A stretch of DNA of 35,052 nt from a virus: the IMG/VR virus record IMGVR_UViG_3300010883_000173, positions 1 to 35,052 of that record; one strand, 5' to 3'. This document shows, piece by piece, positions 1 to 35,052 of this stretch. The number at the start of each line of letters is the position of its first letter. Positions within the stretch are counted from its first letter, which is position 1. The translations under genes and the position numbers were made by a program. The notes beneath the pieces were generated by a model. It did no database searches. It had not been told where the DNA came from and saw only the letters and a program-made list of their open reading frames with translations.

Positions 1-1068
1 GAAACATTATCTTTTGAAGTAACACACAAGGGTACAACACAAAAAGTACCTGTAATTTTTGCGTCAGGTGAAAGATTTGCGCTTACAAGAAGAAAAAATC
101 CAATTCGCGACAAGAATAACGCACTGATCTTACCTATAATCTCAATAATGAGAAAAGATATTGACTTTTCGCCAAGTCAGGCAAATAAGGGTACAGCTAT
201 TGCTTTTAGAGAACAAGAAAGTTATATAGTCAGGTACAGACTTAATGAAAAAGATAGAAGATTTCAAAATATCATTAACAAGCAAAGCGCAAATAATCAA
301 AAAAATGTTTCCTCTACAAAGAATTTTGAAATAACTACTTCGCCTAGCAAACTAGCAAAACCTGGGACTGTATCGACAAGAAGAGGTTCTGCAAATATAA
401 AGCATGGAAACTCGCAGATCTCTTTGGGTGAAAATTTAAGTAAAAATATATTTGAAGTTTTTGAAATACCATATCCAGAATTTGTTGCTGTAACTTATGA
501 CGTTGTATTCTGGACTCAATATATGCAACAGTCTAACCAGATGATAGAAACACTTTTATTAAGCTTTGGTGGCCAGGGAGAAGAAATACCCTTAGTCACA
601 GATGGTGGGTATGAGCTTGTAGCATTTTTCGCTTCACCTTTTTCAAATAATTCTAATCTTGATGAATTTACTGAAAATGAAAGAATAATAAAGCATTCAT
701 TTGCAGTTACAATACCAGGATACATAATTAATCCAAAGCACCCAGGCATGCCCAAGCTAATAAGAAAATATGTATCTGCACCACAAATTAATTTTACTTA
801 CTACGAGGGTAACGCTCAGGTAATAGATTATCAGCCAGAAAGTAAATCTGATAAGGTGAAAAGACATGCATTAAATGACTTAACAAATTCAGATGAGAAC
901 AAGCTAAGAAGAGGCGAGTCGAGAGAAAAAATTGAGAGTGTTGTTGTTAATCCGTTTACTAAGGACACTAAGGTAGGGTTTTCAAGAGTGCGGCTTAGAA
1001 ATCAGCGTTCAGGCGAGACAGTAATATCATCAGAAATTATCAGGGAAATTGAAACCCAAAGTGAATAA
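1..1068 (+). CDS. Proximal tail sheath stabiliser / tail terminator, T4 gp15-like (5' partial)
   Basis: The reading frame is open from the first base of the window, so the gene begins upstream; the first internal ATG (148) is not its start. The order of recognisable blocks matches T4 gp15 as I remember it. A VPVIFASGERF stretch (T4: VPITYAS) comes first, then ALILPIISI. Next is an aromatic segment, PYPEFVAVTYDVVFWTQY, followed by a helix MIETLL (T4: IYELSIFTRYEDDMFQIVEQIL). Last is SFAVTIPGYIINP (T4: SLTFEVNGWMYPP). In T4 this protein caps the finished tail and joins it to the neck. Its position directly before the sheath and tube genes repeats the T4 order 15-18-19. The C-terminal 90 or so residues are charged and not recognisable. 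The family call is fairly secure; detailed function is by analogy. Confidence 0.72.
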   Translation, partial: ETLSFEVTHKGTTQKVPVIFASGERFALTRRKNPIRDKNNALILPIISIMRKDIDFSPSQANKGTAIAFREQESYIVRYRLNEKDRRFQNIINKQSANNQKNVSSTKNFEITTSPSKLAKPGTVSTRRGSANIKHGNSQISLGENLSKNIFEVFEIPYPEFVAVTYDVVFWTQYMQQSNQMIETLLLSFGGQGEEIPLVTDGGYELVAFFASPFSNNSNLDEFTENERIIKHSFAVTIPGYIINPKHPGMPKLIRKYVSAPQINFTYYEGNAQVIDYQPESKSDKVKRHALNDLTNSDENKLRRGESREKIESVVVNPFTKDTKVGFSRVRLRNQRSGETVISSEIIREIETQSE

Positions 1069-1126
1069 TTAAAATGATATTTAGAGTTTGACAATATACT
1101 TACTATAGAATTTTGAGGAGAAATCG

Positions 1127-4100
1127 ATGGCAGAACAGACATTCAGATCGCCTGGCTTTTTCGAAAGAGAAGTAGACTTAACGCAAAGAACAACTGAGAT
1201 CATCGGTGTTCCTGCAGGCGTGATCGGTACATCTTTGAAAGGACCTGCTTTCGTTCCAATAACTGTTGGAAGTTTTTTAGATTTTGAAGAGAAATTTGGA
1301 ACACTTGATCCTGACAGGTTCGGGCCTTACGCTGTTAATGAGTGGCTTAGGCATAGAACAGCACTAACTTTTATTCGTGTGCTCGGAGCCGGCGCCAATG
1401 AAACAACAACTGATATATCAGCTACAAGAACAAAAGGTACTGTTAAGAGTGCCGGATTTAAAATTAAAGGAACACAGATTGGCGCCAACGCCGGCGCGGG
1501 CCATGTTCAGTTTATTGTTGCAGGTCATGACATAAAGACAGGAGTTGAGACAAATGGTTATCCTATCTTTACAGATAACGATTCGACAAACTCAGCAACA
1601 TACGTCAACCTAGTCAGAGGGGTGATATTTACAGCGACTGGATCCAGAGTTCAGGTCATGAATAGTGATGCAAATTATTCAACTGGAAGATCAGCTACAC
1701 CAGACTTTGCAAAAATAAGTCAGTATGATGACTCTCGAGATCAGGGCGCGTTCAGGTTAATCCTCTCGTCTGCGATTGGAACAGATTTTGGAAACGATGA
1801 AGGTCATGCAGGAATTAGAATTCTTACAGCATCACTGGATCCATCAAGCATTCACTACGTTGGAAAAATTCTTAATACTAATCCTGAGAGATTTAATGAA
1901 GAGCAACACTTGCTCTACTTAGATATGCCTGTACAGAGCGAGGTAGCTAATGTTTCAAGACCGGTAACTGGTGGGACTGTAGTAACTGCATCAGTAGGAA
2001 TTGTGTCTGGTAGTGCTGCAACGACTAAGTCCGGCGGAGGAAAAGGAACAGCGTACAGTGAACTTTTTGGTTCTCTTAATACTCGATACAGACCCGCACA
2101 AACGACAAAATTCATATCACAACCTTTTGGTTCTAAAGAATATAATCTATTCCACTTTGAAACACTTGATGATGGTGCAAATGCAAGTGCAAAATACAAG
2201 ATTTCTATAGCAAATCTTAAAAGATCAATTGATCCAAAAGATCTGTACGGAACATTTACAGTGTTAATTAGAGCCTTTGCTGATTCTGATACAAATCTTA
2301 AAATACTAGAACAATACCCGCTTTGTACCCTGAACCCAAACGATGAAAGCTATATTGCAAATAAAATTGGAGATATGAAAGTAACGTTTAACTTTGATGC
2401 TGAAACAGAATCTGAGCGTAGACTTAATGTTTCTGGAAAGCGACAAAATAAATCAAAATTTGTAAGAGTAATTATGAACGGTGACGTCGATGATCAATTG
2501 ACGCCGGCTGAAGCAATGCCTTTTGGCTTCAGAGGACTACCTGTAATGAAAACATCAAATTCACTTACAGACAGGGCAAATTCTACAATCTCTGGCGTGG
2601 GCCACACGACAGCTGCCTCAACAGCGCTTAGGCTTACTGGTTGCAGAGGAGCCTTAACAACTGATGAAACACTTTTACACTTAACATCGTCAATTGTTCC
2701 GCCTGTTCCGCTGCGCTACAAGGCCACACGTGGTGCAGTTAGCAATACTTCATCTCCTTACTTTACTGGTTATCCGGGAACACTTGAATTGGCAGACTCA
2801 AGATTCTACTTTGGCGTACAGTTTGAATACTTACCCTTCTCCAGCAGCTTTACAAACGCAGCACTTCAGGCAAATGCAAGTGCTACTCCAAACCCGCTTA
2901 TTAAGTCACTTTCAAAATTTGCAGGCCTCGCACAGATGGACGCTCTTGTGACAGGAAGCGGCGCAGACAGGCTAAACAATAACAAGTTTACTTTAGCGAA
3001 AGTTGCATTTTCAAACGAACCTGCTTCTTCTACAACAACCCTAACATCAGCTATCACAACTGCAATGACAGGCGCGACATCTGACCACATGCGAGAAGCA
3101 GCTTACATTAGAAATGGATCACCTCGTGCACCAAGATACACAGTTGAAGATGGTGACAGAACTAGATTGACCTTTGGAAGTCTTATGTCAGCAAGATCAT
3201 CAGTTCAATTTAATAGATTTACAGAGTACCTTAAGTTTACAAATATGTTTTATGGTGGTTTCGACGGGCTAAATATTCTCGATAGGGATCAAAGTTTAAT
3301 GAATGACAAAGCGTCATCGCTTTCCGCAGGTGGAAAAGCCGCCGGCGGCACTGTTTCATATCAAAACTTACACACAGACTCAGCGCCAGGCACTGGTAAA
3401 CTTAATAATACAGTTGCATCATATAGAAAAGCAATTGATATTATGACTGATGAATTTTCAACAAGAGTAAATTTAGTAGTCATACCTGGTATAAGAGATG
3501 ATTTCGTTACAAATCATGCAATTACAAGAACAGAGGCATTCAGCAAAGCAATGTATGTTATGGATGTTCCTTCATATGATGATAATGAAACTAGGCTTTA
3601 CGAAGGTGATACAGAAAGACCAAGTGTTCGAAAGTCAGTAGAAAAGTTTGCAGGAAGAGCATTAAACAGTAATTACGCAGCAGCTTATTACCCAGATGTG
3701 ATTATAAAAGATGAAATCAACGGTGACGCTGTTCAAGTCCCATCGTCTGTTGTTGCACTCGGTGCGCTTGGACTTAATGACAAGCTTTCGTTTCCTTGGT
3801 TTGCACCAGCAGGATTTAGAAGAGGTGCACTATCATCAGTACTAAACACAACAATCAGATTGAATTCAGAAGATAGAAATATTTTATATGAAACAAGACT
3901 TAATCCTATAGCTAACTTTCCAAGTAGCGGAGGCTTCGTAATTTTTGGTCAAAAGACACTTCAAATTGCAAGATCAGCGCTCGATAGAGTCAATGTTAGA
4001 AGAATGCTCTTAGAAGTAAAAAGAATTGTTTCAGACGCAGCTTTAGATATCTTATTTGAACAAAACACACCTGCAACAAGAGCAAAATTCCTTGCAGCAG

Positions 4101-4297
4101 TCAAACCGAAACTCTCACTAATTCAGTCTCAGCAAGGGATTGATCAGTTTAACGTAATTATGGACTCAACAAATAATTCTCAAGAGGATATTGAAACAAA
4201 TAGACTAAATGGTAAAATTATTCTGGTTCCAACAAGAGCAGTCGAATTTATTGCAATGGACTTTATTATTACAAATGCAGGTGTTAGTTTTGAATAG
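1127..4297 (+). CDS. Contractile tail sheath protein, first copy (gp18-like, giant)
   Basis: A 1056-residue sheath subunit, much longer than T4 gp18 (659 aa). The N-terminus (FRSPGFFEREVDLTQR, then GVPAGVIGTSLKGPAFVPI) is the typical sheath linker and first domain. The middle carries YGGFDGLNILD. The last 200 residues hold the conserved sheath core: LNDKLSFPWFAPAGF, the helix QKTLQIARSALDRVNVRR, and the terminal strand ILVPTRAVEFIAMDF that in sheath proteins inserts into neighbouring subunits. AGGAG at 1116-1120 supports the ATG at 1127. The next gene is a full-length paralogue with both ends conserved, so the extra length lies in central surface domains. Sheath identity is firm; whether both copies enter the virion is not known. 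Confidence 0.93.
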   Translation: MAEQTFRSPGFFEREVDLTQRTTEIIGVPAGVIGTSLKGPAFVPITVGSFLDFEEKFGTLDPDRFGPYAVNEWLRHRTALTFIRVLGAGANETTTDISATRTKGTVKSAGFKIKGTQIGANAGAGHVQFIVAGHDIKTGVETNGYPIFTDNDSTNSATYVNLVRGVIFTATGSRVQVMNSDANYSTGRSATPDFAKISQYDDSRDQGAFRLILSSAIGTDFGNDEGHAGIRILTASLDPSSIHYVGKILNTNPERFNEEQHLLYLDMPVQSEVANVSRPVTGGTVVTASVGIVSGSAATTKSGGGKGTAYSELFGSLNTRYRPAQTTKFISQPFGSKEYNLFHFETLDDGANASAKYKISIANLKRSIDPKDLYGTFTVLIRAFADSDTNLKILEQYPLCTLNPNDESYIANKIGDMKVTFNFDAETESERRLNVSGKRQNKSKFVRVIMNGDVDDQLTPAEAMPFGFRGLPVMKTSNSLTDRANSTISGVGHTTAASTALRLTGCRGALTTDETLLHLTSSIVPPVPLRYKATRGAVSNTSSPYFTGYPGTLELADSRFYFGVQFEYLPFSSSFTNAALQANASATPNPLIKSLSKFAGLAQMDALVTGSGADRLNNNKFTLAKVAFSNEPASSTTTLTSAITTAMTGATSDHMREAAYIRNGSPRAPRYTVEDGDRTRLTFGSLMSARSSVQFNRFTEYLKFTNMFYGGFDGLNILDRDQSLMNDKASSLSAGGKAAGGTVSYQNLHTDSAPGTGKLNNTVASYRKAIDIMTDEFSTRVNLVVIPGIRDDFVTNHAITRTEAFSKAMYVMDVPSYDDNETRLYEGDTERPSVRKSVEKFAGRALNSNYAAAYYPDVIIKDEINGDAVQVPSSVVALGALGLNDKLSFPWFAPAGFRRGALSSVLNTTIRLNSEDRNILYETRLNPIANFPSSGGFVIFGQKTLQIARSALDRVNVRRMLLEVKRIVSDAALDILFEQNTPATRAKFLAAVKPKLSLIQSQQGIDQFNVIMDSTNNSQEDIETNRLNGKIILVPTRAVEFIAMDFIITNAGVSFE

Positions 4298-4328
4298 ATA
4301 TAACAAGCAATTTGAATGGAGATTATAA

Positions 4329-7300
4329 ATGGGTGAAATTACTTTTAGATCAGCTGGAGTAAGCACAAGAGAAATAGATCTTTCGCAGCCCACTTCTAGG
4401 GGTCCGACAGGTGTGCCAGCCGGTATTATTGGTACGTCTCAAAAAGGGCCGGCCTTTGTTCCTCTTACGTTCGGAAGCTCAGCAGATTTTGTGATGGCTT
4501 TCGGAGACGGCAGCGATGACAATCAGCAAGGCATCGGTTATGTCGCAGTAGAACAGTGGTTAGCAAACGCTGGGTCTTGTACTTACTTGAGAGTTCTTGG
4601 TGTAGGAGATGGCAAAAAAAGGTCGTCTTCTACTGGAAATGTGACAAACGCGGGTTTTGTTGTAGGGTCAAAAGAGATTCAGAACAGCGGGTTGGTGGGT
4701 GACAGTATTTATTCAAATGCCGGAGTGGGTTCAGTAGAGGGAAGAACATACTTTCTGGGCTGTTTCATGTCTGAGTCGAACGGTAACACGATATTCAGTG
4801 AGACTGGTATACAGAAGACTACAGCTGCAGTCCCAATTCTACGTGGCGTGCTTTTGGCACCCAGTGGAGTTGTTATACATATGGGAGCAAAAGATCAAAC
4901 AGCACCTTCAGCTACCTTAACAGCAAGAGCGACTAGCACAACTGGGATGGGAAGAAAAGGTCATATCACCGGATCTGTCGATCTTAAGGGTGGAAATCAG
5001 GAGTTTACTTTAGTACTTAACGGCCACAAAGGGTCGACAGACTATCCTAACTTAATTTCTGGATCATTTGATGTAGCTTCAGGACAATACATATCAAAAG
5101 TTTTCAACACGAAACCTTCAAGAATTGAAGAAGCAGGTCACTTACTTTACTCGCACTTCGATATTCATCCAAATTTGGCAATAACAACAGGATCGGGCGC
5201 CATACAGGCAGCACTCGGTTCTGAAGAATCCATTGGTTTCCTTCTTACATCATCAGTTGCAAGGGTAGGAAAGGGATCAGGAGCACTATCTGCAAACGTG
5301 CCTGTTTATGAATCTTTCGAAGATAGATTCACAACACCCAAAACGCCTTTTATAACATCACAAGGTTATGGTGCCACGCCTTATAATCTATTCAGATTGC
5401 ATTCAGTCGATGACGGGTCTTTTGCAGCCGGCAAATACAAGATATCAATAAAAAATCTTAAGAAGTCAATGTCAGACACAGACCAGTACGGAATATTTGA
5501 TCTTTATGTTAGAAATATAGAAGACTCAGACGATTCGCCTGCTATACTTAAGACATTTTCTGGTTTATCACTAGATCCAGGCTCTGACAGATATATTGCA
5601 AGAATAATCGGAGATCAGCATGTTAGATATGACTTTGATAGTAATGCAGAATCACAAAAACTCATAATTGACGGAACACACCCGGTTACAAATAACTTTA
5701 TTAGGGTTGAAATGTCTGAGGCTATGAAAAAGAAAGAAGTCCCTGAGGACGCCTTGCCTTTCGGCTTTAGAGGGCCCGATCATCTTGTGACATCAGGAAC
5801 ATTGCTATGTACTCATAACGACCGCATGGTAGTTACCGACCTTTTTAGGCGAATTCAGCCTCCCCCAATACCCTACAGAAGAAAGATAACGCTTGGAACG
5901 GGCACAAGCATAGATACTAAGAGCTATTTCTTCTGGGGTTTTAATACAGAAAGGTGGGAACAAATTGAAGATTCCAACGCTCCTGCACCTATCGCAGGAT
6001 CTGTATCAGTTAATCCTTCATCGCACGATCTAGGCATAGGTGGGTTTACTAAGTATTACCCAGTGCATAGAAAAGATGCAATAAACTTTGCTGTTGGCAA
6101 TAATCAAGGCGTGGCAGATACAGCGGGATCTACTTTAGACTGTGACTTGTTTCAAAAAAGTAGATTTACTCTTGAAAACATTAGAGTAAGAACAGGTTCT
6201 TTCTTAGAAAATAAAAACAAAGCACACTCAGACTACTGGGTGAGCGCATCTTACGTAAGAGACGGAAATATATCTGTTAATCACGAAAATAAAACAAGAG
6301 CACTTTCAGTTGACGACTTAGAAGTTAATGCTAATAGAAACTATATAAAGTTTACCATTCCTATGCAGGGAGGCTTTGACGGACTTGATATCTTTGATGT
6401 TGAAAAACAAAGAATGACAAACACTGCAGCAAAGAGAGAAATGGACGACGAAGTCTTGCAAGGTGGCATAGCAGGCTCAACAGTCTCAGCTTACAGAAAA
6501 GCAGTTGATATAATGGGAGACACGTCAGGCGTTGATATTAAGTTATTGGTATCTCCTGGTATGAGACATGCTTCAATAACAGACTATGCAATCAATGAAG
6601 TGGAGACAAGATTTGATGCAATGTACATCATGGATATTGAAGAGCGAGATGAGTTTAACACTGTTATTACATCATCACTCCAAACACCTCATGTTTCAAA
6701 CACAGTAACAGCATTTAGAAATAGAGGACTTGATTCTTCGTTCGCAGCTGTTTACTTTCCCGATGTAACTGTTAATCACCCAGCAACCCATACAGCAATG
6801 GACGTTCCTCCATCATGCGTCGTTCTTGGTGCATATGCACTTAATGACAAGTTAGGTCATCCATGGTTTGCGCCTGCTGGCTTTTCTAGAGGTTCAGTTT
6901 CTAATAACAGTAACGGTGCATACGAACAAGCCTCGGCAGGCCTTGAGTTAAATAGAGAAAATTTGGATGATTTGTACGACGCAGATATCAATCCAATAGT
7001 TGCATACCCAGGGCGCGCCCTGAGTGTCTGGGGTCAAAAGACACTGCTCGCAGGTGCATCAGCACTTGATAGAGTTAATGTTAGAAGGCTTTTAATAAAT
7101 GTGAGAAGACAGGTTAAAAATGTTGCAAATACACTACTTTTTGAACCAAATAGATCAGAAACATTAGAGAAATTTAACGCATTAGTAAACCCAATACTTC
7201 AAAATATTCAAGACTTACAAGGACTTGATAGATTCAAGGTAATTATTGATGCTTCTACAACATCTCAAGCAGATGTTGAGAACAATACTCTTCGTGGAAA

Positions 7301-7373
7301 GATATACTTACAACCCACAAGAACAGTTGAGTTCGTTTCGCTAGACTTTGTTGCATCAAATACTGGTGAGTAA
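4329..7373 (+). CDS. Contractile tail sheath protein, second copy (gp18-like paralogue)
   Basis: A 1014-residue second sheath gene begins 31 nt after the first, with GGAG at 4318-4321 before its ATG. The N-terminus (FRSAGVSTREIDLSQP, GVPAGIIGTSQKGPAFVPL) and C-terminus (LNDKLGHPWFAPAGF, QKTLLAGASALDRVNVRR, QPTRTVEFVSLDF) align closely with the first copy. Central blocks such as YRKAVDIMGD, GGFDGLDIFD, DALPFGFRG and YNLFRLHSVDDGSFAAGKYK also align. The stretches between them have diverged strongly. This is a tandem duplication with divergence, not a fragment: both ends and the core are intact. It may form a mixed or segmented sheath, or one copy may be specialised; the sequence does not decide. 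Confidence 0.92.
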   Translation: MGEITFRSAGVSTREIDLSQPTSRGPTGVPAGIIGTSQKGPAFVPLTFGSSADFVMAFGDGSDDNQQGIGYVAVEQWLANAGSCTYLRVLGVGDGKKRSSSTGNVTNAGFVVGSKEIQNSGLVGDSIYSNAGVGSVEGRTYFLGCFMSESNGNTIFSETGIQKTTAAVPILRGVLLAPSGVVIHMGAKDQTAPSATLTARATSTTGMGRKGHITGSVDLKGGNQEFTLVLNGHKGSTDYPNLISGSFDVASGQYISKVFNTKPSRIEEAGHLLYSHFDIHPNLAITTGSGAIQAALGSEESIGFLLTSSVARVGKGSGALSANVPVYESFEDRFTTPKTPFITSQGYGATPYNLFRLHSVDDGSFAAGKYKISIKNLKKSMSDTDQYGIFDLYVRNIEDSDDSPAILKTFSGLSLDPGSDRYIARIIGDQHVRYDFDSNAESQKLIIDGTHPVTNNFIRVEMSEAMKKKEVPEDALPFGFRGPDHLVTSGTLLCTHNDRMVVTDLFRRIQPPPIPYRRKITLGTGTSIDTKSYFFWGFNTERWEQIEDSNAPAPIAGSVSVNPSSHDLGIGGFTKYYPVHRKDAINFAVGNNQGVADTAGSTLDCDLFQKSRFTLENIRVRTGSFLENKNKAHSDYWVSASYVRDGNISVNHENKTRALSVDDLEVNANRNYIKFTIPMQGGFDGLDIFDVEKQRMTNTAAKREMDDEVLQGGIAGSTVSAYRKAVDIMGDTSGVDIKLLVSPGMRHASITDYAINEVETRFDAMYIMDIEERDEFNTVITSSLQTPHVSNTVTAFRNRGLDSSFAAVYFPDVTVNHPATHTAMDVPPSCVVLGAYALNDKLGHPWFAPAGFSRGSVSNNSNGAYEQASAGLELNRENLDDLYDADINPIVAYPGRALSVWGQKTLLAGASALDRVNVRRLLINVRRQVKNVANTLLFEPNRSETLEKFNALVNPILQNIQDLQGLDRFKVIIDASTTSQADVENNTLRGKIYLQPTRTVEFVSLDFVASNTGE

Positions 7374-7422
7374 ATTAAAAAACTAAATAAGAGATATATA
7401 TTTAGGACTAGGAGAATAACAA

Positions 7423-7911
7423 ATGGCCGAAACATTATCAGTTACAGACATGCTACCCAACAAGTTTGAGCCCAAAAGAAATTATCGATGGGTTCTTGCT
7501 ATAGAGGGGATTGATTCGTTTTTGATTACAAAGACTTCAAGACCTACAATAACCCTTTCTGATAAGAAAATTGAGTTTATAAACAGTTATCGAATGGTAG
7601 CTGGTAAGCTTAGTTTTGGAGACATGTCGGTAACACTTCACGATCCTATAGCACCGTCAGGTGCCCAGCAAGTCATGGAATGGATAAGAACACACTACGA
7701 GTCTGTCTCAGGAAGAGCAGGCTATGCAGACTTCTATAAGCGTGACATTCAAATTAAACTACTTGATCCGATTGGAACAGTTGTTGAATTATGGGATGTA
7801 AAAGGTGCAATGATATCAAATGCAACCTTTGGCACACTCGACTATACAGGAGACGAAACAATGGTGGTTGATTTGACACTCAAGTTTGACAACTGCGTGT
7901 TGCAATTCTAA
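7423..7911 (+). CDS. Tail tube protein (gp19-like)
   Basis: At 162 residues this is almost exactly the length of T4 gp19 (163 aa). The sequence has the tube-protein pattern: a short N-terminal arm ending in NKFEPKRNYRWVLAIEGID, alternating beta strands (KLSFGDMSVTLHDPI), one helix (GAQQVMEWIRTHYESVSGRAGYADFYKRD), and closing strands (VELWDVKGAMISNATFGTLDY, then VVDLTLKFDNCVL). It forms the hexameric rings of the inner tail tube inside the sheath encoded just upstream. AGGAG at 7409-7413 precedes the ATG. A strong terminator follows, which would allow this highly needed protein to be made in excess over the downstream assembly factors. Confidence 0.92.
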   Translation: MAETLSVTDMLPNKFEPKRNYRWVLAIEGIDSFLITKTSRPTITLSDKKIEFINSYRMVAGKLSFGDMSVTLHDPIAPSGAQQVMEWIRTHYESVSGRAGYADFYKRDIQIKLLDPIGTVVELWDVKGAMISNATFGTLDYTGDETMVVDLTLKFDNCVLQF

Positions 7912-7925
7912 ACTTTACTGTTTAC

Positions 7926-7935
7926 TATTTATCTA
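7926..7935 (+). promoter_or_regulatory. TATTTATCTA leader motif, first copy
   Basis: The 10-mer TATTTATCTA lies between the tail tube stop and the terminator stem. The identical 10-mer recurs at 30442-30451 before the Dps-like gene, and a 9/10 match lies at 9043-9052 before the tape measure gene. It could be a phage-specific promoter element. Here the motif precedes the terminator, so a start at it would be terminated at once unless read-through occurs. Function is inference. Confidence 0.25.
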
Positions 7936-7969
7936 AGCGTTCATAGAATACTATGAACGCTTATTTTTT
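7935..7969 (+). terminator. Rho-independent terminator after the tail tube gene
   Basis: A perfect 12-bp stem (AAGCGTTCATAG with CTATGAACGCTT) closes an AATA loop and is followed by ATTTTTT. It sits between the tube stop codon and the next gene's ribosome site (GGAG at 7972-7975). It probably reduces transcription of the chaperone and tape measure genes relative to sheath and tube. Confidence 0.9.
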
Positions 7970-7980
7970 ATGGAGTAAAA

Positions 7981-8811
7981 ATGTCAAAATCTGAACTATT
8001 CGGTAGTATGCCTGAAGGGCTGCCCAAAAATGATATAATGAAAAACGACTTTGGGTGGGAAATACCTGTTGAGACTATTCCTCTTCCGTCAAAAGGTGTG
8101 ATATACTCACCAGAAAGTAGATTATACAATACAGAAACTATTGCTATAAAAGCAATGACAGCCCATGAAGAAGATATTTTATCATCGCAGGCTTATATAA
8201 AAGAAGGAACAGTTATCACTGAGCTTATTAAGTCATGCATCACAGACAAAACGATTAGCCCAGAAGAAATGATCAACGGAGATCGTGTTGCGATTATGAT
8301 TGGAATTAGAGTTACTGGCTACGGTCCTGAATATAAAGCTAGCGCAACATGTGAATCTTGCGGCGAGGCAAATAACATAGTAGCTAATCTAGCTGAATTA
8401 CCAATAAAAAGACTAACAATAAGCCCGACTGAAGAAGGTAAAAATGAATTTTCTTTCAAGTTACCTGTAACAAAAAAGACAGTCACATTTAAGTTTCTAA
8501 CAAACAAAGACGAGCAAGATAGGGTAGCAACTTCTAAAAATAGATCAAGACTTCTAAACTCAAAAACTGAAAATAATGTTACGTCATTTTTGTCACACTC
8601 GATATTATCAATCGACGGCAAGACAGACAAAGTGAAGATACAACATTTTGTTCAAAATATGCCTGCATATGACTCTAAGTCGCTAAGACAGTTTATCTCA
8701 GAGCACGAGCCAGGGATGGATATGCGATGGGCCTTTGATTGCAAAAATTGTTCATCTGAAAACGACTCAGCGCTACCGATTACGGCAGAATTTTTTTGGC
8801 CCAACAAATAA
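7981..8811 (+). CDS. gp26-like baseplate hub / tape-measure chaperone protein with zinc ribbon
   Basis: A 276-residue protein of the T4 gp26-type baseplate family. It has a proline-rich entry motif (VETIPLPSKGVIYSPES), an acidic helical segment (MTAHEEDILSSQAYIKEGTVITELIKSCI), GDRVAIMIGIRVTGYG, and two CxxC pairs at C124/C127 and C254/C257. The four cysteines probably bind one zinc. In T4 such proteins assist assembly of the central hub and tape measure. The gene lies between tail tube and tape measure, the position held by gpG and gpGT in lambda. Its last codons read GAA TTT TTT TGG and the next frame continues directly into the following gene, so part of the product may be a frameshifted fusion. 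Start is ATG with GGAG nine nt upstream. Confidence 0.78.
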   Translation: MSKSELFGSMPEGLPKNDIMKNDFGWEIPVETIPLPSKGVIYSPESRLYNTETIAIKAMTAHEEDILSSQAYIKEGTVITELIKSCITDKTISPEEMINGDRVAIMIGIRVTGYGPEYKASATCESCGEANNIVANLAELPIKRLTISPTEEGKNEFSFKLPVTKKTVTFKFLTNKDEQDRVATSKNRSRLLNSKTENNVTSFLSHSILSIDGKTDKVKIQHFVQNMPAYDSKSLRQFISEHEPGMDMRWAFDCKNCSSENDSALPITAEFFWPNK

Positions 8812-9040
8812 CTGGAGGGAAAGCTTCTTAGAAGAATGCTTTGTCCTACAGATGCACATGAACATGGGATATTCAGATGTGCGAAGATTACCAACCAGGT
8901 ACCGCGCTTGGTTTATTAAAAGATTGTCAGACTATTTCGAAAAGAAGAATGATAGCTCTGGCAATATGCCTCAAGCAGACTCATCGGATACTAAATCTTT
9001 ATCAGACTATCAGGAAATGTTAGATAAAAAATTTAAGTGA
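8735..9040 (+). CDS. Small tail assembly protein, probably made as a frameshift extension of the gp26-like protein
   Basis: This frame has no ATG before 8852. The only earlier start is a TTG at 8735, lying 77 nt inside the preceding gene without a good ribosome site. Starting at 8852 would remove the best-looking part (NNWRESFLEECFVLQMH). The frame is entered from the gp26-like gene by a +1 or -2 shift at the seven-T run 8791-8797, giving a fusion of about 352 residues: 272 from the first frame and 80 from this one. The visible protein is helical and charged (YSDVRRLPTRYRAWFIKRLSDYFEKKN). Small proteins of this look follow gp26-like genes in other T4-type phages as I recall. A tape-measure chaperone role like lambda gpT is inferred from position. 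Confidence 0.6.
   Translation: MIAKIVHLKTTQRYRLRQNFFGPTNNWRESFLEECFVLQMHMNMGYSDVRRLPTRYRAWFIKRLSDYFEKKNDSSGNMPQADSSDTKSLSDYQEMLDKKFK
8789..8797 (+). other. Candidate programmed frameshift site (T7 run)
   Basis: AATTTTTTT occurs 12 nt before the zero-frame stop (8809-8811). In the zero frame it reads GAA TTT TTT TGG; a +1 or -2 slip leads to GGC CCA ACA AAT AAC TGG and the open downstream frame. A purine-rich GGAGGG (8814-8819) and a hairpin (8821-8841, nine pairs with one bulge) lie downstream. The hairpin is further away than in typical stimulatory elements. Confidence 0.5.
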
Positions 9041-9042
9041 CA

Positions 9043-9052
9043 TATTTATTTA
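9043..9052 (+). promoter_or_regulatory. TATTTATTTA leader motif before the tape measure gene
   Basis: A 9/10 match to the TATTTATCTA motif found at 7926 and 30442. It lies in the 28-nt gap before the tape measure TTG, just upstream of TAGGAG. On the minus strand, 9054-9047 reads TATAAATA, the T4 late promoter consensus; an antisense promoter is possible but the AT-rich context makes chance likely. Confidence 0.22.
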
Positions 9053-9068
9053 TAACTAGGAGCATAGT

Positions 9069-11420
9069 TTGGCACCTCAAGAGGTCACATTAGCGGCAGG
9101 GGACATTGATAGATTAGCTTCTGCAATTGCAACCCAAGTTGGACAAGAACTACGATCAGCATATGCACCTGGTGGTAGATCAAACGCTGGGACGCCTAGA
9201 ACCCGACCTCCGTACACAGGTGCTCCGCCTTCTGCTAGAACATCTCCAGGAACAACTAGCCAAGTGGTAGGTGCTGAACGTACTTTGCTAACGAAAATTG
9301 GTTCAGCTACTTTTGATACAGCTGAAGCTGCAATGGATTCTTACGATTCCTTTGTAAAGTATGCTAACTCAAGAAATGCTAATGCATTAGAAAATATTCT
9401 CGATAGATATGGCGGCAATCTCACAAGAGCGTATATCACAGGAAGAACACAATTAGATAACGTAGTCGAAGGTCTTGCAAAGTCACAGATTAGAATATTT
9501 AAAGATTCGTACCGCGTATTTACAAAATCAGACGTAAAAGGTTATTACAAAGACATAGAGACAATGCAGCAAGACATGTACTTTTTACAGGACCAGCTTG
9601 CTTCAAGAACATATAATGCTGCTGCTGAAATGACAGAAGGCGTCATGGAAAAATCAATCCTGTTTAAACAAACAATGGGTTACACAGGTACAGAAGTAGC
9701 AGATATGCTTCGAAGGGGCTACATTGAATCTGGAGAGACGTCTGATAAGATACTCCAGAATATAGCAGTTCATGCTTCAGAGATACACAAGGCAACAGGC
9801 ATTCCATTAAAAGCTCTTGCGCACGGCATTAAAGATGTGATGTCAGATATGGATACATTCACAAAGATGGGCGAAGCAGGTGCGAGCAGAATGACAGCAT
9901 CGTTAATGCAGATGGGTGTATCGCTCAGCGGTTTTGAAGGGATGCTCTCACCGTTTAGAGACTTTGAGACAGCGGCATCTAAAATGGGAGACTTGTCATC
10001 AATGTTTGGTATCCAACTTGATACAATGGAAATGATGTATCTTGCAAACGAAGATGAGGAAACATTTCTTCATAGAATGCGAGAAGAGCTGTTAATGCAA
10101 GGCGTAGATGTTGAGAATATGACAGGTGCAAGACAAAGAACACTGGCAAAAACTTTGGGATTGCAAGTTGGTGAAATGAGAACTTTCCTAATGACAGGTG
10201 AAAGAATTACATCACAGTCAGAGCTTCAGTCTGCAAGCCAAACAGCAGCAGCAAAAGATCAAGCAGACGCATTTAATATTATTAAGCAACAAAAAATACC
10301 TGAACTTTTTGATACAATGACAACAAAAAATCGAATAATGGGAGCAGAGATGTCAAAAAATGCTCGTCATGTTCTGCGATTAAAAGAGGGACTAATTGGT
10401 GTCAATAAAGAAATGGGTAAATTCTTAAATTCAGACGAAATGAAGAGAGTTCGAGCAGAAAATTCAGCTGCTATGAAAATAATAGGCGAAGCACCCGAAG
10501 TATTAGTAAAAGCAATGAAGAACCTTCCAAAAGTTTCGCTTTTACCCGATGCCAAAGAAATCAAAAAAGCAGCAGATGAAACTGCAAAACTCATCGCGCC
10601 CGGCGTTGAGTCAACAATCGCCGCTTTTGGCAAAAGCGGCGAGGATAGTGGAAAAGCCTTCGAAGAGAACTTCGCCAAGTCCGCGGTTGGGCAAGGCAGC
10701 TCCCTCTTCTCCGAGTCGCCTATTGCATTATACACAGAAGATATCAAGCCTGGAATTGAATCCATGATTAAAGACATGGAGAAGCAAGGGCAGATAGCAG
10801 GTAAAAAGTTTGCTAATGGTGTAACTAAAGGATTTAAGGGCGGGTATACAGCTATAAAGAATCCGTTCAAAAAATTACCTACTTTTGCTAAAAACGCCGG
10901 AGTCCAGTCTGTAAACAACTATATGGAAGCACTTTCAAAATTAGATGCTGAGGCGATACAAAAGGTCTTAGGTCCAGATTTAATGAATAAAATTAAGTTA
11001 GATTTTGAAGCAAAGGCCGGCATAATTGTAGACAACATTGCATTATCCCCTGATTCAACTTTTAAGATGGACGGAGGAAAAATCGAATTGTCAGATATGA
11101 CAGCAGTTGCAGATAATTTAAAAATTATATCATCTAGACTAGTAACAGCAATGCCTGCAGTTCCTGGCACCGAGGCAGAAAATACAGAGATACAAAGACT
11201 CATTAGCGCTAGCGAAAAACAAACCGCAGATACGCTCGCAGAAGAGATTGCCGCAGCTGTAGTAGAAGGATTTAAAAGCTTAGGTAGTATAGGTTACGAA
11301 GGTGATATAACACTATCAATTAATGGTGACACCGTCTTAGAAGCAATACCTAAAGTAAAATTAACTAAAATAGTAATGGAAACTCCCGTAAAAGGCAAAG
11401 TCATTGCAAGCGTATTATGA
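9069..11420 (+). CDS. Tail tape measure protein
   Basis: A 783-residue, mostly helical protein. The start is TTG: TAGGAG at 9057-9062 is spaced six nt from it and no ATG lies nearby in frame. The N-terminus (VTLAAGDIDRLASAIATQVGQELRSA) is followed by a Pro/Thr/Ser-rich linker and then long helices with many Met and Glu. GVSLSGFEGMLSPFRDFETAASKMGDLSSMFG lies near residues 285-316. The C-terminal part ends in short beta strands. Length, composition and position after tube and chaperone genes support a tape measure that sets tail length (T4 gp29 is 590 aa). Residues about 510-560 are coded by an unusually GC-rich patch with a perfect hairpin. No lytic domain is visible. Confidence 0.75.
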   Translation: MAPQEVTLAAGDIDRLASAIATQVGQELRSAYAPGGRSNAGTPRTRPPYTGAPPSARTSPGTTSQVVGAERTLLTKIGSATFDTAEAAMDSYDSFVKYANSRNANALENILDRYGGNLTRAYITGRTQLDNVVEGLAKSQIRIFKDSYRVFTKSDVKGYYKDIETMQQDMYFLQDQLASRTYNAAAEMTEGVMEKSILFKQTMGYTGTEVADMLRRGYIESGETSDKILQNIAVHASEIHKATGIPLKALAHGIKDVMSDMDTFTKMGEAGASRMTASLMQMGVSLSGFEGMLSPFRDFETAASKMGDLSSMFGIQLDTMEMMYLANEDEETFLHRMREELLMQGVDVENMTGARQRTLAKTLGLQVGEMRTFLMTGERITSQSELQSASQTAAAKDQADAFNIIKQQKIPELFDTMTTKNRIMGAEMSKNARHVLRLKEGLIGVNKEMGKFLNSDEMKRVRAENSAAMKIIGEAPEVLVKAMKNLPKVSLLPDAKEIKKAADETAKLIAPGVESTIAAFGKSGEDSGKAFEENFAKSAVGQGSSLFSESPIALYTEDIKPGIESMIKDMEKQGQIAGKKFANGVTKGFKGGYTAIKNPFKKLPTFAKNAGVQSVNNYMEALSKLDAEAIQKVLGPDLMNKIKLDFEAKAGIIVDNIALSPDSTFKMDGGKIELSDMTAVADNLKIISSRLVTAMPAVPGTEAENTEIQRLISASEKQTADTLAEEIAAAVVEGFKSLGSIGYEGDITLSINGDTVLEAIPKVKLTKIVMETPVKGKVIASVL
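10620..10640 (+). repeat. Perfect 9-bp hairpin inside the tape measure gene
   Basis: GCCGCTTTT pairs perfectly with AAAAGCGGC around a GGC loop. No T-run follows, so it is not a classical terminator. It lies within a local GC-rich patch (about 10590-10735). Confidence 0.6.
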
Positions 11421-11441
11421 TAAACAATCAAGTGAGGTAAA

Positions 11442-11768
11442 ATGAGCAATCAAGATGTTAAAAATTCAAGAAATTTAAAAAGTCTAATTGACCCGGATTC
11501 AATCTATGATAAAGTTTTCGATCTAAAGAAAAAGATGGAAGAGAACTTAAACGAAGAAGACGCAAAATTGGCTAACGAATATTTTAATGAAATAACAAAA
11601 GGGCTTGCGCCCACAATTAAGAGAATGAATGAAGTGTTATCAAACGAAGGATCCAGATTGATCTTAATTGATACCATCAAACAAGCTATGAAGGATGAAC
11701 AATGGCTAGAGAAACTCTCTCAAACTTCTTACAAGGCCGCATTGGGGTCGGAGCCGGAAACCAAATAA
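11442..11768 (+). CDS. Small helical tail-module protein of unknown function
   Basis: A 108-residue charged, helical protein with no family I recognise. The N-terminal half has a coiled-coil-like stretch (IYDKVFDLKKKMEENLNEEDAKLANEYFNEI), and there is no signal peptide or membrane segment. GAGG lies just before its ATG, and it begins 21 nt after the tape measure stop. Its last 67 nt overlap the start of the next, much larger gene in another frame, which suggests translational coupling. Small acidic helical proteins in this place may be baseplate assembly factors; that is only inference. Confidence 0.65.
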   Translation: MSNQDVKNSRNLKSLIDPDSIYDKVFDLKKKMEENLNEEDAKLANEYFNEITKGLAPTIKRMNEVLSNEGSRLILIDTIKQAMKDEQWLEKLSQTSYKAALGSEPETK

Positions 11769-14700
11769 CGATAACTGTCGATAAGACAGGAGGCGAAGTA
11801 AACGTACCGGGCGGCGCCCCGCAAGGTGACGGACTGGGTGTGGAACCAAGTACAGGTGAACCACTTCTAGGATTGTCAGACGGCCAACCAACAGGTTTAC
11901 TTGGCGCATATCTAAGTTATATTGTTGAAAACTCATCTAATATTCAAAAGTTTGAAGAGGGAAATGTTGAAACAATCTCAGCTACCAGAGGGACAAATCT
12001 TAAAAAAGCTGATGATCATGTCAAACCTTTAATATTAGGCACATTTACTCGGCCATCAAATCACTGCCCATGGGCTTCAACATGGTTTCAAGAGCTTGAC
12101 AAACTAAGCAACAGTCTTTATTTTGATGCAGGATCAGCCAGTCCAGGCACAGGGCTATCTAAAATTATAGATAAGGTAGGGGGTACTGCACCTGCATTTG
12201 ACTCGTCTATTGGTGAACTGCCCTCAAGACCCGCGCATGATTTGCTTAAGCGTGTTAATGAGGAACATATAGGTGACGCCGCACAAGACTATGTTGTTGA
12301 AGCATCAACACGCGCACTAAGGTACAATAATAGATTCTCAGACGCACTTGATGAAGGGTTTACAGCGACATCAACAACGATGCCAAGACAAGCAGGAAAG
12401 AAAAATCTATCAGTCCAAACTAAGATGGGTAATTATGAAAATGATTACTATCACACTAGTATTAAAAAGCTAAGTAATGTTGCAGCAACATTAATGCTAA
12501 GATCTACTGGTTATTCACTAGCTAATACCCCGGGCGATGATAGCGATGCAGCTGCTAATGTTTCTGCAATTATTGAAAGTATTGAAGCGGGAGACTTTAC
12601 TACAAGAGTCCAGGGTGGGCCCAATCCATCAATTTTAAAAACAAACATTAAATCGCTACAAGCAAGACACGCGCATGGAGCCCCGAGCATTGGAGGTTTT
12701 GCAGCAAAGGATGGAGGCCGCTCAATACCTGTTGTAACCGGTTCATTAAATGCTGAATCTTTTGGAACAACTTATAATCCTTATCTTACATTCACAGGAA
12801 GGGGTCACAAAGCACACAAGATAAAAGCAGCATTGAGCATCTTAGCGTTGTATGATTTTATAACTAGCGTATTTACAAGTATTTCTTTTGAACTCCAACA
12901 AGATGATTTAGATGTTTATAATGCTTTGATGGGTGACGTTGTTGCATTTTCAAATAAAGGGTCAGTAGGTACACTTGAAAAAGGAAAGTCAAGAAGAATG
13001 ACTAACTTAGTTGCCAACTCATGGTTCAAGTTGCAAGTTCTTACGCCATTAGAAGTAGATTACTCACAGGCTTTACTGCAGGGTCTTGTAGTTCTTTTTG
13101 GATCAGAAATCCCAGGACCTCTTTCACAAGACGTACTAAATGAATCAGTAAATGCAGCAGGAATAGGTCACAAGCACAGATACAGTGATTCACCTGGATA
13201 TTGGAGCGCCGTATGTGACTCAGTCATCAGAGAAACAAACTCATTTCTAAAAAAGCTTGCGCTCCTAGATGAAACAGACTATGATTCTACTTATGAAACA
13301 ATTGTTGAGATTGTAAGGGTTTTCAATGCTGACAACAGACTCATGAAGTTTATGAATGTTGTTGCTATGATAGGCGAGAAATCCATACTGGATTCTAATA
13401 ATCTTTATCCCGCCGGAGTAAATCTTGAAAGAAATTCAAAACCAAGAGGCCCAGATGCGTTAAATGCATTACCTGCAAACAGGGTAGGTAAAAGTAGAAT
13501 TGGCAATAATAGGTCAGGTGATGAAAAGACAGGAAGTGGTTTTAAGTCTGGGGTATTAGGGGAAGCTTCGATTGCATGGTCTTCTACGTCAACACCTTCA
13601 ATGTACTTGTTACCAGTTAATATAATAAGAGCCGCCAACAGGCTCAACAACTCGTTCTCAGGAGAAAATCCAGCTGCCGGAATGCTTGGAAGCCAGATGG
13701 TTAGAAATACTTATACTGGGCTAGACGTAGATGGAACATCAAATCGAATTCCTGAACGTGTTGTCAAGATAGTCGAAGATAGACTAGACTCAGAATACGT
13801 ACCTTTCTATTTTCACGACTTAAGAACAAACGAAATTATATCATTTCATGCATTTTTATCCAGCCTTGAGGATGATATAACACCGAATTATAACAAGGTA
13901 TCCGGCTATGGCAGAATGGATCCTGTTCTGCAATATGAGAACACAACAAGATCGCTTTCAGTAAGTTTTACAGTTTATGCAACAAAGAAAGAAGACTTTG
14001 ATGAGATGTGGTTCAAGATTAATAAGCTTGTCACCATGCTATATCCACAGTGGTCACAAGGAACACTTTTACACTCAGGTGACGCTGGAGATATCGAGTT
14101 GTGGTCTGGTGGACCTGTTATCGGAAGAGAAGGTGCAGATTTTTATCAGCCATTCAGCCAGGTAATTGGTGCTTCTCCAATAATTAGACTTCGCATTGGT
14201 GATGTCATTAAGTCAAACTATTCGAGATTTAACTTATCAAGACTTTTTGGAATAGGCGACCCAGAGGTAAAAGCTCGGCCGACCGGCGATGGTGTTTCGA
14301 ATGTCATACACGCAATCAAACCTCTTCAGGATATAATGAATGCCACCAGAGATATCCTTACTATGGTACTAGTCGCTGTTTATGGAAGCTATCATGGCTT
14401 AGTTGAGTTAGCTGCAAGATTCATCCCAGGAATCAGCTATCCGTCGGCCCAGATCGCACTCAACGGTTTGGCAGATATTAGTAGCGAAAGTCTTGCTAGC
14501 ATCATGGTGAATGGATTCACTACGACCAAAGCCAATGCACAGATTTTGAACTTGCTACAAGATCCAGAATCGTTTCCAGGAGCTGAAGGCCCACCAGGAA
14601 GCCACAGAGAATTCAATGTTTTTCATTTGGCACCAAATATGGTTGATGGATACTTTTGCGAAGATACCGGCCAAACTATATATACAACAAGAAGAATGTG

Positions 14701-15430
14701 GGTGAAACCCAGGGTCTCGGGAGACGAAATTGTGAGTGATCTATCCCGCGGCGGAGAAACTATGTATAGAGTAAAGGTCGAAGATCCTGCAGCAGGGGAA
14801 TTCGATGGATTAGTGCTTCTTGCAAAACACAGAGATATTCAGTCGCGACCTGACAGGCTTTTTAATGCAACGCAGTTTGGGCAGCTCATGATGGCCGCGG
14901 GGCTCGATCAAATCGCCGGCCTGGAAACTATGCTTTCAGCAGACATATACGAAGGGTCAGCCCACCCGGGCGGAAATTCAGTAGCAAATGCATTACACTC
15001 AGTCATTATGTCATTTATTGAAAATCCTGAAAGTCACTTCATGAGACCGGAAATAAATCCATTTGTTAAAAGTTTTCATGCAACAAGAGGCCGCGGCCTA
15101 GCAGGTGTAATGACAGGTATAAACTTTAAGTGGCTGGATAAAGACATACCTTGGGAAACTGATTATAATGCGAGAGCACCGATAGGTTGCGAGATTTCAT
15201 TTGGATTCGACGTAGTTCACGATATTCCCCCTGGACTCGATCACAGTGGTTACAATAGAGCACCACTCTATAATGTTGGTTCAATTATGAGATCAATTTC
15301 AGGAGACGTTTATAGTGAAATTAACTCAACTTCTGAACTATTATTTAGAAGAGGCGGCGGTCTAGGCGCTTCAGGTCTGGAAGACTTTATTAGATCTACA
15401 GGAACACCGAGAGGTAAAGGTAAAGTATAA
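11702..15430 (+). CDS. Large virion protein, probably baseplate (1242 aa)
   Basis: The ATG at 11702 has AAGGA nine nt upstream and lies 67 nt inside the previous gene; no other in-frame start is close. The N-terminus is glycine-rich (GRIGVGAGNQITITVDKTGGEVNVPGG) and resembles a flexible arm. Around residues 690-860 is a compact domain: RLDSEYVPFYFHDLRTNEII, then YGRMDPVLQYENTTRSLSVSFTVYA, then MWFKINKLVTMLYPQW, then SPIIRLRIGD. This pattern is common in tail-tube-end and baseplate proteins that cap the tube or carry a LysM partner. A LysM-type small protein follows with a 1-nt overlap (TAATG), which supports a joint baseplate role. No enzymatic motif is visible. The exact T4 counterpart (gp48 or gp54, for example) cannot be fixed from reading alone. 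Confidence 0.6.
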   Translation: MARETLSNFLQGRIGVGAGNQITITVDKTGGEVNVPGGAPQGDGLGVEPSTGEPLLGLSDGQPTGLLGAYLSYIVENSSNIQKFEEGNVETISATRGTNLKKADDHVKPLILGTFTRPSNHCPWASTWFQELDKLSNSLYFDAGSASPGTGLSKIIDKVGGTAPAFDSSIGELPSRPAHDLLKRVNEEHIGDAAQDYVVEASTRALRYNNRFSDALDEGFTATSTTMPRQAGKKNLSVQTKMGNYENDYYHTSIKKLSNVAATLMLRSTGYSLANTPGDDSDAAANVSAIIESIEAGDFTTRVQGGPNPSILKTNIKSLQARHAHGAPSIGGFAAKDGGRSIPVVTGSLNAESFGTTYNPYLTFTGRGHKAHKIKAALSILALYDFITSVFTSISFELQQDDLDVYNALMGDVVAFSNKGSVGTLEKGKSRRMTNLVANSWFKLQVLTPLEVDYSQALLQGLVVLFGSEIPGPLSQDVLNESVNAAGIGHKHRYSDSPGYWSAVCDSVIRETNSFLKKLALLDETDYDSTYETIVEIVRVFNADNRLMKFMNVVAMIGEKSILDSNNLYPAGVNLERNSKPRGPDALNALPANRVGKSRIGNNRSGDEKTGSGFKSGVLGEASIAWSSTSTPSMYLLPVNIIRAANRLNNSFSGENPAAGMLGSQMVRNTYTGLDVDGTSNRIPERVVKIVEDRLDSEYVPFYFHDLRTNEIISFHAFLSSLEDDITPNYNKVSGYGRMDPVLQYENTTRSLSVSFTVYATKKEDFDEMWFKINKLVTMLYPQWSQGTLLHSGDAGDIELWSGGPVIGREGADFYQPFSQVIGASPIIRLRIGDVIKSNYSRFNLSRLFGIGDPEVKARPTGDGVSNVIHAIKPLQDIMNATRDILTMVLVAVYGSYHGLVELAARFIPGISYPSAQIALNGLADISSESLASIMVNGFTTTKANAQILNLLQDPESFPGAEGPPGSHREFNVFHLAPNMVDGYFCEDTGQTIYTTRRMWVKPRVSGDEIVSDLSRGGETMYRVKVEDPAAGEFDGLVLLAKHRDIQSRPDRLFNATQFGQLMMAAGLDQIAGLETMLSADIYEGSAHPGGNSVANALHSVIMSFIENPESHFMRPEINPFVKSFHATRGRGLAGVMTGINFKWLDKDIPWETDYNARAPIGCEISFGFDVVHDIPPGLDHSGYNRAPLYNVGSIMRSISGDVYSEINSTSELLFRRGGGLGASGLEDFIRSTGTPRGKGKV

Positions 15431-15720
15431 TGTCAATATCAAGATATGCATTTGCAAAAAAAAGAAAAGGTATGGTAGGTCCCAGTAAAGCAAGCTTTGT
15501 TATAAAAAGAGCTATAGTTTCTGGAAACCTTAAGTTTACAATACAAATTATAAAACAAGGGCAGAGATTAGATCATATAGCAGCTGGAGCATACGGTGAT
15601 GGTTCTCTTTGGTGGGTAATAGCAGCAGCCAGCGGTATAGGGTGGGGTTTACAAGTACCACCAGGCGTAGTTGTTAAAATCCCTACAGATCTATCTCAAA
15701 CATTGGCGCTTCTAGCATGA
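15430..15720 (+). CDS. LysM-domain baseplate protein (gp53-like)
   Basis: A 96-residue protein with a basic N-terminus and one LysM-like fold. FTIQIIKQGQRLDHIAAGAYGDGSLWWVIAAASG contains the usual order: a 'runs on a clock' strand, helix IAAGAYGDG, then LWWVIAAAS. The final strand is VPPGVVVKIP. T4 gp53 and P2 gpX are small baseplate proteins with the same module (T4: YGDAELWWTVLL). The role is to join the wedge or hub to the tube rather than to bind peptidoglycan. It overlaps the upstream stop by 1 nt (TAATG) and the next start by 4 nt (ATGA), so it is translationally coupled to both large baseplate proteins. Confidence 0.72.
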   Translation: MSISRYAFAKKRKGMVGPSKASFVIKRAIVSGNLKFTIQIIKQGQRLDHIAAGAYGDGSLWWVIAAASGIGWGLQVPPGVVVKIPTDLSQTLALLA

Positions 15721-18700
15721 GCAATCCTAGCTATAAAAATTATAACGTTGCTTATAAGTTTTTTCTTGAAGCAGTCGATGAATTTGAAAATTTCATCCCA
15801 GGCCTTGATGGTTCATATGATACCGCCGGCGCACTTCCGTATGGAGCCATTTCGAGACTGCTCGACGTCCTTGGCACAAAACGAGAAGATATCTCAGAGC
15901 AAACAAAGAAAAGCAAAAATAGACAGCAACGAAAGAAAATACCAAGACAGCTTTTAGATCGAACAACAGGAATGCATTTTATGCATGACTTCAAGACCAT
16001 CATCGACAATGGTATTGAAGACGGCAGTGACCATGTTATGAGACATCTTTTATCTATTTGTCACGCCGGCGAATCATTTGCGTCTATGATTAATCAGGAC
16101 GATACAACACTCCCCACGACTGTTCATTTCGCGTCGACACCAGCAGGTAGCGCAGCACAAATGACAAATGTGGTGTCATCTGCTGATCACAATTCTATGA
16201 AAAGATCATCTCATGTAATATCAGCCTCACTAAGCGACGGCGCAAACGATGCTCAAAAAGAAACAGGTGGCGACAGAGAAGGAGAATATAAAGTTGACTG
16301 GTCGAATTTATCTACATCGAAACCACAAACAGCCGGAACATATCAGCCCGCGTCACACCTAAATACAAACATATCAAGCCCTTCCAGATTTGAAGCGCCT
16401 AGCTTGGGAGCGCTTGTTATTAAAGACGCAGCTATGAATTTTTCTGGAAGACAGTCATCACACTTGCCTATTTTTTTTAGTGCAGTCTCGCCGCTTGAAA
16501 TGTCAAGGTGTACTGCATATCTCGACTTTAGAATTGTCACTATTGACCCTAGGGATAAATCATCGCACTTAAACAATGTAAGCTTTTTAGGCTTTGAAAA
16601 TGCCGCAGGCTACGACATGTTTGCGAATAATTCTGTATCAGGTGAAGCTGTTGTGCCTCCTGATATAGCTATGGCTGACACAAGCAAGACGTTTATGGAT
16701 CTTTTTACAGCACCTCAGACAATGGTAAATCCTAATCAAAATCAACGCGGCATTGACGATTGGGTATTCGATCTTTTTGATCCAGAACGGGCTTCTAACA
16801 GAGCAAACACAATGGGTTTTAACAAGGTAGTAGACCCGTTCTTGCCCTTTATGACAATTCACTCAGCAGAAGTTAATATCGTTGGCAAAGGTCAAGCACT
16901 TCTTTCAACAAAAACTGCGACTATAAAATTGACTTTACACGACAAGTCAAGAATAGCTATGCTTTCACCGCTCTTGAGTCAGGACGCTTTTGGCTTTACA
17001 AAGTTGTATCTTGAGTTTGGTTGGTCACACCCAGACGCAACAATATCAAGTAATAATACAATTGGCAGATACTTGAATGGTCTTAGGGACGTAAGTTTGT
17101 ATACTTTAAAAAATGCAAGCTACAATTTTGGAGCAAATAATTCTGTAGACATTGTTCTAGAGCTTGCAAGTACAGGCATCGCCCAAATTAAGTCTGTTCA
17201 TGCTGGAGGCGGAACTCACACGTCAGTCAGATTGTATCAAGGATTGATACAAAAATGTTTAGCTTCTATTAGAAAATCAATCGGAACAGATGCGTATCAT
17301 GGAACTAAAGATATTAGAAATAAAGTTGTGCTTGCAAGTTCAAATTTTTCAAGCTTAAATCAAATGGTGCCTTTTAAGCAACTAGCTGGGCTACAAGATA
17401 AATTTATTACGGCCACTTCAGACGGGGTCCTCACCATCGCTGAAGCTAAGTTGCTGACCGAAAAATTGATTTTTACACTTACGGGCAATTCTATCGCTCT
17501 GGCTGGCACTACAGAAGCCCAGTATGAAAAATATTTAGATAGTATAAATGCTGCGCTTACAGGGAATACTGCCAAAGCAGGCGATTTAGTTTTTGCAAAA
17601 CTTGAAGCATGTAACAAGACACTTGACCCATTTCAAACTGCTTGCGTAACAAGCTGCGATGTCACAGATGCAGTAGCTTTCGGCACCGGCATGGGCACGC
17701 CACCCACTGTACCACCCATGATTGGATTTAATGGAACTAGACCACTGCACTATACTGAGGTAAATGACACTGATCCACATGTTTCGCTTGGAAAATTAAT
17801 TTCTCAGTTTATTGGTCACCCAATGGCAACATCCGGCCTCTATGATGAAGTTCAGCTAATATTTTATCCAGTCAATAATCACGCTGGCGCTGCAAGAAAG
17901 CATACAACAGCAAGCCTACCAATTCCATTCAATAGAGTTCAGGATAAAATGAGAAAATCCCTAGGCGCAACAAAAAGAGGAGGTCTTAGTAATACACTGA
18001 GCGTGCAGGGCGCATTTAATATTTTTGATGGTATTGTGAGTGATAGAACACTTCCTGCTTACGGCACTTTTTCTCCAGGGGGCTCACATTCAATATATAA
18101 GGATTTTGTAAAATTAGATGCCGCAGTCCAGATCACAAACGCTTATACCGGCCTGGGAACTTCAACGTATAAAGACAAAACCAACGCAGAAATCCAAACG
18201 ATCTTAGATCAAAATAGAGGTCTAGACTCAACAGCGCTAGACGAACTTGCAGTTTCCGCTTGGAAAAAAACACTCTTAAAAAATACAACATCAGAAATTG
18301 AGAAGCTACTGAAGAAAATATATGGCAAACCAGGCGGTACATCGGGAGACGGCTATAGAGGCTTTTCATCAATAGACAGATTTGTACCAGTGAATCTTAA
18401 TATTTATTTCGAGACAGCACCCGCAATAACACCTTCAACTGATGATAATCCTACTGTTGGTGATATTGCACTAGCAGCTTTGGGAGCAGCCGGCTACACC
18501 AGCGGATTTCGCGAAAAAATTCTAAACTCTGGTCTGGAAAGAGAAAAGTCAATTCTTAGAATACATGTCTATGACGAAGCTACAACTTCACATCCAGATC
18601 TGGCCACGTGGGCATTAAGAACAGCTGATGACAGCGCTGTAGCAGGAACAGACAGCGGCCCAACAGGCTCCGGTGAGGAATTTATAAACGTACTAAAAGG

Positions 18701-19154
18701 AAAATCTTTTTCTTACTGGAAAACAGCGTTAAGAACATTTTATCCAAGCATAATTCACGGAACGTCTACAGGTACAGTTATTGGTGTCTCGATATCTTCT
18801 AAAACAGGCCAGGACCTGGGAAATGTCGCCATGATCGATGCTTATGAACAAATTCATGGATTAGGAAAGCATGGAAATCAACCTGACTTCGATGAGACTA
18901 TATTATTTCCTTCTGTACTAACTTTAGAAACAATGGGAAATCCAACAATTTCAAGAGGCTCGCATCTCTTTATAGACTTTGGTACTAATACGTCACTTGA
19001 CAATATTTACGTTGTAAATTCTGTGCACCACTCAATTGGAGCAGGCCAATTTATAACTACATGCCAGCTTGTAGCGCCCAATCAAGGCGCTGTTAGATCA
19101 TTCAAAGGTCAAGCAATATCTAAGATAACCGCTATACTGAATTTAGTCACATAG
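15717..19154 (+). CDS. Large baseplate hub-like protein (1145 aa)
   Basis: This very long protein starts at ATGA, overlapping the LysM gene. Near residues 380-470 it reads IHSAEVNIVGKGQALLSTKTATIKLTLHD, followed by LYLEFGWSHP and then a beta segment. The last 80 residues (GNPTISRGSHLFIDFG, then NIYVVNSVHHSIGAGQFITTCQLV) have the form of the closing barrel of hub proteins in the gp27/gpD group. Those trimeric proteins connect the tube to the spike. The stretch between is unrecognised and has low-complexity Thr/Gly/Ser content, and no lysozyme or spike repeats are visible. The hub assignment rests on the C-terminal pattern and on being last in the baseplate operon. A different virion role is possible. 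Confidence 0.52.
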   Translation: MSNPSYKNYNVAYKFFLEAVDEFENFIPGLDGSYDTAGALPYGAISRLLDVLGTKREDISEQTKKSKNRQQRKKIPRQLLDRTTGMHFMHDFKTIIDNGIEDGSDHVMRHLLSICHAGESFASMINQDDTTLPTTVHFASTPAGSAAQMTNVVSSADHNSMKRSSHVISASLSDGANDAQKETGGDREGEYKVDWSNLSTSKPQTAGTYQPASHLNTNISSPSRFEAPSLGALVIKDAAMNFSGRQSSHLPIFFSAVSPLEMSRCTAYLDFRIVTIDPRDKSSHLNNVSFLGFENAAGYDMFANNSVSGEAVVPPDIAMADTSKTFMDLFTAPQTMVNPNQNQRGIDDWVFDLFDPERASNRANTMGFNKVVDPFLPFMTIHSAEVNIVGKGQALLSTKTATIKLTLHDKSRIAMLSPLLSQDAFGFTKLYLEFGWSHPDATISSNNTIGRYLNGLRDVSLYTLKNASYNFGANNSVDIVLELASTGIAQIKSVHAGGGTHTSVRLYQGLIQKCLASIRKSIGTDAYHGTKDIRNKVVLASSNFSSLNQMVPFKQLAGLQDKFITATSDGVLTIAEAKLLTEKLIFTLTGNSIALAGTTEAQYEKYLDSINAALTGNTAKAGDLVFAKLEACNKTLDPFQTACVTSCDVTDAVAFGTGMGTPPTVPPMIGFNGTRPLHYTEVNDTDPHVSLGKLISQFIGHPMATSGLYDEVQLIFYPVNNHAGAARKHTTASLPIPFNRVQDKMRKSLGATKRGGLSNTLSVQGAFNIFDGIVSDRTLPAYGTFSPGGSHSIYKDFVKLDAAVQITNAYTGLGTSTYKDKTNAEIQTILDQNRGLDSTALDELAVSAWKKTLLKNTTSEIEKLLKKIYGKPGGTSGDGYRGFSSIDRFVPVNLNIYFETAPAITPSTDDNPTVGDIALAALGAAGYTSGFREKILNSGLEREKSILRIHVYDEATTSHPDLATWALRTADDSAVAGTDSGPTGSGEEFINVLKGKSFSYWKTALRTFYPSIIHGTSTGTVIGVSISSKTGQDLGNVAMIDAYEQIHGLGKHGNQPDFDETILFPSVLTLETMGNPTISRGSHLFIDFGTNTSLDNIYVVNSVHHSIGAGQFITTCQLVAPNQGAVRSFKGQAISKITAILNLVT

Positions 19155-19222
19155 ACCTCGTCGGACCCGCCCCAAACATTATTTTCTATGTAAAAAATAA
19201 GATTTTAGATAACAATTGTTTT

Positions 19223-20296
19223 ATGAACAAACTTTATAGTCATGTTTCTGTACAAGAAGTAAAGATTAACAAGGAGTTTTCGCCAAGCTCTTCTGGTAAA
19301 ATTATAAAATATAACAAGAAAGGAATAAAAATAGACATTCATTTAATCAATAGAATGCGCATGATAAGTAAGCTCGACCCTATTATGACTTATAGAGAAT
19401 ACTTTTTATTTTTCTGTAATCAGCTTAATATCAATAAAGACGATATAATTCGTTGGGACTTATTACTTGACAAAAGTTCAAATAATAAATATGCAACCGA
19501 ATTTATAAACATGGTTAAGCAGTCATTATCACATTTAACAACATATCATTTTTACACATATCCAAAAAGATTAGAACTTTATGACAATCTTGTTGACATC
19601 TTGGATTCATCTGGAAAAGAGATAGCTAAACCTACATATATTCATGAAAGCTTGACAGGGCGAACTAGTATTAAAAAAGGGTTTAATTTTTTGACATGTA
19701 GTAAACGCGAAAGAGCAGGAATGAAATCAAAAAATAAAGACTACAATCTTATTGAAATTGATTTTAAATCTTGTGAACCAAGCCTGTATTTGCGATCAAT
19801 GGGCATTGATTTTGGTCATGATGATGTATACAAATTTCTTTCTGAAGAGCTTAAGCTTGCTGTAAAAGATAGACAAACACTCAAGCGTGGTATTTTGTCT
19901 GTTCTTTATGGTGCAAGTAATTCAACATCACAAAAGCTATTAGGTGGAAAGTCTGCTGATTTAAATAAAATAAAGACATTTTTTCAACTTGAAGAATTTG
20001 AGTCATCGTTAAAAAAAGAGTTCAAAGAGAATGGTTGTATATACAATATGTACGGAAGGCCTGTTTACTCAGACAAGAGTTTGATAAATAAATGGATACA
20101 GTCATCAGCGGTGGACTTTTGTAATCTAGCATTTCTTGAGTTTGTAAATAATAATAATGTCAATGCTTGTTACACAGTACATGATAGTATAACAGTTGAA
20201 TGTCACAAAGATGATTGTTTGGCTATGAAAGGTACAAAAACAATGATTGAAAGCTCTTCTGGCATAGAACTCCCAGTTGATGTAATCATAAGTTAA
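19223..20296 (+). CDS. polA: Family A DNA polymerase, polymerase domain only
   Basis: All three palm/finger motifs are present. Motif A is LIEIDFKSCEP with D180 and E185 (Pol I D705 and E710). Motif B is R217-K221-L225-Y229-G230. Motif C is VHDS with D321. TGR at 145-147, YGRP at 277-280 and IQSSAVDF at 292-299 match further Pol I positions (Q293 equals Q849). At 357 aa the protein is shorter than the Klenow polymerase part alone, with a small thumb and no 3'-5' or 5'-3' exonuclease domain. The Pol I Phe762 position is Leu225, and the HDE glutamate is Ser322. The ATG at 19223 lacks a clear ribosome site and the frame is open upstream. It may be the replicative enzyme with proofreading supplied elsewhere, or a repair polymerase. 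T4-type phages normally use family B. Confidence 0.88.
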   Translation: MNKLYSHVSVQEVKINKEFSPSSSGKIIKYNKKGIKIDIHLINRMRMISKLDPIMTYREYFLFFCNQLNINKDDIIRWDLLLDKSSNNKYATEFINMVKQSLSHLTTYHFYTYPKRLELYDNLVDILDSSGKEIAKPTYIHESLTGRTSIKKGFNFLTCSKRERAGMKSKNKDYNLIEIDFKSCEPSLYLRSMGIDFGHDDVYKFLSEELKLAVKDRQTLKRGILSVLYGASNSTSQKLLGGKSADLNKIKTFFQLEEFESSLKKEFKENGCIYNMYGRPVYSDKSLINKWIQSSAVDFCNLAFLEFVNNNNVNACYTVHDSITVECHKDDCLAMKGTKTMIESSSGIELPVDVIIS

Positions 20297-20961
20297 TCTT
20301 TAGATTCAAACTTTCTTAATCTTGCTACTCCGTTATCAATTGTTACATAAGTTTGATGCGTAACCCAATCACCAGAATTGATATATGTCTTGATACTTTG
20401 ATCTTCACTTACCCATATGAGCGCCTCAGGTATGTGAGTGTGACCCATAATGAATACATCAATTTTCGGATTGTGACGTAAAATATTAATAATTGATCTT
20501 AGCTTGTGCTTTTTAATCTGAATCTCAGTCCACCAAGTTGTAAAGTCAAAACTAAATGTGAATTCTAAAACGTTCTGCAGTACTGATAGAAATTTGATAA
20601 ATAACTTGTTGTGTATCATCCCTTTGTCGTAAGCATCTCCGTGCTCAATTCTAAATTTTCTCCCATTATCTTCAAAATCATATCGTTTTAAAAAGGTGAT
20701 ATTGAAGAATTTTTTGTCAACTAAGCCAAGTAAGCTTTCGTCATGATTTCCAACAACATAGATAATGCTTTTATTTTTATAGTCAATTGAGCTTATGATT
20801 TCCATACATCTTTCTGTAAAGACTGGAATCTTAATAAAATCGATAATATCACCTGCGAGTACCAGCTCGTCATATTCTTCTGTTTTCAAGAAACGCAGCA
20901 ATCTTTCTGATCGATAGAATTTTGTCCCAATATGGGTATCTGAAATAATAATTCGTTTCAT
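20293..20961 (-). CDS. LpxH-like calcineurin-family metallophosphoesterase
   Basis: This 222-residue protein has the full two-metal set: SDTH (D8, H10), GDIID (D38, D41), GNHDE (N72, H73), HGD (H107) and GHTH (H174, H176). The order and spacing resemble UDP-2,3-diacylglucosamine hydrolase LpxH and its relatives. A hydrophobic and aromatic insert at residues 118-145 (LFIKFLSVLQNVLEFTFSF, TTWW) could touch a lipid or membrane. It is the only gene on this strand. Its stop overlaps the polymerase stop by four bases (TTAA, 20293-20296), so the two genes converge. An AT-rich 79-nt divergent gap lies upstream. The substrate is unknown: lipid A precursors, nucleotides or a protein phosphate are all possible. 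It is not the SbcD/gp47 nuclease, which is larger. Confidence 0.82.
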   Translation of the reverse strand: MKRIIISDTHIGTKFYRSERLLRFLKTEEYDELVLAGDIIDFIKIPVFTERCMEIISSIDYKNKSIIYVVGNHDESLLGLVDKKFFNITFLKRYDFEDNGRKFRIEHGDAYDKGMIHNKLFIKFLSVLQNVLEFTFSFDFTTWWTEIQIKKHKLRSIINILRHNPKIDVFIMGHTHIPEALIWVSEDQSIKTYINSGDWVTHQTYVTIDNGVARLRKFESKD

Positions 20962-21040
20962 TCTTATGTTTTTTATTATAATAAGATTTTTAGTTAATGT
21001 TTTAATAGGAACTTACTATTTTATTTAAATAGTTATTGCG
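20962..21040. promoter_or_regulatory. Divergent AT-rich intergenic region
   Basis: These 79 nt separate the minus-strand phosphoesterase from the rightward 551-aa gene. A TTATTATAATAA tract (20974-20985) gives a -10-like TATAAT on both strands (plus 20977-20982, minus 20980-20975), but no good -35 lies at 16-18 nt on either side. TTTAAATA at 21024-21031 is one mismatch from the T4 late motif, though only 9 nt from the ATG. Promoters for both genes probably lie here. Confidence 0.35.
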
Positions 21041-22696
21041 ATGAATAAGTTTAAAAAATTAAAAGAGTTGTATGGTTCAGGCGGAAACTTTTACAGCGGA
21101 AAAGATTTAGGGACACATACACGTGGTTCGCTTGGGTCTAGAGGCGCCGATTCTAATTTTTCTAGATTATCTCAAGCCATAATACCACATGATGCATTTA
21201 CTCACTTTCTAGACGAAGATGAAGATGAAGAAGATGAGTCAGATAAAGCGCTTGATGATGAACTAGTAGGGGAGACAGATAAAATGAGCAAAGAAGATTA
21301 TATTGTTGTTGATAGTAAGTACAAGCTTGCAGAAACATTGAACGCGATTAAAGAAGCACCAACACTAGAAATGATGCCAGACCCAGACGATGCAAATATT
21401 TTCTTACCAATGCTTAGTGATACTCAAGCACTAGCAACTACAAAGAGAGCAGCAGCTTACTATGGTTTAGAACTCGGTTTTGAAGGCGCAGAATCTATAG
21501 TAAAGATGATTCCAGGCGCCGGACAAGGAATAGATATCGCATCTATTCTTTTTAACTTGTTTACGCTTCAAAAATCAGCAGGTCAAATATATAGCTTAGA
21601 CGAGAAGTTTTCAAGTGAGTTAGAAAACTTATCTGTGCAATCAATGTCGCTAGAGAAAGAAAAGTATATACAGTTATTTACTAGCGGAATACGCGAGATA
21701 GAAACCCACCAAGCTAGCATGTATGATGATTTTGGAGATTTATTTCAAAGTATTTTTTCCATCATCCCGTGGGAAGAAGCGTTAGGTCTTGGCGCTGGAG
21801 GTGCAGGCGCTGCTGTAACAGGCCCAGGAGGCTTAGTCACAGGATCAGGAGCTTACACACTAGCTAAGGTCATAGACGGAGTACTTGATGTCGGATTAGG
21901 CGTTGTCATAGAACAGAGCGTAAGAATGTTTATCGAGTCATACGAAGACAACGGTGAAGAAATAGTTGTTGATCAAGCTAGTTTTGATGACTGGCTCAGA
22001 AGAAATGATGATGATGCATCATCATCAATGAAGATAACTTTAACAATATTAAAAATACTTGAAGGACCCCTTCCTAAAGTTATAAGCCCGGGATCTGCAC
22101 TTAGAGCATTGTTTGTTGGTGCAAATCTTCAAAATAAATTAATAAAACTAATAAAACAACTCCAGAATCCACACTTAATGCCAGACGAGATACCTGCTGC
22201 AGGCATTGAACGATTTACAGGATCTGAAGAGCCTGATAATAAAACAATTAGAGAACCTGTGGGCAAAGACAGCTTTTTAAGAAAGCTATTTGTCAGTTAT
22301 CCCAGCGACAGTCTTGAAGAGGCAGCTTCTTTTGAAAACTGCTTATATAAAGGTTCACTTTTGTATCTTGTTGAAAGCGAAGAAGAAGTAATTAAAGAAC
22401 GACCGCGAAATGTAAGACTCAGGGTTAGAGGGGATGCAGATCCCAAGGGATTTTCAAGCGGCGTGTATGAAGACAATACTGACAAAGACGACGACGGCAT
22501 CTGGTCCACAAGTGGCACTACAGGCGCCGACGAAGATGCAGACGAAGAAGGATTAGAAGAGTTCTCTGGCTCAGGAGCCGCCGGCGGCGTGGCCATGAAA
22601 CTTGGTCATGAAGCTGACGGAACAAGAACAACACAAGCAAGGCTTGATAAAAAACGAGCACACTTTAGAAAAACTTTTGGCAGATCTAAAAAATAA
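21041..22696 (+). CDS. Unknown 551-aa protein, probable virion protein with glycine-rich hydrophobic segment
   Basis: I do not recognise the family. The N-terminus is basic and glycine-rich, followed by an acidic tract around residues 58-75 (DEDEDEEDESDKALDDE). Residues 115-185 are amphipathic helices. About 246-294 is a Gly/Ala-rich hydrophobic stretch (ALGLGAGGAGAAVTGPGG, then AKVIDGVLDVGLGVVIEQS) that could insert into a membrane. The C-terminus is Asp/Gly-rich and ends basic (RAHFRKTFGRSKK). Charged ends around a flexible hydrophobic core recall ejected or internal virion proteins, but nothing proves this. It sits alone between replication genes with its own upstream gap, and no clear ribosome site precedes its ATG. 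A 22-bp perfect palindrome lies inside it at 22006-22027. Confidence 0.6.
   Translation: MNKFKKLKELYGSGGNFYSGKDLGTHTRGSLGSRGADSNFSRLSQAIIPHDAFTHFLDEDEDEEDESDKALDDELVGETDKMSKEDYIVVDSKYKLAETLNAIKEAPTLEMMPDPDDANIFLPMLSDTQALATTKRAAAYYGLELGFEGAESIVKMIPGAGQGIDIASILFNLFTLQKSAGQIYSLDEKFSSELENLSVQSMSLEKEKYIQLFTSGIREIETHQASMYDDFGDLFQSIFSIIPWEEALGLGAGGAGAAVTGPGGLVTGSGAYTLAKVIDGVLDVGLGVVIEQSVRMFIESYEDNGEEIVVDQASFDDWLRRNDDDASSSMKITLTILKILEGPLPKVISPGSALRALFVGANLQNKLIKLIKQLQNPHLMPDEIPAAGIERFTGSEEPDNKTIREPVGKDSFLRKLFVSYPSDSLEEAASFENCLYKGSLLYLVESEEEVIKERPRNVRLRVRGDADPKGFSSGVYEDNTDKDDDGIWSTSGTTGADEDADEEGLEEFSGSGAAGGVAMKLGHEADGTRTTQARLDKKRAHFRKTFGRSKK
22006..22027. repeat. 22-bp perfect palindrome in coding sequence
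   Basis: GAT repeats run into their own reverse complement around a central ATGCAT, giving 11 paired bases on each side with no loop spacer. It encodes Asp-Asp-Asp-Ala-Ser-Ser-Ser. It may be a by-product of trinucleotide runs. Confidence 0.8.
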
Positions 22697-22704
22697 ATAA
22701 ATTT

Positions 22705-22733
22705 TTGTATTCCTTTCCATAATTTTGTATACT
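22705..22733 (+). promoter_or_regulatory. Sigma70-like promoter for the gp32-like gene
   Basis: TTGTAT (22705-22710) and TATACT (22728-22733) are separated by 17 nt, matching 4/6 and 5/6 of the host consensus boxes. Transcription would start near 22740, giving a leader of roughly 45 nt that contains the TTGCAA/TTAAA repeats. A dedicated host-type promoter suits early, abundant synthesis of the single-strand-binding protein. Confidence 0.55.
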
Positions 22734-22737
22734 ATCT

Positions 22738-22776
22738 TTGCAATTAAATATTGCAAACTAAAAATTGCAAATTAAA
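22738..22776 (+). promoter_or_regulatory. TTGCAA/TTAAA repeat leader, candidate gp32 autoregulatory operator
   Basis: TTGCAA occurs three times (22738, 22751, 22765) at 13-14 nt spacing, interleaved with ATTAAA or CTAAAA, and runs up to the AAAGGAG ribosome site. T4 gp32 represses its own translation by coating an unstructured leader with UUAAA-type repeats. The resemblance suggests the same control here. No clear upstream pseudoknot is visible. Confidence 0.4.
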
Positions 22777-22785
22777 GGAGAAAAA

Positions 22786-23589
22786 ATGGCAATTGATTTT
22801 GACGCGATTAAGAGAAAACTCGACAGACTAAGCGGCGCGAACCGTAGTAGAAATACTAGTTGGAAACCATCGGAGGGAGAAGAACACACAGTTAGACTGA
22901 TTTCATTTCCAGACAATGATGGTCAACCATTCAAGGAACTACAATGGTATTATAATATTCCCGGCGCAAGAGGTATTGTCGCGCCGTACCAGTTTGGACA
23001 AAAAGACCCTGTTCAGGAGCTTATTGCAAAGCTAAGAGAAGAAGGATCTAAGGAATCTTACGAGTTAGCAAAGAAGCTATACCCAAACATGCGTTGCTAC
23101 GCTGCAGTTATTGTAAGAGGGGAAGAAGATCAAGGTGTAAGAATCTGGTCATTCGGAAAAACTGTTTACCAAAAACTTCTTGGGATTATGCTTGATGAAG
23201 ACTACGGAGATATTACAGATCCAAAGTCTGGCCGAGATATTAAAGTATCTTGTACAAAGGCACCAGGGAAGAAGTGGGCTATGACTGATGTAATCCCTAG
23301 AGGCAAGTCAACAAAGCTATCTTCTGACAACGATCAAACAAAGGAGTGGATGTCAAATATTCCCTCCATGGAAGAATTGTATACTATGAAGTCATATGAT
23401 GAAATTAGTGCAATTATTGAGAAGTGGTTGAACGGAGATGATACAGATGGTGAAGGGACAGAATGGGGTACAAAAACTCCTGAGAAACCCCAGACACAAT
23501 CTTCAGAAACTTCTACTGCAAGCAGTAAGGAAAAAGGTGATAAGAGTTATAGCAATTTAGACGACGCTTTCGCTGACCTGATGGATTAA
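22786..23589 (+). CDS. ssb: Single-stranded DNA-binding protein (gp32-like)
   Basis: A 267-residue protein; the start is the ATG with AAAGGAG upstream, not the in-frame TTG at 22765. The architecture follows T4 gp32 (301 aa). A basic N-terminal arm (DFDAIKRKLDRLSGANRSRN) would give cooperativity. The OB-fold core runs about 25-215 with aromatics for base stacking (LQWYYNIPG, RIWSFGKTVYQKLLGI). A Ser/Thr linker leads to an acidic tail ending DDAFADLMD, which would bind partners such as recombinase and polymerase. The zinc-binding Cys/His set of T4 gp32 is missing: only C104 and C156 are present. It has its own promoter and terminator and is followed by the RecA-FEN-helicase operon, so it probably serves replication and recombination together. 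Confidence 0.87.
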   Translation: MAIDFDAIKRKLDRLSGANRSRNTSWKPSEGEEHTVRLISFPDNDGQPFKELQWYYNIPGARGIVAPYQFGQKDPVQELIAKLREEGSKESYELAKKLYPNMRCYAAVIVRGEEDQGVRIWSFGKTVYQKLLGIMLDEDYGDITDPKSGRDIKVSCTKAPGKKWAMTDVIPRGKSTKLSSDNDQTKEWMSNIPSMEELYTMKSYDEISAIIEKWLNGDDTDGEGTEWGTKTPEKPQTQSSETSTASSKEKGDKSYSNLDDAFADLMD

Positions 23590-23603
23590 GCGTAGTAAGA
23601 TAT

Positions 23604-23632
23604 AAAATGGCCCAGTAAACTGGGCCATTTTT
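23604..23632 (+). terminator. Rho-independent terminator after the gp32-like gene
   Basis: A 12-bp stem (nine pairs ATGGCCCAG/CTGGGCCAT plus three A-T pairs) closes a TAAA loop and ends in a T-run. It isolates the gp32-like gene as a single-gene transcription unit. Confidence 0.92.
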
Positions 23633-23680
23633 GTAAACTTTGACTGACTTTTTTATGATACATACACAATAGGAGAAAAC

Positions 23681-24847
23681 ATGCCAAGTGGCGATAATTT
23701 TACAAAAGAGCTTATTAAGTCTCTAAATAAGGATAAGGGCACTAGAGTTGCTTATAATTTACAGGAAGACGAAAGCCCAACGCATGTCCGACGATGGATT
23801 AGCACGGGAAGCAAACTTTTAGACTTTATTTGTGCAAACCGATCGGGAGGTGGTCTACCAGAAGGTAGGATAGTAGAAATATTTGGCCCACCCTCAATTG
23901 GCAAATCTCATATAGCAACACAAATAGCAAGAAGCACACAAGAGATGGGAGGCATCATCGTCTATATAGATACAGAAAATGCCACATCAGTTGAAAACTT
24001 GCAGAATTTAGGTGTTGATGTATCTAAGCGATTTGTCTATGTTGATACACACTGCACTGAAGAAGTTTTAGATATAGCTGAAAAAACAATCTTAAAAGCA
24101 AAGGCACTTGATAAAGAAGTACCTGTAACGATTATTTGGGATTCTGTTGCAGCATCTTCTCCAAAAGCAGAACTTTTAGGGGACTATGACAAAGAATCAA
24201 TAGGGCTACAGGCCAGAGCAATATCGAAGGGAATGCGAAAAATTACTGGAGTTATTGGACAAACAAACTCTTTATTTGTAATACTAAATCAAATCAGAAC
24301 AAAAATTGGTGTTATGTATGGAGACCCGACAACAACCCCTGGAGGCAAAGCAATACCTTTTCACTCATCTATACGAATCAAGCTAGGCGCCGGCCAGCAG
24401 ATAAAAGACGGTGACGATGTGATAGGCATCCAAGTTTCAGCAAAGACAGTAAAAAACAAAGTCGCGCCGCCCTTTAGAACAGCAAATTTTCAAATTCATT
24501 TTGGAAAAGGAATAGTTGAACACGAAGAAGTATTTGATACGTTAAGAAAGCATTGTACAAAAAACGATATAGTTGTTGACAATATGATTTATGCAGTCGC
24601 AGGAACATCAGGCTGGAAAACAATAACTAAGACAGACGCACAATCTGGCGAAATTATTGATGAGAGAAAATTTAGAAAAACAGAATTCGATAGCATTATG
24701 ACAGATCCAGACTGGAAAGAAGCGATTGAGATAATGCTTAACAATGCGCTTGTAAAGATAATGTCTTCAAATGATCATGTTGATATTGATGCCGAATCTT
24801 ACGAAGAAATAAAAGCACTTTCAGAAGAATTGGATTTTAATGAGTAA
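23681..24847 (+). CDS. RecA/UvsX-family recombinase
   Basis: At 388 residues this is a full RecA core. Walker A is GPPSIGKS (69-76), the catalytic glutamate follows in YIDTEN (E99), and Walker B is TIIWDSVA (150-157). The polar switch is in NQIR (203-206). The L2-like loop GVMYGDPTTTPGGKA lies at 210-224, and IPFHSSIRIKL closes the core. The C-terminal 110 residues are acidic and would modulate filament activity. The protein loads on ssDNA, displacing gp32, to drive strand exchange for repair and recombination-dependent replication. It reads closer to bacterial RecA than to T4 UvsX in the L2 region. TAGGAG precedes the ATG, and the stop overlaps the next start (TAATG). Its own promoter must lie after the terminator at 23632, or read-through is needed. 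Confidence 0.93.
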   Translation: MPSGDNFTKELIKSLNKDKGTRVAYNLQEDESPTHVRRWISTGSKLLDFICANRSGGGLPEGRIVEIFGPPSIGKSHIATQIARSTQEMGGIIVYIDTENATSVENLQNLGVDVSKRFVYVDTHCTEEVLDIAEKTILKAKALDKEVPVTIIWDSVAASSPKAELLGDYDKESIGLQARAISKGMRKITGVIGQTNSLFVILNQIRTKIGVMYGDPTTTPGGKAIPFHSSIRIKLGAGQQIKDGDDVIGIQVSAKTVKNKVAPPFRTANFQIHFGKGIVEHEEVFDTLRKHCTKNDIVVDNMIYAVAGTSGWKTITKTDAQSGEIIDERKFRKTEFDSIMTDPDWKEAIEIMLNNALVKIMSSNDHVDIDAESYEEIKALSEELDFNE

Positions 24848-25812
24848 TGGTCAAAGATAGAATACTAGTTATTGATGGACTGAATTTATTTACGCGCCAC
24901 TTTGTTGCAAATCCAGCCCTGTCAGCAAATGGTGATCACATCGGTGGTATAGTAGGATTTTTTAATGGTGTTTGTAGGCTTGTTGAGCAATGTCAGCCCG
25001 AAGCAGCAATAATTGTATGGGAAGGCGGGGGATCAGTAAAGAAAAGAGGCCTTTATCCCGACTATAAAAAAAGCTCAAAACCTCAAAATTTAAACAGGTA
25101 CTACGACAATGATATCCCTAATACGTATCAAAATAGAAATTTTCAAATAAGCACACTCATAAACTTGCTGTCACTCGCACCCTTTTGTCAAGTTTATATT
25201 TCAGATGCTGAGGCAGATGATGGAATCGGATACTTGTCAAAATATATTTTAAAAGATAAAAATGTCATTATAGTATCTTCTGATCATGACTTTTATCAGC
25301 TAGTTTCTGATCGTGTTGTTATATGGTCGCCTACATTAAAAAGCTTTGTTAATTCAGAAAAGATAGTTGAAAGATACGGAATACATCCTAATAATTTTTG
25401 CCTGGCAAAGAGTGTTGTAGGAGATCCCTCAGATAACATTCCAGGTGTCAAAGGTATAGGATACAAAAGTCTTGCGAAAAGGTTCCAGAAGTTAAGAGAG
25501 ATAGCAGAATATAACATAGCAGACCTTGTCAGCGATGCAAATGAATTTAAAGCTAAAAGTAAGGTAAAAGCCTTTGCCAGTATAGTAAAAGATAATAAGC
25601 TTATAGAAAGAAATTTAAGACTAATAAGGCTAGACATCAACAATCTCAGTCATGAACAAATTAAAAAACTTGAGACGTCAATCTGTGAGTATTCTCCATC
25701 TTGGGATAATATTGGAATGCACAGACTTTTAAAGAGAAACAGCATTGAAAACATAAATTTGCTAAGATATAATCAAATTCTTAGAAACCTAAAAAAAGGT
25801 AAGATTAGATGA
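24847..25812 (+). CDS. 5'-3' exonuclease / flap endonuclease (FEN, T4 RNase H-like)
   Basis: A 321-residue PIN/FEN nuclease. The metal ligands are visible in order: D10 in LVIDGLN, the cluster AEADD (E122, D124, D125), and D146/D148 in SSDHDFYQL. The helix-hairpin-helix GDPSDNIPGVKGIG (192-205) binds the DNA duplex. The size matches T4 RNase H (305 aa) and the N-terminal nuclease of Pol I. It removes RNA primers and flaps on the lagging strand. This matters here because the phage polymerase lacks that domain. It starts in the TAATG of the recA stop and overlaps the helicase start by ATGA, so all three are translationally coupled. Confidence 0.9.
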   Translation: MVKDRILVIDGLNLFTRHFVANPALSANGDHIGGIVGFFNGVCRLVEQCQPEAAIIVWEGGGSVKKRGLYPDYKKSSKPQNLNRYYDNDIPNTYQNRNFQISTLINLLSLAPFCQVYISDAEADDGIGYLSKYILKDKNVIIVSSDHDFYQLVSDRVVIWSPTLKSFVNSEKIVERYGIHPNNFCLAKSVVGDPSDNIPGVKGIGYKSLAKRFQKLREIAEYNIADLVSDANEFKAKSKVKAFASIVKDNKLIERNLRLIRLDINNLSHEQIKKLETSICEYSPSWDNIGMHRLLKRNSIENINLLRYNQILRNLKKGKIR

Positions 25813-27185
25813 GTAACGAGAATTACTTCTCGAAATATGGAAAAGATTTTCAAGAAAAGATTTTTCAAGCACTCTTAGCAGACCACAGATGGTCAGCTCA
25901 GATGGTAGAGATTATGACGCATGAGCACTTCGAGCTAAAATACTTGCAATACCTTTGTGATAGATTTTTCGGTTTTTATATAAAATATAAAAATTTCCCT
26001 ACAATGAGTTTGCTTGTTTCTATTATTAGGGATGAACTTTCACAGGGTTCAGATATAATTTTAAGGGATCAAGTTGTAGAGTATCTTTCTAGAGTAAAGA
26101 CAGCCCCAAGCTTGGGTGACTTAGACTACGTAAAGGACAAAACTTTAGACTTTTGCAAAAAACAAGTTTTACAGCAAGCGCTTGAAGACAGTGTGAAGGC
26201 AATATCAGAAGAGAATTATGAGTCTGTTGTTAGCATAATGAAAGATGCAGTATCAAAAGGATCCGGATCTTCTGTCGGTCATGACTTCTTTGTTGATCAC
26301 GAAGCAAGATTCTCAGAAATTAGTAGAGTATGCTGCCCTACAGGATTAGCACACTTAGACTCAAAAGAAATACTAAACGGTGGTCTTTCAAGAGGCGAAA
26401 TAGGTGTTATCGTTGCACCGACAGGCGTTGGAAAGTCGCACTGGCTTGTCGCAATGGGAGCAGAAGCATTAAGAAGAGGAAAAAATGTTCTACACTATAC
26501 TTTCGAGCTTTCAGAAACATCGGTAGGTATAAGATATGATTCTAATTTATGCAACATCCCGTCATCAGATGTTATAGACTCAAAAGAAAGTGTCCTAGAA
26601 AGCTATGAAAAAGAAGACTATGGACGATTGATAATAAAACAGTATCCAACGGGTGCAGCAAGCATTGTAACACTAAGAAATCATATTGAAAAATTATCAA
26701 TGAAAGACTTTGTACCCTCACTAATAATCATAGACTATGCAGATATCATGAGGTCAACTAGAACATACGACTCGCTCAGACATGAATTAAAGCTAGTGTA
26801 CGAAGAATTAAGAAATCTTGCAATGGAGCTAAATATTCCAGTTTGGACAGCGTCGCAAGCAAACAGAGAAGCTTCGAATGCAGCAGTTGTAGGCCTTGAA
26901 AATATGTCAGAAGCATATGGCAAAGCTATGGTAGCTGATATTGTTATTTCAATATCAAGAAAGCCAGAAGAAAAGGAGTCTGGGACAGGAAGACTTTTTG
27001 TTGCAAAAAATAGAGCAGGAAAAGATGGAGTTTTATTTCCTATAAAGATTGATACATCTAGATCCACTATTAAGATAATTGATGATGCTTCTAAGCTTTC
27101 TGTTGCAGATCTTATTGAATCTCATAATACAGGAACAAAAGACATGTTAAAATCTAAATGGAAAGAGATAACTTCAGCAATTTGA
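25809..27185 (+). CDS. Replicative DNA helicase, DnaB/gp41-like
   Basis: A 458-residue hexameric helicase of the RecA-fold DnaB group, the size of T4 gp41 (475 aa). The N-terminal helical domain (1-160) is followed by GGLSRGEIGVIVAPTGVGKS with Walker A at 203-210. Then come FELSE (232-236), Walker B LIIIDYAD (305-312) and the sensor stretch WTASQANREA (Q350). The C-terminal KNRAGKDG at 400-407 holds the arginine-finger region. It unwinds the fork 5'-3' on the lagging strand. No primase gene is in the window and no primase domain is fused. Start overlaps the FEN gene (ATGA). Confidence 0.92.
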   Translation: MSNENYFSKYGKDFQEKIFQALLADHRWSAQMVEIMTHEHFELKYLQYLCDRFFGFYIKYKNFPTMSLLVSIIRDELSQGSDIILRDQVVEYLSRVKTAPSLGDLDYVKDKTLDFCKKQVLQQALEDSVKAISEENYESVVSIMKDAVSKGSGSSVGHDFFVDHEARFSEISRVCCPTGLAHLDSKEILNGGLSRGEIGVIVAPTGVGKSHWLVAMGAEALRRGKNVLHYTFELSETSVGIRYDSNLCNIPSSDVIDSKESVLESYEKEDYGRLIIKQYPTGAASIVTLRNHIEKLSMKDFVPSLIIIDYADIMRSTRTYDSLRHELKLVYEELRNLAMELNIPVWTASQANREASNAAVVGLENMSEAYGKAMVADIVISISRKPEEKESGTGRLFVAKNRAGKDGVLFPIKIDTSRSTIKIIDDASKLSVADLIESHNTGTKDMLKSKWKEITSAI

Positions 27186-27202
27186 TGAACTTAGGAGAAA
27201 AT

Positions 27203-29764
27203 ATGCACACTTATGACGAAGCTTTTACAGCATCACTTGAGTACTTTCATGGAGATAGTCTTGCAGCAAGTGTTTTTGTAGGAAAATATGCACTACAAAA
27301 CACAAACGGCGACTATCTTGAAAAAGATCCAAGCGATATGCATAGAAGGCTAGCGTCAGAATTTGCAAGAATTGAAGCCAAGTATGAAAATCCAATGTCA
27401 GGAGATGAGATTTTTAATCTTTTTGATAAGTTTAAGTATATTGTCCCTCAAGGTTCACCGATGTCTGGGATAGGAAATGATTACAATATACAATCACTTT
27501 CAAATTGTTTTGTTATTGAATCGCCATACGATAGCTATGGTGGGATTCTTAAAACAGATCAAGAACAGGTTCAGATTATGAAACGCCGCGGAGGCGTTGG
27601 TTTTGATATTTCTAATATTAGACCAAAAGGATTAAATACATCGAACGCTGCAAAGACAACTGACGGCATTGAAGTATTCATGGATAGATTTAGCAACTCT
27701 TGCAGAGAAGTTGCTCAAGGTGGACGCCGAGGGGCACTTATGCTCACGATATCAGTTCATCATCCACAAATTAGAGATTTTATAAAGATTAAGCGAGATT
27801 TGAAGCGTGTGACTGGAGCTAATATTTCTATTAGGCTTACAGAGGAATTTATGTGTGCAGTCGAAGGGGGTGATGAACTAGAACTGCGCTTTCCAGTTGA
27901 TTCTAGCAATCCTGACATACAAAAGTATGTTAGCGCTAGCGACTTGTGGCAAGAAATTATAGAGTCAGCACACGCTTCGGCAGAGCCGGGCCTTCTGTTT
28001 TGGGATACAGCTAAGAAAATGACACCAGCTGATATCTACGAAGCAGAAGGCTTTGGTTCTGTTTCAACTAACCCATGCGGAGAAATAATCTTGTCACCTT
28101 ATGACAGCTGTAGATTAATGCTTGTTAACTTGACAGCATTTGTAAAAAAACCTTGGGATGAAACGGCAAAGTTTGACTATATAGAATTTGCAGAAGTCAC
28201 AAGAAAAGCTCAGAGGTTAATGGATGACATGGTTGATTTAGAAATTGAGCAAGTTGACAAGATTGTTCAAAAAATAAAAAACGATCCTGAACCTGATTCA
28301 GTTAAAAAAATTGAGATAGATCTTTGGGAGAATATCAAGCGGCAAGCACTCGCCGGAAGAAGGACTGGGCTTGGTATTACAGGGTTAGGCGATACTATAG
28401 CAATGCTAGGTCAAAAATACGGAAGTGACAAGTGTATAAAAACAACAGAGAAGATATACCAGTGGCTTGCTACACACTCATATATTTCGTCAATGGAGAT
28501 GGCAAAGACAAGAGGCGTATTTCCTATACACAATGCAGAGCGAGAAGAAAATCATCCTTTCTTAGACAGAATATTTGATTCAATTGATAAAATGCCTGCC
28601 AAGTCTCTTCCTAATAATTTTGTTAATAATGCCCGTCAGTATAATAAATTATTTGGTAGAAGAAATATTGCAAATACAACAACTGCACCTGCAGGATCTG
28701 TTTCCGTCTTAACACAGACAACAAGCGGAATAGAACCATCTTTTATGCTCCACTACACAAGAAGAAAGAAAATTAATCCAAACGACGAGAATGCAAGTAT
28801 CGATTTTATTGATGATAGCGGGGATAAGTGGCAAGAGTACACTGTATATCATCATGGGTTTAATAAGTGGATGAAACATATTAAAGAATCAAGCAGTGGA
28901 ATATTTGACGACCTTACTAATGACAACATGGCTGCAATGAGTCCGTATTCAGGAGCAACAGCAAGCGAAATTAACTGGGTATCTAAAGTAAAAATGCAAG
29001 GTGTTGCACAAAAGTGGATTTGTCATGCAATATCAAATACTACAAACTTGCCCGGCGACATTGATGTTAACACAGTTAAAGAAGTGTATATGGCAGGCTG
29101 GAAAGCAGGTTGTAAAGGTGTTACAGTTTATAGAGATGGATCTAGGGCAGGTGTGCTTGTTAATAAAGAAGATGAAGGAACAGGAAGTCAAGATAAAGAT
29201 AGAGAAAATATGATCTTTATTGACAACAATGCACCGAAGCGCCCTGAAATGCTACCATGTGAAATTTATCACGCAACGATTCAAGGCGAGAAATGGACAA
29301 TACTTGTTGGGTTGCTGGAAGGCCGCCCATACGAAGTAATTGGTGGATTAAGTAGATATATTGAAATTCCAAAGAAACATCAGTACGCTGAACTAAGAAG
29401 ACGACAAAGAAAAACAATGCTTTCAAAGTATGATCTTCACTGTGGTATAGGCGATGATGAATTTGTAATCAAGGATGTCGTTGCTGTTTTTGATAATCCA
29501 AACCACGCAGGTTATACAAGAACAATTTCGCTTGCGCTGCGACACGGAGCACCAATACAATATGTTGTCGAGCAACTTCAAAAAGACAAAGAAGCTGATT
29601 TGTTTAGTTTTAGCAAAGTCATTGCCAGATGTTTGAAAAAATTCATTCCAAATGGATCGATTGGCGGCGACAAGACATGCTGGATTTGTGGGATCGATGA
29701 TTCATTAATTTATCAAGAAGGTTGTGTTACTTGTAAGTCATGTGGCGCAAGTAAGTGTGGATAA
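27203..29764 (+). CDS. nrdJ: Adenosylcobalamin-dependent (class II) ribonucleotide reductase
   Basis: TTAGGAG at 27191-27197 selects this ATG over an in-frame one at 27158 inside the helicase gene. The product has 853 residues. The 10-stranded barrel has the redox cysteine C102 (LSNCFVI), the thiyl loop TNPCGE with N290, C292 and E294, and the second redox cysteine C303 in SPYDSC. APAGSVSVLTQTTSGIEPSF (496-515) is the phosphate-binding region in the class II form. The C-terminus holds cysteines at 826/829, 841/844, 847 and 852, which would carry reducing equivalents to the active site or bind zinc. It makes dNTPs for replication without oxygen or a second subunit but needs B12 from the host. 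It lies directly downstream of the helicase in the same operon. Confidence 0.93.
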   Translation: MHTYDEAFTASLEYFHGDSLAASVFVGKYALQNTNGDYLEKDPSDMHRRLASEFARIEAKYENPMSGDEIFNLFDKFKYIVPQGSPMSGIGNDYNIQSLSNCFVIESPYDSYGGILKTDQEQVQIMKRRGGVGFDISNIRPKGLNTSNAAKTTDGIEVFMDRFSNSCREVAQGGRRGALMLTISVHHPQIRDFIKIKRDLKRVTGANISIRLTEEFMCAVEGGDELELRFPVDSSNPDIQKYVSASDLWQEIIESAHASAEPGLLFWDTAKKMTPADIYEAEGFGSVSTNPCGEIILSPYDSCRLMLVNLTAFVKKPWDETAKFDYIEFAEVTRKAQRLMDDMVDLEIEQVDKIVQKIKNDPEPDSVKKIEIDLWENIKRQALAGRRTGLGITGLGDTIAMLGQKYGSDKCIKTTEKIYQWLATHSYISSMEMAKTRGVFPIHNAEREENHPFLDRIFDSIDKMPAKSLPNNFVNNARQYNKLFGRRNIANTTTAPAGSVSVLTQTTSGIEPSFMLHYTRRKKINPNDENASIDFIDDSGDKWQEYTVYHHGFNKWMKHIKESSSGIFDDLTNDNMAAMSPYSGATASEINWVSKVKMQGVAQKWICHAISNTTNLPGDIDVNTVKEVYMAGWKAGCKGVTVYRDGSRAGVLVNKEDEGTGSQDKDRENMIFIDNNAPKRPEMLPCEIYHATIQGEKWTILVGLLEGRPYEVIGGLSRYIEIPKKHQYAELRRRQRKTMLSKYDLHCGIGDDEFVIKDVVAVFDNPNHAGYTRTISLALRHGAPIQYVVEQLQKDKEADLFSFSKVIARCLKKFIPNGSIGGDKTCWICGIDDSLIYQEGCVTCKSCGASKCG

Positions 29765-29781
29765 AATATTAAGGAGAAACT

Positions 29782-30384
29782 ATGTTGTGGAAGTTTGAAG
29801 CCTCGCCGCTTCTAAAAGAATTTGAATTATTAAATCAACCTGTTATTATTATTGTTAATAAGTTTGACGAAGAGACAGCAGAAGATTTTAGAAATAAAAT
29901 CTCTATTGCTCAAAACACAGGACAAAAAGTTATACCTGTTGTTATTGACTCATACGGGGGCCAAGTTTATTCACTAATGTCAATGATTTCAACAATAAAA
30001 TCTTGTCCGATACCTATTGCAACAATTGTCGAAGGGAAAGCAATGTCATGCGGCGCAATTCTTTTTTCTTTTGGAGATGATGGTTTGAGATTCATGGACA
30101 AAGATGCGACTGTTATGATTCATGATGTCTCTAGTGCTCAGTGGGGTAAAAATGAAGAGATAAAAGCTTCTGCAAAAGAGACAGACAGACTAAACAGAAA
30201 GGTATATCAAATGATGGCAAGGAACTGTGGCCACCCAGATGACTTTTTTGTTAAAAAAGTTCATGAACGCGGACATGCAGATTGGTTTCTTGAGTCTGAT
30301 GAGTGCAAAAGATTGAATCTCGCAAATCATTTAAGAATACCTACGTTTAATGTAAAAATTAATGTCAGCATAGATTTTGACTAA
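29782..30384 (+). CDS. ClpP-like serine protease (crotonase fold)
   Basis: This 200-residue protein follows ClpP in order. The oxyanion glycines are DSYGGQVYS (56-64), the nucleophile S89 lies in GKAMSCGAILFSFG, and the base H114 is in ATVMIHDVS. The helical handle spans 125-150. The terminal helix block is HADWFLESDECKRLNLANHL. The residue aligned with the catalytic aspartate of E. coli ClpP appears to be R163 or a neighbour, although D167 lies nearby; activity is therefore likely but the triad is not certain. Ribosome site AAGGAG. Phage ClpP-type enzymes often act as prohead proteases, but capsid genes are not adjacent here. A role in host protein turnover, perhaps with the host ClpX/ClpA, is an alternative. 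There is no ATPase partner in the window. Confidence 0.82.
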   Translation: MLWKFEASPLLKEFELLNQPVIIIVNKFDEETAEDFRNKISIAQNTGQKVIPVVIDSYGGQVYSLMSMISTIKSCPIPIATIVEGKAMSCGAILFSFGDDGLRFMDKDATVMIHDVSSAQWGKNEEIKASAKETDRLNRKVYQMMARNCGHPDDFFVKKVHERGHADWFLESDECKRLNLANHLRIPTFNVKINVSIDFD

Positions 30385-30441
30385 TAGTATAATTCTAAAA
30401 CTAAAGAAATCTATGCATGGGTATTTTTGGTTTTTGTATGA

Positions 30442-30451
30442 TATTTATCTA
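30442..30451 (+). promoter_or_regulatory. TATTTATCTA leader motif, second copy
   Basis: Identical to the 10-mer at 7926-7935. It lies in the 79-nt gap before the Dps-like gene, 2 nt before its TGGAG ribosome site. TATGAT (30437-30442) directly before it resembles a -10 box, but no -35 is present. A start here would give an almost leaderless mRNA, so a recruitment or processing role is equally possible. Confidence 0.25.
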
Positions 30452-30463
30452 TTGGAGTAAACT

Positions 30464-30922
30464 ATGCTTAGAGACGCACTTTTACATTATATAGGATTTG
30501 CAAAAGCAATTGAATTGTGGATGCATGCTGCACATCATTTAACAAAAGGGTCGTCTTTTGTTGCTAATCATGAGCTTTTGTTTGGAAGGATATACCAATC
30601 ATTATCAGATGATTTTGACAAAGTTACAGAAAAAGCTGTGTACTTGATGGACGATGAGAAATTGGCATGCCCAACTACTTTGTCAAGAGTAGCTTCGGGA
30701 ATCCTTGAAAAATATGAATCACCATCTGACATGTCAGAAATGTCTATTGCGATGGTTGCACTTTGCATTCTTGTCGACCATATGAAGGGCATGGAGATTC
30801 TAAAAGAACTCTTACTAAAGGAGAATATGCTAACGTTGGGGATGGACGACTTTTTATCAACATCATCAAATCAATATGAATCTTACGCTTACATGTTAAA
30901 TCAGTATACGAAGGATCAGTAG
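30464..30922 (+). CDS. Dps/ferritin-like protein
   Basis: This 152-residue, all-helical protein resembles the Dps iron-binding region. AAHHLTKGSSFVANHELL at 22-39 matches the Dps pattern AHWNMRGANFIAVHEML. DDFDKVTEKAVYL at 49-61 matches DHLDTMAERAVQL. By that alignment H24/H25, H36, D52 and E56 fall on ferroxidase ligands, but the Dps Asp67 position is Phe40 or a neighbour. There is no lysine-rich DNA-binding tail. Dps proteins form 12-subunit shells that store iron, consume peroxide and can coat DNA. A phage copy might protect phage or host DNA or hold iron. The missing aspartate could mean altered or lost ferroxidase activity. TGGAG precedes the ATG; the stop overlaps the next start (TAGTG). 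Confidence 0.62.
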   Translation: MLRDALLHYIGFAKAIELWMHAAHHLTKGSSFVANHELLFGRIYQSLSDDFDKVTEKAVYLMDDEKLACPTTLSRVASGILEKYESPSDMSEMSIAMVALCILVDHMKGMEILKELLLKENMLTLGMDDFLSTSSNQYESYAYMLNQYTKDQ

Positions 30923-31542
30923 TGAAAGACTTAGCAAGAGAAGAAATAGAAAGAGCTATTAAAAAGAAAGGCTACACCTGGTTTGAAGATAAAAACAATA
31001 AAGATTATGACGTAAACATTGTCGGCATTAGAAATAGTGAGACGCTTGGCAAAGTTACAAATATGTTTGATGACAAACTAACAATATCGTACAAGCTCGG
31101 CGGAGTGTGGAAATTTCATTGCTATGACTGTACGACAGATCCTGGTACACACTGGGTCGAAAATGTTATGAGAAAAGAAGGCGTTGCAATATTAAAGCCG
31201 GCCCAGTATCGAGGATCTCATAAGATAGCTTTGCACCAAGGAAAATATGAAGCACTTTGTCAGCGAAAGGCTGTTAAAGTCTATAGAGACAATAATAGAG
31301 ACGACAATTTCAATCTATTAGAAGAAAGTTTAATGGAAGGAGTATTTGGTATAAATATTCATAGAGCAACATCAGTGTCTGCCGCGAAATCTTTGCAAGT
31401 AGACAGGTGGTCAGCAGGCTGTCAAGTCATAGCTTCAAACGACGACTGGTGTGAATTTTTAGAAATTTGTAAAAAAGCTAAAGAAGTTTGGGGGAATTCT
31501 TTTACATATACGTTAATTGAATCTAACGATTTGTTTCGCTAG
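30922..31542 (+). CDS. Candidate YkuD-like Cys/His enzyme, possible cell-wall hydrolase or transpeptidase
   Basis: The start is GTG, overlapping the previous stop by 1 nt. The 206-residue protein has DDKLTISYKLGGVWKFHCYDCTTDPGTHW (51-79), AILKPAQYRGSH (89-100), and FGINIHRA (142-149) with H147, followed by WSAGC with S164 and C167. The pairing of a histidine with an SxGC cysteine about 20 residues later matches the L,D-transpeptidase (YkuD) active-site pattern H-x(14-17)-S-H-G-C, with Ala for the second His. In phages such folds can attack or modify peptidoglycan. There is no signal peptide or membrane segment, so access to the wall would need a holin or the virion. The family match is by motif only and could be wrong. 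Confidence 0.5.
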   Translation: MKDLAREEIERAIKKKGYTWFEDKNNKDYDVNIVGIRNSETLGKVTNMFDDKLTISYKLGGVWKFHCYDCTTDPGTHWVENVMRKEGVAILKPAQYRGSHKIALHQGKYEALCQRKAVKVYRDNNRDDNFNLLEESLMEGVFGINIHRATSVSAAKSLQVDRWSAGCQVIASNDDWCEFLEICKKAKEVWGNSFTYTLIESNDLFR

Positions 31543-31571
31543 GGTTTAATTCTGTTTTGAGGTCAGTAATA

Positions 31572-31579
31572 TATAAATA
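31572..31579 (+). promoter_or_regulatory. T4-late-type promoter motif TATAAATA before the fiber operon
   Basis: An exact TATAAATA lies in the 69-nt gap before the first fiber gene, with 32 nt to its ATG, a reasonable leader. The same octamer also occurs inside the preceding gene (31350-31357), and a few chance copies are expected in DNA this AT-rich. Position supports it; sequence alone does not prove it. Confidence 0.38.
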
Positions 31580-31611
31580 ACTGTTTTGTTAAGTTGAGTT
31601 TAGGTTAGGTT

Positions 31612-34293
31612 ATGACGGCGATAAGGGTCACAGAGTCTTCGGGTTCCGTAGGCATTATACAAGCATCGAATGCTTTTGGTGGATTTTCACCCACAAATAT
31701 TCTGTTTAAGACAGGATCTGTCCCTCTAGAAGGTGGTAGCTTAAAGCTAGGCAGCGACACAATCTTATTTATAAGTGGCGCAACCGACTCAAAATTAAAT
31801 AACAAAATAGGCGTTTCGGTATTCGGAGGCGACGTAGTCGTATCTGGTACATTGTACGCAGAAAAGCAAGTCGTAGAAGTCGACGAGGTGGCCTCAGGTC
31901 ATTTATTAGTTTCTGGCAGTTTTGAAGTACAAAATTCAATATCAGCAACATCATCTAGAATATTATTTCTATCTGGTGGCGCGCCCGCTTCGATCAGCGA
32001 AGACGGTTATATCGATGTAAACTTTTTTGTATCGGGTTCTCAGGGGTCACAAGGCACTGCTGATCGAGGTACAGCACTTTTTGGAGGAGACGTTGTAATA
32101 TCAGGAACGCTCCACGGAGGTTCTCCTTTGAAAATCGCCGGCGGCATGCAGGTCGCTGGTAACACAGCATTTGAGGATTCAATGACATTTGAGTCTGCAC
32201 CAAATTTTGAAGCAGGTTTTCAATTAACAGGCTCTGCTAATTTTAAAGATGAACCTACTTTTAATAGTGGCCTTAACGTCGCCGCTGGTCAGGCAACATT
32301 TGCAGCAGCACCTACTTTTGCAGCAGGTTTAGTTGTTTCAGGTACTTCTAACTTTGTCAATCAACCTAAGTTCCAGTCAGGTTTCGAAGTCACAGGATCA
32401 ACAGCATTTCAAGCTGCCCCGTCATTTGATGCAGGATTTAATGTTACGTCCGGCCAGGCTTCATTCTCAGACGCGCCATCATTCTCTTCAGGCTTTCAGC
32501 TAACTGGGTCAGGGGATATATCTGGAAGTGTTAACATAGGTGATCCTGAAGATGGCACGTATTCTGACGGTTTATTTGCAGATATAGCACCAAACACAGT
32601 TTTGGGAACTATTGTTGACAGGTTTAATGAAGTCCTAAAAGCTCTTGCACCAGGCCCTGCATCATCCTTAGATGATATTGACTATAACAACTCCAGCGTC
32701 TCTGGAAAGCTTTCATTTGGTCCATCAAACACAGTTACAAATTATACAGCGCATAGCACATCAGCAGGATTTAGCGCCGTCGCCGTTGATGGCACGTTTG
32801 GCTCCTCGACCAGCGGCAATAATTTAAGAATAGGCTTGCTTAATGGTTCAACAGCAGTAACTGGTGACTTAAATGAAGATGTGACTGCAGATACGCACAC
32901 ATCAGGACAAGTAAATTATCCAGCAAACTCTTTTGGAGATGCTGATTCAGGAACACTTAAGCTATATGTAAATGGATCATTACTTCACAGTGTTGATCTT
33001 TCAACATTTGAAGGATCAGGTGTCCCGGGAAGCGGTGGTGGATCATCTGTTGGCGGAAACGGCTCAGGCTTTACTATTCTAAGCAAGACTGGAAGTGCCA
33101 ACTTTAGTGACGGTACCGCACTAGATCTATTTCAACACAGAACGGGAAGATACACAATAGCAGCTGCTAATCAGAGACAGGGATGGAATTACGCAAACAT
33201 CGTGCATAGTCTAACAAGCGGAGATGTAACAACAAATTATGTTGAGTGGGTTAATGACTCTGACAATAATGCACTTGCATCCGCCGGCTCTGCACTTGAT
33301 ACACTTGCCATGTCAGGAGATCTAAGAATGTCAGGGGTTAAGTACCACACGGCCGGTTCAGCTCAATATAGGGTTAGGGTCACAAATGCTTACAAAAATG
33401 TTTACTCAACATCAAACATAACGTTTACAGAGACAAATTGCACAATATCAAATCAGTCGATGCCCGCTGCTGGTAATGATGAGGATAAGGTTCTTCACTT
33501 AACTGGAAGCGCAACAATTAATGCAAATTCACTTTTAAATGCATCAATCTCTGCTTCAGTTAATGTATCACACCCGTTGAAGTCAAATCTCTCTACAGGA
33601 GGATCTCAAAGCATATCAGGCATTCTAATGTGGGCTTACTCAAACAACTCTAGTGTTTTAAGTGAGACTTTTAGAAGAGAAAACTATAGGATAATATCTG
33701 GAAGCTATGATACACAAGCAAGCGTAACTCATGCAGATAATTCTTGGAGCGGTGACAAACATATGTCCGGGTCAAACACTGGATATGCAGACGGTTTAAT
33801 GTTTTATAATCAGCGACTCTACTCACCAAATCAAGGTGCCAATAGTGGAAATTTTTCAGTAATTTCAAACGGTCCAGCGAATAATGTTAACTACAGTGCC
33901 ATAACAAGCGGACAGAGAACATTTTATAGATATTTTCAGAACAATTCAGGAGGCTCAAAAACAGGATTTTCTTTAACAATAAATGGTTCAGGCACAATAG
34001 TGTCTAGCGATACAGCACTAAACTCAAGCAGGTTGAGGGTATTTTTAAAATTGCCCACATCATCAGGAAATCAAGCAACAGGATGGATGGACTTAGCATC
34101 AGACTTTTCTACTGGACAAGTAGCTAATAATAACGGCTGTCTTGCCGGGTCTCTTGATTCATCGCTTAATGCAACAAATACAGCAACATTTGGAACACAA
34201 TTTGTAGCTAGCAACGAGTATGTCTGTATAAGAATTGAAGCTGATGCATCTTTTACAGGATACATTAGTCAAATGACTGTGTCTTGGTCGTAG
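31612..34293 (+). CDS. Tail fiber-like / receptor-binding virion protein with beta repeats
   Basis: An 893-residue Gly/Ser/Thr-rich beta protein. The N-terminal 180 residues contain two copies of an FGGDVV(V/I)SGTLxx block (about residues 72 and 150). Residues 192-301 are six 18-19-residue repeats (xFxxxPxFxxGFxVxxGxx) suggesting a beta-solenoid shaft. A (D/E)GTYSDGLF segment and helix VLGTIVDRFNEVLKALAPGP follow, a pattern seen where fibers trimerise. A glycine linker (GSGGGSSVGGNGSG, about 475-490) leads to a long C-terminal domain ending QMTVSWS, the likely receptor-binding end. It opens the rightmost operon, followed 8 nt later by another fiber-like gene. The weak ribosome site is TTAGG. 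Which receptor it binds cannot be told. Confidence 0.7.
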   Translation: MTAIRVTESSGSVGIIQASNAFGGFSPTNILFKTGSVPLEGGSLKLGSDTILFISGATDSKLNNKIGVSVFGGDVVVSGTLYAEKQVVEVDEVASGHLLVSGSFEVQNSISATSSRILFLSGGAPASISEDGYIDVNFFVSGSQGSQGTADRGTALFGGDVVISGTLHGGSPLKIAGGMQVAGNTAFEDSMTFESAPNFEAGFQLTGSANFKDEPTFNSGLNVAAGQATFAAAPTFAAGLVVSGTSNFVNQPKFQSGFEVTGSTAFQAAPSFDAGFNVTSGQASFSDAPSFSSGFQLTGSGDISGSVNIGDPEDGTYSDGLFADIAPNTVLGTIVDRFNEVLKALAPGPASSLDDIDYNNSSVSGKLSFGPSNTVTNYTAHSTSAGFSAVAVDGTFGSSTSGNNLRIGLLNGSTAVTGDLNEDVTADTHTSGQVNYPANSFGDADSGTLKLYVNGSLLHSVDLSTFEGSGVPGSGGGSSVGGNGSGFTILSKTGSANFSDGTALDLFQHRTGRYTIAAANQRQGWNYANIVHSLTSGDVTTNYVEWVNDSDNNALASAGSALDTLAMSGDLRMSGVKYHTAGSAQYRVRVTNAYKNVYSTSNITFTETNCTISNQSMPAAGNDEDKVLHLTGSATINANSLLNASISASVNVSHPLKSNLSTGGSQSISGILMWAYSNNSSVLSETFRRENYRIISGSYDTQASVTHADNSWSGDKHMSGSNTGYADGLMFYNQRLYSPNQGANSGNFSVISNGPANNVNYSAITSGQRTFYRYFQNNSGGSKTGFSLTINGSGTIVSSDTALNSSRLRVFLKLPTSSGNQATGWMDLASDFSTGQVANNNGCLAGSLDSSLNATNTATFGTQFVASNEYVCIRIEADASFTGYISQMTVSWS
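32185..32514 (+). repeat. Six 18-19-residue protein repeats in the fiber gene
   Basis: Units begin at residues 192, 210, 229, 247, 265 and 284 (steps 18, 19, 18, 18, 19). The 19-residue units 2 and 5 both end in GQA, so the array is two copies of a 55-residue three-unit block. Conserved positions are Phe, Pro, Phe, Gly and a final Gly. DNA identity is low, so the repeats are old. Confidence 0.85.
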
Positions 34294-34301
34294 GGTAAAA
34301 T

Positions 34302-35052
34302 ATGGCTTTGTCTGATACTTCAAAGATTCTTATATCAATAAAGAAGCTAGTTGGAAAAGCGCATACTTCAAACGACAAAGATGTTGCAAATGAAGCTTTA
34401 CCGTCAGGCCTTACTGTTTCGTCTAATACAATTTTTGCTCAGACAATACCTTCACATACAGGGTCAGCTTCAAATTATCATATCTTGTCAAATTCACTAG
34501 GTGAAGGTGTAGTAGAATTTTTAAGATTGTCCGCATCTTTTATAGCCGGCTCAGATACAAGCGACGGTCGTCACGGATTTGCACTTCAGCTGCCCGATGA
34601 TTACGTATCAAAATCAAAAAATCCAAAAAAAGGAACAGACCCATTCACAAATGGTAGAGTGTTGTATCTTACAACAGGTTCTTTGCAACTAATTCCACCG
34701 AGCTTTGACTTAGACTATGAAGGTAAAACATACCATACAAGTAGCGGTCAAACTCAAATACCAGTACTAGATTCCAGAGACTGGTCATTAGACTACTTTA
34801 ATGGAATATTTTTCCAGCAAGATCCACCAGGGACGGGCGACAATGCATCAAACCCAAGATACATTGATGCATATGTCTATATTGGAGAATTTTCTAATAA
34901 AGGATTGTTTACTTCAGGAATGTCAGGCTCGCTGACACAGCTAACAGATGGAAAATCATATCTTGTCGCCGGTAATGGGATGTCAATTGCGTCTGGATCA
35001 ACGACAGGACAGATTACACTGAAGGTGTCAAAAGAGATGATATTTAATGAAA
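34302..35052 (+). CDS. Fiber-like virion protein (3' partial)
   Basis: The frame opens at ATG 34302, eight nt after the previous stop with TAGGG before it, and stays open to the window edge: 250 residues are visible and the end is missing. The N-terminus (SDTSKILISIKKLVGKAHTSNDKDVANEALPSG) is a helical attachment-type segment. Beta-rich, Ser/Gly/Thr-rich sequence follows (GRVLYLTTGSLQLIPPSFDLDY, SLDYFNGIFFQQDPPG, RYIDAYVYIGEF). Late in the visible part, LVAGNGMSIASGSTTGQITLKVS resembles fiber or collar proteins of large myoviruses, where similar text precedes a shaft. Probably part of the same adsorption structure as the preceding protein. No enzymatic motif. Confidence 0.65.
   Translation, partial: MALSDTSKILISIKKLVGKAHTSNDKDVANEALPSGLTVSSNTIFAQTIPSHTGSASNYHILSNSLGEGVVEFLRLSASFIAGSDTSDGRHGFALQLPDDYVSKSKNPKKGTDPFTNGRVLYLTTGSLQLIPPSFDLDYEGKTYHTSSGQTQIPVLDSRDWSLDYFNGIFFQQDPPGTGDNASNPRYIDAYVYIGEFSNKGLFTSGMSGSLTQLTDGKSYLVAGNGMSIASGSTTGQITLKVSKEMIFNE

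Follow-up and report, generated by a model that had tools for sequence, protein, structure and literature searches.

Comparative evidence for a programmed +1 frameshift yielding two tail-assembly proteins from one T4 gp26-type gene

Organization of the Locus

The window, meaning here the whole stretch of DNA that was analysed, corresponds to the IMG/VR virus record IMGVR_UViG_3300010883_000173 and is 35,052 bases long. Its tail genes appear in the order sheath, tube, G, T (Table 1), and the last two are located between tube and tape measure as in the G/GT arrangement of phage lambda, a position that an earlier reading made from the letters alone (the sequence-only reading) had recognized. In the annotated relatives the tape measure gene comes next after G/T. 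The corresponding gene of the window was assigned by position only, as profile searches returned no family match for it and a comparison with the tape measure of phage immuto showed no similarity.

Table 1. Features of the G/T locus and its neighbours in the window
Feature	Position	Strand	Evidence
Tail sheath protein gene	4329–7373	+	phrog_23, E 5.1e-57
Tail tube protein gene	7423–7911	+	phrog_4542, E 7.2e-28; PF06841, E 3.5e-7
G-like gene, gp26-type protein of 276 aa, short (0-frame) product	7981–8811	+	PF12322 (T4_baseplate); phrog_150
Slip site TTT TTT TGG (0-frame codons)	8791–8799	+	First TTT invariant among 90 distinct +1-type relatives
T-like extension, +1 frame, 81 aa (FGPTNNWRESFLEECF...), in the predicted fusion only	8795–9040	+	dN/dS 0.175; conserved domain; homology to T4 gp51 C-terminus/cyanophage "gp51"
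TAA stop codon of the short product	8809–8811	+	
RNA hairpin directly 3' of the gp26 stop, possibly stimulating the shift in close relatives of the window	8812–8851	+	Codon randomisation; pair conservation
Gene that follows, with a TTG start behind TAGGAG; tape measure candidate	9069–11420	+	Position only

The sheath gene is large and duplicated. Two tandem genes (1127–4297 and 4329–7373) encode proteins of about 1,000 aa each that carry the sheath core and C-terminal domains in their last part, the first one matching phrog_23 with an E value of 1.9e-57. Farther along, a 357-aa ORF (19223–20296) matched only the C-terminal part of the phage DNA polymerase (phrog_17 positions 1060–1198) and is perhaps a split or divergent polymerase. 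Its end is overlapped by 4 nt by a metallophosphoesterase-like gene (20293–20961; phrog_1649, E 8.4e-8), which lies on the minus strand in a region otherwise plus-strand.

The product of the G-like gene matched PF12322 over residues 51–273 with an E value of 1.2e-14 and 54.9 bits (cut-off 24.5), and phrog_150 with an E value of 3.8e-17. The profile match covered most of the protein and placed it in the T4 gp26/gp51 family, in agreement with the sequence-only reading, which had called the gene T4-type and gp26-like. The AlphaFold model of the protein had a pLDDT of 89. No significant fold match was found in the PDB for either half, G or T; the HK97 tail assembly chaperone (2ob9) was a weak and non-significant structural match (E 2.1, probability 0.30, TM 0.46 by target).

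The last codons of this ORF are GAA TTT TTT TGG CCC AAC AAA TAA, with a run of seven Ts at positions 8791–8797. The codons had been correctly described before, although as lying 12 nt before the stop, a distance that holds only when counted from the start of TGG: nine bases (CCC AAC AAA) separate TGG from the stop. The +1-frame ORF extends to position 9040. A start-codon scan of this frame found a single ATG, GTG or TTG before the conserved domain, the TTG at 8735 deep inside gp26, the next being the ATG at 8852, and the coding-like sequence NNWRESFLEECF begins 5' of that ATG. Both observations bear out what had been noted from the letters, namely the absence of a start between 8738 and 8852 and coding-like sequence well before 8852. 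A +1 shift at TTT TTT is predicted to yield a fusion of about 352 aa and about 40 kDa.

The Proposed Slip Site in Relatives of the +1 Type

Relatives with the +1 offset were obtained from IMG/VR (28 loci with the window protein, and 80 of at least 599 with the gp26 of Flavobacterium phage immuto) and from phage records. The frame break at this junction recurred in every examined relative with an intact junction; this recurrence and the substitution rates given below go well beyond chance. Among the intact-junction relatives from these fetches, the next conserved coding sequence was in the +1 frame, except for two -1 cases described below. In the alignment of the junction, which had been suggested as a check on the frameshift, the +1 offset was kept and the run of seven Ts itself was sometimes broken. 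The slip codon was TTT in all 90 distinct gp26 proteins of the +1 type and the base behind it was always T or C, the following codon being TTT (49), CTT (31), CTA (5), CGC (2), TTA, CGT or CAG (one each). Elsewhere in these gp26 genes only 72% of the Phe codons were TTT. The TTT-Y rule was partly used to locate the slip sites, and no locus failed it. Thirteen further relatives in bacterial bins fit the +1 pattern, including TTC TTT CGG.

The same +1 design was also visible in the Streptomyces phages L038, L039 and L040, with CTG TTT CAG/CGC near the end of a gp26-like gene. Their genes are annotated only as hypothetical or baseplate proteins.

Coding Capacity of the +1 Frame and the Downstream Hairpin

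Over 335 pairs, the T frame 3' of the slip had a dN/dS ratio of 0.175 and the gp26 frame one of 0.143; for the +1 frame on the 5' side of the slip the ratio was 1.004. In that 5' part the +1 frame held 4.2 stops per 60 codons, whereas downstream a median of 83 codons was free of them. The T domain is under strong purifying selection.

A stem-loop was present directly after the gp26 stop in the window and in the relatives L001–L010 and L017. Compared to protein-preserving codon randomisations it was stronger, with a mean z of -2.47 and p ≤ 0.05 at 8 of the 10 loci (controls -0.85 and -0.80). Its pairs were kept at 90%, and four of them had changed on both sides. The hairpin begins 14 nt after the T run, farther away than is common for shift sites; one possibility is that it makes ribosomes pause at the stop codon. 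The protein-preserving recoding test detected no selected hairpin in the Flavobacterium-phage branch or in L011–L025; the hairpin is therefore not a family-wide requirement.

A Second Branch with a -1 Offset

A second branch comprises cyanophages, a Pelagibacter phage, KVP40 and others. The profile phrog_150 matched S-PM2, P-SSM2, HTVC008M, phiM12 and Cr30 in two pieces, the first at 3–234 and the second, which overlaps it, at approximately 227–281 in another frame. The second piece was also visible in KVP40 and PhiW-14 with phrog_634. In these seven phages and in Atu_ph07, the junction contained T TTT TTY and the second piece was in the -1 frame. The two -1 cases mentioned above, RAS14 (L035) and the jumbo phage LR756511 (L032), fit the same pattern. 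The sequence-only reading had missed this -1 version of the split in cyanophage-type T4 relatives.

A cyanophage-type set was made of 80 IMG/VR relatives of S-PM2 gp26, corresponding to 57 distinct proteins. All 57 distinct genes carried NNT TTT TTC, with T always in the -1 frame. The codon before TTT TTC was TCT, AGT, AAT, GAT or GCT (Ser, Asn, Asp, Ala), and its third base was always T. Bacterial -1 sites of the dnaX layout combine a slip heptamer (X XXY YYZ) with an upstream SD-like element and a downstream hairpin. Such a canonical site is not met in the window, where T is in the +1 frame. The cyanophage branch meets it, with the invariant T TTT TTC, an SD-like GGAGGG located about 10 nt upstream of the slip site, and a hairpin with z values of -2.5 to -3.0. 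Folding energy was low right after the slip, with a mean z of -3.03 against dinucleotide shuffles and of -2.52 against recodings that preserve the T protein (controls -0.04 and -0.67). RNAalifold gave no single consensus hairpin for this branch because the subclades place different stems at the same site. Examples of stems by subclade in L081–L160 were GTATGGCTCA/TGAGTCATAC, GCCCTC/GAGGGC and GTTTGTTTTATAATA/TATTATAAAACAAAC, and these hairpins often included the ATG of the annotated gp51. In the gene tree the direction of the shift clustered with ancestry, the deep order being unresolved.

Relationship to T4 gp26 and gp51

A profile of 32 T domains of the +1 type aligned along its length with the cyanophage/T4 gp51 C-terminal profile (hhalign probability 90%, E 1.6e-6). 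The score was 35.6, and none of 200 column shuffles exceeded 22.9. An HMM built from the +1-type T domains and run on 4444 six-frame ORFs placed the T frames of the other branches at the top of the list. When the +1 profile was compared to the single T4 gp51 sequence the match was not significant, and the link to T4 thus depends on the cyanophage sequences. This relationship of the shifted domain with the gp51 C-terminus had also escaped the sequence-only reading.

PF12322 and phrog_150 each recognize T4 gp26 (208 aa) as well as gp51 (249 aa), but only gp51 reaches the end of the phrog_150 profile and matches phrog_634. Since gp51 alone has the extra C-terminus, T4 seems, from these profile matches, to encode a short form (gp26, or G) and a long form (gp51, or G+T) as separate genes. 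The end of T4 gp26 reads GAG TTC TTT GAG and contains no slip site. We infer that the T4 state arose by gene duplication and loss of frameshifting, a scenario that the gene tree does not resolve. In the Campylobacter phage CP81, a gp26-like gene of the short type precedes a gp51-like paralogue in which G and T are in frame; a two-gene solution like that of T4 thus also occurs in Campylobacter phages.

In the literature, T4 gp26 and gp51 are listed as hub assembly chaperones, and gp51 is described as required, as missing from the particle and as "of unknown function" (PMC3004832). For KVP40, the annotators reported a resemblance to 40 residues from the T4 gp51 C-terminus, and Sullivan et al. 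(2010) described a cyanophage gp51 of about 20% of the normal length, without the first 200 residues or so (PMC3037559). Neither of the latter two passages mentions frameshifting.

At L024:6767–6958 the T domain gave weak matches to two Pfam families, DUF592 and DUF6760, the latter with an E value of 1.6e-4 that falls short of the curated threshold. Other contractile systems might have DUF6760 as their T half.

Alternative Explanations

The T domain could be a separate protein, started at the TTG at 8735 or at an unusual start by reinitiation after the gp26 stop. This TTG does belong to the window's open +1 frame. Many -1 genomes of the cyanophage type offer an ATG immediately 3' of the gp26 stop, where S-PM2 and KVP40 have a short "gp51" annotated, and separate translation of T may therefore coexist there with the fusion. 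As a substitute for the fusion, a separate protein appears improbable. In 18 of the 83 distinct T frames of the +1 type, neither the open stretch on the 5' side nor the first 12 codons contained an ATG, GTG or TTG; 11 of 46 distinct cyanophage-type T frames had no start codon by codon +8, and HTVC008M likewise has none early enough for a separate T. Independent initiation also leaves the fixed TTT-Y and T TTT TTC runs unexplained, and both domains are part of one polypeptide in T4. In the relatives L002–L007 no more than the last 26 nt ahead of the gp26 stop are open in the +1 frame, and the shift must happen within this stretch, which includes the T run.

A -2 slip, as in phage Mu, leads to the same frame as a +1 slip, and the seven Ts of the window would permit the re-pairing. 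The sequence-only reading had left the choice between the two, both of which indeed enter the downstream frame, but its -2 option did not survive the comparison and is in our opinion even less credible than a separate T protein. The sites TTT CTT TGG (31 distinct genes), TTT CTA TGG, TTT CGC and TTC TTT CGT keep the frame without -2 re-pairing, and all of them fit a +1 slip at UUU-Y. A +1 slip is favoured since tRNA-Phe on UUU can re-pair on UUU or UUC in every case, whereas -2 is impossible in the CTT, CTA and CGN variants. Slippage of the RNA polymerase, by which bases would be added or dropped and the fusion made from an edited mRNA, would suit the run of seven Ts of the window and many relatives; however, this run is broken in 35 +1 loci (TTTCTTTGG) with an unchanged frame offset, and we give this explanation hardly any weight. 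A sequencing error or a decayed gene, in which a lost base split one ancestral ORF, has nothing in its favour beyond the frame break itself and is refuted by the relatives, as the same break exists in well over 100 independent records with the low downstream dN/dS.

A Model for the Expression of G and T

We consider it highly probable that a programmed +1 slip gives two tail-assembly proteins from this one gene. The claim that a programmed frameshift joins the gp26-like gene to the next frame is thereby strongly supported, by comparison and without any measured product. The basis consists of the two coding frames, the conserved slip codon and offset, the selection on T, the hairpin of the close relatives and the homology to gp26/gp51. 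What is inferred, in the absence of protein or ribosome-profiling data, is that ribosomes slip, how often they do so, and that the products act as chaperones.

In the proposed model, most ribosomes would terminate at 8809 and produce the gp26-like short form, G. A minority would slip by +1 on UUU UUU UGG, the P-site tRNA-Phe leaving its UUU codon to pair with the UUU that overlaps it, or with UUC in some relatives. The junction would then read ...E-F-F-G-P, with a fusion junction peptide ...ITAEFFGPTNNWR, and the slipped ribosomes, now translating in +1, would append T, a helical domain of 81 aa. The many short forms would coat or solubilise the tape measure and the few long forms would recruit tube subunits, in the manner of G/GT. 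The same pair would be reached in other branches of the family by a -1 frameshift on T TTT TTY, and in T4 by having one gene for each protein. Given its position, the two-product design and T4 genetics, the gp26-type pair probably works by analogy like lambda gpG/gpGT on the tape measure, an inference made without binding data. The earlier suggestion that the gp26-type protein is a G-like chaperone finds support in the position, the two products from one gene and the T4 gp26/gp51 class, no homology to gpG having been found.

Atkins et al. (2016) reported G-T frameshifting in -1, -2 and +1 versions, conserved "except T4" (PMC5009743). It is reasonably likely, with less assurance than for the slip itself, that T4 is no exception: frameshifting, +1 in some lineages and -1 in others, would be general in the superfamily, and T4 would have duplicated the gene instead, gp26 (G) and gp51 (GT) being chaperones of the gp29 tape measure.

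Comparison with Known Systems

Lambda gpG/gpGT, like P2 E/E+E', Mu and HSTV-2, shares with the window a single gene between tube and tape measure, a low-level frameshift near its 3' end, here inferred, and a short C-terminal extension. It differs in the G half, which is here of the T4 gp26/gp51 type (PF12322) with no detectable relation to gpG, and in the shift, which is +1 at UUU-Y in the window and -1 in the sister branches. The T4 pair has the G domain in both proteins and the T domain in the extra C-terminus of gp51, but comes from two genes without frameshift, where the window would use one gene for both. The short "gp51" of cyanophages and KVP40 is the same T domain directly behind gp26. 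It is annotated as free-standing, whereas the T TTT TTC site, the hairpin and the frame indicate a gp26-gp51 fusion by -1.

Frameshifted tail chaperones are already known. What appears new is the occurrence throughout the T4 superfamily, at gp26 UUU-Y (+1) or U UUU UUY (-1), and the interpretation of T4 gp26/gp51 as the unfused/fused pair: no report of frameshifting in gp26/gp51 genes was found in open-access full texts, subscription papers being outside the scope of this search. If this is true, the T4 exception to G-T frameshifting vanishes, and gp26 and gp51 gain a testable role. Many genomes of cyanophages, Pelagibacter phages and Bacteroidota phages would then hold a mis-annotated or unannotated fusion. 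One protein pair obtained via +1, -1 or separate genes would also be useful to study how recoding signals change direction.

At the level of the slip site, the P-site codon can re-pair one base forward as in E. coli prfB (CUU UGA C) and influenza PA-X (UCC UUU CGU), and some relatives resemble these sites with CUU UGG C and UUU CGU/CGC/CGG. Unlike prfB, the A site holds no stop codon (it is usually UGG), and no conserved prfB-type SD element at the 3 nt spacing was found in the window clade. The slip sites of L033 and L254, which read UUU CGU/CGG, are close to the core of the PA-X +1 site (PMC3498833).
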